Part shown: piece after piece, positions 1 through 64,000 of the stretch
How positions within the stretch are numbered: the stretch's first letter is position 1
How the letters are laid out: the number at the start of each line of letters is the position of its first letter
From: Trinickia terrae
GTDB lineage: Bacteria; Pseudomonadota; Gammaproteobacteria; Burkholderiales; Burkholderiaceae
Length of the DNA: 64,000 nucleotides
Assembly: GCF_005144415.1 (NCBI RefSeq)
Contig: NZ_SWJE01000002.1
Location: forward strand, 199,723 to 263,722
Direction of reading: 5' to 3'
Position numbers and translations under genes: made by a program
The notes under the pieces: model-generated
What the model saw: the letters and a program-made list of their open reading frames with translations, nothing else
What the model was told of the DNA's origin: nothing
Database searches by the model: none

Positions 1-2
1 GC

Positions 3-731
3 CGCTCGCTCGGCTGCCAGGGGCTCTCCGACTTCAAGCTGAAGCTCGCCACCGGCCTCACCGGCACGATTCCCGTGAGCCACAGCCAGGTGCACTTGGG
101 CGACGCCGCCACCGACTTCGGCGCGAAGGTGCTCGACAACACCGTGTCGGCGATCCTGCAATTGCGCGAGCACCTGAACTTCGAGAACGTCGAGCGCGCG
201 ATCGACCTCCTGAACGGCGCGCGGCGCATCGAGTTCTACGGGCTCGGCAACTCGAACATCGTCGCGCAGGACGCGCACTACAAGTTCTTCCGCTTCGGCA
301 TTCCGACCATCGCCTACGGCGACCTGTACATGCAGGCGGCGTCGGCGGCGCTCCTGGGCAAAGGCGACGTGATCGTGGCGGTGTCGAAGTCGGGCCGCGC
401 GCCCGAGCTGCTGCGCGTGCTCGACGTCGCGATGCAGGCCGGCGCGCAGGTGATCGCGATCACGTCGAGCAACACGCCGCTCGCCAAGCGCGCGACGGTC
501 GCGCTCGAGACCGATCACATCGAGATCCGCGAGTCGCAACTCTCGATGATCTCGCGCATCCTGCATCTCGTGATGATCGACATCCTCGCGGTGGGCGTCG
601 CGATCCGGCGCGCCATGCCGAGCACGGAGATGACCGAGGCCATCGCCAAGGCGCGCGCCGAAAGCACCGACGATGCGGTCGCCGTGCTCGACTGGCTCAG
701 CCATGGCGCGGCGTCGTCGGCGGCGGATTGA
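3..731 (+). CDS. RpiR/HexR-family regulator, C-terminal part (5' end outside window)
   Basis: The frame is open from base 3, so the start lies upstream. The visible part begins at the end of an HTH_6 DNA-binding domain ([16 protein letters not shown]). A complete SIS sugar-phosphate-binding domain follows, with [12 protein letters not shown] and the phosphate loop [11 protein letters not shown]. RpiR/HexR proteins sense a phosphorylated sugar and control hexose catabolism. In Burkholderiaceae this domain pair is often the C-terminal half of a glucokinase-regulator fusion; whether that applies here cannot be seen. The nearest ATG (75) lies inside the conserved domain and is not the true start. 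A hairpin terminator follows at about 896-930. Confidence 0.85.
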
Positions 732-895
732 CGGGCGTTCGCGATGAGCGCTCGCTCCTCGATCGAATCGACGAGCGAGCGCAGCGCCTCCACGAAAACC
801 CGCCCCGCGCTTTCCCTCATACAGAAAACATTTGCGCCGTGGTTTCATCGACCCTGCTGGCGAGTTAGCGACGCGCCGGCTTTTCATCGAAGCTG

Positions 896-930
896 GACCC
901 GCCCCGTTGAAACGGCGCGGGTCTTTTTTT
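896..930 (+). terminator. Rho-independent terminator
   Basis: A GACCCGC arm pairs with GCGGGTC around an inner CCGTT/AACGG stem, and seven T follow. It lies about 165 bases past the regulator stop. Confidence 0.75.
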
Positions 931-1383
931 CGCCTGCTGAATCGCCTTTTTATCCGTCGCGCCGACCGCGCCTGGGCTCTAAATTTCCCATCTCCGTTCC
1001 GAGCTTCCACCTCGTAACGCGCTACTCAAAATTAGGCGCCCCTAGATATCCCAATTTTTCAACTCATTTACAACGGTCGCCACCGGCATAGACAGCGTTG
1101 CCAAAAAGCAACACCTTGATCGAATTTAAGCAAACGCTTTCATTGAAACCCGCGCCAGTAGGTGATTTCAAAAATTCAAGACTTGCAATTCTCTATTGCA
1201 AAATGCGCAATAACAGCAAAACAATTGGTATTTACCCCAATAAGTCGATGGGTTCTTGCCCCCTAGTATCCGACCGTCCGCTGAAAACAGCGGCGGGCAT
1301 TTCCCTTTCACAGGGCTTACGCGCGCTGCCATTCTTCGCCCGAACAGGGTGTTCACAGCTATTTCCGTCTCGGAGACCATTTA
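931..1383. other. AT-richer intergenic region upstream of the porin gene
   Basis: No gene is supported here. The stretch from about 1020 is clearly AT-richer than its surroundings and probably holds the porin promoter and 5' leader. I see no promoter clear enough to place and no known riboswitch. The tail (CGTCTCGGAGACC, 1368-1380) contains a CGTCTC/GGAGAC near-palindrome just before the porin start. Confidence 0.4.
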
Positions 1384-2517
1384 ATGAAAAAATCGCTTCT
1401 CGCACTTGCCGCACTGAGCACGTTCGCTGGCGTCGCTCACGCTCAAAGCAATGTCACCCTGTACGGCATCGTTGACGAAGGCTTGGTTTACACGAACAAC
1501 GTGGCGACGTCCTCGGGCCACAGCTCGCTCACGCAGCTCGCAAGCGGCAACGAGTCCGGCTCGCGCTGGGGCCTGACCGGTGCCGAAGACCTGGGCGGTG
1601 GTCTGAAGGCGATCTTCAAGTTGGAAAACGGCTTCAACGCCAACAACGGCACGCTGGGTCAAGGCGGCCGTGAATTCGGCCGTCAAGCCTGGGTGGGACT
1701 GAACAGCGGCTTCGGCACCCTCACGTTGGGTCGCCAATACAATGCGGTCCAGGATTACCTCGCACCGCTCGACGTGGCCTCGGTGCTGACGCAATTTGCA
1801 ACGCACCCGTACGATAACGACAATCTGAACAATACGTTCCGCACCGATAACTCGGTGAAGTACGCGACACCGCTGATTGCTGGCTTCCAGGCAGAGGCCC
1901 TGTATGCCTTCTCGAATTCGACGAACTTCGCCAACAACCGCGCCTATAGCGTCGGCGCTACCTACTCGATGGGGCCGATGGCCTTGGGAGCTGGGTATGC
2001 ACGTGCGCAGAACCCGGGTGCCAATGGCGGCGCTCTTGTCGGCAATGTGGCTACGGCGGCATCCACCGGGACGTCGAGCCCGTACGGCAGCAGCTTCGGC
2101 ACGCGTGTTGATCAATGGGGCATCGGCGGCACGTATGCCTTCGGCCCGGCAACCGTTGGCCTCCTTTACACGGGTTCGCTCTTCACGAACGCAACGAACA
2201 AGCTGATCTTGGGCGGCGCGGCCGGCTCGCTGCACTTCAACAACTATGAAGCAAGCTTGCGTTATCAGCTCGCCCCGGCACTCGTGCTGGCCCTGGGCGA
2301 GACGTACACGACCCTGCATGAAGCCGGGAATAGCGGTCATTACCTGCAAACCAGCGCGGGCGCGGATTACAACCTGTCGAAGCGCACGGACGTCTACCTG
2401 AATGCGTTCTATCAGAAGACCTCGAGCAACCTCGTTGCAAACATCGACGCCGCCGGCGGCGCTGCTAGCGGCACGTCGCAGGTCGCAGCCACGGTCGGCA
2501 TCCGCCACAAGTTCTAA
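1384..2517 (+). CDS. Gram-negative porin (OmpC-like, Burkholderia type)
   Basis: This is an outer-membrane trimeric beta-barrel porin for diffusion of small hydrophilic solutes. At 377 residues it is the usual length. A signal peptide (MKKSLLALAALSTFAGVAHA) is followed by mature QSNVTLYGIVDEGL, the standard first strand of the family. SRWGLTGAEDLGGGLKAIF and GRQAWVGLNSGFGTLTLGRQY are family landmarks, and the protein ends in Phe (IRHKF), as the barrel assembly machinery requires. It is monocistronic, with its own long leader and a strong terminator just downstream. Codon use is less GC3-biased than in the flanking genes, typical of a highly expressed porin. Confidence 0.93.
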   Translation: MKKSLLALAALSTFAGVAHAQSNVTLYGIVDEGLVYTNNVATSSGHSSLTQLASGNESGSRWGLTGAEDLGGGLKAIFKLENGFNANNGTLGQGGREFGRQAWVGLNSGFGTLTLGRQYNAVQDYLAPLDVASVLTQFATHPYDNDNLNNTFRTDNSVKYATPLIAGFQAEALYAFSNSTNFANNRAYSVGATYSMGPMALGAGYARAQNPGANGGALVGNVATAASTGTSSPYGSSFGTRVDQWGIGGTYAFGPATVGLLYTGSLFTNATNKLILGGAAGSLHFNNYEASLRYQLAPALVLALGETYTTLHEAGNSGHYLQTSAGADYNLSKRTDVYLNAFYQKTSSNLVANIDAAGGAASGTSQVAATVGIRHKF

Positions 2518-2579
2518 AAGCAATACCGATTCGGCACGATCCGGCAGCCCAACCGCTCGCCGGACCGTGTTCCGATTGC

Positions 2580-2610
2580 AAAAGCTCCGCCTTGCGCGGA
2601 GCTTTTTTTT
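2580..2610. terminator. Bidirectional terminator between porin and MFS genes
   Basis: AAAAGCTCCGC pairs with GCGGAGCTTTT around a CTTGC loop and runs into an uninterrupted T tract on the plus strand. It sits between converging genes, overlaps the last bases of the minus-strand transporter gene, and the A tract on its left can serve the other direction. Confidence 0.85.
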
Positions 2611-3847
2611 ATTCCTCGGCCAGCGGCTGCGCCTTCGTCGTCCGCACCGGCCATCCGTGCCAGCGCACGACCAGAATCCGCCCGACGAAGCAAAACACGC
2701 CCGTCATGGCGATCGTGATCCCCATGCCCCTCGGCGAACCATCATGAAACGCGCCGACCGCGATGCTCGCCACCGCGCCGAGCGCGAGCTGCATCGCGCC
2801 GAACACAGCCGCCGCGGCGCCCGCGTTGTGCGGGTAGCGATGCATCAGGTCGGTCGTGCAATTGGCCGACAACAGCCCCACGACGCCCACCACGAAGAAC
2901 AGGCACACCACGATCGACCACAGCCCGCCCCACCCCGTCAGGCACACGAGCGCGACCGAGAGCGACGCGACGCAGCTCACGAGCGCCGCCGCCTTGATGA
3001 TCGCCAGCGACCCGAGGCGCCCGACCAGGTGCGTATTCAGGTAGTTCGCGAGCATGATGCCGACGACGTTCAGCCCGAACAGGAAGCCGTAGTGCTGGGG
3101 CTTCACGTGGAAGTAGTCGATATAGACGAACGGCGTCGCGGTGATGTACGCGAACATCGATGCGAACGCCATCCCGCCGCAGAGCATATGGCCAAGCGCA
3201 ACGGGATCGGTGAGCAGGCGCCCGTAGACCGCGAACGATTTCAGCACCGCGGCGTTCCTGCGCTTCTCGCGCGGCCACGTCTCCGGCACACGCAGGAAAG
3301 CGAGCGCGGCGCACAGCGCGCCGAACAGCGTCAGGAACACGAACACCGCGCGCCAGCCGCCGAGGAGCAGCACCTGCCCGCCGAGGAGCGGCGCGAGCAG
3401 CGGCCCGATCGCCGTGACGATCGCGACCATCGACAGCACGCGCGCCGCGTCGGTGGGCTCGTGCGCATCGCGCGCGATCGCCCGCGCGAGCACCGAGGCC
3501 GCCCCCGCGCCGAGCGCCTGCAGAAAGCGTACGGCGACGAGCATGTCGATCGACCACGACACGACGCAGCCGATGCTGGCCAGCGTGAAGAGCGCGATGC
3601 CGCCGAGCAGCACGGGCCGGCGTCCCCAGGTGTCCGAGAGCGGCCCGTAGAGCAGCATGCCGAACGAGAAGCCGAACATGAAGCTCGTGAGCGTGGCCTG
3701 CGCGGCGGCGGCGCTGACCGCGAACGACGCCGCGATCGACGGCAGGCTCGGCAGGTACATATCGGTCGAAATCGGCCCGCAGGCAGCGAGCGCGCCGAGC
3801 AATAGGATCAGCCGGCCGTCGGGCCGGCGTCTGACGACGTGTGACAT
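2609..3847 (-). CDS. Bcr/CflA-family multidrug efflux MFS transporter
   Basis: This 412-residue inner-membrane proton antiporter has about 12 predicted membrane segments. The N-terminus (LGALAACGPISTDMYLPSLP) is the Bcr/CflA signature, with Asp in the first membrane segment. FMFGFSFGMLLYGPLSDTWG followed by GRRP is the MFS loop 2-3 motif. Family members export drugs such as bicyclomycin, sulphonamides or chloramphenicol; the substrate here cannot be told. The gene is monocistronic, convergent with the porin and divergent from the next gene, with about 160 bp between them. Confidence 0.88.
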   Translation of the reverse strand: MSHVVRRRPDGRLILLLGALAACGPISTDMYLPSLPSIAASFAVSAAAAQATLTSFMFGFSFGMLLYGPLSDTWGRRPVLLGGIALFTLASIGCVVSWSIDMLVAVRFLQALGAGAASVLARAIARDAHEPTDAARVLSMVAIVTAIGPLLAPLLGGQVLLLGGWRAVFVFLTLFGALCAALAFLRVPETWPREKRRNAAVLKSFAVYGRLLTDPVALGHMLCGGMAFASMFAYITATPFVYIDYFHVKPQHYGFLFGLNVVGIMLANYLNTHLVGRLGSLAIIKAAALVSCVASLSVALVCLTGWGGLWSIVVCLFFVVGVVGLLSANCTTDLMHRYPHNAGAAAAVFGAMQLALGAVASIAVGAFHDGSPRGMGITIAMTGVFCFVGRILVVRWHGWPVRTTKAQPLAEE

Positions 3848-4008
3848 GGGGAATCCGGAGGAAGCGGCTCGGCTGGCGAGCCTTGGAAACGCTGACTACA
3901 GGAGGGCTCATTGTACTCGACGGTACAAATTACCTGCCCCGGCGCGCGCAGGCGGCGCACCCGATCGGTTAAGCTCGCGCTTTCCCGCTTCGACACCCGC
4001 CGCCCGCG

Positions 4009-4485
4009 ATGACCGCCTTCCTGCTGATCTGGAGCCCGAAAAAGTGGCCCTGGCCCGAACTGCCCGACGTGGCGCGCCGGGTTGCCGCGGGCGAAGCGGT
4101 CGCCGACGCCTGGGGCTGCGGCTTCGCGCGCGGCATACTGCCCGGCGACCGGGTCTTCCTGCATCGCGTCGCGCAAGAGCCGAAGGGGATCTTCGGCTCG
4201 GGCTACGTGACGCGCGCGCCCTACGAAGTCCCCGATGCGAACACCAAACGCGGCTACCGGCTCTGTATCGACTTCGTCTACGACTGGCTCGTCGACGCGC
4301 ACCAGGGCGTCGTGATCGCGCGTGACGCCTTGCGCGCGCATCCGTTCTCCGTGCAGACCTGGGACGCGCAAAGCTCGGGCACGTCGATCAAACCCGTCGC
4401 CGAGGGCGCGCTCGAGAAGCGCTGGGCCGAGCTGACCGGCAAACGGCCGAGCCCGACGATCCCGCACGCCTCCGGTACAATTTGA
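4009..4485 (+). CDS. Small PUA/EVE-like protein of unknown function
   Basis: This is a 158-residue soluble protein. The opening [18 protein letters not shown] and the later [22 protein letters not shown] resemble PUA-fold (EVE/ASCH-like) domains, where a Trp-rich N-terminus and a GDRVFL strand form a nucleic-acid or modified-base pocket. It is a single domain with no catalytic motif. It ends about 80 bases before hemL on the same strand, so the two may be co-transcribed. The fold assignment is by motif resemblance only; I do not recognise a named gene. Confidence 0.7.
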
Positions 4486-4567
4486 GCCATCCCAGTGCGC
4501 CCGCAGGCGCCGCTCTTTCGCGCCGCTTACGGGCGCTGCCTCTCTCAATTTCAGCAAACCGCATCCC

Positions 4568-5854
4568 ATGTCCAAGAATCAAGCCCTGTTCGAACGCGCC
4601 CAGCTCACCATTCCCGGCGGCGTGAACTCGCCGGTGCGCGCGTTCCGCTCGGTCGGCGGTACGCCACGCTTCGTCCAACGCGCCCAAGGCCCCTACTTCT
4701 GGGACGCCGACGGCGCCCGCTACATCGACTACATCGGCTCCTGGGGGCCAATGATCCTCGGTCACGTGCATCCCGAGGTGCTGGAAGCCGTGCAGCGCGT
4801 GCTCGCGAACGGCTTCTCGTTCGGCGCACCCACCGAAGCCGAGATCGAGATCGCCGAGGAAATCTGCAAGCTGGTGCCGTCGATCGAGCAGGTGCGGCTC
4901 GTGTCGAGCGGCACCGAAGCGACCATGAGCGCGCTGCGTCTCGCGCGCGGCTTCACGAACCGCAGCCGTATCGTGAAGTTCGAAGGCTGCTACCACGGCC
5001 ACGCCGACAGCCTGCTCGTGAAAGCGGGCTCGGGCCTGCTTACGTTCGGCAATCCGACGTCGGCCGGCGTGCCCGTCGATATCGCCAAGCACACCACCGT
5101 CCTCGAGTACAACAACGTCGCCGCGCTCGAAGAAGCATTCGCGGCGTTCGGCAGCGAGATCGCTTCGGTGATCGTCGAGCCCGTTGCGGGCAACATGAAT
5201 CTGGTGCGCGCGACGCCCGAGTTCCTGCAGGCGCTGCGGCGCCTCTGCACCCAGCACGGCGCGGTTCTGATCTTCGACGAAGTGATGTGCGGCTTCCGCG
5301 TCGCGCTCGGCGGCGCGCAAGCGCTCTACGGCATCACGCCGGACCTCACCTGCCTCGGCAAGGTGATCGGCGGCGGCATGCCGGCGGCCGCGTTCGGCGG
5401 ACGCCGCGACATCATGGCCCACCTCGCGCCGCTGGGCGGCGTCTATCAGGCGGGCACGCTGTCGGGCAACCCGGTCGCCGTCGCCGCCGGCTTGAAGACG
5501 CTGCAGCTGATTCAGGCACCCGGGTTCTACGAAGCGCTCGCCGCACAAACCGCACGCCTCGCCAACGGCCTCGCCACCGCTGCGCGCGACGCCAAGGTGC
5601 CGTTCTGCGCCGACGCGCTCGGCGGCATGTTCGGCCTGTATTTCACCGACGCCATCCCGGCCAGCTTCGCCGACGTCACGCGCTGCGACATCACGCGCTT
5701 CAACGCGTTCTTCCACAAGATGCTCGATGCGGGCGTGTACTTCGCGCCGTCGGCGTACGAAGCAGGCTTCGTGTCGATCGCGCACGACGACGCCGTGATC
5801 GACGCAACGATCGACGCCGCGCGCGGCGCGTTCGCCGCGCTGGCCGCCGCGTAA
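4568..5854 (+). CDS. hemL: Glutamate-1-semialdehyde 2,1-aminomutase
   Basis: This PLP enzyme converts glutamate-1-semialdehyde to 5-aminolevulinate, the first dedicated step of the C5 route to haem and other tetrapyrroles. It has 428 residues, the normal length. The N-terminus ([20 protein letters not shown]) is diagnostic. The cofactor aspartate lies in [12 protein letters not shown], and the Schiff-base lysine is K265 in [26 protein letters not shown] is also conserved. It is followed after 59 bases by ribD on the same strand, a hemL-rib arrangement common in this family. Confidence 0.97.
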
Positions 5855-5913
5855 CGCCGCGTTCGCACGCGCAAACCCACGGCAAACCGACCAATACTGA
5901 GGCCCCCGCCGCG

Positions 5914-7035
5914 ATGTTCTCCGAAACCGACTTCATCCATATGCAGCGCGCGCTCGCCCTCGCGGCGCGCGGGATGTACACGACGACGCCGAATCCGCGC
6001 GTCGGCTGCGTGCTCGTGAAAAGCGGCGTCGTGATCGGCGAAGGCTTCACGCAGCCCGCCGGCCAGGACCACGCTGAAGTGCGCGCGCTGAAGGATGCCC
6101 GCGCGCGCGGCCACGATCCGCGCGGCGCCACCGCCTACGTGACGCTCGAGCCGTGCAGCCACTTCGGCCGCACGCCGCCGTGCGCGCATGCGCTGATCGA
6201 CGCGCAGGTCGAGCGCGTGATCGCCGCGATGGAAGACCCGAATCCGCAGGTGTCGGGACGCGGGCTCGCGATGCTGCGCGACGCCGGCATCGACGTGCGC
6301 TGCGGCCTGCTTTCGAACGAAGCACACGAGATCAACATCGGCTTCGTGTCGCGCATGACGCGCGGCCAGCCGTGGGTGCGCATGAAAATCGCGAGCTCGC
6401 TCGACGGGCGCACCGCCCTGCCCACCGGCGAAAGCCAGTGGATCACGGGCGAGGCCGCGCGCGCCGACGGCCATGCATGGCGCGCCCGCGCCTGCGCGAT
6501 CCTCACGGGCATCGGCACCGTGCGCGAAGACGATCCGCAGTTGACCGTGCGCGCGGTCGCGACGACGCGCCAGCCCCAGCGCGTCCTGATCGACAGCCGG
6601 CTCGAAGTGCCGCTGACGGCGCGCATCCTCGAAGGCGCGCCGCCGCTTATCTTCTGCGCGTCGATCGACAAGCACAACGCCGCGCACGCCGAAGCGCTCA
6701 CGGCGCGCGGCGCCGAGATCCTGCCGCTCGCGAACGCGCATGGCAAGGTCGACCTGCCCGCGATGCTGAAGCTGCTCGGCTCGCGCGGCATCAACGAGCT
6801 GCATGTCGAAGCGGGGCACAAGCTCAACGGATCGCTGCTGCGCGAGGATTGCGTCGACGAATTGCTCGTCTACGTCGCGCCGAGCCTGCTGGGCGCGGAA
6901 TCGGCGGGCATGTTCGATCTCGCCGCGCCCACGACGCTCGATGCACGCAAGCGCCTCGCATTCCATTCCGCCGAGCGCATCGGCGACGATCTGCGCGTGC
7001 TCGCGCGCCTCGCTCCTGCCGGCGCCAATCACTAA
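5914..7035 (+). CDS. ribD: Bifunctional riboflavin biosynthesis deaminase/reductase
   Basis: Two consecutive steps of riboflavin synthesis sit in one 373-residue chain. The N-terminal CDA-fold deaminase has the zinc ligands HAEVRAL and EPCSHFGRTPPC. The C-terminal NADPH-dependent reductase begins near MKIASSLDGRTALPTGESQWI and ends with ELHVEAGHKLNGSLL. The start at 5914 is chosen because the domain begins there; the open frame extends further upstream only as an overlap with hemL. It is followed after 18 bases by ribE, probably in one operon. The later rib genes lie more than 34 kb away in this window. Confidence 0.96.
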   Translation: MFSETDFIHMQRALALAARGMYTTTPNPRVGCVLVKSGVVIGEGFTQPAGQDHAEVRALKDARARGHDPRGATAYVTLEPCSHFGRTPPCAHALIDAQVERVIAAMEDPNPQVSGRGLAMLRDAGIDVRCGLLSNEAHEINIGFVSRMTRGQPWVRMKIASSLDGRTALPTGESQWITGEAARADGHAWRARACAILTGIGTVREDDPQLTVRAVATTRQPQRVLIDSRLEVPLTARILEGAPPLIFCASIDKHNAAHAEALTARGAEILPLANAHGKVDLPAMLKLLGSRGINELHVEAGHKLNGSLLREDCVDELLVYVAPSLLGAESAGMFDLAAPTTLDARKRLAFHSAERIGDDLRVLARLAPAGANH

Positions 7036-7053
7036 CTCTCAGGAACCCAAACG

Positions 7054-7683
7054 ATGTTCACAGGAATCGTCGCGGCAGTCGGCCGCATCGAATCGATCAC
7101 GCCGCTCGGCGGCGCACCGGACGCGGGCGTGCGCCTGACCGTGAATGCCGGCTCGCTCGGCCTCGACGACGTCGCGCTCGGCGACAGCATCGCGATCCAG
7201 GGCGCGTGCATGACGGTGATCGCCAAGACCGGAGCGACGTTCGACGTCGACGTGTCGCGCGAGAGCCTGAACCGCACGGCCGGGCTCACGCAGACGGGCG
7301 ATGTGAATCTCGAGAAGGCGCTGCGGGCGCACGACCGGCTCGGCGGGCACATCGTGTCGGGGCACGTCGACGGACTCGGCACGGTGACGCATTTCGCGCC
7401 GGTGGGTGAATCGCAGGAACTGCGCGTGCTCGCGCCGCGCGAGATCGGGCGCTACTTGGCGTATAAGGGGTCGATTACGGTGAATGGCGTGAGCTTGACC
7501 GTGAACTCGGTGAACGATCGCGATGACGGGTGCGAGTTTTCGATCAACCTGATTCCGCACACGGTCGAAGTGACGACGCTCAAGCATCTTGCGCAGGGGG
7601 CGAAGGTTAATCTGGAGATTGATTTGATCGCGCGCTACACCGAAAGGATGCTGTCGTCGGCGTCCCCCATGGGACGCTCGTAA
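7054..7683 (+). CDS. ribE: Riboflavin synthase, alpha chain
   Basis: This enzyme dismutates two 6,7-dimethyl-8-ribityllumazines into riboflavin. It has 209 residues, with the invariant N-terminus MFTGIVAAVGRI and the duplicated lumazine-binding barrel. Repeat 1 contains GDSIAIQGACMTVI and repeat 2 contains YKGSITVNGVSLTVN. It sits directly behind ribD. After its stop only 43 bases separate it from a convergent toxin gene that starts the long accessory block; no clear terminator is visible there. Confidence 0.96.
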   Translation: MFTGIVAAVGRIESITPLGGAPDAGVRLTVNAGSLGLDDVALGDSIAIQGACMTVIAKTGATFDVDVSRESLNRTAGLTQTGDVNLEKALRAHDRLGGHIVSGHVDGLGTVTHFAPVGESQELRVLAPREIGRYLAYKGSITVNGVSLTVNSVNDRDDGCEFSINLIPHTVEVTTLKHLAQGAKVNLEIDLIARYTERMLSSASPMGRS

Positions 7684-7726
7684 CTGGTTAAACCAGCGCG
7701 AGTTTCGAGTTTAATCGTCTACCGAC

Positions 7727-8110
7727 TTACTCGGCGATCCGCTGCCGGAACCACTCCGCCAATGCAGCTTCGTCGAGCGCGCCAGCGGCAACCATTTCCA
7801 TGGTCCTAACGGCGTCGGCCGGATCAAACTTCAACCGATAGCCGTTGTCTGCCAGGAAAAGGCGCGCAACCACCCAGGCGGTTCTCTTGTTGCCGTCCGC
7901 AAAGCCATGATTCCGCGCTAACCCATAGGCATATGCGGCGGCGAGCGCCGCTGCGTCCGCCCCCGCATAAACATCGAGATTCTGCGGCCGTGCCAGTGCT
8001 GACTCCACTGCCCCTTTGTCACGCACGCCATCGAGCCCCCCATGCTCGGCAAGCTGGCGATCATGGACGGCATAAGTCAGATCCGCGCGCACCCAGCGCC
8101 ACGCTGTCAT
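7727..8110 (-). CDS. Fic/Doc-family toxin (type II toxin-antitoxin)
   Basis: This 127-residue death-on-curing protein carries the Fic active-site loop NHGFADGNKRTA (His, Asp/Asn, Lys-Arg), as in Doc toxins, which modify target proteins with a nucleotide or phosphate (Doc phosphorylates EF-Tu). The LARNHGF helix and GLDGVRDKGAVESALARP upstream are also typical. The start overlaps the end of the upstream antitoxin gene by 4 bases, so the pair is translationally coupled. The canonical partner is Phd; here it is an AbrB-type protein. The target of this enzyme is not known. Confidence 0.92.
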   Translation of the reverse strand: MTAWRWVRADLTYAVHDRQLAEHGGLDGVRDKGAVESALARPQNLDVYAGADAAALAAAYAYGLARNHGFADGNKRTAWVVARLFLADNGYRLKFDPADAVRTMEMVAAGALDEAALAEWFRQRIAE

Positions 8111-8334
8111 TTGGCCAGCGCCCGCAGAATATCCCGGTCATCGTGCATGATCTCTTCCGCCAGCTTCATCTGGCGTTCAAAATCCGGGTTGTACGGCGTG
8201 ATCCGGTAGCCGCCTTCTGGCGCCTCGGTCAGATACACGGTATCGCCCTTCTGCACCTTGAGCCGTGCCATAGCCTCCTTGGTAAGAATGAAGCCAGCCG
8301 AAGCCCCGACCGTTGTGACCTTGAATGTAAGCAT
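8107..8334 (-). CDS. AbrB/SpoVT-fold antitoxin
   Basis: This 75-residue protein is probably the antitoxin and autorepressor for the adjoining Doc-like toxin. The N-terminal half (FKVTTVGASAGFILTKEAMA then LKVQKGDTVYLTEAPEGGY) is a swapped-hairpin AbrB domain, which binds DNA as a dimer. The C-terminal helix (NPDFERQMKLAEEIMHDD) would wrap the toxin. A strong ribosome-binding site (GAGGAGGG) precedes the ATG. A perfect palindrome 13 bases upstream is the likely operator. Confidence 0.9.
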   Translation of the reverse strand: MLTFKVTTVGASAGFILTKEAMARLKVQKGDTVYLTEAPEGGYRITPYNPDFERQMKLAEEIMHDDRDILRALAK

Positions 8335-8346
8335 GGCGCCCTCCTC

Positions 8347-8370
8347 GCTATATAATTTTCATTATATAGC
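8347..8370. promoter_or_regulatory. Operator palindrome of the toxin-antitoxin operon
   Basis: A perfect inverted repeat has arms GCTATATAAT and ATTATATAGC and the spacer TTTC. The arms contain TATAAT-like -10 boxes on both strands, so a bound repressor would block the promoter. It lies directly upstream of the antitoxin gene (minus) and 20 bases before the TOTE remnant (plus). Confidence 0.8.
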
Positions 8371-8390
8371 AATCGTTCGAAGGACAAGGA

Positions 8391-8797
8391 TTGAACCGCT
8401 CCACCACAGTCGGTGTTCAGGGACAGAAAGGTGGCCATCCCGTTCGCGACGCCGACACGACACCCGAAATTAGCGAACTGGAGCGTTTGCGCGCCGAAAA
8501 CGCCCGGCTCCGTGCCGTGCTCGATGCGCACGGCATCGACTTCCAACGGTCGTTGGCCGAGCCCGTAGCCCCCCAGCAGTCCGAGGTGTCCCGGCTTAGC
8601 ACGGACGAGAAAGTCGCTTTGTTTCGCCGACTGTTTCAGGGTCGTACCGACGTTTATCCGGTCAGATGGCAAAGCAAGGCTGGCAAATCAGGCTACTCAC
8701 CCGCTTGTGCCAACGAGTGGAGACCGGGTATTTGCGAGAAACCCCGGATCAAATGCTCCGACTGCGGCCACCGCCTCCTGATACCGTTGTCCGACCA
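8391..8797 (+). pseudogene. N-terminal fragment of a TOTE conflict-system primase/helicase protein
   Basis: About 136 codons remain of a protein normally near 800-1000 residues. A Leu-zipper-like coiled coil (ISELERLRAENARLRAVLDA) is followed by EKVALFRRLFQGRTDVYPVR and SGYSPACANEWRPGICEKPR with the cysteine cluster KCSDCGH. These mark the start of the archaeo-eukaryotic primase domain in TOTE conflict-system proteins. The homology stops at PLSD (8794); the primase catalytic residues, helicase and nuclease parts are absent. The frame then continues about 67 codons through unrelated DNA. The start is TTG at 8391 behind AGGAC. It is probably not functional, though a short protein could still be made. 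Confidence 0.72.
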
Positions 8798-8850
8798 GTG
8801 TGGAGCGGATGCTCAGCACGTCTCAGGACGGCTCCAAGCCATTGAAATGA
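8798..8850 (+). repeat. Tail fragment of an unidentified repeated gene, copy 1
   Basis: GTGTGGAGCGGATGCTC, seven differing bases, then CTCAGGACGG also occur at 24502-24554. In one frame both copies read as a 16-residue protein tail (VERMLSTSQDGSKPLK here) ending in a stop at the same place. Copy 1 begins exactly where the TOTE homology ends. This suggests the 3' end of a mobile-element or other repeated gene; the family is not recognised. Confidence 0.5.
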
Positions 8851-8927
8851 TTCAGTTTTTGGTGAGTCGACTGCCTACCATCGACTCGCTAAAACCTGCT
8901 ACAGCCATGATTGGTGACGGTATTTCT

Positions 8928-8965
8928 GACGGTATACAGCCGTTTTCTGCGGTTCGTATACCGTC
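8928..8965. repeat. Inverted repeat with nearby direct repeat
   Basis: GACGGTATAC and GTATACCGTC form a perfect 10-base inverted repeat around 18 bases. TGACGGTAT also occurs 12 bases before the left arm. It resembles a recombinase or repressor binding cluster; no function is assigned. Confidence 0.5.
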
Positions 8966-9569
8966 GCACCCCCGAAATTTGGCCTCTGCGGCACACTGAA
9001 AACGGCTGCCAGTCGCGCCAGCATTGGGATCGGCGTCGATCGGCAAAGACCGCTCCAGAGCGCCATCGTCCAGTGTCTCGCCTGTTTCTGAACCTGAGCG
9101 GGCGACACGATACCCACAATCCCCCTCGGCCTTGCTCAAGACCATGGACTACCGAGTCAGTTACGAACACAGCCTCAAGAGCGAGCCCGACGCATTCATC
9201 GTCCAGGTCCCCTCGCAGCTCGTGCGGGACGTGCCTGCCCCCCCCCCCCGAGCGCCACTCCCCGAGTACATCACCGACCTCATCCTCCAACGCTCGCCGA
9301 CCATTGCGACGAATCCGAAATCTCCGGGTTCTATGAAGGAACGGCTCTTCTTCGGACATATCGGGTTGCGGAACGGTGGGAAGCCCATCTGACCGGATGC
9401 GGCCAGAGTTTCGTTCGCCACGGCGCTAGCTCCGACATTCGGACGTCAGTTCGTCACCCGCAAGCGGCCGCATGCCCTCAGCTGAACGCATGAGCGTCAA
9501 CACTGGTGCCAGAATCTGTCACTATGGCGGCCTAGACTGAGTTTTCTTACCCAACGAAAGGAAACCATC
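8966..9569. other. No confident gene; degenerate accessory DNA with a 12-C tract
   Basis: Several short open frames cross here (for example 9144-9392 plus, beginning MDYRVSYEHSLKSEPDAFIV), but none has a recognisable domain. A run of 12 C at 9238-9249 interrupts that frame. The segment reads as remnants between the TOTE fragment and the next intact gene. Confidence 0.4.
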
Positions 9570-9947
9570 ATGTCTAAAGCCAACGCCAATGCTCTGCTAA
9601 TCGCTCGCACCTACGTCGAAGCGATGGCGAAGAAGGATGTCGAAACGATCATCTCCGTCTCGGCCGAGGATGTCGTCTGCACATCGCCAATCGGGCAAAT
9701 CACCGGTATCGAGCGCTTCAGGGACTTCCAGTGTGGGTTCGCTCAAATGATCAAGAACTTGACGGTCCTCGCTGTCCATGGCGACGACGAAGAGGCCGTG
9801 GTGGTCTACGACGTCGAAACGCATCCGGTACCGCACTCGCAAGTCGCTGAATTCATCAAGGTCAAGGACGGCAAGCTCGCCTCCACAGACGTGATCTACG
9901 ACGCCACGCCGTTCGCTGCATACATGGCAACGGTCCAGCCGCACTGA
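9570..9947 (+). CDS. SnoaL-like (NTF2-fold) protein
   Basis: This is a 125-residue soluble protein. The alpha+beta barrel pattern is clear: an N-terminal helix (LIARTYVEAMAKKDVETIIS), then SAEDVVCTSPIGQITGIERF and a C-terminal VAEFIKVKDGKLASTDVIYD strand pair. NTF2-like proteins are ligand-binding or small hydrolase/isomerase folds, and the substrate cannot be inferred. AAAGGAAA lies 6-8 bases before the ATG. It ends 11 bases before an oxidoreductase gene on the same strand, so the two are likely one operon with the WYL regulator behind them. Confidence 0.82.
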   Translation: MSKANANALLIARTYVEAMAKKDVETIISVSAEDVVCTSPIGQITGIERFRDFQCGFAQMIKNLTVLAVHGDDEEAVVVYDVETHPVPHSQVAEFIKVKDGKLASTDVIYDATPFAAYMATVQPH

Positions 9948-9958
9948 ATACGCCGAAT

Positions 9959-10891
9959 ATGAAACGTATCCAATACGCTGAGTACGGCGGCCCGGGGTTG
10001 ATGCGCCTCGAAGACTTCGAGTTGGATGAACCGCGCAAAGGCGAGGTTGCGGTGAAGGTCAAGTTCGCTGCCATCAATCCCATTGACTGGAAGGTGCGCA
10101 ATGGCTATCTCAAGATGGTCACCGGCAAAGTCTTCCCGCGTGCGATGGGCAGCGACTTCTCTGGGATAGTCATCTCGGTCGGTCCAGGTGTGACGCGCGT
10201 CAAGCCTGGTGATGCCGTATTCGGTCTTGCCCGGATCAAGGAAAGTGGCGCGCTCGGCCACGCGGTGGTCACCAACGAAACTTTCCTTGCCAAGAAGCCT
10301 GACAACGTTTCCTTCGAAGATGCCGCTTGCCTTGGCACTCCGGGCGTCACAGCCTGGAACGGCCTGGTCGACAAGGCCAAGCTGAAAGCGGGCAGACGCG
10401 TCTTCGTTAATGGCTGTACCGGCGCGGTGGGCGAAGCAACTGTTCAGATCGCGTTGATGCTGGGGGCCACGGTTGCAGGCAGTTGCAGCGCAGGAGCAAT
10501 CGAAAGGGCACGGTCCCTTGGTCTTCAAGCTGTCTTCGACTATCGGACAACCGATTTGTCAACGACAGGCAAGCGCTTCGATGTGGTCTACGACACGGCC
10601 GCCACGATGACAACTGCTATGGGTCTCAGCCTGCTGGACAAGGATGGCATGTTCCTTGACATTAACCCAACCCCAGGCAAGTTCATCCGTTCGATCTTCA
10701 ACCAACGGCTGAGGCCGATTGTCTGTACGCCGCGGGCTGAGATTCTCGATGGCCTCGCTCGTGCCGCCAAGGAGGGAAAAGTTCGGCTCCCTGTCGCCGA
10801 GACTGTGCCTCTGACCGAAGCGATCCGATTGATTACTGCGCTGGAAGGGGGGCGTAAGCTTGGCGGGAAGGGCCTTGTTGTGATGGATTGA
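9959..10891 (+). CDS. Zinc-independent NADPH:quinone-type oxidoreductase (MDR family)
   Basis: This 310-residue medium-chain dehydrogenase/reductase has an N-terminal GroES-like domain (GEVAVKVKFAAINPIDWKVR and GSDFSGIVISVGPGVTRVKPGD). The Rossmann domain has VNGCTGAVGEATVQIALMLG in place of the usual AxxGxxG. No structural or catalytic zinc cysteines are present, so it belongs with quinone oxidoreductases that use NAD(P)H to reduce quinones or enones. It lies between the SnoaL-like gene (11-base gap) and the WYL regulator (overlap), suggesting a small detoxification unit with its own regulator. Confidence 0.88.
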   Translation: MKRIQYAEYGGPGLMRLEDFELDEPRKGEVAVKVKFAAINPIDWKVRNGYLKMVTGKVFPRAMGSDFSGIVISVGPGVTRVKPGDAVFGLARIKESGALGHAVVTNETFLAKKPDNVSFEDAACLGTPGVTAWNGLVDKAKLKAGRRVFVNGCTGAVGEATVQIALMLGATVAGSCSAGAIERARSLGLQAVFDYRTTDLSTTGKRFDVVYDTAATMTTAMGLSLLDKDGMFLDINPTPGKFIRSIFNQRLRPIVCTPRAEILDGLARAAKEGKVRLPVAETVPLTEAIRLITALEGGRKLGGKGLVVMD

Positions 10892-11586
10892 GCGTGTCAC
10901 GAAGCCACCGATTATTCGACCTCATGCAGGTACTTCGCCGACACCGTGGAACGGTGTCCGGCGAGGTACTGGCGTGCGAAACAGGCGTGTCGCTACGTAC
11001 GATCCGCCGCGACATCGCCACGCTACAAGCTATGGGGGCTGACATCGATGGCGCGCCCGGCATCGGCTACATTCTTCGACCGGGGTTCCTTCTGCCCCCC
11101 TTGTCCTTTACTGATGAAGAACTGCAAGCGCTCGTAGCAGGCGCGCAGTGGGTCAGCCGTCAGACCGACGACGATTTGGCGCTCGCGGCTCAGAACGCGC
11201 TCGCCAAAATCAGCGGCGTCCTTCCTCCTGAGATGCGGCGAGCCCTGGACGATGACGCGCTCTATATCGGTCGTCAGAAGGAGGACCCATCAGTCCTCGA
11301 TTTGGCACGAGTTCGGCAATCAATGCGCGAGCAGCGCAAGATGCTCATTGTGTACACGGATCAAGCCGGCGCTCCTTCGGAGCGAACCATTTGGCCAATC
11401 ATGCTTGGCTTCGTCGAGTCCCGAAGGTTCATTGCGGCATGGTGCGAACTACGCGAGGGCTTTCGTCTGTTCCGCATCGACCGGATCGCAAAGGCCACTT
11501 TCCTGGACGACCGCTATTCACGCAATCGTCGACAGCTTGTCAAGGAGTGGCGCGCCCAGGAAGACCGCCGACGTAGAGAAGGCTAA
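10888..11586 (+). CDS. YafY/DeoR-type regulator with WYL domain
   Basis: This 232-residue regulator has an N-terminal HTH_11 ([40 protein letters not shown]). A WYL ligand-binding domain follows ([21 protein letters not shown], then [25 protein letters not shown]). The start is taken as TTG at 10888, overlapping the oxidoreductase stop by 4 bases; a GTG at 10894 is the alternative. The overlap implies coupled expression with the two upstream genes, which it probably regulates. Its 3' end overlaps the convergent merB frame by about 47 bases. Confidence 0.87.
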
Positions 11587-12274
11587 ATCGCCCGGATGCC
11601 CGCCAAGGGAAGCAACTTGACGCGCGTCCACTGCCAAACATTTCGGGCGGCAGCCGGGCCATGAGCAGCCTTTCACGCGTCGATGGGAGCGGACATTCGA
11701 ACGACTGTTGTCTCCAGATATCGGCTCCGGCATGCGTCGAGGCCCAGTCATGGCCCACGGCGTCGGAGGCAAAGAAATGTACATGGCAACAGAACGCACC
11801 GCGGATGTCAGGTGTGTCCTGCGGTAGGATCAGCGACACGGCCGCGCCTGCCGGCGCAACATCCTGTATCGCGTTGGGCGTGACCGTGAGCGAGACCGGC
11901 ACGCCGGTGGCCGCACAACGCGAGACCACGTGGGCCGTCCGGTCGATCAGCGCCGGGAAGAGCAATGTGTCGAAGGCGCACCACGTGTAAAGGCTTCGGC
12001 CGCCAACTTCGAAAGTGTGCGGGGTCTCACGCAACGTCAAACCGTAGCCGACGACGTTGCCATCGTCGTCCCATTCGGTGCCGACCGCCCGTTCGAGTGC
12101 AGAGGTCACACGCCCGACGGGCCAGTCCAGCGCCAGAGCCAGCGCGGCGGGAGAAACCGGCGCCCCCTTGCTGAGGTTACGCAGCAGTACAAGAAAGAGA
12201 TCTGCAAAGCCTTCCAACTGGTTGGCCATCGTCAGGCGCTCGGCCAGTTCGGCCGTGTAGCGGGTAAGGTTCAT
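11540..12274 (-). CDS. merB: Alkylmercury (organomercurial) lyase with an atypical C-terminus
   Basis: MerB cleaves the carbon-mercury bond of organomercurials and passes Hg(II) to MerA. The catalytic residues are visible: Cys and Asp in [16 protein letters not shown] (family C96/D99) and Cys in [12 protein letters not shown] (C159). The N-terminal helical region and [19 protein letters not shown] match well. After [10 protein letters not shown] (about residue 178) the sequence no longer resembles the family; the chain runs to 244 residues instead of about 212-218 and overlaps the neighbouring regulator gene. The family's usual C-terminal helix is therefore missing or replaced. All three catalytic residues are kept, so activity is possible but uncertain. 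It lies 17 bases behind merA. Confidence 0.88.
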
Positions 12275-12290
12275 CGTCGTCCCCCGCAGG

Positions 12291-14015
<1,725 letters not shown>

Positions 14016-14450
14016 TCAACCTTTGCGCACGTTGCCCGTGCCCAATTCACGCGTATCGGTGACACAGACGCGGTGCGCCGGAGAAATCAGGTCCCAGATC
14101 GATGTGGCCAGCATGATGGCGAGACCGGGATAGAGCAGCCAGCCGCTGCGCTCGCCATAGGCCCGCATCACAAACACGGCTGCCAGCACCAGCAGCGGGC
14201 CGATCAGGCCGGGCACGGTGCGGCGCCACTGCCGATGATTGAACCACCCGATCGCATTGGCGAACAATGCGACACAGGCAAAGACTGGTAGCAGGATGCG
14301 GATGAACAGCCCTTCATACTGGCTCAGGAAGCCCAGACCAATGGCCGCACCCAGACTGGCGATCGCGGGAAAGCAGCTCGCACAGCCCATCGCTGACACG
14401 ATGCTGCCGAGCAAACCGGCCTTATCGGCCGCGCGCGTGACGAACGACAT
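14016..14450 (-). CDS. merC: Mercuric transport protein MerC
   Basis: This 144-residue inner-membrane protein has four predicted membrane segments and brings Hg(II) into the cell for MerA. The first-helix cysteine pair is in SAMGCASCFPAIASLGAAIG. A charged C-terminal tail (HRVCVTDTRELGTGNVRKG) carries another cysteine. It lies between merP (18-base gap) and merA (45 bases), the common position in Tn21-like operons. Confidence 0.94.
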   Translation of the reverse strand: MSFVTRAADKAGLLGSIVSAMGCASCFPAIASLGAAIGLGFLSQYEGLFIRILLPVFACVALFANAIGWFNHRQWRRTVPGLIGPLLVLAAVFVMRAYGERSGWLLYPGLAIMLATSIWDLISPAHRVCVTDTRELGTGNVRKG

Positions 14451-14468
14451 GGCAGTACCTCCGTAACT

Positions 14469-14744
14469 TCACTGCTTGACCGACGACGGATAGCCCGCGT
14501 CCGCCGTGGCCCTGGTCAGTGCCAGGACGTTCGTCTTGCCGTCGTCGAACGTCACGACGACTTCCCGCTGCTCGAAACGGACATCCGTTTTTTGGACGCC
14601 CACGACTTGGGAAAGCGCATGCTTGACGGTGATCGGGCAGGCGGCGCACGTCATGCCGGGTACCGACAGTGTGACCGTCCGGGTTGCGGCCCAGACCGGG
14701 ACCGCGACGACGGCGAGCACGAGTGCAGCAAGCAGCTTTTTCAT
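14469..14744 (-). CDS. merP: Periplasmic mercury-binding protein MerP
   Basis: This 91-residue protein starts with a signal peptide (MKKLLAALVLAVVAVPVWA) and continues as a single ferredoxin-like HMA domain. VPGMTCAACPITVKHALSQV contains the two mercury-binding cysteines. It scavenges Hg(II) in the periplasm and hands it to MerT. The ATG at 14744 is chosen because the signal peptide begins there; the longer open frame upstream only overlaps merT. Confidence 0.95.
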   Translation of the reverse strand: MKKLLAALVLAVVAVPVWAATRTVTLSVPGMTCAACPITVKHALSQVVGVQKTDVRFEQREVVVTFDDGKTNVLALTRATADAGYPSSVKQ

Positions 14745-14758
14745 GATGGACTCCAGGT

Positions 14759-15109
14759 TCAATAGAACAGGGGCAGCACGTAAGGGAAACCGAGCGCGAT
14801 CAACACCAGCGCGACCACGATCCAGAAGATCAGCTTGTATGCGGCGCGCACCTGCGGAATCGTGCACACCTCGCCAGGCTTGCACTTCACTGCGGGCCGG
14901 AAGATGCGCCGTCCGGCGAAGAACAACGCCACCAGTGCCACGCCGATGAAAACCGGCCGCCAGGGTTCGAGCAAAGTCAGGTTGCCGATCCAGGCGCCGC
15001 TGACACCCAGTGCGACGAGCACCAGCGGCCCGAGGCAGCAGGTCGACGCGAGGATCGCGGCCAGTCCGCCGGCGGCAAGTGCGCCGCGCCCTTTCTGCTG
15101 TTCCGCCAT
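14759..15109 (-). CDS. merT: Mercuric transport protein MerT
   Basis: This 116-residue inner-membrane mercury importer has three predicted membrane segments. The Cys-Cys pair is in the first ([20 protein letters not shown]), and a second cysteine pair faces the cytoplasm ([17 protein letters not shown]). The start at 15109 ([11 protein letters not shown]) matches the family; the longer frame runs back through the promoter. It is the first gene behind the MerR-controlled promoter, with merP 14 bases on. Confidence 0.95.
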
Positions 15110-15144
15110 ACGCTTGCCCTTCCGAATATCCGCTGAGTAGCGTA

Positions 15145-15175
15145 ACCTTACTTCCGTACTTATGTACGGAGTCAA
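15145..15175 (-). promoter_or_regulatory. merT promoter with MerR operator
   Basis: On the minus strand there is a -35 TTGACT and a -10 TAAGGT with a 19-base spacer, the over-long spacing that MerR untwists. The spacer contains the dyad CCGTAC-ATAA-GTACGG. The merR start lies 5 bases away on the other side, so the same site also represses merR. Confidence 0.93.
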
Positions 15176-15180
15176 GCGGT

Positions 15181-15615
15181 ATGGAAAACGGTAGCGAAAG
15201 CCTGACCATCGGCGCCTTCGCGAAGGCCGCCGGCGTCAATGTGGAGACAATCCGGTTCTATCAACGCAAGGGATTGCTGCTGGAGCCGGAGAAGCCGTAT
15301 GGCGGCATTCGCCGCTATGGCGAAAGCGATGTGACGAGGGTTCGGTTCGTCAAGTCCGCTCAGCGGCTGGGCTTCAGCCTCGACGAAATAGCGGACCTCC
15401 TGAGACTGGAAGACGGAACGCACTGCGACGAAGCGAGCAGTCTCGCCGAACACAAGCTCAGGGACATTCAGGACAAGCTCGCCGATCTCCAGCGCATGGA
15501 AGCGGTGCTCACCCAACTCGTGTGCGCGTGCCATTCGCGCAGGGGCAACGTGTCATGTCCACTCATTGCGTCGCTGCAGCGAGGGGAAGAGCTACGCGAC
15601 ACCGCCTCCCGGTAA
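15181..15615 (+). CDS. merR: Mercury-responsive regulator MerR
   Basis: This 144-residue MerR regulator represses and, with Hg(II), activates the divergent mer operon. The winged HTH is [20 protein letters not shown] with QRKGLL and the wing [11 protein letters not shown]. The three mercury-ligating cysteines are present: GTHCDEAS, then [12 protein letters not shown]. It is divergent from merT with the operator between them, as in Tn501. Confidence 0.96.
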
Positions 15616-15978
15616 GGGCTATTCGACCTTAGCGAAAAGGTCCATTTCTTGACGGCACTCCGCTTGGAGTGGGGAGCACTGCAAGCGGTCGCGAGAGCCG
15701 ACTTGCGCGTCATGCTTACTCTTCGTTCAATCCGAGGCAATATGCACCGAGCGGGGTGCTGCGGATCATGGCGCCTCGATAGGTCCACCTGACTGCCGAC
15801 CAACCACACCACGTTGACCAGACAATTGAGACGGACGCCTCGCCAGAAGGTCCATGGTCAGGTTCTATCTCCACATCCGCCGCCCACGCCTTTCCGCCTG
15901 CCGCATCTTCCTCCCGTGCTGGCGGCTTAATTTCAATAATACTTGAAATGTAGAAATGTTTGACGTAGCCTTGCAGGC
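15616..15978. other. Spacer between mer and ars operons
   Basis: No gene is supported. Short frames on both strands lack recognisable domains. The last 50 bases are AT-rich and hold the presumed arsR promoter and operator. Confidence 0.5.
15930..15949. promoter_or_regulatory. Candidate ArsR operator
   Basis: ATTTCAA and TTGAAAT form a perfect 7-base inverted repeat around TAATAC. It ends 29 bases before arsR, where an autorepressor would bind. Confidence 0.55.
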
Positions 15979-16311
15979 ATGGAATCCAACCTCGTTGTCC
16001 GCGCCCTCGGCGCGCTTGCCCACGAATCGCGCCTTGCGATCTTCCGCACTCTCGTCGTCGCCGGCCCGGACGGCATGGCTGCCGGCGAAATCGCGCAAAG
16101 GCTGGGCCTCGCCCCTTCAAGCCTCTCCTTTCACCTGAAGGACCTGTCTCACGCCGAGCTGGTGAAGTCGCGCCAAGAAGGTCGCTTCGTCATCTACACG
16201 GCGAACTTCGATGCGATGACGGATCTCGTCGGGTACCTCACGGAGAACTGCTGTGCCGGTGCGGCCTGTGCCGCGAGCGATCTCCCCAACGCCTGCGGAG
16301 GCAAGCGATGA
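15979..16311 (+). CDS. arsR: ArsR-family metalloregulatory repressor
   Basis: This 110-residue ArsR/SmtB winged-helix repressor has LGALAHESRLAIFRTLVVAG and EIAQRLGLAPSSLSFHLKDL as the recognition helix region. Instead of the N-terminal ELCVCDL metal site of E. coli ArsR, the cysteines are at the C-terminus (ENCCAGAACAA and NACGG). This As(III) site is found in Acidithiobacillus/Burkholderia-type ArsR. It heads the ars operon, overlaps the next reading frame's original start, and probably binds the palindrome just upstream. Confidence 0.92.
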   Translation: MESNLVVRALGALAHESRLAIFRTLVVAGPDGMAAGEIAQRLGLAPSSLSFHLKDLSHAELVKSRQEGRFVIYTANFDAMTDLVGYLTENCCAGAACAASDLPNACGGKR

Positions 16312-16593
16312 AGCGTGCATATCCACGTATCAGTCGAGAACCTTGAGGACAGCATCCGGTTCTACCCTGCAATGTTCGGCGGGGCGGAGCCCTCGGTGCT
16401 GAAAGACGACTACTGCAAGTGGGAGCTGACCGATCCCGCTTCGGCCGAAGGCAGCGAGGAGAGCAAGCAGCAGGCGATCTGGGATGCCGCCGTCATCGTG
16501 AAGCGCCGGATCGAACTGTTCCTCTCGCTGCCTCTCGACAAACTGGATGCCGTGGCCATGATCAAGGCCGTCCACGACATCGGCAAGCAATAA
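16308..16593 (+). pseudogene. Chimera of arsI/cadI N-terminus and arsC C-terminus, frameshifted at the start
   Basis: The first ~40 codons match the glyoxalase-fold ArsI/CadI family (IHVSVENLEDSIRFYPAMFG). From DPASAEGSEESKQQAIWDAA to the end (KRRIELFLSLPLDKLDAVAM) it matches the C-terminal helices of a low-molecular-weight-phosphatase-type ArsC. A deletion evidently joined the two genes in frame at the DPA shared by both. The natural start ATG-AAG-CGT at 16308 is one base out of frame with the rest; translation would need the GTG at 16315. No ArsI or ArsC active site is complete, so it is probably non-functional. Confidence 0.75.
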
Positions 16594-16606
16594 GGCGCCC
16601 TCTGCC

Positions 16607-17101
16607 ATGACCACGAACGTACTCATTCTCTGCACTCACAATTCCGCGCGCAGTGTGCTCTCCGAGGGCATGCTGAACCATTGGGCGCAGAAGCTCGGCA
16701 AGGACGTCCGCGCGTATAGCGCAGGAAGTGCCCCGAGCGGCCGTCTCAACCCATTTGCACTCGAAGCCCTGTCGAACGCAGGCATCGATACCGAAGGCTA
16801 TCGCAGCAAAAGCTGGGATGAATTCGTGGCGGACGACGCTCCGCAAATGCGCATTGTCATCACGGTCTGCGACAGCGCGGCTGCCGAACAATGTCCGTTT
16901 TGGCCAGGGAGCCCGGTCAAGGTCCACTGGGGCTACGTCGACCCGTCGAGCGCGCCGGGCGGCGATGAAGGCAAGCGGCAGGCGTTCGAACTCACACGCC
17001 AGGCGATCGGCTATCGCATGCTGCAGATGCTTGAACTGCCGCTTGATCGTCTGAGTGATGCCGAGCTTCAGCAAGCGTTGAACGACATCCTGCAAAGCTG
17101 A
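16607..17101 (+). CDS. arsC: Arsenate reductase, low-molecular-weight-phosphatase type
   Basis: This 164-residue enzyme reduces As(V) to As(III) for export. The P-loop CX5R is LCTHNSARSVLSEG near the N-terminus. The general acid region (HWGYVDPSSAPGG) is followed by a helical end (LPLDRLSDAELQQALNDI). It is intact, unlike its neighbours on both sides of acr3. It starts 13 bases after the chimeric gene and is followed after 23 bases by the arsenite exporter. Confidence 0.93.
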   Translation: MTTNVLILCTHNSARSVLSEGMLNHWAQKLGKDVRAYSAGSAPSGRLNPFALEALSNAGIDTEGYRSKSWDEFVADDAPQMRIVITVCDSAAAEQCPFWPGSPVKVHWGYVDPSSAPGGDEGKRQAFELTRQAIGYRMLQMLELPLDRLSDAELQQALNDILQS

Positions 17102-17124
17102 ACCTTTCTCCGCCGAGTCGTCAC

Positions 17125-18195
17125 ATGAACACCCCGAATGTCGCCGCTTCGAGAAAGACCGCTTCGAAACCGGCCATCAGCTTCTTCGAGCGATACCTGA
17201 CCGTCTGGGTCGCACTGTGCATCGTCGCCGGCATCCTGCTCGGCCAGCTTCTGCCAGGCGTCTTCCAGACGATTGGCCGGATGGAATACGCTCAGATCAA
17301 TCTCCCGGTCGGCTTGCTGATCTGGGTGATGATCATCCCGATGCTCGTCAAGGTCGACTTCGGCTCATTGCATGAAGTCCGTCAGCACATCAAGGGCATC
17401 GGCGTTACGCTCGTTGTGAACTGGCTGGTGAAGCCGTTCTCGATGGCTTTTCTCGCCTGGATTTTCATCAAGCATCTCTTCGTGCCGATGCTGCCTGCCG
17501 CGCAGCTCGACAGCTACGTCGCGGGCCTCATCCTGCTTGCAGCAGCGCCGTGCACGGCGATGGTGTTCGTCTGGAGCCGGCTGACCGGCGGCGATCCGCT
17601 GTTCACGCTGTCGCAGGTAGCCGTGAACGACAGCATCATGGTGGTCGCCTTCGCGCCGCTCGTCGGCCTGTTGCTCGGCATCTCCGCGATTACGGTGCCC
17701 TGGGCGACGCTGCTCACCTCCGTTGTGCTCTATATCGTGATCCCGGTGATCCTCGCACAGATCCTGCGCAAGTTACTGCTCGCGAGGGGGCAGGCGGCAT
17801 TCGATGCAGCGTTGGCGAAGATCGGCCCCTGGTCCATTACCGCGCTGCTCGCGACGCTGGTGCTGCTGTTCGCGTTCCAGGGCGAGGCCATCCTGAAGCA
17901 GCCGCTGGTCATTGTCCTGCTGGCCGTTCCGATCCTGATCCAGGTGTTCTTCAACTCGGCCCTTGCGTACTGGCTCAATCGCGCGGTCGGCGAAAAGCAC
18001 AATGTTGCCTGCCCGTCGGCGCTGATCGGCGCATCGAATTTCTTCGAACTCGCTGTCGCCACCGCGATCGGCCTGTTCGGTTTCAACTCAGGTGCTGCGC
18101 TTGCGACGGTCGTGGGCGTGCTGATCGAGGTGCCGGTCATGCTGCTGGTGGTGCGCATCGTCAACGGCTCAAAAGACTGGTACGAATGCGCCTGA
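17125..18195 (+). CDS. ACR3-family arsenite efflux transporter
   Basis: This 356-residue inner-membrane As(III)/H+ antiporter of the BASS/ACR3 fold has about 10 membrane segments. The family motifs are visible: ILLAAAPCTAMVFVWSRLTG contains the conserved cysteine essential for As(III) transport, and CPSALIGASNFFELAVA contains the conserved Glu. It carries out the export step following ArsC. Often labelled arsB or acr3. Confidence 0.95.
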   Translation: MNTPNVAASRKTASKPAISFFERYLTVWVALCIVAGILLGQLLPGVFQTIGRMEYAQINLPVGLLIWVMIIPMLVKVDFGSLHEVRQHIKGIGVTLVVNWLVKPFSMAFLAWIFIKHLFVPMLPAAQLDSYVAGLILLAAAPCTAMVFVWSRLTGGDPLFTLSQVAVNDSIMVVAFAPLVGLLLGISAITVPWATLLTSVVLYIVIPVILAQILRKLLLARGQAAFDAALAKIGPWSITALLATLVLLFAFQGEAILKQPLVIVLLAVPILIQVFFNSALAYWLNRAVGEKHNVACPSALIGASNFFELAVATAIGLFGFNSGAALATVVGVLIEVPVMLLVVRIVNGSKDWYECA

Positions 18196-18214
18196 GAACT
18201 ACGGAAATAACAAC

Positions 18215-18457
18215 ATGAGCGACGTCATCATCTATCACAACCCGGACTGCTGGACCTCGCGCAATACACTCGCGATGATGGCGCATCCGATCCTCATCAA
18301 TCGACCGTTCGTGGTGACGTCGGTGGGTGTCCGGCTGTGCCGTCCGTCCGAAGTCGTTCTCGACATCCTGCCGGCGCCCCAGCTCGGCGCGTTTGCCAAG
18401 GAAGACGGCGAAGCGGTCATCGACGCGGAGGGCAAGCGTGTCCAATCTCACGACTGA
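18215..18457 (+). pseudogene. Internally deleted glutaredoxin-type ArsC
   Basis: Glutaredoxin-coupled ArsC is normally about 140 residues; here only 80 remain. The beginning (SDVIIYHNPDCWTSRNTLAM) includes the catalytic Cys12. The end ([20 protein letters not shown], then [12 protein letters not shown]) is normal. Roughly 60 residues between NTLAM and MAHPIL are missing without breaking the frame, including one of the arginines that bind arsenate. The fold is probably lost. The 3' end overlaps the GTG start of arsH by 20 bases. Confidence 0.85.
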
Positions 18458-19160
18458 ACTGCCGCAAGTCGACCCGGCGCTCTTTCGCGTTCCCGATATC
18501 GCCCGCTTGCAGCCTGCGAAAGCGTCGCCCCATTCGCCGCGTATCCTGCTTCTTTATGGTTCCCTGCGAGAACGCTCCTTCAGCCGCTTGCTGACCGAAG
18601 AAGCCGCGCGCCTGCTCACCGCCATGGGCGCCGAAGTCCGCACGTTCAACCCGAGCGGCCTGCCTCTGCCGGACGACGCGCCGGACAGCCATCCCAAGGT
18701 GGCCGAACTGCGGGAACTGGTGCTGTGGTCGGAAGGCATGGTCTGGTGCTCGCCGGAGCGGCACGGCGCGATGACCGGCATCATGAAGTCGCAGATCGAC
18801 TGGATTCCGCTTTCGGTCGGCGCGATCCGGCCGACGCAGGGAAAGACGCTCGCCGTGATGCAGGTGAGCGGGGGCTCGCAGTCGTTTAACGCCGTGAACC
18901 AGATGCGCGTGCTCGGACGCTGGATGCGGATGCTGACCATCCCCAACCAGTCGTCGGTGGCCAAGGCATTCATGGAATTCGACGAAGCTGGGCGCATGAA
19001 GCCGTCGGCCTATTTCGACCGCGTCGTGGACGTGATGGAGGAACTGGTCAAGTTCACGTTGCTGACCCGTGATATCGGTACCTATCTGGTCGATCGCTAC
19101 AGTGAACGCAAGGAAAGCGCCGAGGAACTAACGACGCGCGTGAACCAGGCCAGTATCTGA
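18438..19160 (+). CDS. arsH: Arsenical resistance flavoprotein ArsH
   Basis: This 240-residue NADPH-dependent FMN reductase oxidises methylated or aromatic As(III) species and protects against oxidative stress. The flavodoxin-like FMN loop is [18 protein letters not shown], followed by [20 protein letters not shown] and [18 protein letters not shown]. The GTG at 18438 gives the family N-terminus ([19 protein letters not shown]) and overlaps the deleted arsC. The MFS gene follows after 3 bases. Confidence 0.95.
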
Positions 19161-19163
19161 CCC

Positions 19164-20408
19164 ATGCCGGTTTCTGCTCTCGATCGAAAGGCGGATGGCA
19201 ACACCGCGACATGGGCGCTGGCCATCGCACAACTCGTTGCATGGGGGGCGATCTATTACGCCTTCTCGCTCTTTGTCGTACCCATGGAGCACGAGCTTGG
19301 ATGGAGTCGCGCATCGACCAACGCGGCGCTGTCACTCGGGCTGCTAGTCTCCGGGCTGGCCGCATATCCGGTCGGGAAATGGATCGATCACGGGCACGGC
19401 CGGGCAGTGATGACTACGGGATCGCTGCTCGGGTCAGTCATGCTGGTGATCTGGTCGCAGGCAGGCAGTCTCGCGACGCTCTTTGCAGCGTGGATCGGGC
19501 TAGGCATCGCGATGGCGGCGACGCTTTACGATCCGGTCTTCGCGGTGATCACCCGGCGCTACCCCGGCAGTTTCCGCACGAAGATCACGTTGATCACGCT
19601 CGTGGCGGGATTCGCCAGCACCGCATTCATTCCGCTCACTCAGGGACTAATCGACGTCTTAGGGTGGCGTCACGCACTGCTCGCGCTCGCTGCAATCAAC
19701 TGCTGTGTTTGCCTGCCGATCCATTGGTTTGCGCTGCGCGACAACGCGACCGCCCCGGCTATCACGCTCAACAAGGCGAAGATCAAGGCCGAGAATAGCG
19801 AGTCGATCAGGCGCGCACTTCGGACACCGGTATTTTGGGCGCTCGCGGTCTGCTTCACTGCGTATTACGCGACATTCGCAGCGCTGACGTTCCACCTTGT
19901 CCCGCTCATGGTCGAGCGCCGTGTCTCGCAGCCCGTCATTCTCGCGACTATGGCGGTCATCGGCCCGGCACAGGTCCTTGCCCGAACGCTATGGTTCACG
20001 GCTGGGCGGAACGTATCGCCGCAGATTGTGGGCGTGACGATCACCGCGGCCTTCCCGGTATCGGTAGTGATTCTGCTGATTGCTGGAACGTCGCCCGTGG
20101 CGCTGATACTGTTCGCTGTCATCTATGGAGGCGCGAACGGCATGATGACGATCCTGCGCGGCACTATCGTGCAGGACGTAATGTGGACCGAAGGCTATGG
20201 AGCAGTCAGCGGGCTGTTGTCGACGCCATCGAACATTGCGAAGGGTATCGCTCCGATCTCGGCAGCCGTGATCTGGACGATCGGGCAAAACTACGCGCCC
20301 GTCGAATGGGTCGTGCTGCTTGTCTCGCTGGTCTCCACGGCCGCGTTCGGCGTTGTCGTGATGCATGCCCGCCGTCGCGATGGCGCAATCGCGGCGACGT
20401 CCGATTGA
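19164..20408 (+). CDS. MFS transporter of the ars operon
   Basis: This is a 414-residue protein with 12 predicted membrane segments. The opening WALAIAQLVAWGAIYYAFSL and VVPMEHELGWSRASTNAALS resemble monocarboxylate/oxalate-formate-type MFS carriers. It begins 3 bases after arsH, so it is surely co-transcribed. MFS genes are frequent at this place in ars operons, and some export organoarsenicals or an arsenate ester (ArsJ). No GAPDH partner gene is present, so an ArsJ role is not supported and the substrate stays open. Confidence 0.87.
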   Translation: MPVSALDRKADGNTATWALAIAQLVAWGAIYYAFSLFVVPMEHELGWSRASTNAALSLGLLVSGLAAYPVGKWIDHGHGRAVMTTGSLLGSVMLVIWSQAGSLATLFAAWIGLGIAMAATLYDPVFAVITRRYPGSFRTKITLITLVAGFASTAFIPLTQGLIDVLGWRHALLALAAINCCVCLPIHWFALRDNATAPAITLNKAKIKAENSESIRRALRTPVFWALAVCFTAYYATFAALTFHLVPLMVERRVSQPVILATMAVIGPAQVLARTLWFTAGRNVSPQIVGVTITAAFPVSVVILLIAGTSPVALILFAVIYGGANGMMTILRGTIVQDVMWTEGYGAVSGLLSTPSNIAKGIAPISAAVIWTIGQNYAPVEWVVLLVSLVSTAAFGVVVMHARRRDGAIAATSD

Positions 20409-20614
20409 CATCGTCCCGGCACTCGTACTGACGATCGCGATCTTCGCATTCGGGAAGCTCTGGCGGGCTTCGACGTACGCGAGGGCGCCATTGCCTATGC
20501 GAACAACTGGACGCAGGATGAAAAGGCCCGGAGTTCCATGCGGATGATGCCACCTGCCAGCGAAGGAATGTGCAGCATCGCCTTGTATGGCAGGCAGAGG
20601 AGCAAGATGCGCGG

Positions 20615-21685
20615 CTAGTGAGCCGTCAAGACCATCAAAATATCCGCATACCATGCGCTGTTCAGTCCGAGCGACTCATCCATATGCACGTCCCTGCCGC
20701 CCATATCGATGCTCGAGGAATGGACGCCCAAAAGCAGCCACGGCAGCTCATCAGGCATCCTACCTTCTGACGGCGCTCTCAGGACAACGGGTGCTCCACT
20801 GGTGCCACGGTGGGTTCGTGCGTCCGTGACGAAACAGCCCTTCCCCTGAAAACGCAGGCCAAATGCCGACGCCAGCACGCCTTGCCGAACGACAGGCAAA
20901 TGGTGCAGCGAGTCGTGGAATCCGAGCGGAAAACCGACGATCAGCAGAGACGCCCCAATCGGCATCGCATCACCCGGACGCGGCAAATGACCGGGGCCGA
21001 ATGCCTGAAATATCGCGCCCGGCGGCAACGCAGCCCTATCGAGCTCCACTACAGCTACATCGATCTCGCCACCATCATCCGTTCCCTGACGCCAGAGAGG
21101 ACGCCCCGCGGCGTATAGCGGAACGGCCACCCACGTGGCGGCGGCCAGGTTCGCCGCGTCGACGTGAAACTCTATCTCCAGCCGATCGGGGAAATGCTCA
21201 CCGGACACGTCAATCATGACGTGCCGGCTGGTCACGAGAAACAGGCGTGCCCCCTGCTGGAAAAAAAAGCCGCTTGCATTGGTCAACCGGCGTTCCTGCG
21301 CAAACGTACATACGCGCGTCACGGCGAGAAGCAGCGCGTCCGCAGCCTCTGGGGGATGCGACTCCAGAGGCTGCGCAGGACATCGCGGAAGCTCCTCGAG
21401 CGCGCCGTGTGACTGAACAGGGTCTCTGCTGGGCGGAATTAGTTCGGATAGCAGGTCAACAAGGGCATTGTGCTCGGGCCCGTACCTTTCCGACGAGAGA
21501 AACGCCGCAACCGCAAGTTCCGATACGACGCCCGCCGACGCCGCGTTCGGCACGTGGCGCACCACGGTAGCTTTATGCACGCCTCGGCACAGAAGCCATC
21601 TATCGCCGTTAGAACTGCGATGGAATTCGAGTGCATCCTCGCTCATGCCAGCTCCGGGATCTGGCTCGGTCAGGTAAGAATTCAT
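20615..21685 (-). CDS. Trypsin-like serine peptidase with an N-terminal small-domain fusion
   Basis: This is a 356-residue protein. The C-terminal two thirds is a chymotrypsin-fold peptidase: His in FLVTSRHVMIDV, Asp in GGEIDVAVVELDRAALP, Ser in THRGTSGAPVVLRA. The first ~80 residues (LEFHRSSNGDRWLLCRG, VVRHVPNAAS, RYGPEHNALVDLLSELI) resemble a small stand-alone protein seen beside such genes, so this may be a fusion of two neighbours; a Pro-rich linker joins them. There is no signal peptide, so it is probably cytoplasmic. The ATG at 21685 is preceded by AGGAG; an upstream ATG at 21706 lacks one. The substrate is unknown. Confidence 0.8.
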   Translation of the reverse strand: MNSYLTEPDPGAGMSEDALEFHRSSNGDRWLLCRGVHKATVVRHVPNAASAGVVSELAVAAFLSSERYGPEHNALVDLLSELIPPSRDPVQSHGALEELPRCPAQPLESHPPEAADALLLAVTRVCTFAQERRLTNASGFFFQQGARLFLVTSRHVMIDVSGEHFPDRLEIEFHVDAANLAAATWVAVPLYAAGRPLWRQGTDDGGEIDVAVVELDRAALPPGAIFQAFGPGHLPRPGDAMPIGASLLIVGFPLGFHDSLHHLPVVRQGVLASAFGLRFQGKGCFVTDARTHRGTSGAPVVLRAPSEGRMPDELPWLLLGVHSSSIDMGGRDVHMDESLGLNSAWYADILMVLTAH

Positions 21686-21826
21686 AGACACTCCTGATGT
21701 GACCATGATCTCATTGCCCGATGGAATCGCGAGTCACGACTCCATGACACGATCGGATTGTCCCGATCATCCTGTTCGCCGGCCCGCGAGCGCATCCTTG
21801 CGCGTAGTCTGCCGTGGTTGGGCCAC

Positions 21827-22111
21827 TCAGGCGGATTCCCAGATGGTGCGATCAGACCCGTCACCGTCAATCAACATTTCGGCGTAGGCCATGGACGCGC
21901 GCCGTGCGTCTCCGGCATTCACGAAAGGACCCTTGCCGGGCACACGGAATAAGCGGCTCCGGGGGCTGTCCATCACGGAATCCGGTTCGCTGATACGAAT
22001 CGACGCATCGAACCCCTCCTCGTAATTGTGACCATATCCCGTCTGGGTCGCGCGATGGGGATACACGAGCAAGGAAATATCGAGACCTCGATAATGGCGA
22101 ATGGTTGTCAT
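21827..22111 (-). CDS. Small protein of unknown function, related to the one at 22726
   Basis: This 94-residue protein has AAGGAG 8 bases before its ATG. The pattern YRGLDISLLVYPHR, YEEGFDASIRISEPDSVM, SRLFRVPG, DARRASMAYAEMLIDG matches the 22726 gene almost motif for motif. Both look like members of one small alpha/beta family; I cannot name it. There is no membrane segment or signal peptide. Confidence 0.72.
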   Translation of the reverse strand: MTTIRHYRGLDISLLVYPHRATQTGYGHNYEEGFDASIRISEPDSVMDSPRSRLFRVPGKGPFVNAGDARRASMAYAEMLIDGDGSDRTIWESA

Positions 22112-22725
22112 CAGGTAACTCCTTCTGGCCGCAGTACGCAGCCGTTTTCTGATCGCTGTGCGAGTTTGGCCGAAGGCGATATCCGAAACGCCTGACGAGC
22201 CGCACCAACGAGGCGAAGCGGCCCGAACCGGGTCTCTCGGCAAGAAACTCGGTACACGGGCAAGACAGTGACTAAGCGGCTTTGCGCCGGCCCTGCCAGC
22301 GAGCTTCGTGCTTCATATCGGCAAGCGCTCGCTCAGCCGGCATTCCGCTTACGTCTGCTGGATCGAACACCACGCCGCCCTGAACTAACGAAGCGGGTCA
22401 CTGCCAGCCTCGCCTTACATTCGCCACATCATGGGGGCCGCATCCGTCACTTGTGCGACGAAGCCTGCATCCTGGGTCCGCCTCATCGCGCGGCAAGCAG
22501 GCGTGGTTGTCGGTGAATGTTCTTGAAGAGGTCGCCACGTACAGTGGAGGAAGAACGAAGCTGATAGCAGTCGTCATGTGCGGGCAGCGATTCGCTTTGC
22601 AGACCTCGTAATTCACGATACGCGCGAGGGCACCTTCGGTCAATTCAATTCTGGTAACAGTCTCTGCACCGCCCTACGTTGCTCGTTCCAGGGTATAGTG
22701 AGTCGTCCCCTGTGGAGTGACCAAC
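22112..22725. other. Intergenic region between two divergent related genes
   Basis: No gene is supported. Short frames are present on both strands but none has a domain or ribosome-binding site. Confidence 0.4.
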
Positions 22726-23013
22726 ATGTCGACACACCCGCTTCTTCTCTACAAGGGATACGAACTTCATCCCCTCGTCTTCGCCCGCACATTCAGTCGC
22801 TTTGACGGACATTCCCGTTATGCCGAAGGGTATGACATTGCGGTACGGATATGTCGCCCGGGCGCGATAGCAACCTCCGCCGCAAGCCGTGTTTTCAGGC
22901 TGAACCAACCGCATGCATTCTCCGACTTCGGTATGGCAAGGCGTGCCGCCCGGCAGCAGGGAAAGGACATCATCGACGGAAAGGTGAGTGGAGCTTCGGT
23001 CATGGACATGTGA
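22726..23013 (+). CDS. Small protein of unknown function, paralogue of the one at 21827
   Basis: This 95-residue protein starts at ATG 22726 behind GGAG; a GTG at 22717 is possible. YKGYELHPLVFARTFSRFDG, YAEGYDIAVRICRPG, SRVFRLNQPH, ARRAARQQGKDIIDGK line up with the divergent gene 600 bases away. The pair suggests duplication within this accessory region. The function is unknown. Confidence 0.7.
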   Translation: MSTHPLLLYKGYELHPLVFARTFSRFDGHSRYAEGYDIAVRICRPGAIATSAASRVFRLNQPHAFSDFGMARRAARQQGKDIIDGKVSGASVMDM

Positions 23014-23216
23014 AAAGGCTGCTGGCCTGCGGCATCAGCTGATTTGCTCGAGCCGCGAGTTGCTCTCTCGTTGATGGCCGATTTGACCGTCGCTGCTTCA
23101 TGGCCACTGGCGGAGAGCATCCTTCGGCGCATTTCTTCATTCGGTCAAACGCAGCGGTCGGCCACGGCGACGCGAGAAACTGAACGCACGCATTCCTCCG
23201 CACTGGTATCGCCTCC

Positions 23217-23501
23217 ATGCAAAGTGATCGCAATGCGATTCCGTACTACCTCGTTTTACGCACTGACTGTCCGCCGTATGTTCTGAACGCTGACCGCCAT
23301 GTCCTGCGCCGCGAGGCAAGCCTTCTCCTGCGAGCGTTCGCGAGAGCCCGCGGCGCGCCGACCTCGATCGCGGACGACGCGTGGAACGACTTTTCCGGCT
23401 CGGAATCTATTTCCCTCCTTGAGCGCATGGAGATGCGGGCCTACGCACTGGTTCGCGGGGCCGAAAGCGAACATCAACTCCGGTTGCTGGCCGCTCTCTG
23501 A
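23217..23501 (+). CDS. Hypothetical protein
   Basis: This is a 94-residue frame with ordinary composition (AIPYYLVLRTDCPPYVLNAD, RREASLLLRAFARARGAP). No domain is recognised and no clear ribosome-binding site precedes the ATG. It is kept because codon use resembles the neighbours and no better frame covers the region. Confidence 0.4.
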   Translation: MQSDRNAIPYYLVLRTDCPPYVLNADRHVLRREASLLLRAFARARGAPTSIADDAWNDFSGSESISLLERMEMRAYALVRGAESEHQLRLLAAL

Positions 23502-23758
23502 CTGCACCAACGTGCCCATTCCCTGCGGGCGGCGAGCTCATCCATTAGCGCGTACATTTGCTGGTCACCTTGCGCGGCATATCTAACAGAGGTGGCCGCG
23601 CTCGATGGACAAGCTGGATTGTCCGGATGGAAAAGTGTTACGAGAATTGCCTTGACCGTGCCCCGCGCGGCGCCAACCGTGAATTCTATGAACAAGGTTT
23701 TTGGATTGCCGCCAGGCCGGCAGTTTGTGCTCCCCTTAAATCCGACAACTCCATCCGA

Positions 23759-24184
23759 TCACGTGATCTCTTCAAGCAGTCGCAGGAGCGGCTCGGGTGC
23801 CGCGCCCTTCTGGCAATAGGCGTCGAAGCCTGCGGCCACGCCATTGGTGCGGACGGTTGATTCGTCCTGGGCGGTAAAAGCGACAATCACAAGGTGCTGC
23901 GTTGTAACGTCCTGGCGAAGCAATCGCGCGACCGCATAACCGTCCATGCCCGGCATATTAACGTCCAGTATGACGATGTCCGGCATCCGTGCGGCGACTG
24001 TCTGCAAGACCGCCGACCCGTCCAAAACACACTGCGCGTCGTACCCCGCCAGCGACAGGGCTGCGGTGAGCGCTTCGGCACCGGGACGGTAGTCGTCTAC
24101 GACGAGCAGACGATGGCAGGCGCGTGGCGGTGCGTGCTGCACGGTGCGTGCCGTCCAGCGTATGGCGCGGAGCAATGATTTCAT
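23759..24184 (-). CDS. Receiver-only response regulator (CheY-like)
   Basis: This is a 141-residue protein. A basic N-terminal extension (~25 residues) precedes one receiver domain: acidic pair in LLVVDDYRPGAEAL, phospho-acceptor Asp in IVILDVNMPGMDGYAVARLL, Thr in IVAFTAQDEST, Lys in DAYCQKGA. No output domain follows. No histidine kinase gene is nearby, so its partner is elsewhere. The start at 24184 (MKSLLRAIRW) is preferred over an upstream one at 24223. Confidence 0.82.
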   Translation of the reverse strand: MKSLLRAIRWTARTVQHAPPRACHRLLVVDDYRPGAEALTAALSLAGYDAQCVLDGSAVLQTVAARMPDIVILDVNMPGMDGYAVARLLRQDVTTQHLVIVAFTAQDESTVRTNGVAAGFDAYCQKGAAPEPLLRLLEEIT

Positions 24185-24655
24185 GGCAAAGATCTGCCTT
24201 GCGTGAACCAGCGGTTGAAGCATCCGCTGCCATGAGGGTCACTGTTGTGCGTGCCGGCCAGAATGGCAGAATATGAGAACCCATGCGCAACCTTTATGCC
24301 CGCCAAGGGATCGGCTATGTCCGCTGGCGTGACGCATGAATATCACTGTCGACCAACGATGGGATAGAAACGAATTGGTGAACTTTGATTTGGCGCGGTC
24401 GTCTCGCTACAGATGCCATGCCGCGACGGTATACGAGCGACTTTTCGTCACCTCACCTATGTAGGCCAAGCGTTTCCAGCCGGTCTCAACATAATTGCGG
24501 GGTGTGGAGCGGATGCTCGCGCTGCCTCAGGACGGTCATAAACTGTTGAGCTAATTCGCCGATCGAAGCGATCGTGGCAAACTGGCCGGCTGCCGCCCGG
24601 GGCAGCCGGCTGAGTCGACCCGTTTGGATCGAGACCGGTACAGATTTAACTGGCC
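24185..24655. other. Intergenic region holding repeat copy 2 and a hairpin
   Basis: No complete gene is present. The segment 24502-24554 repeats the tail at 8798-8850. A GC-rich hairpin lies at 24585-24610 (GCCGGCTGCC / GGCAGCCGGC) without a T tract; it may end transcription of the adjoining GH54 gene. Confidence 0.5.
24502..24554 (+). repeat. Tail fragment of an unidentified repeated gene, copy 2
   Basis: It shares 17 identical bases, then 10 more after a 7-base mismatch block, with 8798-8850. It reads VERMLALPQDGHKLLS then a stop, the same length as copy 1. The upstream sequence is unrelated to that before copy 1. Confidence 0.5.
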
Positions 24656-26206
24656 TCAAGGCGCCCAAGGCGTCGTGATGAGCCAACTGACATCGTAGGT
24701 CCACAAATTTGCCGAATCGAAATCGTTCGGACCGCCATCGCTGCTGACGTACAGCGTGTTGTTGTAATGGCGCAAGTATCGGGTCGGATAGTTGTAGGAA
24801 TGAAACGACGTACCTTGCCCATCTTTTCCGGTCTCGGCGCAAAAGGTCGCGTCCTGCCGGAATTGCTGGGTTCCGTCCATGGGCTGCCGGTAAACGTGGA
24901 AGTTGAAGTGGCGCATGAATTCCCCAGGATAGTCGCGAGATTCGAAGGAGTAGCAGGTCGAATCTGCAAGACCAGCGCGTACGATCCACGTTGAGTCTTG
25001 ATCGGCCGAAGCCGCACTTGTACTGGAGATCACCGCGGTGACGACTGTGCCACTTTGCGCCGTGCTGCCGCTTTGCTGGCTGATGTATCGGGTCGTGCAA
25101 CAGGGTGTGGTTGCGTTCAACGAAATAGTCGAGTCTTGACTCAGCACTCCGGCGACCGAAGTCGGACCACCATACCCAACGCTCACTATATTGGCCTGGA
25201 CGGCGTTATCGACGGTGTCGCTAGGCACCCCCGCGGTCATCACCCCTTCGAAAAAAGAACCGATCGACCCGTTGCTGTTGTCGCCGCCAGTGCCCAGCAC
25301 GATAGATCCTTCCTGATGCATGGGCATGTAGCCAGTTGTGGTCGGCAGCGAGCCCGAGTAACTGGTCGAGAGCGCCCCGCTCTGCGCATTGCCGTACTTG
25401 AGCACGAAGGTCTTTTGGCCATCGTTTTTCAGCATCGCGGTCACGTAGGGTTCCGTGTTGCCCGTGTTGGCTGAATCTTGACTCGGCCCCGCGCCCGACT
25501 CGAACAGCCCATTCTCGAGGTCGGCTTGCACCCAAGGGCCGCTGCCGCTGCAGGGCGAGAACCAGCATTCGGTGCCGAAATTGATCGCATCCATGTGTCC
25601 GTTGCCGGTGTCCGTGATCGACGTTTCCGCGTTGCCATAGTCGAAGCAGCACGAGCCGTTGAAGTGCGTGCCGGAGGTGACCATGTACATCGCCTCTGGA
25701 CTTCCGTTCCTTGCGACCCCCGTGGTGGCGACATTGCGGTAGCCCATGACTCCGGAGAAGGACGCGCCATAGACTTTGACGCCGCCTGCGGTTACCGGTA
25801 GGGCATCCGCCGGAACCCCGCTGTCGGCGCCGCCGTTGCCTCCTTTAGGCTCAACCGTCAGGTCGTTGTGGTTGGAAGTTTGGTCATAGATGACGCTGAT
25901 GATGCATGTGGTCCCGGCACAGAACGCGTCCTGATCGCTTGCCTTGGCGTAGCCGCCTTTGGCTTGCAGACCGATATCCTTCGTCTGGCTATCCGAAGCG
26001 CGCTTGACTTGGTAAAGCGCGCCGTTGTAGTTAGCGAACAGGGCGCGCGTCGTGCTATGCGCGGCGACGCAAGCCGTTCCTCCGTTTGCGTAGATGTCGC
26101 ACGGTAGGAGGCTGGCGGCCATTGAGACTGTCGGGCCTACCAACAGAAAAGTGAATCCGAGGACGGTCGCAACCCACAGGCGGCGAAGTAATGACCCATG
26201 CTTCAT
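24656..26206 (-). CDS. Exported GH54 alpha-L-arabinofuranosidase with CBM42 domain
   Basis: This is a 516-residue secreted enzyme predicted to release arabinose from arabinoxylan or arabinan. A signal peptide ends near MAASLLPCDIYANGGTACVA. The catalytic domain (about residues 35-350) matches fungal AbfB: AHSTTRALFANYNGALYQVK, SCCFDYGNAETSITDTGNGH, the nucleophile region ADLENGLFE, and GTGGDNSNGSIGSFFEGVMT with the acid/base Asp. The last ~150 residues are an AbfB-type beta-trefoil (YPGEFMRHFNFHVYR, YPTRYLRHYNNTLYV). GH54 is chiefly fungal. No other sugar-catabolism gene adjoins it. Confidence 0.93.
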   Translation of the reverse strand: MKHGSLLRRLWVATVLGFTFLLVGPTVSMAASLLPCDIYANGGTACVAAHSTTRALFANYNGALYQVKRASDSQTKDIGLQAKGGYAKASDQDAFCAGTTCIISVIYDQTSNHNDLTVEPKGGNGGADSGVPADALPVTAGGVKVYGASFSGVMGYRNVATTGVARNGSPEAMYMVTSGTHFNGSCCFDYGNAETSITDTGNGHMDAINFGTECWFSPCSGSGPWVQADLENGLFESGAGPSQDSANTGNTEPYVTAMLKNDGQKTFVLKYGNAQSGALSTSYSGSLPTTTGYMPMHQEGSIVLGTGGDNSNGSIGSFFEGVMTAGVPSDTVDNAVQANIVSVGYGGPTSVAGVLSQDSTISLNATTPCCTTRYISQQSGSTAQSGTVVTAVISSTSAASADQDSTWIVRAGLADSTCYSFESRDYPGEFMRHFNFHVYRQPMDGTQQFRQDATFCAETGKDGQGTSFHSYNYPTRYLRHYNNTLYVSSDGGPNDFDSANLWTYDVSWLITTPWAP

Positions 26207-27008
26207 GTCGAATTTCCTCTTTTACCAAACCATGACTAGTCAGACCATATCGACACGATTGGGAGTCGAATGGCCTATCTCGAGGCCACGTTCACTTGTC
26301 GTTCTCTAGATAACCGGCTGCGAATTCACTCTCGATGCCTTGCCGACGACGGCGACACTTCATGACCTCAAAGGCCGCAATGAAGCCAAGGCCGGGCCAG
26401 CCTATCGATGTGAACTCTGATTTGTCGGCATCCAAATTTCCGCACATAGAGTGGGAAACCATGCCATTTTTCAGTCAGAAAATCGGCATTGATCGGATTT
26501 TTACGAGAATAGACGGAATGAAAGTGGGAATTTTTTCAGTTTCCGTTCGTTAAGTCGACAATGCCGCCGCCTTAACCGGGCCGTTAGCCCTGTGGATTTC
26601 ACTTTGTGTGCAAATGCCAGCCGAAGTCATTCCGCTCATCGATATCTCCAATATTGTTGTCATTGAACGAACTTCTGCTCGGGTGAGCAATCCGCCGAAC
26701 GCACGCCACCATCAGGCATGCGCCAGGTGAATAGTCATACTATAGGAGGAAAATTTAAGAAGTCGAGATTTTTCGCTTCGACGCCGCGCGCCGAAGCTAT
26801 CGAGTCGGCCTTGGCCTTTTGATCGCGCATTCCGCGCCGCAGTGAAACGAACTCGTAGTAACGGCAATTGGGTCACTGCGGCAGGCGCTTTCGCAAATGC
26901 GGCGCATGAGGCCGAGCGAGACGACGGCAAATGAATCGGCCGGAAGCCGGCTCAGGGTGTGCCGGCGGTGGTGATAGATCTGGAAACGGAGGGACCGGGC
27001 CTGGGAAT
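26207..27008. other. AT-richer region without a confident gene
   Basis: No intact gene is seen in about 800 bases. A minus-strand frame (26797-27060) has a stretch (PADSFAVVSLGLMRRICESA) that could be a decayed regulator, but this is weak. The composition at 26400-26760 is noticeably AT-rich. Confidence 0.4.
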
Positions 27009-27260
27009 TCAGGCGCTGACAAGAGGAAAGTCCAGCCGGAACAACCACTGCGTTAGACAAGCCCTTCTGCCGGGTCGATGCTTGAGGTCATCGATTGCAC
27101 CTTGTTGGGGTCCTGAGATATCGAGTCGCTTCTGGAAGTCGTCGAATCGAGTCGTGCCTCCGAAGGCCTCGCGTAGGATCATCAGGCTGCCCCAATCGCC
27201 GATGACATCAACGGATCGGGCCATGGGACATTCGGCTGAGGCCCAACTTTTTCGCTGCAT
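27009..27260 (-). pseudogene. Truncated HxlR-family regulator
   Basis: The frame begins MQRKSWASAECPMARSVDVI and continues GDWGSLMILREAFGGTTRF-DDFQKRLDIS, the first half of an HxlR winged-helix domain. After LDIS the sequence (GPQQGAIDDLKHRPGRR) departs from the family, where the recognition helix should follow. About 53 residues of real homology remain of a normal ~110-150. The core GDWWS motif carries Trp to Gly. It is probably inactive. Confidence 0.75.
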
Positions 27261-27361
27261 GGAGCGAACTGCTTCATTGTTCATGCGTGAGGTCGCAGTG
27301 CAGCTCGGCTTGCTGGCATAGAGCTGCGCGCGTCACAAAATATATTGCCACTTTGCGATTG

Positions 27362-27381
27362 CTGAACTGTGCGCAGTTCAG
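27362..27381. promoter_or_regulatory. Palindrome upstream of the HxlR remnant
   Basis: CTGAACTG and CAGTTCAG form a perfect 8-base inverted repeat around TGCG, about 100 bases upstream of the HxlR start. It is a possible regulator binding site. Confidence 0.4.
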
Positions 27382-27467
27382 CGCGACGAGCCTATCCCTT
27401 CAGTCGCCGCAATCATGCCGGCAACGAAGACCACCCCGATCATCGATAAAAAAGCTCTCACCGTCAG

Positions 27468-28031
27468 CTACGTTGATGAAAGGGTGCGGGCCTGCGTGAT
27501 CAACTGCCGCGCTACGGTTTCGAAAGGTTCGAGGCTCCTTTCGGCTCGGCTTAACGCCACGGCACCTTCGACGGAGGCAACCAGCATCACTGCAAAAGCA
27601 TGCGCCTCCCTACTCGAAACGCCGCCCTCCCGGAAGAGATTGGCCAGTTGATCAATCCAGCTCTGGAACACGCGGGCCGTATACGCCAACTGCTCCTCGG
27701 AGTCCGCCGCGACTGTCACAGCCACCACCGCGCAACCGGCCTCGAACTGTGAGCGAGTGAGCACAGTCCGCCAGATTGCGAGGAAGCCTTCGACCACCCT
27801 CTCAAGAGAGGCCCCGCTGAGTGAGCTCAGAACATCCGTGAGGACCATTCCCGCTCGGTCAACTGCCGCCTCGATCAGCTCGCGCTTGCCGTTCGGGAAA
27901 TGGTGATAGAGCGAGCCACGAGGCGCACCCGTGGCCGCAAGCACGTCGGAAAACGAGGCAGCCTGCGGACCGCCGCGCGCAAGCAACCCCATCGCCCCTT
28001 CAATCATACGTTCACGAACCTCGCCACTCAT
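27468..28031 (-). CDS. TetR-family regulator (LmrA/YxaF type)
   Basis: This is a 187-residue repressor. The TetR HTH is MIEGAMGLLARGGPQAASFS with DVLAATGAPRGSLYHHFPNG. The C-terminal part (RSQFEAGCAVVAVTVAADSE, VEGAVALSRAERSLEPFETV) is the LmrA/YxaF ligand-binding fold with its conserved GC. The ATG at 28031 follows AAGGG; a TTG at 28061 could extend it. Two palindromes lie in the 96-base gap to the divergent secreted-protein gene, which it probably represses. Confidence 0.9.
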   Translation of the reverse strand: MSGEVRERMIEGAMGLLARGGPQAASFSDVLAATGAPRGSLYHHFPNGKRELIEAAVDRAGMVLTDVLSSLSGASLERVVEGFLAIWRTVLTRSQFEAGCAVVAVTVAADSEEQLAYTARVFQSWIDQLANLFREGGVSSREAHAFAVMLVASVEGAVALSRAERSLEPFETVARQLITQARTLSST

Positions 28032-28065
28032 AACGCCCTTCTGTCTTTGTGTTGGCCTCAAAAAT

Positions 28066-28111
28066 AGCTATGACGATTGTCATAGCTCCTGCTAATATGA
28101 CAATCGTCATA
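28066..28111. promoter_or_regulatory. Twin operators for the TetR regulator
   Basis: Site 1 (28066-28087): AGCTATGAC and GTCATAGCT, perfect 9-base arms around GATT. Site 2 (28096-28111): TATGAC and GTCATA around AATC. Their centres are 27 bases apart between divergent genes. Confidence 0.85.
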
Positions 28112-28127
28112 GTTTGGAGGACGTCCC

Positions 28128-28802
28128 ATGCGTCATAGCCGAACCATTTTCGTCACTTTACTGCCAGTGGTCCTCGCATTAGTCCTTGGCGTAGCCCATG
28201 CGTCCGCCTCCACAACTCCTGAAGGAAAACAATCCATGACAGTTGAAAAGATCAAGCACGCCGTGCTTGGCGATTGGGTCAGCATTGCCCCCGAACTGCG
28301 CCCCAGCGCCCTTAAGAATCCAGACGGCACGCTGAAGCCTTTCTATCTGACCCGTGACTTCCGGGCCTTGCCAGACGATCGGTTCGAACTGACGGTCACG
28401 AGTACGGTCGACCCCTACGGAAAGACGCCACTGGCGCGCATTTTCATCAGAGGACACATGCTCTGGCGTGGCGATCACCCGATCGCCGTCGGCGCCCAGA
28501 AGGTCGATTTCGTCGCCGACGAGGCTTATGAAGTGACGCCGCTCGTGCAGGGCTTTGCCGACCTTTTGAACCAAGTGGCAACCCAGGGCTATGCGAAATG
28601 GGAAGCCGGTAACGCCCAAAGTGTATTCGGCAAGACTTTTGCCCCCTTCGGCCTGACGGCCGGAAAAAACTTCATGGAATATGATCTTGTCTACCTGTCC
28701 CATGACATGCTGTTCTGGGGCGCGAGGAACATCGATGGGCGGGGTTTCGACACTGAAGAGAACCGGCCAACCAATCTCCAGATTCCGCTCGTCCGCAAAT
28801 AA
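28128..28802 (+). CDS. Exported protein of unknown function under TetR control
   Basis: This is a 224-residue protein with a clear signal peptide (TIFVTLLPVVLALVLGVAHA). The mature part is soluble and rich in aromatics (KHAVLGDWVSIAPELRPSAL, YLTRDFRALPDDRFELTVTS, GKNFMEYDLVYLSHDMLFWG). The alternating strands suggest a beta-sandwich or lipocalin-like fold, but I do not recognise a named family. TTTGGAGGACG precedes the ATG. Both operators lie within 65 bases upstream. Confidence 0.8.
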   Translation: MRHSRTIFVTLLPVVLALVLGVAHASASTTPEGKQSMTVEKIKHAVLGDWVSIAPELRPSALKNPDGTLKPFYLTRDFRALPDDRFELTVTSTVDPYGKTPLARIFIRGHMLWRGDHPIAVGAQKVDFVADEAYEVTPLVQGFADLLNQVATQGYAKWEAGNAQSVFGKTFAPFGLTAGKNFMEYDLVYLSHDMLFWGARNIDGRGFDTEENRPTNLQIPLVRK

Positions 28803-29041
28803 GGACAACGATGTGATCGCTGCTCAGAACCGGGATGAGCGCAGCGCAATCGTCGCAGGGGTGAGCAGCGGCCATGGCGGCCCCAAATCGCCGCTCACCA
28901 CCTTTCAGCACCCTGGCAATGCCGGGGGCGACGTTTCGCGCGACGCCTTCGTCGTCTTGGCCATCGTGGTTGCCAGCAATTTTCGCCCGCCGGATTCTAC
29001 CTTAACGCCCTGTTGCGACAGAGCCCCATGAGCGACGATCG

Positions 29042-29617
29042 CTATGAAATAACCGTCGCTCGATCGCCAGCCAACAGTTCCTGCGGGACCTGGCTGAACC
29101 CGTACTGCCCGGTCGCGGATTGCAGATCGAACACCCATACGAGATCGAATCGATCGTCCGGCCATTTCTGCGGCACGGGACCGTTCGACAGCGGGATATT
29201 GCCGGCAATTGCCGGAATGTCCTCATGCTGCCAGCAGATCAGGACCGCGCCCTGACTGGCGAGCGCGGCCTTCGCAACGTCGGCTTCCTGGCCCTTCGTG
29301 TACTTGCCGTTGACGTTGAGAGCAATAGCGAGCCGCTCACTCAGCGGCGTGATCGTCTCGGTCGGCCGCTCGCTCTTCGCGTGCGGCGCGACCACTGCCG
29401 CGAACAGGACGTCGGGCTTCGCAAGCTCCGTGCTCTGCAGAGGGCCGCGAGCGGGATCGAAGAGCGCGACCAGTGCGCCGGCGCGTTGCCAGCCGAGCGT
29501 GGTCAGGCTTTCCTTGTCCTCTTCCCCATCGGCATTCACGCCATAGGGCTTGCCCTTGTCATCCGGTTTTTCCGCGTGACGGATGATCATGATTTTCTTT
29601 GCGGTCGGCGCAGCCAT
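29042..29617 (-). CDS. Histidine-phosphatase-superfamily protein
   Basis: This 191-residue protein carries the phosphohistidine motif KIMIIRHAEKPDDKGKPYGV near its start and a second catalytic His region in ICWQHEDIPAIAGNIPL. A middle segment (VLFAAVVAPHAKSERPTETI) supplies the remaining pocket residues. The substrate cannot be told. The ATG at 29617 has AAGGAGAGG in front; longer upstream extensions lack one. Confidence 0.85.
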   Translation of the reverse strand: MAAPTAKKIMIIRHAEKPDDKGKPYGVNADGEEDKESLTTLGWQRAGALVALFDPARGPLQSTELAKPDVLFAAVVAPHAKSERPTETITPLSERLAIALNVNGKYTKGQEADVAKAALASQGAVLICWQHEDIPAIAGNIPLSNGPVPQKWPDDRFDLVWVFDLQSATGQYGFSQVPQELLAGDRATVIS

Positions 29618-29945
29618 GTCGATCCTCTCCTTCGTTTGAGGTTTTTGCATACCCGAAACGGGTGTCACTCGATACTGGTTCGTCCAGTCATCCAGTGATA
29701 GCAATCAAACGAAACGAAAACAACCTGACTCGATGCGCGATTGCATGGCGCTCGACATTCGAGTTCACACTGCGGCGTGGCTGGCCGTGAATCTCGACTT
29801 CCTCATTCTGTTGAACTCATTCGGCGAGATAATCCTACTTCTGATCCTCAAGCCCTTTTCGAGGGGATTACCGAACAGCTCGGGCGCAATGCGCAAGCTG
29901 TTCTACACGCCGGTCTGCGTGCTCAGCGCAGCATCCCGTACGGGT
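29618..29945. other. Spacer without a recognised gene
   Basis: Nothing is supported here beyond short frames. It may contain the displaced 3' part of the truncated SDR gene that follows. Confidence 0.35.
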
Positions 29946-30506
29946 TCAGGCCGGCACTCTCGTTCTGGTCGGTGCCTCCGTCATCGACCAAAGACGCACC
30001 GGATCGCTGGTCCTGGCGGTAGAGGGAATGCTTGCCTCGTGGGTGTCACCGATCAGAAACCAGCGGAGGCCGTTCATGGTCGCAACCCGCGGGGCTCTCG
30101 ACTTCAACAGGAGAGGAAGCAAAAGATTGGTGAGGGCGAACGGCCCCAGGAAGTTGCTGCCGATCTGCAACTCGAACCCGTCCTTGGTGGTCTCGCGCTT
30201 CGGCGGGGTCATGACCCCGGCATTGTTCACCAGCATGTCAAGCGGCCTGCCTTCGTCAAGCAAAGCGTGAGCGAGATTGCGGACGCTGTGAAGGTCTGCG
30301 AGATCGAGCGTACGCACCTCGAGTTTCGCGGACGGTACGGACCTGAGCATATCCTGCCTTGCGCTCTCGCCCTTCGAGGGCGTGCGCATCGCCATGATTA
30401 CGTCGGCGCCAGCGGCGGAAAGACGCTTGGCGACCTCCCTTCCCGTGCCGCTGTTGGCGCCAGTGATGAGGATGCGCCGACCGGACTGATCGGGGACCTG
30501 ATACAT
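29946..30506 (-). pseudogene. Truncated short-chain dehydrogenase/reductase
   Basis: The N-terminal half is a good classical SDR: RRILITGANSGTGREVAKRL as cofactor loop, then LDMLVNNAGVMTPPKRETTK and FELQIGSNFLGPFALTNLLL. Homology ends at SRAPRVATM; the catalytic Ser and YxxxK never appear and about 50 unrelated residues follow. The total is 186 residues against roughly 300 expected for this subgroup. GGAGAGGAG precedes the ATG at 30506. It is probably inactive. It lies 47 bases downstream of the aldehyde dehydrogenase gene. Confidence 0.75.
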
Positions 30507-30553
30507 ACTGCTCCTCTCCTTGAGTTTGGGGTGTTGCGACTGGCCCCGTGGAG

Positions 30554-31999
30554 TCAATGGCGTCGACGTCCGGGCTGTCCCGGTTCCATCAACAACGTCT
30601 TGGGCTCCAGATACGCGCTCATTCCCCATTTGCCCATTTCGCGCCCGAGCCCCGAATGCTTGAAACCGCCAAACGGTGCGCGCGGCTCATGGGCCAGCGT
30701 GTTGACGAGCACACGACCAGAGTCGATCTGGCGCGCCACCTGCCCGCAGCGCTCGAGGTCCTGGCCGAGCACAACAGCACTCAGGCCGTAGCGCGTGTCG
30801 TTGGCAATGGCGATCGCATCGGCGTCGTCTTCGTAGGCAATGAGGGTGAGCACGGGGCCGAAGATTTCTTCGCGAGCAATGCGCATCTGGTTGGTGGCAT
30901 CGGTGAAGATCGTGGGTTTGACGAACCAGCCTGCATGCAAACCATCTGGCCGGCCCTCGCCGCCAGCGAGCAGCCTTGCTCCTTCCTGAATGCCCAGGCG
31001 GATGTAGCTCTGCACGCGCTCCCACTGCTTGGCGCTCACCATTGGGCCGATGGCAGTGCCGGCATCGCGCGGGTCGCCGGACTTGATAAGCGAAACCGCC
31101 TCCTTCGCAACTTGCTCGAACTCCGCTAGCCGGCGGCGCGGCACGAGGATGCGAGTGCCTGCAATACAAGCTTGGCCGCTGTTGGCGAATCCGGCCTGCA
31201 GCACGAGCGGCATGATGCTGGCGAAGTCAGCATCATCCAGCACCACGGTGGGCGACTTGCCACCCAGCTCCAACGTCACGCGCTTCATCGTGGCGGCACC
31301 GGTGGATACCAGATGCTGGCCCACCGCGGACGAACCGGTAAACGAGATCTTGGCGACATCAGGATGACGCGCGATCTCTTCACCGACGACATCGCCCCGG
31401 CCATTGACGATGTTGAACACCCCATGGGGCAGGTCCGCTTCATGCAGCGCCTGGGCAACGATCTGCGTCTGCATCGCGCTCATCTCGCTCGGTTTGATGA
31501 CGGCAGTGCAGCCCGCCGCAAGCGCGGTGGCGAGTTTGTTGCAGATGAAGCCTGCATTGCTGTTCCAAGGCGTGATCAGGCCGGCAACGCCCACTGGCGT
31601 CAGGATCACGCGCGCGATGCCTGCCTGCTCCTCGAACTCGAAGGCTTCCAGTACGTCGATAGCCTGGACAATGACATCGGCCGGATAGGTCGCCATCCAG
31701 CGCCCGCGCTCCGAAGGCGCACCATATTCCCTCACGATGGCTTCCATCAGTTCGTCCTCGCGCGCAGCGATGGCCCGATGCATGCGCTTGAGCGCAGCCA
31801 CGCGTTCCGCACGAGTGGTGCGCGACCAAGCAGGAAACGCCGCCTTGGCCGCCGCGATCGCGCGCTGCGCATCGCACTCATCTCCAAGCCGAACCTGACC
31901 AATGACTTCTTCGGTGCTCGGGTTATGAAGATCGAACCATTCCTGGCCGTGCGGCATGACAAATTCGCCGTTGATGTAGATGTGTTCAATGCGTTGCAT
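30554..31999 (-). CDS. Aldehyde dehydrogenase family protein
   Basis: This 481-residue NAD(P)-dependent aldehyde dehydrogenase has the general-base Glu in RVTLELGGKSPTVVLDDAD and the nucleophilic Cys in FANSGQACIAGTRILV. The cofactor region is ISFTGSSAVGQHL, and PWNSNAGFICNKLATALAAG is typical. The ATG at 31999 follows AAAGGAG. It is divergent from a LysR gene 111 bases away that likely regulates it. The substrate is unknown. Confidence 0.93.
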   Translation of the reverse strand: MQRIEHIYINGEFVMPHGQEWFDLHNPSTEEVIGQVRLGDECDAQRAIAAAKAAFPAWSRTTRAERVAALKRMHRAIAAREDELMEAIVREYGAPSERGRWMATYPADVIVQAIDVLEAFEFEEQAGIARVILTPVGVAGLITPWNSNAGFICNKLATALAAGCTAVIKPSEMSAMQTQIVAQALHEADLPHGVFNIVNGRGDVVGEEIARHPDVAKISFTGSSAVGQHLVSTGAATMKRVTLELGGKSPTVVLDDADFASIMPLVLQAGFANSGQACIAGTRILVPRRRLAEFEQVAKEAVSLIKSGDPRDAGTAIGPMVSAKQWERVQSYIRLGIQEGARLLAGGEGRPDGLHAGWFVKPTIFTDATNQMRIAREEIFGPVLTLIAYEDDADAIAIANDTRYGLSAVVLGQDLERCGQVARQIDSGRVLVNTLAHEPRAPFGGFKHSGLGREMGKWGMSAYLEPKTLLMEPGQPGRRRH

Positions 32000-32110
32000 A
32001 TTGGCTCCTTTGAGGGTGATTCGCGGCCCGCAGATCCGCGCAAAGAGCATGACCTCGAGTCGAGATGCAACTAAGTCTAGGGATGGTTTATTGTTCTGAT
32101 AAGACGCCTT

Positions 32111-33049
32111 ATGGCTGATGACACATCCGGAAAATCAGGACAATCCATGCACCGTACAGGAATGACCGAGCTTGAAGTGATTCTGGCCATCGCGCGACGC
32201 AGCAGTTTTCGCGGTGCCGCGCTGGAGCTTGGCATGTCCACCACGGCAGTGAGCAGCGCGGTGGCCGGGCTGGAAGCGCGCTTGAAGGTGCGCCTGTTCA
32301 ATCGCTCGACGCGCAGCGTCGCACTCACCGATGCGGGACAGCGCTTTGTGGAGCGCATCGCGCCCGCACTCGCCGAAATCCGCAGCGCAGGCGAAGAAGC
32401 CAGCACCGGGCCCGATGCTCCCAGCGGCACGCTGCGCATCAATGCGCCGCAGGGCGTGGCATTCCTACTGCTGGAGCCGCTGTTCAGCAAGTACGCGCAG
32501 CGCTATCCGCAGGTTCGCATCGACATTGTGAGCGAGTCGCGCTTGATCGACATCGTGGCGGAAGGGTTCGACGCGGGCATCCGCTTGGCCGAATCCGTGC
32601 CGCAGGACATGATCGCTGTGCCTCTCTCGCGCGACATCCGCATGCTCGTCGTGGCCACACCCGAGTATCTGAAGCGGCACGGAACACCAAAGCATCCGAG
32701 TGATCTGCTCAAGCACCAGAGCATCGGCATGCGCTTGCCCCATGGCGGCATCTATCACTGGGAGCTGGAGCGCAACGGCCAGAAGCTGCAGATGGATTTA
32801 CCTGTACGCATGGCGCTCAATGAACAACTGGCCATCAAGCAGGCGGTGCTGCTTGGGCTGGGCATCGGCTTCATCTCCGAACGGTTCATCGAGGAAGAAC
32901 TGAAGTCCGGCGCGCTGACTCCCGTGCTGGTTCCCTGGTGCCAGCCGTTTGGCGGGCTGAGGCTCTACTATTCAGGCCACAGGTTCGTGCCTGCGCGATT
33001 GCGTGCATTCATCGACCTGATTCATGAACTGGGTCTGGCCACAAATTGA
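32111..33049 (+). CDS. LysR-family transcriptional regulator
   Basis: This is a 312-residue LTTR. The N-terminal HTH is [20 protein letters not shown] with [20 protein letters not shown] and the [15 protein letters not shown] wing. The substrate-binding domain begins near [20 protein letters not shown] and belongs to the CrgA/YafC-like group. Divergent from the aldehyde dehydrogenase gene, it is its likely regulator. An ATG at 32147 or 32162 is possible, since the first ~17 residues precede the conserved part. Confidence 0.92.
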
Positions 33050-33121
33050 GGCGAACTCACGCAAGCTGGATTGCGGTAAGGCCCCGCCTTTGGCACACCA
33101 GACCGAACAGAAGTAACAGCT

Positions 33122-33150
33122 AAAAAAACGGCCGGTCTTTCGACCGGCCG
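33122..33150 (-). terminator. Terminator of katG
   Basis: On the minus strand CGGCCGGTC, GAAA, GACCGGCCG and then seven T. It lies 40 bases past the katG stop. Confidence 0.85.
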
Positions 33151-33190
33151 CCTTCGCTTCAGCAGCAAACATCCAAAGCCTTACTTCACA

Positions 33191-35401
<2,211 letters not shown>

Positions 35402-35562
35402 TCAACTCGGCGTGGGGGTCCGAGCGCCGTCGAAGAATAATAGTGTTTCTCAAGCGGCGGAGGAAATTGGCTTAATTGATGGCGGCAGTAGAGGAACTGC
35501 ATCACCCGATTTCCCGCACAGGCCGGATGTGACGCGAGCGTGACATGCAAGCGGTAGCGCGT

Positions 35563-36051
35563 TTATCGACTCGGCTCCATCAGGTCCGCGATCGGCAAGC
35601 CCTGCGCCTCGCAATGGCGGCGGTAGGCATCGAGTTGCGTCTGCGCCGACACGCGCTTGCGCACCGCGCCATCCGCGGCGAGGAACTCGACCTCGCCGTG
35701 CACGACGACGAGCACCGTCAGCGGCTTGTCACCCTCCACGCGCCACCAGTCGGTGTTGCCCGGCGGCTCGTAGACGTAATCGCCCGGGCCGATCCGCTCG
35801 CCCGTGCACAGCACGCGCTCGCCTTCGAGATTGAATGCGTGAATCTCCCCGGTATGGCGATGCAGCGGCATCACGGCGCCGGGGCTCATCCGCATCAATT
35901 CGACGAAGCCTCGCCCCTCGGGCATGAAGCGCAGCGGCTTCCACCACTTGACGGGCGATTCCTGAATCCAGGGCATTGCCATGCCGCCGGCCACGCGCGC
36001 CGGCATGTACTCCTGCAGCCACGCGTGGGCATGAGTGTTGGTGTGGTTCAT
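35563..36051 (-). CDS. Cupin-domain protein (2,4'-dihydroxyacetophenone dioxygenase-like)
   Basis: This is a 162-residue single cupin. Cupin motif 1 is MPLHRHTGEIHAFNLEGERV (His-His-Glu ligands); motif 2 is GPGDYVYEPPGNTDWWRVEG. ESPVKWWKPLRFMPEGRGFV resembles 2,4'-dihydroxyacetophenone dioxygenase relatives. It is expected to be a non-haem metal oxygenase or binding protein of unknown substrate. It is divergent from a MocR-type regulator (95-base gap), which may control it. Confidence 0.85.
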   Translation of the reverse strand: MNHTNTHAHAWLQEYMPARVAGGMAMPWIQESPVKWWKPLRFMPEGRGFVELMRMSPGAVMPLHRHTGEIHAFNLEGERVLCTGERIGPGDYVYEPPGNTDWWRVEGDKPLTVLVVVHGEVEFLAADGAVRKRVSAQTQLDAYRRHCEAQGLPIADLMEPSR

Positions 36052-36146
36052 GATCGAGCCTCCGGTTCGAATGGGAAAACGTGTCCCAGCAGCGTCGACT
36101 TTACGAGTAGACTGGATTTCTTTTTGATCCAGTTTTTACTAATTCA

Positions 36147-37592
36147 ATGGAACCAGTTTTCGAGTTCCCGCTCGACCTGGAAAAGGGCGGCGGCAAGAGC
36201 CGCGCCCACCGGCTGCATCAGCAGCTGCGAGCGGCCATCGTCGCCCGGCGCCTGCCGCCGGGCTCTCCGCTGCCCGCCACACGCCGGGTCGCCGAGGCTT
36301 ATGGCGTGGCGCGCAACACAGTCGTCGCGGCCTACGATCTGCTCGCTGCGGAAGGCTATGTGATCGCGCGCCCGGGCGCGAAAGCGGTCGTTGCCAATCT
36401 CGGCCAGGGGCGGGCCGTCGCGGCTCGCAAGCGGCTGCCCCCTGCGATGCCGTCAGGCGCTGCGGCCCTGCCCGCTTCGCGGCCCGTGGGCATCGATGCG
36501 CCCACGCACGGCTTTCACATCGGCGTTCCCGATCACCGCCGCTTTCCGCTCGACGTATGGCGCCGTTTGCTCGCGCGCTCGCTGAAGAGCCATGATGCAA
36601 GCGCGTTCGGCTATCAAGCGCCCTATGGCCGTCCGTTGCTGCGCGCGGCCATTGCGCAACACGCGGCGTCCGCGCGCGCCGTGGCCTGCCGCGAAGACGA
36701 CGTCCTCGTGACCTCGGGCGCGCAGCAGGCATTCGATCTGCTCGCCCGCGTGCTCGTTGCACACGGGCGCACCAAGGTGGCGGTCGAGGAGCCCGGCTAT
36801 CCGCCGATGCGCCGCGCGCTGCTCGCCGCAGGCGCACAACTCGTGCCGGTGCCGGTCGACGACGAAGGCTTGTGCGTCGACGCGCTCCCCGCCGGCCTAC
36901 GCGCCGTCTGCGTGACGCCCTCGCATCAATTTCCGACCGGCGTTCCGATGTCGATGGCGCGACGGCACGCGCTGCTCGACTTCGCGCGACGGCACGGCGC
37001 AGTCATCATCGAGGACGACTACGACTGCGAGTTCCGCTACGGCAGCCAGCCGCTCGACGCCCTGCAGACGATCGATCTCGACGGCAACGTGATCTACGTC
37101 GGCACGTTTTCGAAGAGCCTCTTTCCGTCGCTGCGTCTGGGCTATGTCATCGCGCCGCAGTGGGCGCGCGAGGCGCTGGCCGCCGCCAGGCAATGGGCCG
37201 ACACGGCCGGCAACGCGCAGCTTCAGGACGCGCTCGCACGCTTCATTCTCGACGGCCATCTCGCGCAGCACGTAAGGCGGATGCGCAAGATCTACGAGGG
37301 CCGGCGCGAAGCGTTGCTCGATGGCCTGGATCGATACCTGCGCGACTGGCTCGAACCGCTGCCCGCGCAAGCGGGCATTCACCTTTGCACGCGCTATCGG
37401 GATCGCCGGCAGGCGAGCCGGATCCTGTCGAGCGTGCGGCAACACGCGAACGGTGCGCAGCCGGTCAGCGATTTCCTGCTCGCGGCCGGGACGACAACGG
37501 CCAGCGGTATTGCGTTCGGTTTCGGTTGCATCGAGGCGGACGAGATCGCACGCGCGTTGAGCAGCGTCGCGCGTGCTTTGCGGCGAGGCTGA
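36147..37592 (+). CDS. MocR/PdxR-type regulator (GntR HTH plus aminotransferase-like domain)
   Basis: This is a 481-residue regulator. The N-terminal GntR winged HTH is RLHQQLRAAIVARRLPPGSP with LPATRRVAEAYGVARNTVVA. A fold-type I PLP domain follows (YQAPYGRPLLRAAIAQHAAS, VIIEDDYDCEFRYGSQPLDA), and the PLP lysine lies in VGTFSKSLFPSLRLGY at about residue 322. Such proteins sense PLP or amines. The adjoining cupin (divergent) and PLP decarboxylase (convergent, 2 bases away) are candidate targets. Confidence 0.92.
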   Translation: MEPVFEFPLDLEKGGGKSRAHRLHQQLRAAIVARRLPPGSPLPATRRVAEAYGVARNTVVAAYDLLAAEGYVIARPGAKAVVANLGQGRAVAARKRLPPAMPSGAAALPASRPVGIDAPTHGFHIGVPDHRRFPLDVWRRLLARSLKSHDASAFGYQAPYGRPLLRAAIAQHAASARAVACREDDVLVTSGAQQAFDLLARVLVAHGRTKVAVEEPGYPPMRRALLAAGAQLVPVPVDDEGLCVDALPAGLRAVCVTPSHQFPTGVPMSMARRHALLDFARRHGAVIIEDDYDCEFRYGSQPLDALQTIDLDGNVIYVGTFSKSLFPSLRLGYVIAPQWAREALAAARQWADTAGNAQLQDALARFILDGHLAQHVRRMRKIYEGRREALLDGLDRYLRDWLEPLPAQAGIHLCTRYRDRRQASRILSSVRQHANGAQPVSDFLLAAGTTTASGIAFGFGCIEADEIARALSSVARALRRG

Positions 37593-37594
37593 AA

Positions 37595-38986
37595 TCAGAT
37601 CGACGACACCGCGGTTGCAAGCGACTCGAAGACCCGCTCGACATCACGCTCATCCGTGCGCCAATTGGAGAACGCGGCGCGCAATCCCCAAGTCCCGGCG
37701 TAGACCGTCGTCGAGACGAACACCTCGCCATGATCGCGCACCGCGCGCATGTAGGCGTTCACGCGCTCCTCGCTCGGCTCTTGCGCAAGCGTGAAGCAGA
37801 CGACGTTAAGCCGGGTCGGCGCGAGCAGCCTCAAGGCGGGCAGCATGGCGATCCGCTCGCCAAGCTGCTTGGCCATGCGGATATTGCGCTGAACGATCTC
37901 CGCGTGCCCCGCCCGTCCGTATGCGGCGAGAGAGAACCACGTCGCGAGTGCGCGCAGCCGGCGCGAGTTCTCCGGCGTCAAGTGAACGAAGTCGGGGTTC
38001 TCGCCCGGCATGCCGAGATAGGCGGCGCTGTTCTGAAACACCCGGACCTGCAGATCGCGCCGGCGGCTGAACTGCACCGCGGCGTCGTACGGCACGTTGA
38101 GCCACTTGTGCAGGTCGACGCAGATCGAATCCGCTTCGTCGATTCCCGCCGTCAGCTGCGCATGCTCCGGCGACAGCGCCGCAAACGCGCCGAACGCCCC
38201 ATCGACATGAAGCCAGAAGGAATAGCGCGACTTCAGCGCGGCGATGGCCCGGAGATCGTCGAAATCGACGGTGTTCACAGTGCCGGCGTTCGCGACCACG
38301 ATGACGGGCTCGCCTTGCAGCCGCTCGAGCGCCGCTTCCAGCGCCGCGAGATCGACGGCTTCGCGCGCGGGCAGCGTCGGAATCTTCTGCACCGACTTGC
38401 GCCCGATCCCGAGCATCGACAGCGCCTTGTAGATGCTCGAATGCGGCACGCCCGACAGCACATGAATCTGCGGCAGCGCACCGGCGCCCTCCTCGGCGAT
38501 GCTGACGCCGCGCTGCTCGCCGAGCCATTCGCGCCCGATCGCGAGACCGGCGAAGTTCGACATCGTCGCGCCGCTCACCATCACGCCGCATTGCGCTTCC
38601 GACAATCCAAACAGTTGCCGCAGCTGTGCAACCGTTTCACGTTCGAGATCGGGGGCCGAACTGTCGATGCCGGCGGTCGGGTTCTGATCGTAGACGCTCG
38701 TGAGCCAATCGCCGGCAATCGACGCCGGCGTGGCTCCCCCTGTCACGAAACCGAGGTACCGCGGCCCCGCGCTGCCCGAGAAGCCCGGCGCCCAGCGCGT
38801 GACGAACGCCTCGAGCGCGCCTTCGAGTCCGGCGCCCTGCTCGGCAAGCGGCGCAGGCGCTGCGGCCTGGGGCGCGAGGGCGGCAGGCCGGCGCGCGACG
38901 CCGGCCAGAGTTTCGACAGCATGTTCCAGCGTGCGCGCGAGCAGCGCGTCGATATTCAGGAGATCGTGTGAGAGTTTCGCGTCCAT
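37595..38986 (-). CDS. PLP-dependent group II amino-acid decarboxylase
   Basis: This is a 463-residue decarboxylase of the aromatic-L-amino-acid/glutamate type. TGGATPASIAGDWLTSVYDQ and QCGVMVSGATMSNFAGLAI lie early. His over the cofactor is in GVPHSSIYKALSMLGIG, and the Schiff-base Lys in CVDLHKWLNVPYDAAVQF. The substrate (aromatic amino acid, 2,4-diaminobutyrate or other) cannot be assigned by eye. It ends 2 bases from the MocR regulator's 3' end. Confidence 0.9.
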   Translation of the reverse strand: MDAKLSHDLLNIDALLARTLEHAVETLAGVARRPAALAPQAAAPAPLAEQGAGLEGALEAFVTRWAPGFSGSAGPRYLGFVTGGATPASIAGDWLTSVYDQNPTAGIDSSAPDLERETVAQLRQLFGLSEAQCGVMVSGATMSNFAGLAIGREWLGEQRGVSIAEEGAGALPQIHVLSGVPHSSIYKALSMLGIGRKSVQKIPTLPAREAVDLAALEAALERLQGEPVIVVANAGTVNTVDFDDLRAIAALKSRYSFWLHVDGAFGAFAALSPEHAQLTAGIDEADSICVDLHKWLNVPYDAAVQFSRRRDLQVRVFQNSAAYLGMPGENPDFVHLTPENSRRLRALATWFSLAAYGRAGHAEIVQRNIRMAKQLGERIAMLPALRLLAPTRLNVVCFTLAQEPSEERVNAYMRAVRDHGEVFVSTTVYAGTWGLRAAFSNWRTDERDVERVFESLATAVSSI

Positions 38987-39107
38987 GCGCTTCCATGTGA
39001 ACAGTCCGGCGGGCGCCCGACTGAATCTGCATCGAGAAGAGAAAGTAACGCGAAGAATATCAGCGACTCGCCACCCTCGCCGAAGCGCCGTTCAGCGCCA
39101 AGCAAGG

Positions 39108-39896
39108 TCAGCCGCGATAGCGCTCGGCCGCATGCTCCTGACCGAAGTTCGGCTGCATCGCGAACCGCGCGGCTTCGAAGGCATCCCACTGCCCGGCGTC
39201 GGGCAGCGGCGGGATCGTCACGCGCTCGCGCCGGTCGAAACCGACCAGCGCCGCATCGACAAGCTCATCCACCTCCATGACGCCTTGCATCGCGTTGACG
39301 TCGCGGCCCGTGCGCGCCCAGATCTCGGTGCGCGTCGCCGCCGGCAGCACGGCCTGCACGTAGAGCCCTTTCGGCCCGAGCTCCGCTTGCAGCGCCTGCG
39401 AATAGGTCAGCACGTAAGCCTTGGTCGCCGCATAGATGCTCGACGGCATCTCGGGAATCAGCGCCATCACCGACGAAATATTGATGATCGATCCCTCGCC
39501 TTTCGCGACGAACCGCGGAATCACCGCCGCAGCGAGACGCGTGACAGCCGTCACGTTCAGGCGGATCAGCCGGTCCTGCGCATCGGCGTCGGCATGCAGG
39601 AACCCGCCCCCCAGCGAGGCGCCCGCATTGTTGACGAGCAGCCCGATGCTCTCGTCTTCGCGCAGACGCGCTTCGACGCGCAGCGTATCCGCCGCCTCGG
39701 CGAGGTCGGCCTGGAGGATGTCGATCGCGACGCCCGTCTGAGCGCGCAGCCGCGCCGCGAGCGCCTCCATGCGGGCGCGATCGCGCGCAACGAGCACGAG
39801 GTCGTAGCCGCGGCGCGCGAGACGATCCGCGTAAATCGCGCCGATGCCGGAAGAAGCGCCGGTCACGAGCGCCGTGGTTTTCGCTTGCTTGGTCAT
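39108..39896 (-). CDS. SDR-family oxidoreductase
   Basis: This 262-residue classical short-chain dehydrogenase has cofactor loop TALVTGASSGIGAIYADRLA, NNAG in IGLLVNNAGASLGGGF, catalytic Ser in IINISSVMALIPEMPSSIYA and Tyr-Lys in YAATKAYVLTYSQAL. All catalytic residues are intact. An AT-rich 140-base leader with repeated ATCATG/CATGAT words may bind a regulator. The substrate is unknown. Confidence 0.92.
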   Translation of the reverse strand: MTKQAKTTALVTGASSGIGAIYADRLARRGYDLVLVARDRARMEALAARLRAQTGVAIDILQADLAEAADTLRVEARLREDESIGLLVNNAGASLGGGFLHADADAQDRLIRLNVTAVTRLAAAVIPRFVAKGEGSIINISSVMALIPEMPSSIYAATKAYVLTYSQALQAELGPKGLYVQAVLPAATRTEIWARTGRDVNAMQGVMEVDELVDAALVGFDRRERVTIPPLPDAGQWDAFEAARFAMQPNFGQEHAAERYRG

Positions 39897-40040
39897 AGTG
39901 GATCCCGATAGGTGGATTGAACGGGATGTCGTCGGCCCCGCATATAAATGATCGACATCATGAATACAATCATGATTACCATAATCTATAAAGTCAACCG
40001 AAAATTCGAGACCGCCATGACCAGGGGCCGTACCCCGCGC

Positions 40041-40745
40041 TTACATCAAACCGGCGCATACCGCCGCGACAATCGACCCGATCACCAGCACCGCGCCGAT
40101 CGTCTTGCGGCGGTTCAACTCGGTCCACAGCAATACACCCGTCAAGGACAGCAGGACGATCCCGCCTGCGAGCGTGTCGGCGAGAAGCACCCAGCCGATG
40201 CTCAAGCCAGTGCCCTTATGCAGGTTCGTGAGCATCGCGAGGAACGTGTTGTCGTTGCGCTTGATCGACACGTAGCCGTTGCCAACCCAGTATTCGGCGA
40301 GCGTGCTTTCGCGCGGCGTCGCGAACGTGATCTGCCAGCGCTCGGGCTGCAATGCGGTGCGATCGCCCCAGGCCACGCGATGCGCCGGCTCCTTTTGCAC
40401 GCGCCCCGGCGCTGCGCGCAATTGCAGCTGCTGCTTGAGCCATTTCGCCAGTTCGCGCGGCGTTTCGGGCGCGTGCTGCGGCAGCGGGACCTGCAGTGTC
40501 GACACATCCGGCTCGCCCGTCGAGATGCGCAGCGGTCCGGCGCGGTGATTGAGCAGAAAGCCCGTTGTGCCGAACAACAGGCCCAGCGCCGCGCCCCATA
40601 GCCCTACCCAGCCGTGCACCTTGCGCAGCCATTTGATGAAGGTGGCCCGGCGCGAACGCGCCCGCCTGTCACGTCGTCCGGTTTCATCGAGCAGGACATG
40701 CGTCGTTACGGCGGAGTCGGCAGCAAGGTTTTCAGGGGCGTTCAC
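40041..40745 (-). CDS. PepSY-domain membrane protein
   Basis: This is a 234-residue inner-membrane protein. The first membrane segment follows FIKWLRKVHGWVGLWGAALG (the PepSY_TM signature), a periplasmic domain of ~110 residues follows, then a second membrane pair (LADTLAGGIVLLSLTGVLLW, IGAVLVIGSIVAAVCAGLM). Such proteins accompany siderophore or metal uptake and some reduce ferric complexes. The start is GTG at 40745 behind GGAG. A Fur-like site lies about 335 bases upstream. Confidence 0.88.
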   Translation of the reverse strand: MNAPENLAADSAVTTHVLLDETGRRDRRARSRRATFIKWLRKVHGWVGLWGAALGLLFGTTGFLLNHRAGPLRISTGEPDVSTLQVPLPQHAPETPRELAKWLKQQLQLRAAPGRVQKEPAHRVAWGDRTALQPERWQITFATPRESTLAEYWVGNGYVSIKRNDNTFLAMLTNLHKGTGLSIGWVLLADTLAGGIVLLSLTGVLLWTELNRRKTIGAVLVIGSIVAAVCAGLM

Positions 40746-41295
40746 GTTTCACTCCAGAGGCGCAGCAAGTTGTGATAGCAACCGACGAGGCAGCGGCGCG
40801 TAGCGTCGAGCCGTCGTTTCCAGCGTTTTTTTCAACCGAGCTTGGCGCAGTGGCTTGCGGCGTGCTCTGGGCTCGGGCAGTAACTAACGGCGAGAGGAAT
40901 CGCGTAGGCGAGCGCAAGCTCCGCCGCGAGCGGTGTCTTGTTGAGCATTGGAATCCCGAGGGGTGGCTCATGCCGGTCGATGCGGCATGCGGCGCATGCG
41001 GCTCGACGACACATGAGCGTTGGCTGGCTGGCCGCTCTTCCGTCGGAACGGGAAAACCGGTAGGCTGGCTCTAGATATAAATGCGAATCGTTATCATTCC
41101 ATGCATTTTGAATTATTTCAACTTCCGTAAGATATCGATGCCCCGGGACCGGCTTTCTTTGTCGAATTGAAATTTTTTAGTAATTTTTTTGTTGGAAAAA
41201 TGTGGCAACCAGTCGATCGGCACACGCAGGAAGCAGCGACGCCCGCCTCCCGCGTGGCGTAAAATACGCGCTTTCCCGCTCTTTCCTCCCGATAA
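40746..41295. other. Intergenic region with a Fur-like site
   Basis: No gene is supported in 550 bases; a 38-residue minus frame inside it (MLNKTPLAAELALAYAIP) has no recognised domain. The right part is AT-rich and holds the ribB promoter, with a TAAAAT -10 at 41260. No FMN riboswitch is seen upstream of ribB. Confidence 0.5.
41080..41098. promoter_or_regulatory. Probable Fur box
   Basis: The minus strand reads AATGATAACGATTCGCATT, close to the GATAATGATAATCATTATC consensus, in an AT-rich context. Its distance (335 bases) from the PepSY gene is long, so a lost or unrecognised small gene may lie between. Confidence 0.6.
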
Positions 41296-42456
41296 ATGAC
41301 GCTCGCCTCCACCCTCGAGATCATCGCCGAACTGAAAGCCGGCCGGATGGTGATCCTGGTCGACGAAGAAGATCGCGAAAACGAGGGCGACCTCGTCCTT
41401 GCGGCGGATTTCGTCACGCCGGAAGCGATCAATTTCATGGCGCGCTACGGCCGCGGCCTGATTTGCCTGACGCTCACGCAAGAGCGCTGCAAGCAGCTGA
41501 ACCTGCCGCTCATGACCTACAAGAACGGCACGCAGTACGGCACGGCGTTCACGGTCAGCATCGAGGCCGCCGAAGGCGTGACGACCGGCATCTCCGCCGC
41601 CGACCGCGCCCGCACGATCGCCACGGCCGTCGCGCACGACGCGCGAGCCGAACATATCGTGCAGCCGGGCCACGTGTTCCCGATCATGGCGCAGCCGGGC
41701 GGCGTGCTCGTGCGCGCGGGCCACACCGAAGCCGGCTGCGACCTGACGGCGCTCGCCGGCCTCACGCCCGCCGCCGTGATCTGCGAAATCATCAAGGACG
41801 ACGGCACGATGGCGCGCCTGCCCGACCTGCTCGAATTCGCCGAACAGCATGGGCTCAAGGTCGGCACGATCGCCGACCTGATCCACTACCGCAGCCGCAC
41901 CGAATCGATCGTCGAGCGCGTCTGCGAGCGCACGATGCACACCGCGCATGGCGCGTTCCGTGCGGTGATGTATCTCGATCAGCCGAGCGGCTCTCCGCAC
42001 CTCGCGCTGGTGCGCGGCACGCCTTCGCCGGAGCGCGATACGCCGGTGCGCGTGCACGAGCCGCTGTCGATGCTCGACCTGCTCGAAGTGCACACCTCGA
42101 CGCACTCGTGGACGCTCGACGCCGCGATGAAAGAGATCGCCTCGCGCGATCTCGGCGTGATCGTGATGCTGAACTGCGGCGACTCGAAAGAGCATCTGAT
42201 CGACGTCTTCAAGGCCTTCGACCAGAAAGACAAAGCCGCCGAGCTCAAGCGCCGCCCCGTCGACTTCAAGACTTACGGCATCGGCGCGCAGATCCTGCGC
42301 GAGCTGGGCGTCGGCAAGATGCAGGTGCTGTCCAATCCGCGCCGCCTCGGCAGCATGTCGGGCTACGGGCTCGAAGTGACCGGCTTCATCCCGATGCCGG
42401 GGAGCGTTGCCGAGGACTGCGCCTCGCAAGCCGAAGCACCGGCCTCGCGCGCCTGA
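41296..42456 (+). CDS. ribB: 3,4-Dihydroxy-2-butanone-4-phosphate synthase with degenerate GTP cyclohydrolase II-like domain
   Basis: Residues 1-~205 form an intact DHBP synthase ([45 protein letters not shown]), which makes the four-carbon riboflavin precursor. The C-terminal ~180 residues align with GTP cyclohydrolase II but lack its zinc cysteines (the GDVFGSxRCDC motif is absent), so that half is unlikely to be active. Beta-proteobacteria with such a ribBX form use a separate ribA. No FMN riboswitch precedes it. Confidence 0.92.
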
Positions 42457-42505
42457 CCCGCATTCCAGCGCACTCGCGCACTCAACCAACAACTACGGAC
42501 TCTTT

Positions 42506-43018
42506 ATGGAAATCGGACAATACCAACCGAATCTCGACGGCGACGGCCTGCGCGTCGGCATCGTCCAAGCGCGCTTCAACGAGCCGGTGTGCAACGGCCT
42601 CGCCGATGCCTGCATCGAAGAGCTCGAACGCCTCGGCGTCACCGGCGAAGACGTGCTGCTAGTCACCGTGCCGGGCGCGCTGGAGATCCCCCTTGCGCTG
42701 CAAAAGCTCGCGGAAAGCGGCCAGTTCGACGCGCTGATCGCGCTCGGCGCCGTGATTCGCGGCGAGACCTACCACTTCGAGCTGGTGTCGAACGAGAGCG
42801 GCGCGGGCATCACGCGCATCGGCCTCGACTTCGGCATCCCCGTCGCGAACGCCGTGCTCACGACCGACAGCGACGAGCAAGCCGTCGCCCGCATGACCGA
42901 GAAAGGCCGGGACGCAGCACGCGTGGCGGTCGAGATGGCGAACCTCACGGTCGCTCTCGAGCAGCTCGGCGGCGGCGACGAAGATGAAGATGAGGACGAA
43001 GAAGAGGAACAGGCATGA
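42506..43018 (+). CDS. ribH: 6,7-Dimethyl-8-ribityllumazine synthase
   Basis: This 170-residue enzyme makes the lumazine that RibE uses. [20 protein letters not shown] is near the N-terminus, then [20 protein letters not shown] and [20 protein letters not shown] with the active-site His. The C-terminus carries an added acidic tail ([11 protein letters not shown]) not part of the fold. The start at 42506 is the conserved MEIGQYQP; 49 bases separate it from ribB. It overlaps nusB by 4 bases. Confidence 0.96.
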
Positions 43019-43452
43019 AGAGCGCTCGCCGACGTTCCCGCGAACTCGCCACGCAGGGGCTGTATCAGTGGCTTTTGTCGGGGGCGAGCTCGGATGAGAT
43101 CGACGCGCAGCTGCGCGGCGCGCAGGGTTTCGACAAGGCCGACAAGGAGCATCTCGATGCGATCCTGCACGGCGTGATCCGCGATTCGGCCGCGCTGTCG
43201 GCCGATCTCGCGCCCTGCCTCGACCGCCCGATCGAACAACTGTCGCCCGTCGAGCGAGCGGTGCTGCTCGTCGCGGCGTTCGAGTTCAAGAATCATCTCG
43301 ACATTCCGTATCGCGTCGTCATCAACGAGGCGGTCGAGCTCGCGAAGACCTTCGGCGGCGCGGACGGCTACAAGTACGTGAACGGCGTGCTCGACAAGCT
43401 GGCTGCGAAGCTGCGCATCGCCGAAACGCAGTCGGGCCGCGGCGGCAACTGA
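43015..43452 (+). CDS. nusB: Transcription antitermination factor NusB
   Basis: This 145-residue all-helical RNA-binding protein, with NusE (S10), binds boxA of rRNA leaders and promotes antitermination. [20 protein letters not shown] is the arginine-rich N-terminus; [20 protein letters not shown] and [20 protein letters not shown] are invariant. The ATG overlaps the ribH stop (ATGA), so the two are translationally coupled. Confidence 0.97.
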
Positions 43453-43476
43453 GCGCGGCATTCGTCTCGCGCAAAC

Positions 43477-43504
43477 AGCGGGCGCCGGAAGCGGCGCCCG
43501 CTTT
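43477..43504 (+). terminator. Terminator behind nusB
   Basis: AGCGGGCGCC and GGCGCCCGCT form a perfect 10-base stem around GGAAGC, followed by only three T. It lies 25 bases past nusB. Confidence 0.6.
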
Positions 43505-43539
43505 CCGTCTGCTGCGGACTATTGGATCTGGAATACAGC

Positions 43540-44736
43540 ATGAACAACGCGTCCGAACCGCTCGTGCGCCTCGCCGCCCGAGTCGACGCCATTGCGCCGT
43601 TCTACGTGATGGAGCTCGCGAAAGAAGCCGCGCAGCTCGAGGCCGCGGGGCGCGACATCATCCACATGGGTATCGGCGAGCCCGATTTCACGGCGCCCGA
43701 ACCCGTGATCGAAGCGGCCGCGAGCGCGCTCAGGCGCGGCGTCACGCAATACACGGGCGCGCTCGGTATCGCGCCGTTGCGCGAAGCGATCGGGGAGCAC
43801 TACGCGCATACCTATGGGCTTCGAATCGATCCCGCACGCATCGTCGTGACGGCCGGTGCGTCGGCGGCGCTATTGCTCGCCTGCGCAGCGCTCGTCGACC
43901 GAGACGACGAGGTGCTCATGCCCGATCCCTCCTATCCGTGCAACCGTCACTTCGTGGCGGCCACCGAAGGCCGCGCGGTGCTCGTCCCGAGCGGCCCCGC
44001 CGAGCGCTTCCAGCTCACGGCCGCCGATGTGGAAAGCCGCTGGAGCGAGAAGACGCGCGGCGTGCTGCTCGCGTCGCCGTCGAACCCGACCGGCACGTCG
44101 ATCGCGCCCGACGAGCTCAAGAAGATCGTCGAGGCCGTGCGCGCACGCGGCGGCTTCACGATCGTCGACGAGATCTACCAGGGGCTCAGCTATGACGCGC
44201 GGCCGGTGTCGGCGCTCTCGTTCGGCGACGACGTCGTGACCGTCAACAGCTTCTCGAAGTACTTCAACATGACGGGCTGGCGCCTCGGCTGGCTCGTGGT
44301 CCCGACGGCGATGATCGGCGCGTTCGAAAAGCTCGCGCAGAACCTCTTCATCTGCGCGTCGGCGCTGGCCCAGCATGCGGCGCTCGCCTGCTTCGAGCCG
44401 GGCACGCTCGCGATCTACGAAGCGCGGCGCCTCGAGTTCAAGCGCCGCCGCGACTACATCGTGCCCGCGCTCAAGTCGCTCGGCTTCGACGTGCCGGTCA
44501 CGCCCGACGGCGCCTTCTACGTCTACGCAAATTGCTCGGGCGTCGCGCATCCGGCCGCCGGCGACAGCGGCGCGCTCACGAAGGCGATGCTGCACGACGC
44601 AGGCGTCGTGCTGGTGCCGGGGATGGATTTCGGCGCCCACGCGCCGCGCGAGTACATCCGCCTCTCCTACGCGACCGCGTATGCGCGGCTCGAAGAGGCC
44701 GTCGACCGCCTGCGCACGCTCTTTGCGCGCAGCTAG
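43540..44736 (+). CDS. PLP-dependent aminotransferase (class I/II)
   Basis: This is a 398-residue fold-type I aminotransferase. IIHMGIGEPDFTAPEPVIEA, TQYTGALGIAPLREAIGEHY, SPSNPTGTSI and the PLP lysine region VTVNSFSKYFNMTGWRLGWL are all present, and Arg in YIRLSYATAYARLEEAV binds the substrate carboxylate. It is likely an alanine/aspartate or aromatic aminotransferase; specificity is unresolved. The start at 43540 follows the terminator behind nusB. Confidence 0.93.
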   Translation: MNNASEPLVRLAARVDAIAPFYVMELAKEAAQLEAAGRDIIHMGIGEPDFTAPEPVIEAAASALRRGVTQYTGALGIAPLREAIGEHYAHTYGLRIDPARIVVTAGASAALLLACAALVDRDDEVLMPDPSYPCNRHFVAATEGRAVLVPSGPAERFQLTAADVESRWSEKTRGVLLASPSNPTGTSIAPDELKKIVEAVRARGGFTIVDEIYQGLSYDARPVSALSFGDDVVTVNSFSKYFNMTGWRLGWLVVPTAMIGAFEKLAQNLFICASALAQHAALACFEPGTLAIYEARRLEFKRRRDYIVPALKSLGFDVPVTPDGAFYVYANCSGVAHPAAGDSGALTKAMLHDAGVVLVPGMDFGAHAPREYIRLSYATAYARLEEAVDRLRTLFARS

Positions 44737-44784
44737 GGATCCACGGGGGCGCGCCATTTTCGCCGTGATTTTTTTCGCAGCACA

Positions 44785-44814
44785 AAATAAGGGCACCCGA
44801 GGGTGCCCTTATTT
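44785..44814. terminator. Bidirectional terminator
   Basis: AAATAAGGGCACCC and GGGTGCCCTTATTT are perfect complements around GA, with A and T runs on both sides. It serves the aminotransferase and the convergent transglycosylase gene. Confidence 0.88.
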
Positions 44815-44861
44815 CGTTCAACCATTTGCTCACCGCTACGCAGCGGCTCACGCAATCTGTC

Positions 44862-45986
44862 TCAAGCGCCGAACTCCGGCCCCGAGTTGCGCTTCGTCGC
44901 GGACGTGTTGGTGCTCGCATCGTCCTGCTCGGCGGCAGGCGTCGAAGCCGCCGCCGCCTTCGCGGCGATCGCGTGTGAATTGTCGAGCGACACCTGCACG
45001 CGCTTGCTCGTCGTGGCAGCCGCCGCCGTTTGCTGCGGCGCCTGCGGTGCGTTGATCTGCACCTTGCGGCCGCGCGCCACGTCGCGCAGGCGGTCGCGCT
45101 CGGCCATCACCTTGGCGCCATAACCGCCGTCGTCCTGCGAGGTCGAGCCGACGTAGAGACGCAGGCCGCCCGGCAGCGAACCGCCGCGCGCGATGCAATC
45201 CTTCAGGACCAGCGCGCCGACCTGGATGTTCGTCATCGGCTCGAGCGCGGCGCTCGTGCCGCCGAAGTACTGAAACTTGTCCGAATGCACTTTCGACATC
45301 ACCTGCATCAGCCCTTGCGCGCCGACGCCGCTTTCCGCATACGGATTGAAGCCCGATTCGATCGCCATCACCGCGAGCAGGAGGAGAGGATCGAGGCCGA
45401 CTTCGCGGCCCGTCTCGAATGCCGCCTTCACGAGGGCGCCGACAGGCTCTTGCGCGACGCGATATCGGCGCGCCAGATAGTTCGTGACCAGATTCTGCTC
45501 GGACGCCGATGCAAGCGCGTGGTTGTTGCGCGCATCGGCCGCCACGCGTTGCGACGGAATCAAGTTGGCCAGCATGCCGACGGTCGGCTGCTGAGTATGC
45601 ATATCGAAGCTGTTCGGAGCCTGGTACGTGACGCCGCTCTGGCCGCTGCCGTCGAAGGCGCCGTCGTAGCTGGTGTTGTCGACGGTGGGCCCGTTCGAGC
45701 TCAGCGTTTCGTCGTTGCTGCCCTCGGCCGGGCCGAAAGCGGGTAGCGGATGGCCGCTCAGGAGGCGGGCCGGTCCGGCCTGGACGGCTGCCGAGATGAC
45801 CGGCATCAGCTTCGCAGCGAGAGGCGTGCGCACGGTGGGCAAGAGCCACAGCACGAGCGCGGTCAGAACAGCCAGACCGCCGACGATGCTGAATAAGTGG
45901 TGGCTGACACGCGTCCCGCGACGCACCACGGCGCGGACTGCTTGCGCCAGGCGCTCATCGGGACGCCACGATAACCAAGTATTCAT
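44862..45986 (-). CDS. Lytic transglycosylase (SLT domain), membrane-anchored
   Basis: This is a 374-residue envelope protein. An N-terminal cytoplasmic stub is followed by one membrane segment (SIVGGLAVLTALVLWLLPTV), then a periplasmic part. The SLT goose-lysozyme domain is at about 185-300: catalytic Glu in LLLAVMAIESGFNPYAESGV and GAQGLMQVMSKVHSDKF. The C-terminal ~60 residues are Ala/Thr-rich. It cleaves peptidoglycan glycan strands. GGGAG precedes the ATG. Confidence 0.9.
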   Translation of the reverse strand: MNTWLSWRPDERLAQAVRAVVRRGTRVSHHLFSIVGGLAVLTALVLWLLPTVRTPLAAKLMPVISAAVQAGPARLLSGHPLPAFGPAEGSNDETLSSNGPTVDNTSYDGAFDGSGQSGVTYQAPNSFDMHTQQPTVGMLANLIPSQRVAADARNNHALASASEQNLVTNYLARRYRVAQEPVGALVKAAFETGREVGLDPLLLLAVMAIESGFNPYAESGVGAQGLMQVMSKVHSDKFQYFGGTSAALEPMTNIQVGALVLKDCIARGGSLPGGLRLYVGSTSQDDGGYGAKVMAERDRLRDVARGRKVQINAPQAPQQTAAAATTSKRVQVSLDNSHAIAAKAAAASTPAAEQDDASTNTSATKRNSGPEFGA

Positions 45987-46203
45987 TCAGATCTCCCATC
46001 GTAATGGCCTCGCGACGGGTGCAGCTGAGCTTAGGGCTCGGGTCGCGAAACCAAGACATCGCGCGCTTTGGTTGGGGCGGCAGCGACGTCGGGATACGGT
46101 AACGTACTGTTACAACTGGCAACGTTCCGTTCGGAGGGCCGCATCGGGGTAAAAAAATCCCGGCGGCATGCGCATTTATGCATGCCCGCGGCGGCTCTCA
46201 CGC

Positions 46204-46346
46204 AAAAAAACCAGCGGCTAAATCGCGCTGGCGAGGACTAACTCAAGGCCGTTGGTGCCGTGCAGGATTCGGCATACGGTGACGCGTTGCGTCGAAGGAC
46301 CGGAGGTGTGGTAACGACAATACTGCGGGGTCCCTGCTACCAATGT
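46204..46346 (-). ncRNA. Candidate small RNA between the transglycosylase and ubiD genes
   Basis: On the minus strand a good sigma-70 promoter (-35 TTGACG, 16 bases, -10 TAGAAT at 46353-46380) is followed about 140 bases on by an intrinsic terminator (CCAGCG, loop, CGCTGG, seven T; 46204-46231). No reading frame of size lies between. A second minus-strand hairpin with T tract follows near 46150-46190. It could instead be an attenuated leader of the transglycosylase gene. It does not match an RNA family I recognise. Confidence 0.45.
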
Positions 46347-46620
46347 GGACGGATTCTAGCAGGCTCTAATAGATCGTCAACACTATAAAAACTCAAACCT
46401 ATAACAAATTGTAATTATGAACAGTGTTCACCATCTCGAAACCCGCGCGCCTCGCGCGTCTCCACCGATTTCGACCCAAAGCGCAAAAAACCTGCCGCGA
46501 TCAACGCAGGTAAAATCGCCCATCGTCCGGAAGGCCCGGCCGGGCCGGCCTTCCGCCCCATCGCAGTGCATGGCGCTGTCCATTTAGCCGCCCGTTCTGG
46601 GCGGCCCGAACCTGAGCCGC
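46347..46620. other. Promoter-bearing spacer upstream of ubiD
   Basis: An AT-rich core (46380-46430) is followed by a minus-strand terminator-like hairpin (ACCTGC/GCAGGT with six T, 46485-46511) and a GC-rich palindrome GGAAGGCC..GGCCTTCC near 46529-46555. TAAAAT at 46511 could be the ubiD -10. Confidence 0.4.
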
Positions 46621-48204
46621 ATGAAATATAGAGACCTGCGCGACTTCGTCGGTCGCCTCGAGACGTTGGGCGAGCTGCGCCGCATCCACCGGCCCGTATC
46701 GCCCGTCCTGGAAATGACCGAGTTGTGCGACCGCGTCCTGCGCGCGGGCGGCCCGGCGCTGCTGTTCGACGCACCGCCAGGCTACGGGTTTCCAGTCCTC
46801 GGCAACCTGTTCGGCACGCCGCGCCGCGTCGCGCTCGGCATGGGCATAGACGGCGGCAGCAGCGGCGATGACGGCGACAGCGCGGCGCTCGAATCGCTGC
46901 GCGACGTCGGCCGGCTGCTGTCGGCGCTAAAGGAGCCGGAGCCGCCCAAGGGACTGAAAGACGCCGGCAAGCTGTTCTCGCTCGCGAAGGCGGTCTGGGA
47001 CATGGCGCCGAAGACCGTCAGCTCGCCGCCCTGCCAGGAGATCGTCTGGGAGGGGCAGGACGTCGACCTCGCGAAGCTGCCGATCCAGACCTGCTGGCCC
47101 GGCGACGCCGGCCCGCTCGTCACCTGGGGGCTGACCGTCACGCGCGGCCCCAACAAGACGCGCCAGAACCTCGGCATCTACCGGCAGCAGCTGATCGGCC
47201 GCAACAAGCTCATCATGCGCTGGCTCGCGCATCGCGGCGGCGCGCTCGACTTCCGCGAGTTCGCACTCGCCAATCCCGGCAAGCCGTATCCGGTCGCGGT
47301 CGTGCTCGGCGCCGATCCCGCGACGACCCTCGGCGCCGTGACGCCCGTGCCCGACACGCTCTCCGAATACCAGTTCGCCGGTCTCTTGCGCGGCGCGAAG
47401 ACCGAACTCGCGAAGTGCCTGACGCCCGGCGTCGACGCGCTGCAAGTGCCCGCACGCGCCGAGATCGTGCTCGAAGGCTTCATCTATCCGCAGGAAGGCG
47501 CGAGCGCCGCGGCACCGGCGGGCGCGCCGCCGCGTCCCGCGAAGGGCGCATCGGCCGCCTACGAACACGCGCTCGAAGGCCCCTACGGCGACCACACCGG
47601 CTATTACAACGAGCAGGAGTGGTTCCCAGTCTTCACCGTCGAGCGCATCACGATGCGGCGCGACGCGATCTATCACTCCACTTACACCGGTAAGCCGCCC
47701 GACGAGCCCGCCGTGCTCGGCGTCGCGTTGAACGAAGTGTTCGTGCCGCTGTTGCAGAAGCAGTTCACCGAGATCACCGATTTCTATCTGCCGCCGGAAG
47801 GGTGCAGCTACCGGATGGCGATCGTGCAGATGAAGAAGAGCTACCCGGGCCACGCGAAACGCGTGATGTTCGGCGTCTGGAGCTTCCTGCGGCAGTTCAT
47901 GTATACGAAGTTCATCGTCGTCGTCGACGAGGACGTGAACATCCGCGACTGGAAGGAAGTGATCTGGGCGATCACGACGCGCATCGATCCGGCGCGCGAC
48001 ACCGTGCTCGTCGACAACACGCCGATCGACTACCTCGACTTCGCCTCGCCGAAGGCAGGCCTCGGCTCGAAGATTGGCCTCGACGCCACCAACAAGTGGC
48101 CGGGCGAGACCGATCGCGAATGGGGCCGCCCGATCGTGATGGACGACGCGGTCAAGCGGCGCGTCGATACGCTGTGGGACGAGCTGGGGCTCGGCCGTTC
48201 GTAG
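46621..48204 (+). CDS. ubiD: UbiD-family 3-polyprenyl-4-hydroxybenzoate decarboxylase
   Basis: This 527-residue prenylated-FMN decarboxylase acts in ubiquinone synthesis. [20 protein letters not shown] is the typical N-terminus; [20 protein letters not shown] and the catalytic acidic region [14 protein letters not shown] are present. A low-complexity Ala/Pro stretch (about residues 297-313) is inserted before [11 protein letters not shown]. The cofactor-maker UbiX is not in the window. Asparaginase follows after 27 bases. Confidence 0.96.
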
Positions 48205-48231
48205 CCCCTCCCCTCCAGGAGAAACGAAGCG

Positions 48232-49290
48232 ATGAACGCCAATCATGCAGCCATCGCCGCGACCGTGTACCGCGGTCCGGCCATCGAGAACACGCATCTA
48301 GCGCACGTGGCGGTCGTCGACGCAGCGGGGCGCCTGCTCTACGCCTTCGGCAACCCGCACCGGCCCACCCTGCCGCGCTCGGCGGTCAAGCCGGCGCAGG
48401 CGCTCGCGGTGCTCGAGACGGGCGCGCTCGAACGCTTCGGCTTCGACGATGCCGACCTCGCGCTGATGTGCGCCTCGCACAGCAGCGAGGAGGCGCACCT
48501 TGCCCGCGCCCGCGCGATGCTCGCGAAAGCAGGCGTCGCCGAGAGCGACCTGCGCTGCGGCGGCCATCCGCCGATCTCGGACGAAGTCTGGCGCGCATGG
48601 ATCAAGCGCGACTTCACGCCGACGCCGATCTGCAGCAACTGCTCGGGCAAGCACGCAGGCATGCTCGCGGGTGCACGGTCGATCGGCGCGAGCATTGCCG
48701 ACTACCAGCTCGACGGCCACCCATTGCAGCAGCGCGTCAAGCTCACGATGGCCGAGCTCTGCGACCTGCGCGACGACGAGATCCAATGGGGCATCGACGG
48801 CTGCAACCTGCCGACGCCGAGCTTCGCGCTCGACAGGCTCGCACGCCTCTTCGCGAAGCTCGCCAGCGCGGCGGCTCACTGCACGCCCGCCTCGCCGCGC
48901 GATCAAGCGCTCGCGCGCATCTATCGCGCGATGACCGCGTACCCCGAGCTCGTCGCCGGCACGGGCCGCTTCTGCACGACGCTGATGCGTGCGTTCGGCG
49001 GCGAAGCCGTCGGCAAGGTCGGCGCCGACGCGAGCTACGCAATCGGCGTGCGCGATGCCGCGTATGGCCCGGGCGGCGCGCGCGGGCCGCTCGGCATCGC
49101 GGTCAAGGTCGAAGACGGCAACGCGACCGTGCTGATGGCGATCGTCGTCGAGCTGCTGCATCGGCTGAACATCGGGACTCCCGAACAACGCGCACAACTC
49201 GACGCTTTCCACAAGCCGCCGATGCGCAACACGGCCGGCATCGAGATCGCCCGCCTCGAACTCTCTCTCACACTGGAAAAACAACCCTGA
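48232..49290 (+). CDS. Asparaginase, Rhizobium etli type
   Basis: This 352-residue enzyme hydrolyses asparagine to aspartate and ammonia. It belongs to the class unrelated to E. coli AnsA/AnsB: PRSAVKPAQALAVLETGALE with the catalytic Ser-Lys, ALMCASHSSEEAHLARARAM and CSNCSGKHAGMLAGARSIGA with conserved cysteines. AGGAGAAACGAAGCG precedes the ATG. LysE-type exporter follows after 7 bases, likely one operon. Confidence 0.93.
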   Translation: MNANHAAIAATVYRGPAIENTHLAHVAVVDAAGRLLYAFGNPHRPTLPRSAVKPAQALAVLETGALERFGFDDADLALMCASHSSEEAHLARARAMLAKAGVAESDLRCGGHPPISDEVWRAWIKRDFTPTPICSNCSGKHAGMLAGARSIGASIADYQLDGHPLQQRVKLTMAELCDLRDDEIQWGIDGCNLPTPSFALDRLARLFAKLASAAAHCTPASPRDQALARIYRAMTAYPELVAGTGRFCTTLMRAFGGEAVGKVGADASYAIGVRDAAYGPGGARGPLGIAVKVEDGNATVLMAIVVELLHRLNIGTPEQRAQLDAFHKPPMRNTAGIEIARLELSLTLEKQP

Positions 49291-49297
49291 GGTACGG

Positions 49298-49975
49298 ATG
49301 CACGCAGCATCGATGTTGTCGGACGGTTTTTTCCTGTCGCTTTCGTTGTGCCTCGATATCGGGCTCGTCAATGTGGCGATCCTGTCGCTGACGCTGACGC
49401 ACGGTTTCAAGCCGGGTTTCTGGCTCGGCCTCGGCTCGTGCTTCGGCGATCTGGTCTACGCCTCGCTCGCGCTCGCCGGCATGGCGGCGCTCCTGCAGTT
49501 CGACTCGGTTCGCTGGGTGGTGTGGATCGGCGGCGCGGCGATCCTGCTGTTTCTCACGTGGAAGATGGCGCGCGAGGCGTTGCTTCCAACGACCGCGCCC
49601 GCAGTCGTTGGAGAATCCGATCCGGCCGCGCCGCGCACGAGCGCCTGGCGCGGCTTCCTGCGCGGCGTGCTGCTCGCGGTGTCGTCGCCGTCGGCGATCC
49701 TCTGGTTCGCGGCCGTCGGCGGCGCATTGATCGCGAAGTCGGGCGCGACGTCCACCTCCGCCGCGTCGATCTTCCTCTCGGGCTTCTTTCTCGGCGGACT
49801 GTGCTGGACACTGTTCCTCTGCGGCCTTGCAAGCCATGGACGCAAACGCGCGGGCGCCGGCATGCTGCGCGGCTGTCATGTGCTGTCCGCGCTGCTCTTC
49901 GCGTATTTCTCCTACAGCGTGATCGTGAACGGCTACCGCGACCTGATCCTCCAGACGGCGCACACGGCTGCGTAA
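49298..49975 (+). CDS. LysE-family amino-acid exporter
   Basis: This is a 225-residue inner-membrane protein with six predicted membrane segments. LSLSLCLDIGLVNVAILSLT and GFKPGFWLGLGSCFGDLVYA match the RhtB/LysE fold. A cytosolic loop (ALLPTTAPAVVGESDPAAPR) separates the halves. Being 7 bases behind asparaginase suggests export of an amino acid related to that pathway, but the substrate is not known. Confidence 0.9.
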   Translation: MHAASMLSDGFFLSLSLCLDIGLVNVAILSLTLTHGFKPGFWLGLGSCFGDLVYASLALAGMAALLQFDSVRWVVWIGGAAILLFLTWKMAREALLPTTAPAVVGESDPAAPRTSAWRGFLRGVLLAVSSPSAILWFAAVGGALIAKSGATSTSAASIFLSGFFLGGLCWTLFLCGLASHGRKRAGAGMLRGCHVLSALLFAYFSYSVIVNGYRDLILQTAHTAA

Positions 49976-50032
49976 GCGGACGGCTTACGGGCCAAAGCCA
50001 CGGCCGGTCAGAAACGCCTCGCAAACCAAAGA

Positions 50033-50073
50033 AAACGGCGCAACGCGGCGGTTAAGCCAGCGTTGCGCCGTTT
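50033..50073. terminator. Long hairpin behind the LysE gene
   Basis: AAACGGCGCAACGC and GCGTTGCGCCGTTT form a perfect 14-base stem around 13 bases, with short A/T runs on both flanks. It lies between convergent genes. Confidence 0.65.
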
Positions 50074-50123
50074 GCGCAAGACCGGGTTGGCGCGAAGCCT
50101 ATGAAAAAGCTTCTCTGCGCCCC

Positions 50124-50432
50124 TCAGCGCCGCCAGTAGCCGTGACCATAGTAGCCACGATCATAGCCCCGATAGTAGCCGTGATGCCAATACGGACGGC
50201 CGTAGTAGCCACCCACCACGACCGCCGGCGGCGGCCCGTAATAAACCGGCGGAGGCGCATAGTAGACCGGCGGAGGCGGCGCGTAGTAGACGGGCGGCGG
50301 CGCTTCATAGACCGGATACGCCGGCGCAACCGGGATGCCGATACCGATGCCGACCGACACGTGAGCCTGTGCGGCGGTGGCGAACCCCACGCCCAACGCA
50401 GCGGTGGCAATAAGCGAGACGAGCTTCTTCAT
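50124..50432 (-). CDS. Exported Tyr/Pro/Gly-rich repeat protein
   Basis: This is a 102-residue protein. A signal peptide (LIATAALGVGFATAAQAHVS) is followed by four near-repeats of the type APPPVYY and a Gly/Tyr/His-rich end (GYYRGYDRGYYGHGYWRR). The mature protein is low-complexity and probably disordered or surface-associated. Relatives with PPPVYY repeats are common in Burkholderiaceae; function unknown. The ATG at 50432 follows AGGAGAACAG; the longer frame upstream has no such signal. Confidence 0.85.
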   Translation of the reverse strand: MKKLVSLIATAALGVGFATAAQAHVSVGIGIGIPVAPAYPVYEAPPPVYYAPPPPVYYAPPPVYYGPPPAVVVGGYYGRPYWHHGYYRGYDRGYYGHGYWRR

Positions 50433-50826
50433 TACTGTTCTCCTGACAGCCCGGCGCGACATGAAGCCGGACCGTATGACTGGCACTGCATGAATCCAAT
50501 GTAACGAAAAAGCCCGAGAGGGGTATTCCGCATTTGTTGCAAATTGCAATCGGGACAAATTCGAACATTGAGGCTGTCTATTTGCGACAAGCCCCTATCC
50601 ATGTCGGACACGTGTCAATCCAAGGAGTTGCGCACTGCCGGCACAGGCGCGCGGTTGCTTTTACCGACAGACCTGAAGAAAGCCCAGTAAAGCCGGAAAT
50701 GTTTCATTACAAATTGACGGCTTGAGTGTTGCGCCGGCGACGCGCCGAACCATACGCAACAAGCCGCGGGACCGATGAAAAGCCCGGCATAGGCGCCGGG
50801 CTCGGGTCATGCAGAGAGTCCGGGAC
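50433..50826. other. Intergenic region with a minus-strand terminator
   Basis: No gene is supported. A hairpin with T tract on the minus strand at 50778-50802 terminates the small gene to its right. Confidence 0.5.
50778..50802 (-). terminator. Terminator of the 53-residue gene
   Basis: On the minus strand AGCCCGGC and GCCGGGCT flank a six-base loop, then TTT. It lies 25 bases past the stop at 50827. Confidence 0.7.
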
Positions 50827-50988
50827 TTAACCGACCTTCACGTAGGTGAATTCGCGCGTGACGCTAGGCGGGACGTAGGAGCAGCTGATCCTCACGCGCG
50901 GCGTGAGCCGCTTTTTCTGGTCCCACCATAGACGGCGCTGCGAATGGCTCAGGAACCGCAGGTGCTTCCGGTAAGAGAACATGCTCAT
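50827..50988 (-). CDS. Small basic protein of unknown function
   Basis: This is a 53-residue protein (MSMFSYRKHLRFLSHSQRRL, WWDQKKRLTPRVRISCSYVP). Basic residues and Trp-Trp dominate. GGGAGGT lies 6 bases before the ATG, and a terminator follows 25 bases past the stop, so it looks like a complete transcription unit. I do not recognise a family. Confidence 0.65.
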   Translation of the reverse strand: MSMFSYRKHLRFLSHSQRRLWWDQKKRLTPRVRISCSYVPPSVTREFTYVKVG

Positions 50989-51354
50989 CGTGACCTCCCG
51001 TACGTGACTGCAACACTGGAAAGAAACCGCGACTACGATCTGTATCTCCGACATCCGTGAACCCGGTGCGCCCAATCCGGGTGCAAAGCTGATACGCGCC
51101 GCGGCGCGAGTCGTCCTTGCCCCCAACGTATAGGAATTGGAATTGTGACGGGCAATCGCGCTGGCAGGCATTGCGCCGCCAAATGTCGCCCCTCATGCTT
51201 CATACGACGCCAAATTTGATCCGATAAAAATCCGTGCTCACCCGTGTTGCCAAATCGGCCGCGTTCGACGTCGGAACCGGCGCTTGCGCGAGCGCCTGGC
51301 GGATCGGCGATACTTCAGCTTTCGCCCTGCTTTTCAGCCCGGATTCCTGAAACC
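50989..51354. other. Spacer between divergent genes
   Basis: Nothing is recognised. The open frame of the next gene extends back to 51244, but without conserved sequence. Confidence 0.4.
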
Positions 51355-52281
51355 ATGCCGCTCTCTTCTGCGCCCCGGATCGGCTTTATCGGCGCGGGCC
51401 GGCTTGCGCGCTGCCTGGCCGCCGGCTTCGCCCGCGCGGGGCACCCGGTCACGGCCGTCGCGAGCCGCTCGCCGCAATCGGCGCGCGAGCTCGCGCAACA
51501 AGTTGCGCCGTGCCGCGCCGTCGACGATCCGCAACAGGTGATCGACGCCGCCGACATTGTCTTTCTAACGGTCTCCGACGACAGCATCGGTACGGTGGCC
51601 AACACACTCCGGTTCGATGCGGAAGACGCGCATTCAAAAGCGCTCGTGCATTGCAGTGGTGCATCGCCCGTCGAGCTGCTGGCGCCGGCGCGCAAGCAAG
51701 GCGCGGCGACGGGCGGTTTCCATCCACTTTACCTGTTCGGCGGCAGCCCCGCAGACATCGAACGTATCGCCGGCTGCTCGGTGACGATCGAAGCGGAAGG
51801 CGAACTCGAGGCCGCCCTCGCGGCGCTGGCGCGCGCGATATCGTGTCACCCGCTGACGATCCCGCCCGGCACGCGCATGCGCTACCACGGCGCGGCGCAC
51901 TACGCCGCCAGCTTCGCGCTGTGTGCCTTGAGCGAATGCGTCGAGCTATGGCGCGCGCTCGGCTTCACCGAGGCCGAGTCGCTGCGCGCCCTGCTGCCGA
52001 TGCTCGCCGGCACGATCGAGACCGCGCGCGACAAAGGCCTCGCCGGCGCGCTCGCAGGCCCCGTGTCGCGCGGCGATGCCGGCGTCGTCGAGAAGCAGCT
52101 CGCGCTCTTCGAGACGATGGGCGGGGACCACGCCGCGCTCTACGCGCTCCTCACCCGCCGCGCCGTCGCGCTGGCCCGGCAGCGCGCGAAACCACCAGCG
52201 TCGCTCGACGCGATCGAAGCTGCCGTCGAGGCGTCGCTGGCGCGCTCGCTGCAGCAGGTGCAAGCGTCGAGTAAGCCGTGA
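51355..52281 (+). CDS. Rossmann-fold protein with DUF2520 domain
   Basis: This is a 308-residue protein. The N-terminal NAD(P) motif RIGFIGAGRLARCLAAGFAR leads an F420/ketopantoate-reductase-like Rossmann domain (DIVFLTVSDDSIGTVANTLR). The C-terminal half (HPLYLFGGSPADIERIAGCS, YHGAAHYAASFALCALSECV) is DUF2520. The reaction is not established. The ATG at 51355 is chosen because the Rossmann fold begins nine residues on. Confidence 0.87.
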   Translation: MPLSSAPRIGFIGAGRLARCLAAGFARAGHPVTAVASRSPQSARELAQQVAPCRAVDDPQQVIDAADIVFLTVSDDSIGTVANTLRFDAEDAHSKALVHCSGASPVELLAPARKQGAATGGFHPLYLFGGSPADIERIAGCSVTIEAEGELEAALAALARAISCHPLTIPPGTRMRYHGAAHYAASFALCALSECVELWRALGFTEAESLRALLPMLAGTIETARDKGLAGALAGPVSRGDAGVVEKQLALFETMGGDHAALYALLTRRAVALARQRAKPPASLDAIEAAVEASLARSLQQVQASSKP

Positions 52282-52426
52282 TATGGTGACGACCGGATCA
52301 CGGACGGCCGGGCCACCCTGCGCCGCCGGCCCGACAGCCCTGCATGGGACCCGAGTAAGTGCTCTGCATGGGGCTGAAGCGCTAACTCGGGTCGACAGAC
52401 GAAGACCAACCGACGAGAACGCAAAA

Positions 52427-52747
52427 ATGATCAAGGTCAGCATCCTCTATCCGTACCGGGAAAACGGCCGCTTCGACGTGGACTACTATTGCCGCACGCA
52501 CATGCCGCTCGCGGTGCAGCGCTTCGGCGCGGCGTTGCGGGGCTGGTCGGTGGACGTCGGCATCAACGGCGGGCCGCCGGAGTCACCGCCGCCGTTCGTC
52601 GTCGCGGGCCATTTCCTGTTCGATTCGATCGAAGCGTTCTATGACGCGTTCATCCCCGCGTCCGACGAATTGCTCGGCGACATCCCGAACTACACCGACG
52701 GCGGCAACGGCACGATCCTCGTGAGCGAGGTCAAGATCTCCAAGTAG
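52427..52747 (+). CDS. EthD-family protein
   Basis: This 106-residue dimeric alpha/beta-barrel protein (MIKVSILYPYRENGRFDVDY, YCRTHMPLAVQRFG, NYTDGGNGTILVSEVKI) is a typical EthD domain with the conserved His in HMPL. Members assist P450 ether degradation or act as polyketide cyclases; no such partner is here, so the role is open. The start is ATG 52427. Confidence 0.88.
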   Translation: MIKVSILYPYRENGRFDVDYYCRTHMPLAVQRFGAALRGWSVDVGINGGPPESPPPFVVAGHFLFDSIEAFYDAFIPASDELLGDIPNYTDGGNGTILVSEVKISK

Positions 52748-52821
52748 CCGGCACGCTTGGCCTGGTGATCCGGCGCGACCCGCGCCACGCCATCTAAAAC
52801 TCAAGAAGGAAAGGACCCGAG

Positions 52822-53385
52822 ATGTTCGGCGATATCGCCCGCTTTCTGCTCAATACGATCTTCACGCTGTTCGGCGCGGCCCTGCTGTTGCGCGCCTGGA
52901 TGCAGGCGGTGCGCATGCCGCCGTACAACCCCGTCGCGAACGCCGTGTACCATGCGACCAACTGGCTCGTGCTGCCGTTGCGGCATGTCTTTCACGGCAA
53001 GCGCGGCATCGATTGGGCGAGCGTCGTCGCCGCGCTCCTTGCCTCGATCGTCTATGTGGGATTGATGGTGGCGATCGCGGGCGTCGATCCGTTCAGCCTC
53101 GCGCCGGTGCTGTTGATCGTCGCCGTGCTGACGGTCATCAAGTGGGCGCTGAACCTCGTCATCTGGCTGACGATCCTGATGGCGCTGCTGTCGTGGCTCA
53201 ATCCGCACTCGCCCGCCATGCCGATCCTCTATCAGCTGACCGCGCCGTTCCTGAATCCGCTGCGGCGCTTCGTGCCGCAGTTGGGCGGCATCGATCTCTC
53301 GCCGATCCTGCTGTTCGTAATCGTGCAGATTCTCTTGATGATCATCACGCGCGCGGCTGTATCGTTGACGCTCTTCGGGATTTGA
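52822..53385 (+). CDS. YggT-family membrane protein
   Basis: This is a 187-residue protein with two YGGT repeats and about four to five membrane segments. ALLLRAWMQAVRMPPYNPVA begins repeat 1; WLNPHSPAMPILYQLTAPFL and NPLRRFVPQLGGIDLSPILL form repeat 2. The family is linked to osmotic or divisome-related functions; the biochemical role is unknown. AAGAAGGAAAGG precedes the ATG. Confidence 0.92.
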   Translation: MFGDIARFLLNTIFTLFGAALLLRAWMQAVRMPPYNPVANAVYHATNWLVLPLRHVFHGKRGIDWASVVAALLASIVYVGLMVAIAGVDPFSLAPVLLIVAVLTVIKWALNLVIWLTILMALLSWLNPHSPAMPILYQLTAPFLNPLRRFVPQLGGIDLSPILLFVIVQILLMIITRAAVSLTLFGI

Positions 53386-53422
53386 TCCATCGACATGCCG
53401 AAGCGAGGCCGGATGCCCGGCC

Positions 53423-56401
53423 TCACTTCGCGCCCAGCAGCAGCCCCACCTCTTCCTGCGGCACCGTGCCGGCAAGATGTTCGCTCAAGCCATGCGCACG
53501 GTCCGCTTCCTCGCGGCTCAAGAGCGGTGCGATGCGTGCGAGGACGATTTTCGTCCCGTCCGCATAGGCTTGGGCGCCCGCTTCGCGCGCAAAGCCTCGC
53601 TGCGCCATCTCGATCCACGCGTAGCCGAGCGCGCGGTCCTGCATCACGCCATCGCCGTTCCAGAAGCGCGCGCCGATCTCGTACTGCTCCAGCGGATCGC
53701 CCGTGAGCGCCTCGTCGAGGCTCGACAGTGCATCCCACGCATTGCCTGCCGTCTCGCGCAGCTTCTTGACCGGCTCCGCGGCCGCATCACGTTCGACGGC
53801 CGGCCGCACTAGCGGCTTTACATCTTGGTGGTCCGCATTCGCATCGGACGCATGGTCGCGCCCGGCGCCCGGCAGCCATTGCAATTGCTTGCGCGTCAGT
53901 TGCCACGTGGTGTGCTTCGCGAGCGCCCGAATCGCCAGCGCGATATTCGACGAACTCGATCCCATCGCCGCGGCCATCGTGTGCCAATGCACGGCCTGTG
54001 TGTCGTCGGCAGGCGCGCCGATGCCCGCTTCGTAGAGCCGAGCGAGACGGGACGCCGCATCTGCGGATCCGCCGTCAGCCGCTTTTTCGTACCACGTCTT
54101 CGCGGCGCGCGAATCGCGGGCTACGCCGCGTCCCAGGAGATACGCGTCGCCGACCATCGCTTCGCCGCTGGCGCTGCCCTGAGCAGCGGCACGCTCGGCC
54201 CATCGGTAAGCGGCGGTGTCGTCGTGCTCGCCACCGATTCCCGTCAGCATGTGCCAGGCAAGCGAGGCCTGCGCCGGCGCATTGCCCGCAGCAGCGGCGC
54301 GCCGGAACCAATAGGTCGCGGCGTCGAGATCGGCATTCACACCGACGCCCAGGTCGTACGCGTCGCCCAGCATCGACTGGTACTTCGCGTCGCCGCGATC
54401 CGCGAGATTCCAGAGCCAATAGACGCGTGCCGCTTCGCCCGCTTCGTCGCGCGGAGGATCGAGCGCGAGAAGCTGCATCGCGGGCACGTCGCCGCGGCGA
54501 GCGGCAGTGTCGCACCAATACCTCGCAGCACCGAAGTCGCGCACGACGCCGACCCCGCTCCAGTACGCGACGCATAGCGCCCGCTGGGAGACCGCGTCGT
54601 TCGACTTGGCGCCTTCGGTGAACCATTTCACCGCGGCGACGCGATCGAGCTGGCCAGCAGCGCCGGACCAGTACGCGTCGCCGAGCGCCGAATAAGCGGG
54701 GCCGAACTTCTGTGCGGCGGCCTTGACGAGCCATTCGCGCGCCGCGCCGCTTTGCGCGGCCTTCGGCTTGCGGTTCAGCAGATACACGCCGAGCAGCAGC
54801 TGTGCGCGCGCATCGCCCGTGTTGGCCGCGCGCGTCAGGTAGGTCTCGCCGAGCGCCTCGTCGTGCGTCACGCCCGCGCCGTAGAGGTACTGCCAGCCGA
54901 CCTCGCGAGCGGCGTCGCCGTTGCCGAGATCGGCGGACTTGCGCAGCCATTCGATGCCTTGCGCCTTATCGGCCGGCACGCCTTCGCCATGAAGCAGCAT
55001 GGTGCCGGCAAGGCGCGCCGCCTGCGCGTTGCCATGCTCGCCGCCTTCTCTCGCCCAGCGCAGCGCAGCAGCGCGATCGACCGGCATGCCTTTGCCTGTG
55101 TAAGCCAGCGACGCCAGATTGAACAGCGCGATCCCCTCCCCTTGCGCCGCCGCCTTTCTGTACCACGCGATCGCTTCGGCGAGGTTCTGCGGCTCGCCCT
55201 GGCCATGTTGCAGCATCGCGCCGAGATCGTTTTGCGCGGCGGCGACGCCCGCGTCGGCCGCGCCGCGCATCCAGCCGATCGCCGCTTCGAGGTCGACCGG
55301 GCCGCCACGGCCGTCGCGATAGGCGACGGCCAACGAATACTGCGCGTACGCATCGCCCTCCAGCGCCGCCTTTTGATACCACTGGCGTGCGATCGCGTCG
55401 TCGCGCTTCACGCCGAGCCCCCACAGGTACAGGTCGCCGACGCGGCGCTGCGCATAAGGCAGCGACTGAGCCGCCGCGGCGGACATCAACGCAAACGCGC
55501 GGGCGTCGTCGCGCGGCACGCCGGTTCCGGACAGGTAGAGGTCAGCGAGCATCGCCTGTGCGTTGATCTGCCGCTTCGTCGCGGCGTCGCGGATCCATGC
55601 AGCGGCCTTGTCCACGTCGCGCGGCATGCCGCTGCCCTGCAAGTACGCCACGCCGAGGGCGTATTCGCCGTCGGCGTCGCCGCCCGCCGCGGCACGAGCC
55701 CACCAGGCTGCTGCATCGTTGACGTCGCGCGGCACACCGAGCCCGGCATACCTCATGCGCCCGGCGTTGAGCGCGCCGTGCGCGTCGCCGCGCCCGGCCG
55801 CGCGCGCGAACTGCGCATAGGCTCCCGCGTAGTCGACCGGCGCGCCTTCGCCGCTGATCATCATCACGCCCAGCGTGTCGGCTGCGTCGCCGCTGCCGTT
55901 GTCGGCGGCACGCGCGAGCCATTCGCGCGCCAACGCATGGTTCTGCGGCAGCGCACCGCCGGTGCGGTAGATCGAGCCGAGCAGGTATTGAGCCATCGGC
56001 GAGCCGTCGGTTGCCGCGCCTTCGATGATGGCGATGCCGCCGTTCAAGTCCGCTCGAGCGCCGACGCCCGAGAGGCGCATCCAGCCGTACAGCACGCGTG
56101 CTTCGAGATTGCCGTCGAGTGCTTCCTTCAGGCAGGCGGCGCGGCGTTGGGCGGGCTTGGCGACGAGCGATTTGGCCCAAGCCGGGTAGTTGCCGCTCAG
56201 CGCGCACGGTGTCGTGGGGTCACTGTAGGGGAAGTGCGAAAGCGCGGCGGCGAAGAATGGCTGAGGCGAGTTGGGTTGCGGCACGGTCGCGACGGGCACC
56301 GCCTGAGCCGAGGGCAGCGCGATTGCCTCGGTTGCGAGCAGCACGCAGAGGCATAAACGGTGCATCAAGGTCGGCCTGGCAATGTTGTCGTTCGTCGTCA
56401 T
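53423..56401 (-). CDS. Large Sel1-like (TPR) repeat protein, exported
   Basis: This protein has about 990 residues. A signal-like segment (CLCVLLATEAIALPSAQA) follows the first residues. Then over twenty 36-residue Sel1 repeats run to the end, e.g. YLLGSIYRTGGALPQNHALA, YALGVAYLQGSGMPRDVDKA, ARLYEAGIGAPADDTQA. Sel1 solenoids scaffold protein interactions in the periplasm or outside. The C-terminal ~180 residues are non-repetitive. Start uncertain: GTG 56428, ATG 56401 or ATG 56365. It converges on yggT (37 bases). Confidence 0.88.
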   Translation of the reverse strand: MTTNDNIARPTLMHRLCLCVLLATEAIALPSAQAVPVATVPQPNSPQPFFAAALSHFPYSDPTTPCALSGNYPAWAKSLVAKPAQRRAACLKEALDGNLEARVLYGWMRLSGVGARADLNGGIAIIEGAATDGSPMAQYLLGSIYRTGGALPQNHALAREWLARAADNGSGDAADTLGVMMISGEGAPVDYAGAYAQFARAAGRGDAHGALNAGRMRYAGLGVPRDVNDAAAWWARAAAGGDADGEYALGVAYLQGSGMPRDVDKAAAWIRDAATKRQINAQAMLADLYLSGTGVPRDDARAFALMSAAAAQSLPYAQRRVGDLYLWGLGVKRDDAIARQWYQKAALEGDAYAQYSLAVAYRDGRGGPVDLEAAIGWMRGAADAGVAAAQNDLGAMLQHGQGEPQNLAEAIAWYRKAAAQGEGIALFNLASLAYTGKGMPVDRAAALRWAREGGEHGNAQAARLAGTMLLHGEGVPADKAQGIEWLRKSADLGNGDAAREVGWQYLYGAGVTHDEALGETYLTRAANTGDARAQLLLGVYLLNRKPKAAQSGAAREWLVKAAAQKFGPAYSALGDAYWSGAAGQLDRVAAVKWFTEGAKSNDAVSQRALCVAYWSGVGVVRDFGAARYWCDTAARRGDVPAMQLLALDPPRDEAGEAARVYWLWNLADRGDAKYQSMLGDAYDLGVGVNADLDAATYWFRRAAAAGNAPAQASLAWHMLTGIGGEHDDTAAYRWAERAAAQGSASGEAMVGDAYLLGRGVARDSRAAKTWYEKAADGGSADAASRLARLYEAGIGAPADDTQAVHWHTMAAAMGSSSSNIALAIRALAKHTTWQLTRKQLQWLPGAGRDHASDANADHQDVKPLVRPAVERDAAAEPVKKLRETAGNAWDALSSLDEALTGDPLEQYEIGARFWNGDGVMQDRALGYAWIEMAQRGFAREAGAQAYADGTKIVLARIAPLLSREEADRAHGLSEHLAGTVPQEEVGLLLGAK

Positions 56402-56880
56402 CAGTCGATGGAATAGAAGCCCGGGCACGCGATAAGCAAAGCGGGCTACCCGTTATCGATGTATTTACGGTCCGTCTTCAAGAAACTTGAGAAAGCGGCA
56501 TGCGGTCGTCGCATTCGGGCGACAACGAGCGCGGCCCCCCATGGGAGCGCGTTGACCTCGATAAAGTGCGAGTTGGGGCCTGATAGAATCCAGCGGAAGA
56601 AAATCGAATAACGCTACGGGAGCAGGGGTGATCGTCGGCATTGACCTGGGTACGACAAACAGTCTGGTTGCCGTTTGGGAAGACGGGCAGCCACGCCTCA
56701 TTCCGAACATTCGCGATATTAGGGTAATCTTGCGCAGTTAAAAGTGTTAGCTGGATGCGCGGCGGCGGCGGGGTGACCACCTCCTCATTCACCCGACGAC
56801 CAACTGCGAGATCGTTGCCGCCAGTCTATCGTTACCGGACTGCATCTTAATCGTCCTGTTTTGCCACCGGATCACTATTC
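56402..56880. other. Junction region holding an Hsp70 stub
   Basis: Apart from the 38-codon hscC-like stub there is no gene. From about 56740 the sequence (GGGTGACCACCTCCTCATTC) looks foreign to the neighbouring core and may be the end of a mobile element; its family is not recognised. Confidence 0.45.
56628..56741 (+). pseudogene. N-terminal stub of an HscC-type Hsp70
   Basis: From GTG 56628 (behind GGGAGCAGG) the frame reads [20 protein letters not shown] then QPRLIPNIR, the nucleotide-binding start of HscC/DnaK. It departs at RDIRVIL and stops after 38 codons. The remaining ~530 residues are absent, so the gene was cut, most likely by insertion or deletion at about 56715. Confidence 0.85.
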
Positions 56881-57864
56881 ATGCTCGCGAACGGCATCGC
56901 TTACAACCGATTCGATGTTGCCGGACTGCCGCCGCAGCAGCAACTGCTGGCTTATTGGGAGCAGCTTGGCCATGTTATCGAATTAGTGCCGTCGCGCGAG
57001 CAGGTCCGACAGCCCTTTATCTGCATCAACGACCGTTACGATATCGGCGAATTCCGTATGAGCGACACCTATACGGATGATGTCGTGTTCGAACGCACCA
57101 TCGCCCGCATTTCGCGCGATACCGCGCGCAGCATCGGTTTTACCATTTTCCTGGATGGTGAAGCTCATTCGGTAATGACGCACGCCAAGAAGCGTGAGTT
57201 CACCTTGTGTGGGGGCAGCGTACTTGCCAACGACCTCGAGCAACCCATGCACGTACGGCGGCAGGCGTGCCGGTACATCACGCTCGTTGCGCCCCCCAAC
57301 CTGCTGCGGCACGTGTTCCCTGACCCGGGAGCGATACACGGCCGCGTGCTCGACCCGAGCAAGCCTGGCACGCGGCTTATCGTCCAGCGTGCCAGAACGC
57401 TTGTCGAGAACTTCCGGTATATGCTGTTCGAGGACGCTCATCGCAGGCTCACCGACCTCGTTGAACTGATCGTAGCCGCCTTCGGGGAAGAGGCTGGCTT
57501 GAGTGGCAGCAAGCGGGCCGTCGGCCGCGCGTTAATGTTCGATCATGTGCGACGCTATGTTCGCGCAAACCTGCAGGAATACGAATTATCACCTCAGAGC
57601 GTAATTGAATCGTTAGGGCTCCCGCGCAGCACGATTTATCGGATGTTCGAACATGAAGGCGGGCTTGGTGCTTATATCCAACATCTTCGCTTGCGCACCG
57701 CCGCAGACGACCTCGTTCGAATTCCGATAGTTCCGATCAAAGACATTGGCTATTCAGTCGGCTTCAAAAGCGCCGCCCATTTTACGCGCGCCTTTCAGCA
57801 TGCCTATGAGATTACGCCCAAAGAAATGCGTCTGAATCACTACCGATATCGCCATGCTGAATAG
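56881..57864 (+). CDS. AraC-family transcriptional regulator
   Basis: This is a 327-residue regulator. The C-terminal ~100 residues are the double HTH (SPQSVIESLGLPRSTIYRMF and IKDIGYSVGFKSAAHFTRAF then ITPKEMRLNHYRY). The N-terminal half is of the AraC_binding_2 type (FTIFLDGEAHSVMTHAKKRE). Base composition is lower in GC than the core genes, suggesting acquisition. No adjacent target is evident. Confidence 0.88.
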   Translation: MLANGIAYNRFDVAGLPPQQQLLAYWEQLGHVIELVPSREQVRQPFICINDRYDIGEFRMSDTYTDDVVFERTIARISRDTARSIGFTIFLDGEAHSVMTHAKKREFTLCGGSVLANDLEQPMHVRRQACRYITLVAPPNLLRHVFPDPGAIHGRVLDPSKPGTRLIVQRARTLVENFRYMLFEDAHRRLTDLVELIVAAFGEEAGLSGSKRAVGRALMFDHVRRYVRANLQEYELSPQSVIESLGLPRSTIYRMFEHEGGLGAYIQHLRLRTAADDLVRIPIVPIKDIGYSVGFKSAAHFTRAFQHAYEITPKEMRLNHYRYRHAE

Positions 57865-58002
57865 CGGTAGTTAGCCATAGCCGCGCCAGAGAAGACGGCG
57901 GCGCCACCAGCAAGGACTTCCGGAGTGGATACACTTTTCACGCCAGCAGCCACATCACCCCTCTCCCCAACCCACCAAAAACCCTGTAGAATTGCGTGCT
58001 CT

Positions 58003-58043
58003 GCGGGCGTCGTATAATGGCCATTACCCTAGCTTCCCAAGCT
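58003..58043 (+). tRNA. 5' half of tRNA-Gly(CCC), interrupted
   Basis: GCGGGCGTCGTATAATGGCC and the following bases give acceptor strand, D-arm and anticodon arm with TTCCCAA loop (anticodon CCC). After AAGCT the variable loop, T-arm and 3' acceptor strand are not found; unrelated sequence follows. A TAGAAT -10 at 57987 fits a tRNA promoter. The break just past the anticodon stem is where some integrases recombine. The 3' half is not in this window. Confidence 0.8.
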
Positions 58044-58085
58044 GCAACGGCTTGAGCAAACCCACTATTCACGCGGGTTTTAGAT

Positions 58086-58117
58086 GTGGTTTTCTAGCGG
58101 GCACCATTGAAAACCAC
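58086..58117. repeat. Inverted repeat beside the half tRNA
   Basis: GTGGTTTTC and GAAAACCAC form a perfect 9-base inverted repeat around 14 bases, 43 bases from the tRNA break. It is a possible recombinase arm site or terminator-like hairpin. Confidence 0.5.
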
Positions 58118-58472
58118 GTGTCATGCGGGTTTGACGGCGATGCCAGTTTTCACACTAGCATTGATAGCAAGAAGCTAATGATGTAGCGCTACGCGCAACA
58201 GGTGAAGCGATGCATTAATCGCGTGTTCTTACACCGAGCACAGAAATAAACGCGCTTCCCGTTTCCATCATCGCGACCGAACTTGCTTTCGGCCCGAACT
58301 CAGCCAGCCGCGCAGCTCAAGAGTGCATCTCCAACAGACAGTTGGACCTGCACCCCCGAGGTGTGCGGCAGACAGCGAGCAGACGCACTGGATCGGTATC
58401 GGAGGCTTCCCACGTGTGGCTGCGTCACACGCGAAAAAAGAGCCTCGAACTCCCTTTTTCACGCGGGTAGTG

Positions 58473-58883
58473 TCACAGCGCTTCGGGATCCGGTTCGACA
58501 AACTCCGGTAGTTCGCTCAGTTCATCAATTGTGGGTTGTACTTCATCGCACAAGCTGCGGGCAGCAGCAATGTCCTGTTTGCTCGGCGCACCATGCAGCG
58601 GACTGAGCAATCGTTGAGCTTGGTCCAGATGACCCTTGGCCCTGATCATGCGCGCAACTTCCTCGCCAAAGGGCAACGGGCCTTCACGCTGGCCGGTGTT
58701 CTCGCACCAGCGAAGATAGTCGTCGTTGGCCTGTGAGCCTGCGGCAATGTACTCGACCGTATGGTCCAACGCCGCATCGATGTCGACTGTCAGTTCCCCT
58801 AGCTCGTCATGTTCTTCCGGGACCACATTTGTCATATCATCACCCCATTCCGTCGTTTGGCCGTCAATTATGCAGTCATCCAT
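58473..58883 (-). CDS. Acidic protein of unknown function
   Basis: This is a 136-residue protein, strongly acidic (EEHDELGELTVDIDAALDHT, ELSELPEFVEPDPEAL), mostly helical, with no recognised domain. The start may be ATG 58883 or 58835; a GTG at 58946 is also open. It diverges from the R-M-S gene with ~435 bases between. Small acidic proteins beside restriction genes can be inhibitors or DNA mimics, but that is only a possibility here. Confidence 0.6.
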   Translation of the reverse strand: MDDCIIDGQTTEWGDDMTNVVPEEHDELGELTVDIDAALDHTVEYIAAGSQANDDYLRWCENTGQREGPLPFGEEVARMIRAKGHLDQAQRLLSPLHGAPSKQDIAAARSLCDEVQPTIDELSELPEFVEPDPEAL

Positions 58884-59318
58884 CACTACTTCAAGGCTCG
58901 AGCTAACCTTTTGATAAAAAAGTTTTTTACCCACAATCTTATCCACAGAAAGTGTGGATAACTCGCCTTTTGGCGAGCATATTTCGTAGGTTCATCTAGC
59001 TCGCCAGACGTTCCGCTGCCTTGACCATCTCATAGAGCGCGCCTGACTAAAGCTTCGATGGACGCACGTTGTCGAGGGGATTCCGCGGGACCGTATAGAC
59101 AACCACCGTCGTGCGAGAGTGACAGCAAAGCAGGCTCTCACGCCGACGCAGCAGTCGCGGTCATAGGCAAGCCGCCCGCATCCGGCGAGATGGCTTGGCC
59201 AAGATGCTCCCGATCTGCGGCACAACCTCCGGGATCCCCAAAAAACCTCCAACTCAGGCTTGCATACCCCCGAGCCGCATGCAAAAATTCGCCTTACACC
59301 ATAGTGTAACGAGAATTC
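58884..59318. other. Spacer upstream of the R-M-S gene
   Basis: No gene is supported. AT-rich near 58910-58960. A palindrome lies at 59294-59309 immediately before the R-M-S start. Confidence 0.45.
59294..59309. promoter_or_regulatory. Palindrome at the R-M-S gene start
   Basis: TTACAC-CATA-GTGTAA, perfect 6-base arms, ends 9 bases before the ATG. It is a likely repressor or control-protein operator. Confidence 0.5.
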
Positions 59319-61874
59319 ATGACGTCCAATCCCCAGCTCTTCTGTCCCATTCGTGGCGCTCTTAAAGCCAAACTCAAAGCTAAAGATGGCCTGACCTTCA
59401 CTGAAGAAAAGCGCCGCATCGAATGCATCAACTTCTTGCTCTCCAAGGGATATCTCGCGGATCGTATCGAGGCCGAAACGGTAGTTATTAAGTTTGGCCA
59501 CAAGGGGAAGAACTCCTTGCGCGCCGACGTGGTGGTCTATGACCGGCCCGTAACTACCGTCAAAACATTTGCCGACGAAAAGCGACGGGAGTTCATGAAG
59601 ATCATCGGGGAAATCAAGCGTAGTACCGCGGATGCGGAGTCTGCAAAGGAAAACCAGCTCAAGCCGGCGCTGGATCTAATTCCATCTATCGACAGTATCG
59701 GAATCTACTGGGACGACACGGAACAGTCCATCTTCTTCAAGCGTGTTAAGGGCTCGTCTATTGAAACGAAGGAAGCTTCGATTGCAACCCTACCGACCTT
59801 CGGGTCCGCATTCGGGTCCAAGGACATCTTCTACAATGACCTCAAGCCCGCCACGGATTTGGTGAAACGGTTTGCGCGGTTGGATGACGTCCTCCATCAA
59901 GCAGGGCACGCGAAAGACGACCGCTACGTAATTCTTTTCAAAGTTCTGCTGCTCAAGATCTTCGATGAGCAAAGTGCACGACCGAAAAACGGTCGAATGA
60001 TAATTCAGGACTTCACTGTCAACGAGGATATCTCGGCAAAGGATGTTGAGAAGGTCTTCAATTCAGGGCTGAAACACGCCCTTACCATCTACGGCTCGCT
60101 GCTCCCGAAAAAACCCACAGAAACTATGGGGTGCTCTGGAGCTACCTTGCGAGAGATATCCAAGATCCTCTGCCCTATGGATATCCTTGGCTCATCGCCG
60201 CAAGTGATCCAAGATTTCTTCATGTACTTCGGGCGCTTCCTGTACAAGGTTGACTTAGGTCAATACTTCACGCCATACGAAGTTATCGATCTCATCGTGC
60301 GAATCGTCAATCCGAAATTTGGCGATGTCGTTCGAGATCCTGCGTGCGGAACTGCTGACTTCTTGGTGGGAGCTAAGCGCATTGCGGCGGAGCGTCACGC
60401 CGCAGACATATCGTCTCAGCTTTGGGGTGTTGACACGGCAGAGCTGGCGGTCAACTTGTCGGTGTTCAATATGATTCTGAACGGCGACGGTCGTTCCAAT
60501 ATTACGATTGGCGATAGCCTGAAGGATATAGAACTACACGAAGGCCGGTACACCACTGCCCTGTGTAATCCGCCGTTTGGATCAAGGATCGTTGAAAAAC
60601 GCAAGGACGTGCTAGCCAAGTTCGAGCTAGGCTCCACTGAGATCGATGGCAAACGCGTCCCGCTCAAATCACAGGAAACAGGAATATTGTTCGTTGAGGT
60701 TTGCCTCAAATCGGTCTGTGCTGGCGGCAGGGTCGGCATTATTTTACCAAACGGGTATCTCGGCAATCGGAGCCCCCGATATACAGAGTTCCGTCGCTGG
60801 CTACTCAAGCAAGCAAGAATAGCCACAATCATCGGTTTCCCCCGGTTCACGTTTAAGAAATCTGGCGCTGACGTTTCCGCATCTGTCGTGGTTCTCGAAA
60901 AGCGGGACGAACCACTTGACGATTTGGCCAAGATGGCCGACTTTCCAATTCACTTCAATCTTGTAGAAAAGGTCGGCTGGGACCTTCAGAGCAATCGGTC
61001 AGGACGGGTCTACAAGCAGGATCCGAACGATGGGGCAATCGTCCTAAACGAAAGCAACGAACCCGTGCTCGACGCAGATTTTGATCGCGTACTCAGCGAT
61101 CTTTATTCGTCCATGGTCGTTGACGCTTTCCCATGGCTTAGCGACGGAGTTCCCTCGGCGGTGTCTTCTGATGGCTGGGTCGTGCAAGCGGAGGAAATTG
61201 TTGCCCGGGAAGATGTATCCCTTGATCCCAAGCGATGGTGTCCAAAGCACGCCTCAGTTACTGAAGCTGTCCGCGCCGTACCTCATATCACTATTGGCGA
61301 CGTAATTCGACCCGTCACACGCCGGCTGAAAAAACATCCGGAACATGCGTATCGCTACGTGGAGATTGAGAAGATCTACGAGAACTTTGGGGCATACATT
61401 GCCGACCAGTATTTCGGTTGGGCACTGCCAGATCGCGGCAAGCAACAGGCTGCGCCTGGCGACATCTTTATCGCGAACATATGGTCAAGCGCCGGGAAGT
61501 GGATGATCGCCGGCGATGAGGCGGCTGATGGGCATCTTGTCGTCACTACCGGGTGCAACCATTTCGAGGTTATCCCCGGACAAGAAGCGTTGCTCGCTGA
61601 TTTAGTGTTCGGCTTATGCTCGGAAGCGTTCAAAGTACAGATGCGCGCATTGGCAACCGGCTCTGACGGACTGTCGTCTACCACGGCGGAGGACATCTGC
61701 TCGATCGTGTTGCCGAAAATCGCATCGGCAGACGTTCGAAAGGCAATCGAGGAACAAATCGAGAAAGCCAAGTCAGGTCATCTGGTGCTACCTCGCATAG
61801 TTCGTGAGGAGCTAACCGCAATTGCACCTGAAGTCAATATTCCACTTAGGTCGTCACACGTGATCCAAGTTTGA
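59319..61874 (+). CDS. Single-chain restriction-modification protein: nuclease, N6-adenine methylase and target-recognition domains
   Basis: This is an 851-residue protein. Residues ~25-145 resemble the HsdR N-terminal PD-(D/E)xK nuclease: Asp70 in LRADVVVYDRP and Glu98-Lys100 in FMKIIGEIKRSTA. Residues ~170-560 are an HsdM-type N6-adenine methylase: QYFTPYEVIDLIVRIV, motif I VVRDPACGTADFLVGA (340-349), motif IV LCNPPFGS (417-420). Residues ~640-851 resemble an HsdS target-recognition domain (APGDIFIANIWSSAGKWMIA, SDGLSSTTAEDICSIVLPKI). No helicase is present. The layout suits a type IIG-like enzyme, or a methylase partner of an unseen system. GC is lower than the core. Confidence 0.85.
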   Translation: MTSNPQLFCPIRGALKAKLKAKDGLTFTEEKRRIECINFLLSKGYLADRIEAETVVIKFGHKGKNSLRADVVVYDRPVTTVKTFADEKRREFMKIIGEIKRSTADAESAKENQLKPALDLIPSIDSIGIYWDDTEQSIFFKRVKGSSIETKEASIATLPTFGSAFGSKDIFYNDLKPATDLVKRFARLDDVLHQAGHAKDDRYVILFKVLLLKIFDEQSARPKNGRMIIQDFTVNEDISAKDVEKVFNSGLKHALTIYGSLLPKKPTETMGCSGATLREISKILCPMDILGSSPQVIQDFFMYFGRFLYKVDLGQYFTPYEVIDLIVRIVNPKFGDVVRDPACGTADFLVGAKRIAAERHAADISSQLWGVDTAELAVNLSVFNMILNGDGRSNITIGDSLKDIELHEGRYTTALCNPPFGSRIVEKRKDVLAKFELGSTEIDGKRVPLKSQETGILFVEVCLKSVCAGGRVGIILPNGYLGNRSPRYTEFRRWLLKQARIATIIGFPRFTFKKSGADVSASVVVLEKRDEPLDDLAKMADFPIHFNLVEKVGWDLQSNRSGRVYKQDPNDGAIVLNESNEPVLDADFDRVLSDLYSSMVVDAFPWLSDGVPSAVSSDGWVVQAEEIVAREDVSLDPKRWCPKHASVTEAVRAVPHITIGDVIRPVTRRLKKHPEHAYRYVEIEKIYENFGAYIADQYFGWALPDRGKQQAAPGDIFIANIWSSAGKWMIAGDEAADGHLVVTTGCNHFEVIPGQEALLADLVFGLCSEAFKVQMRALATGSDGLSSTTAEDICSIVLPKIASADVRKAIEEQIEKAKSGHLVLPRIVREELTAIAPEVNIPLRSSHVIQV

Positions 61875-61925
61875 CCTCTGCGCATGGCGCCGTATCAAAC
61901 ACGATAAAGCCGACCTAGCTATTGA

Positions 61926-61951
61926 CGGGAGGTTCCTGAAGGAACCTCCCG
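61926..61951. terminator. Strong hairpin behind the R-M-S gene
   Basis: CGGGAGGTTCC and GGAACCTCCCG pair perfectly around TGAA. No T tract follows; it lies between convergent genes and may act as a terminator or RNA-stabilising stem. Confidence 0.55.
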
Positions 61952-61978
61952 CCCGGCATCGACAATATACGACCGCTG

Positions 61979-62293
61979 TCACTTCTTTCCCATCGGTTCC
62001 TGCTTGTCCTTGATCATTTGATAGTACGTGCTCGCGCCCGCCTTCGTCAGTTTCACCTCGGTAATGAACTTCTCAATGATGTCTTTCCGCGTCACGTCCT
62101 TGACAGTCCGCATCCGCTTGTAAATCTCCGTCGCCAGTTCCATCTTCGTCGGCGTAGCTGGTTCAGCCTTCGCTGCGGTATCGTTCGTCGTCACGCTCGT
62201 GGCCGGCGCGACAGCACCTGCCTTCGGGTCAACAGCAACCGACTTGCCCGCTTTCTCGTCCTTGCTCGCCACACCTTGCTTCTGATCGACCAT
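61979..62293 (-). CDS. Small Lys/Ala-rich protein with a C-terminal helical domain
   Basis: This is a 104-residue protein. The N-terminal half is low-complexity (VASKDEKAGKSVAVDPKAGA). The C-terminal 50 residues form a compact helical motif (KMELATEIYKRMRTVKDVTR, KDIIEKFITEVKLTKAGAST, YYQMIKDK) that looks like a DNA-binding three-helix unit; similar ends occur in small element-borne proteins, but I cannot name the family. GGAGTG precedes the ATG. It is convergent with the R-M-S gene. Confidence 0.68.
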   Translation of the reverse strand: MVDQKQGVASKDEKAGKSVAVDPKAGAVAPATSVTTNDTAAKAEPATPTKMELATEIYKRMRTVKDVTRKDIIEKFITEVKLTKAGASTYYQMIKDKQEPMGKK

Positions 62294-62970
62294 GATCGCA
62301 CTCCATTCGTTGAAAGTACGTCCAGGGTCCAGCAGATCGACCTTCAAGGCAACGGCAAGCAACCGACCACGACCAGCACGACGCCGACCACCTCGAAATT
62401 CAACTAGCAACAGTGACAGTTTTCACGTCACCCCTACACACCGGCGCTCTATCCCCTTGATCTAGCGGGGATTTCAGAGCCAGATCATCAGCTTATTAAG
62501 ATTCTGCCGTGGGACCAACTCGCGGTTCGATCCGACAAGTCCGCTCTTTTTCAATCTTCAAAAAACAATCTCAACAGTTATCGCTTGTCGCCAAGAATGG
62601 ACCAGCGAAAAGTCGAACACAAACAGTTTGTGTTGTTGTTTAGGCGCATCGTGAGCTATGGACATCGATTTGCAAGTGATCGTGATCTATGGAATGATTC
62701 GCCCCGTTGAGGAAACAGACTCAACGTACCTAGGACGCAAGCCCCGATTCCGCCGTTGTTTGGTGGAAGATAGGGGTCAAGTAAGCTACCTGTGGCAGGG
62801 TAGACGCCGTAGTAGCCACGGCTATCTGATTTCGATCAGTTGCTTGACCTGTATAACCTCGGTTCAAACTTTCAATGTTATCCGATTGTTTGGATTTGAG
62901 CGCTATACAGGAACGGCAGAGGCTGCCTGTCGATTCGTATAGCAAATTGAGTTTTTCAATTTGTTATTAA
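62294..62970. other. AT-rich region without a confident gene
   Basis: A perfect 8-base inverted repeat AACACAAA/TTTGTGTT lies at 62616-62634. The last 40 bases are AT-rich and probably hold the promoter of the primase-like gene. A plus frame at 62658-62942 has no recognisable domain. Confidence 0.45.
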
Positions 62971-64000
62971 ATGATCGATATGCCAACGAACACGACTCTC
63001 CATGCTGCCGAGCAAGCAGCCCACCCCAGCCAACTCTCGGGCTCGGACCGCAATCCCTCTATTTCCAGTACCGATGCCAATGGCGTCGAAGGTCAGCCTC
63101 ACTCGCACAGGCGGCGGCAGCCCATTGGGTTGACGAATGAGCAGGCTCACGCGCCTACCGCGCCCGAACACGCCATGACGTCCGGAGCGATGAAGATCGC
63201 CATCAATCGCCTGGTCAAGAACAAGGCGTGCCCCGGCACGGATGATTTCAAACTTCTCGCGACAGAATTCGAGAACGTCAGCCTCACGCTCAGTGAAATT
63301 GCAGCCGCAATCGCTGACGGCTTTAGCTGGTGCGCCCAGCACATCGATCGTCGGAATGCGGCGAACTTCATCTGCACCGACGTTCTCGGTGTCGATCTGG
63401 ATGAAGGGTGGACCTTTGATTCTCTGCTCGGCCATGAACTCGTGGCAGACCACGGGCTCCTGATCTATGAAACCTACAGTTCCACGCCCGAACGTCCGCG
63501 TCTTCGGGCTATGTTCCGCAGTCCGTCCACGATCACCGATGCCGACGAAATGCGGAAGGTCGTCCGCGGCCTCGTACGCACGTTCGGCGCGGATGAGTCA
63601 TGTGTCGATCCTTGCCGCATGTATTACGGCAACGAAGGGTGCGAGCCGTATCTCATCGACAGGACGTTGACCGCCGAACAGATCGACTACCTCAAGGAAC
63701 TCGGCGCGACCCAAGGGGATGATTACGAGCAGGATGGCGGCAATCGGAACGCGAACAACTTCGTCCGCTCGTCCCTGCACGTCGAAGAAGATCAATTGTT
63801 GCGCACCCGTGACGGGAAACACGTTCCCCTCTCTTTCCTCGCGAGCGGAACCTCCGTGCATTGCCCGCACCACTCCGACCGGAACCCGAGTGCGTTCGTA
63901 ACGATGTCGTCTCAGGGCATCCGGGGTGTCCATTGCAGCAAGTGCCAGCAAACGTTCTGGCCGGAGACCATGCGCCGCAGCGATCTCAAGAGCCACGACT
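62971..64000 (+). CDS. Primase-polymerase-like protein with CHC2-type zinc finger (3' end outside window)
   Basis: The frame is open from ATG 62971 through base 64000 (343 residues so far). A disordered N-terminus of ~65 residues is followed by a region like archaeo-eukaryotic primases of plasmids and integrative elements: DHGLLIYETYSSTPERPRLR, ADEMRKVVRGLVRTFGADES, DPCRMYYGNEG. Next comes a DnaG-like zinc finger: VHCPHHSDRNPSAFV and VHCSKCQQTFW. The rest, perhaps a helicase, is not visible. Such proteins start DNA replication of plasmids, phages or integrative elements. Confidence 0.75.
   Translation, partial: MIDMPTNTTLHAAEQAAHPSQLSGSDRNPSISSTDANGVEGQPHSHRRRQPIGLTNEQAHAPTAPEHAMTSGAMKIAINRLVKNKACPGTDDFKLLATEFENVSLTLSEIAAAIADGFSWCAQHIDRRNAANFICTDVLGVDLDEGWTFDSLLGHELVADHGLLIYETYSSTPERPRLRAMFRSPSTITDADEMRKVVRGLVRTFGADESCVDPCRMYYGNEGCEPYLIDRTLTAEQIDYLKELGATQGDDYEQDGGNRNANNFVRSSLHVEEDQLLRTRDGKHVPLSFLASGTSVHCPHHSDRNPSAFVTMSSQGIRGVHCSKCQQTFWPETMRRSDLKSHD

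What the first reader, a model, noticed from the sequence alone, without database searches (positions are those of the whole stretch)
59294..62293. R-M-S fusion protein in a low-GC element next to a broken tRNA
One 851-residue chain appears to carry an HsdR-like nuclease domain (Asp70, Glu98-x-Lys100), a complete N6-adenine methylase and an HsdS-like recognition domain, but no helicase/translocase. That is an unusual build for an HsdR_N-type nuclease. It has its own operator-like palindrome, a divergent acidic protein and a convergent small helical protein that could be accessory factors. This is the best candidate here for an uncharacterised defence system.
Basis: partly seen in the sequence, partly recalled or inferred. 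Interest (0 to 1): 0.72.

Follow-up and report, generated by a model that had tools for sequence, protein, structure and literature searches.

The report
Single-chain type IIG restriction-modification enzyme
The gene encodes one protein that probably both marks and cuts DNA, a known design of bacterial anti-virus enzyme (type IIG), carried here on an integrated DNA island; the build is ordinary, but its dedicated DNA switch and its steady recognition part are worth a small follow-up.

Summary
In detail: 59319-61874 (+) encodes one 851-aa chain with an N-terminal PD-(D/E)xK domain (D70, E98-x-K100), an N6-adenine methylase (NPPF), one C-terminal recognition domain and no helicase, at the edge of an 18.6-kb island bounded by a 143-bp repeat containing part of a tRNA-Gly gene. 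The build is not unusual: it is the published type IIG/IIC design (TspGWI, TspDTI, BpuSI, HaeIV), a 'motor-less half' of a type I enzyme. The predicted nuclease fold matches BsaXI (Z 10.4) and HsdR (10.1). The two small neighbours are not partners: no homologue was found in 30 relatives' loci. The family is rare and scattered over seven phyla. Two points are less ordinary. A palindrome, TTACA-N6-TGTAA, begins 25 nt before the start codon, recurs before the gene in the three closest relatives (once with one mismatch), and has no other exact copy in those four assemblies. And the recognition domain shows no swap among close relatives (0 of 44 pairs; MmeI control 41 of 51; pairs not independent). 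Most likely an ordinary type IIG enzyme with its own operator. Activity, target and regulator are untested.

The parts
59319..61874 (+). R-M-S single-chain enzyme, 851 aa (P0001)
   Evidence: AlphaFold2 model pLDDT 85.8, pTM 0.81; relatives matching over the whole length
59319..59828 (+). R domain, residues 1-170: PD-(D/E)xK nuclease, D70, E98-x-K100, Q113
   Evidence: model of residues 1-191, pLDDT 84.3; Z 10.4 to BsaXI 8w2p, 10.1 to HsdR 3h1t; HSDR_N_2 in 9 of 26 members at E up to 0.1
59859..60248 (+). helical, HsdM-like linker domain, residues about 181-310
   Evidence: secondary structure; several HsdM structures align from residue 174-182 on
60252..60911 (+). N6-adenine methylase domain, residues 312-531, NPPF at 417-420
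   Evidence: Pfam N6_Mtase E 1.9e-32; NPPF in 26 of 26
61239..61748 (+). S domain, residues about 641-810: one target recognition domain (limits set by me)
   Evidence: Methylase_S in 4 of 26 members at E up to 0.1; BpuSI aligned over 183-851, M.BseCI over 313-841
59294..59309 (.). palindrome TTACACCATAGTGTAA, candidate operator
   Evidence: same motif in L012 (one mismatch), L013, L014 before the gene, flanks unlike; the only TTACA-N6-TGTAA in this genome
57901..58043 (+). left 143-bp repeat of the island; 58003-58043 is the 5' fragment of tRNA-Gly(CCC)
   Evidence: 131/143 identical to the stretch that ends inside the intact tRNA at contig 276346-276420
61926..61951 (.). hairpin between the enzyme gene and the convergent small ORF; terminator-like stem without a T tract
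   Evidence: fold z = -4.4, 0 of 200 shuffles as good; not in the terminator scan's list
58473..58946 (-). divergent acidic ORF, 157 aa; not conserved with the enzyme
   Evidence: no Pfam, NCBIfam or PADLOC hit; no homologue in 30 relatives' loci
61979..62293 (-). convergent small ORF, 104 aa; not conserved with the enzyme
   Evidence: only weak hits: FKBP26_C E 0.034, PtuB E 0.018; no homologue in 30 relatives' loci
62971..64000 (+). start of an island gene (547 aa in the contig) with an origin-binding/helicase-like domain
   Evidence: Pfam Herpes_ori_bp E 3.3e-09 on the whole gene

Best explanation
It is a stand-alone type IIG (type IIC) restriction-modification enzyme. The single TRD recognises a short DNA sequence (inferred). 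The gamma-class methylase domain puts a methyl group on an adenine in it (inferred from fold and motifs). When the site is unmodified, the N-terminal nuclease cuts at a fixed distance, without ATP or translocation, probably by pairing nuclease domains from two bound molecules (inferred from known type IIG enzymes). I found no partner S, R or second methylase gene that goes with it, so its own methylation should protect the host: either on one strand, or on both as a homodimer on a symmetric bipartite site. It travels on mobile DNA, and expression is probably held by a dedicated operator just before the start codon.
For: Domain content and order. The predicted R domain matches BsaXI and HsdR (Z 10.4 and 10.1) and, at a level that could be a common arrangement, DrdV (8.0) and BpuSI (7.8). 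The whole chain aligns to type IIB/IIG enzymes: BsaXI over residues 1-605 (523 aligned), BpuSI over 183-851 (545), DrdV over 25-836 (514). Nuclease and methylase catalytic residues are both conserved: D/E/K together in 25 of 26, NPPF in 26 of 26. No neighbour gene is widely shared: outside pieces of the enzyme itself no neighbour family occurs in more than 3 of the 31 loci compared (30 relatives plus the window; E 1e-6, within 4 kb of the gene in the relatives). None of 12 following same-strand ORFs that I scanned is S-like. The domain order equals that published for TspGWI, TspDTI and the type IIG class. Island with integrase, a TIR/ThsB-like gene and a HamB-like helicase; relative L012 lies next to a Drt2-like reverse transcriptase.
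Against: No biochemical, methylome or phage data. The multi-domain superpositions have large rmsd (7.5 to 23 A), so relative domain placement is unsure. NCBIfam's best name is the MADS methyltransferase MAD2, although far below its cut-off (157.8 against 720 bits), so a non-restricting role is conceivable. One member (L036) has Lys for E98. Three of 28 genome relatives (L025, L027, L038, all metagenome assemblies) have no single open frame over the match and L029 is cut short, as for a dispensable gene or assembly errors. Not all following ORFs were scanned for an S domain, and five loci hold under 1 kb after the gene.
Confidence: 0.85

Rival explanations
1. A modification enzyme whose nuclease-like domain does not restrict by itself (as the methyltransferases of MADS or BREX work within larger systems), used for regulation or to protect the element's DNA.
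For: Best NCBIfam match and second PADLOC match is MAD2; BrxX appears among the structural matches (Z 19.2).
Against: MAD2 score far below cut-off; no widely shared neighbour gene; the nuclease active site is kept in 25 of 26, as expected if it is used.
Confidence: 0.1
2. A three-gene system in which the acidic and the helical small proteins control or assist the enzyme.
For: Close spacing and convergent/divergent layout in the window.
Against: No homologue of either in 30 relatives' loci, in 299 other genomes of the order searched for each or in the plasmid collection.
Confidence: 0.03
3. Type IIB-like: works with a separate S subunit, as BcgI and BsaXI do.
For: More distant relatives (22-30% identical) have a nuclease-methylase chain followed by another gene: 44 of 51 such loci have a following ORF of 300 aa or more directly after it; in two plasmid relatives of this layout that gene is annotated as subunit S.
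Against: This chain has its own S domain. Directly after it in the window comes a convergent small ORF, and none of 12 following ORFs scanned in relatives is S-like; the rest were not scanned.
Confidence: 0.04
4. A selfish or stabilising module of the mobile element rather than an antiviral one: loss of the gene lets residual enzyme kill the cell, and the target need not vary.
For: Lies in an integrated island here and on plasmid pTET3 next to a replication gene, with parA nearby; recognition domain without swaps in close pairs.
Against: Defence-type neighbours in the island and in L012. Compatible with restriction; not exclusive of the main reading.
Confidence: 0.25

Closest known systems
Type IIG/IIC enzymes TspGWI and TspDTI (PMC2700111, PMC3384240; passages seen)
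   Same: Single chain: N-terminal PD-(D/E)xK domain related to HsdR, helical domain, N6A methylase, C-terminal recognition region; no translocase. TspGWI is called a streamlined 'half' of a type I enzyme.
   Different: Sequences were not compared here. Those enzymes are biochemically proven, this one is not.
BpuSI, DrdV, MmeI (type IIG; MmeI subtype IIL is recalled)
   Same: Same domain order; structural matches of BpuSI and DrdV to R domain and whole chain.
   Different: Not shown to be in the MmeI Pfam families: of them only MmeI_Mtase is matched, in 13 of 26 members with best E 6e-05.
BsaXI (type IIB)
   Same: Closest solved fold of the nuclease domain; aligned over residues 1-605.
   Different: BsaXI works as (RM)2S with a separate S subunit (PMC11997821, start of abstract in the listing); here one TRD is fused.
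HaeIV (single chain, one TRD; table and passages of PMC3874165)
   Same: R~M~S single chain listed without an accompanying methylase.
   Different: Homodimer and symmetric target are not shown here.
MADS MAD2 methyltransferase
   Same: Similar methylase region; the PADLOC model aligns over residues 39-592.
   Different: Below the NCBIfam cut-off; no MADS hit seen among the other window and island proteins scanned.

Membership tests
Type IIG/IIC R-M enzyme | N-terminal PD-(D/E)xK cleavage domain of about 200 aa | tested here: met
   HSDR_N_2 in 9 of 26 members
Type IIG/IIC R-M enzyme | gamma-class N6A methylase in the same chain | tested here: met
   Pfam N6_Mtase in 26 of 26; NPPF in 26 of 26; structural matches to type I M subunits and M.TaqI. 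That this makes it 'gamma' is recalled.
Type IIG/IIC R-M enzyme | C-terminal target recognition domain in the same chain | tested here: met
   Methylase_S in 4 of 26; M.BseCI, CamA and BpuSI structures align through the C-terminal region
Type IIG/IIC R-M enzyme | no ATP-dependent translocase | tested here: met
   no helicase hit in Pfam scans of 26 members; R, helical and M domains follow each other directly
Type IIG/IIC R-M enzyme | cuts at a fixed distance from its site and methylates it | not testable with these tools
   needs biochemistry or a methylome
Type IIB with separate S (BcgI, BsaXI) | separate S subunit | tested here: not met
   fused S domain; the window has no S gene next to it; 12 following ORFs in relatives scanned, none S-like, others not scanned
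Type I R-M | separate HsdR with motor, HsdM, HsdS | tested here: not met
   single chain without motor
Type ISP (LlaGI) | helicase between nuclease and methylase | tested here: not met
   LlaGI (nuclease-deletion structure) aligns only from its residue 714 on
MmeI family | MmeI Pfam domains N, helical, Mtase, TRD | tested here: not met
   only MmeI_Mtase appears, weakly, in 13 of 26
MADS | MAD2 over the NCBIfam cut-off | tested here: not met
   157.8 bits against 720
Controller (C-protein) R-M regulation | small HTH regulator gene next to the R-M gene | tested here: inconclusive
   no small neighbour shared by all four loci with the palindrome at E 1e-6 within 4 kb; L013 and L014 share a DUF3489 gene, L012 has an HTH_3 gene; diverged small genes could be missed

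The most novel reading that the evidence does not exclude
A type IIG lineage with a frozen target whose own protein is the regulator: each half of the palindrome (GTGTAA / TTACAC, the downstream GTGTAA being identical before all four genes) is, or overlaps, the enzyme's recognition sequence. The enzyme would then bind and methylate its own promoter and so time its expression when the element enters a new host, without a C protein.
Probability: 0.12. Interest if true: 0.55.

Novelty: new member of a known kind. Interest (0 to 1): 0.3.

Why it matters
As an architecture it adds little: single-chain R-M-S enzymes with an HsdR-like nuclease are known. It does mark out a compact, rare and widely transferred type IIG subfamily (signature CP[IV]RG near the N-terminus); the one annotated relative of this family seen here (pTET3) is called only 'N-6 DNA methylase'. 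If the recognition domain is really fixed within clades and the promoter palindrome is bound by the enzyme itself, the family would be a clean model for how an enzyme with both activities in one chain, which cannot delay its nuclease relative to its methylase by separate genes, enters a naive cell.

Tried and rejected
Unusual build: rejected after PMC3874165 (section 36, part 1, and passages), PMC6158711, PMC3384240 and PMC2700111 (passages).

Accessory small genes: rejected.

MADS, BREX, type ISP, type IIB and MmeI membership: considered; see the membership test (BREX: PglX models far below their cut-offs).

RptR-type repressor (PMC12255303, outline with abstract, and passages): its site is TAGCTA, not this palindrome; no link found.

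A C-protein-like regulator: an HTH_3 gene in L012, about 0.55 kb after the end of the enzyme gene, has a 38% match in the island (contig 271147-271350) and a 36% match in L031, but none at E up to 1 in L013 or L014, so it is not a consistent partner. No further palindrome copy with up to 1 mismatch lies in L094 or L095 (the first 40 kb of contig fetched), L012 or L013; L014 has a second copy 56 bp upstream of the first. In the whole own genome the longer form TTACACCNNNGTGTAA with up to 2 mismatches hits 4 other places, each with 2 mismatches, fewer than its reversed control.

Same target across all phyla: not claimed. At 40-50% R-M identity the MmeI control has the same recognition-domain identity as this family (40.2 against 38.5%), so distant pairs say nothing; only pairs above 60% are informative, and they form a few clusters, not independent points. 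Between the two main clades the S domain has clearly changed (mean 18.6% identity; 98 of the 105 pairs in the 30-40% bin have S/RM under 0.7).

Paper searches: none of the listed titles and abstract starts is about this family; lists were capped, most subscription journals are not held, and REBASE was not searchable.

The first scan of viral contigs with the single sequence found no relative. The R-domain profile found no solved structure at E up to 1. The promoter scan found no sigma-70-type promoter before the gene.
Full report
WHAT IS THERE. The ORF at 59319-61874 (+) encodes 851 residues. Pfam finds N6_Mtase at 312-531; PADLOC finds type I, MAD2 and type II methyltransferases and type IIG enzymes (best 25 of 48 shown). 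Nothing in Pfam names the ends of this one protein. The family does: among 26 aligned members, at E up to 0.1, HSDR_N_2 is matched in 9, Hjc in 5, Methylase_S in 4 and N6_Mtase in all 26.

RELATIVES. A plasmid homologue (pTET3 of Corynebacterium glutamicum, 848 aa, single gene, annotated 'N-6 DNA methylase') is 34% identical over 737 aligned positions. A scan of 84,980 species genomes with a three-sequence alignment gave 181 pattern matches, 136 confirmed relatives and 80 kept loci. By my reading 28 of these 80 (L012-L039) belong to this family and 52 (L040-L091, 22-30% identical) to a wider group. I aligned 24 of the 28 plus one viral contig (L092) and the window protein. Left out: L025, L027 and L038 (no single open frame over the match; all metagenome assemblies), L029 (709 aa, cut short), and the contig-end viral fragment L093. 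The three nearest are 74-76% identical and lie in alphaproteobacteria (Sphingomonas, Tabrizicola, Antarcticimicrobium). Members from Burkholderiaceae (L026) and Alcaligenaceae (L033) are only 38 and 37% identical, although the window's host seems to be in or near Burkholderiaceae (inference; the best plasmid-collection DNA matches of 20 kb of the window are Burkholderia, 76-79% identical over 4-7% of it). The tree mixes seven phyla (Pseudomonadota, Cyanobacteriota, Bacteroidota, Bacillota, Actinomycetota, Acidobacteriota, Campylobacterota), which points to horizontal transfer. It is rare: 1 of 100 relatives at E 1e-30 and, full length, 1 of 398 genomes of the phylum, in both cases the window's own genome. 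Five of the 398 have partial matches that stop before the S domain.

FOLD. The R region alone (29 rows) gives a confident model (pLDDT 84.3) with helix 29-42, strands 50-59, 65-74 (D70) and 93-99 (E98), helix 103-120 (Q113) and strand 127-131: the PD-(D/E)xK order (the order is recalled). Foldseek's two best hits are BsaXI, at E 0.002 and 0.005. The second-look aligner gives BsaXI Z 10.4 (135 aligned, 3.5 A), the HsdR fragment 3h1t Z 10.1 (123 aligned, 3.2 A), DrdV 8.0 and BpuSI 7.8; the last two lie at about the level that the tool calls common. The full model has pLDDT 85.8 and pTM 0.81. Type I M subunits, BsaXI, BpuSI, DrdV, M.BseCI and M.TaqI align, with Z 19 to 26; the multi-domain ones superpose poorly as rigid bodies (7.5 to 23 A). 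So the chain is R, helical linker, M, one S.

WHAT IT WORKS LIKE. [quoted passage not shown] that IIB enzymes are in effect motor-less type I systems and IIG half of one (PMC6158711); that TspGWI has a PD-(D/E)XK domain related to HsdR and lacks the translocase (PMC2700111); and that the N-terminus of TspDTI showed limited similarity only to HSDR_N (PMC3384240).

PARTNERS. In 30 loci (28 genome loci plus L092 and L093; flanks up to 8 kb a side, several shorter) phmmer found no homologue of either small window ORF at E up to 10. At E 1e-6, among neighbour ORFs of 60 aa or more within 4 kb of the relatives' genes and those of the window's last 14 kb, no family is shared by more than three loci, apart from pieces of the enzyme itself. 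Neither small ORF occurs in the plasmid collection or in the 299 other genomes of the order searched for each. Twelve following same-strand ORFs in twelve relatives were scanned with Pfam; none is S-like, several are mobility or housekeeping genes. Others were not scanned, and five loci hold under 1 kb after the gene. The only [NDS]PP[FYW] motif in a long frame of the 20-kb stretch that holds the island is the enzyme's own, so no second N6 methylase is evident there.

ISLAND. A 143-bp stretch ending in the first 41 bp of tRNA-Gly(CCC) lies at window 57901-58043 and again, 131/143 identical, at contig 276244-276386, where the tRNA is whole. Between them are a phage-type integrase (267027-268172), an origin-binding/helicase-like gene, a TIR gene with strong similarity to ThsB (PADLOC E 5.5e-54), a 967-aa DEAD helicase similar to PDC-M23B (1.1e-33) and HamB (3.5e-28) and a 162-aa ORF. 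A second integrase follows the whole tRNA. This supports a mobile island with defence genes; the role of each gene is inferred from similarity alone.

OPERATOR. TTACACCATAGTGTAA ends 9 nt before the start codon. In the three nearest relatives the same motif stands before the gene: GTACACCGTAGTGTAA (L012), TTACAACGGGGTGTAA (L013), TTACATCCCAGTGTAA plus an imperfect second copy (L014). The flanks are unlike; TACA, the C two bases on, and GTGTAA are the invariant block. Of 30 upstream stretches examined (window, 28 family loci and pTET3), 4 have the motif with at most 1 mismatch, all in this clade; L019 and L031 match with 2 mismatches, which is chance level (14% per shuffled stretch; at most 1 mismatch in the four: 0.5%). 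The start codons of relatives were set by me. The exact pattern TTACA-N6-TGTAA occurs once in the window's 7.24-Mb genome and once each in two of the three relatives' assemblies, each time at this gene; the third has its site with one mismatch and no exact copy. One copy is not far from what base composition would give (my rough estimate by hand: about half a site in the own genome), so the force lies in the position, not in the count. The regulator is unknown. Repression of their own transcription by modification enzymes is described for other R-M systems (PMC3874152, passage).

RECOGNITION DOMAIN. Identity of the S domain tracks that of R+M: in group A (18 sequences, 153 pairs) none of 44 pairs above 60% R-M identity has S/RM below 0.7, against 41 of 51 in an MmeI control (17 of 25 fetched loci; the other 8 were under 850 aa). 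One of 109 group A pairs between 40 and 60% is below 0.7, but that range is uninformative, as the control at 40-50% looks alike. In the wider R-M plus separate-S group (44 loci) mean S/RM is 0.64 to 0.75 above 60%, with S as low as 34% at 84%. Domain limits were set by me, pairs are not independent, and the control comes from one order. It suggests that targets are stable within clades; it does not show the target.

VERDICT. A new member of a known kind, probably an active type IIG enzyme. Interest is modest and rests on the operator and the steady recognition domain.

Noticed in passing
contig C12 271840-272592 (L094:14341-15093 +), beyond the window: 250-aa TIR protein with strong similarity to ThsB of Thoeris (PADLOC E 5.5e-54); no ThsA-like gene was looked for specifically.
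   Followed up: partly
contig C12 272615-276072 (L094:15116-18573 -), beyond the window: 967-aa DEAD helicase similar to PDC-M23B and HamB with a 162-aa ORF beside it (weak PD-Lambda-3_A match): a Hachiman-like pair candidate in the same island.
   Followed up: partly
window 57901-58043 and contig C12 276244-276386: The island repeat is 143 bp and includes the tRNA's upstream region and its 5' half, not the 3' end as is usual (recalled); a second integrase (276529 on) sits after the whole tRNA, so two elements may share this tRNA.
   Followed up: partly
L012:6557-7798 +: A Drt2-like reverse transcriptase (PADLOC E 2e-125) lies directly before the enzyme gene in Sphingomonas oligoaromativorans.
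   Followed up: no
L013:7349-7822 -, L014:7262-7792 -: A gene with a DUF3489 match (over the Pfam cut-off in L013 only) lies divergently beside the palindrome in both Paracoccaceae relatives; no homologue in L012 or the window. Possible regulator there.
   Followed up: partly
L036 (Helicobacter sp. 16-1353), enzyme residue matching E98: Lys instead of Glu in the ExK motif: perhaps a nuclease-dead, methylation-only member.
   Followed up: no
L022 and L029: Two Muribaculaceae genomes carry the gene between the same neighbours (by eye a sugar-kinase-like gene and a TonB-type receptor-like gene), in one of them cut short: a lone-gene insertion.
   Followed up: no
window 61926-61951: Perfect 11-bp stem hairpin between the enzyme gene and the convergent ORF (fold z -4.4), without a T tract.
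   Followed up: partly
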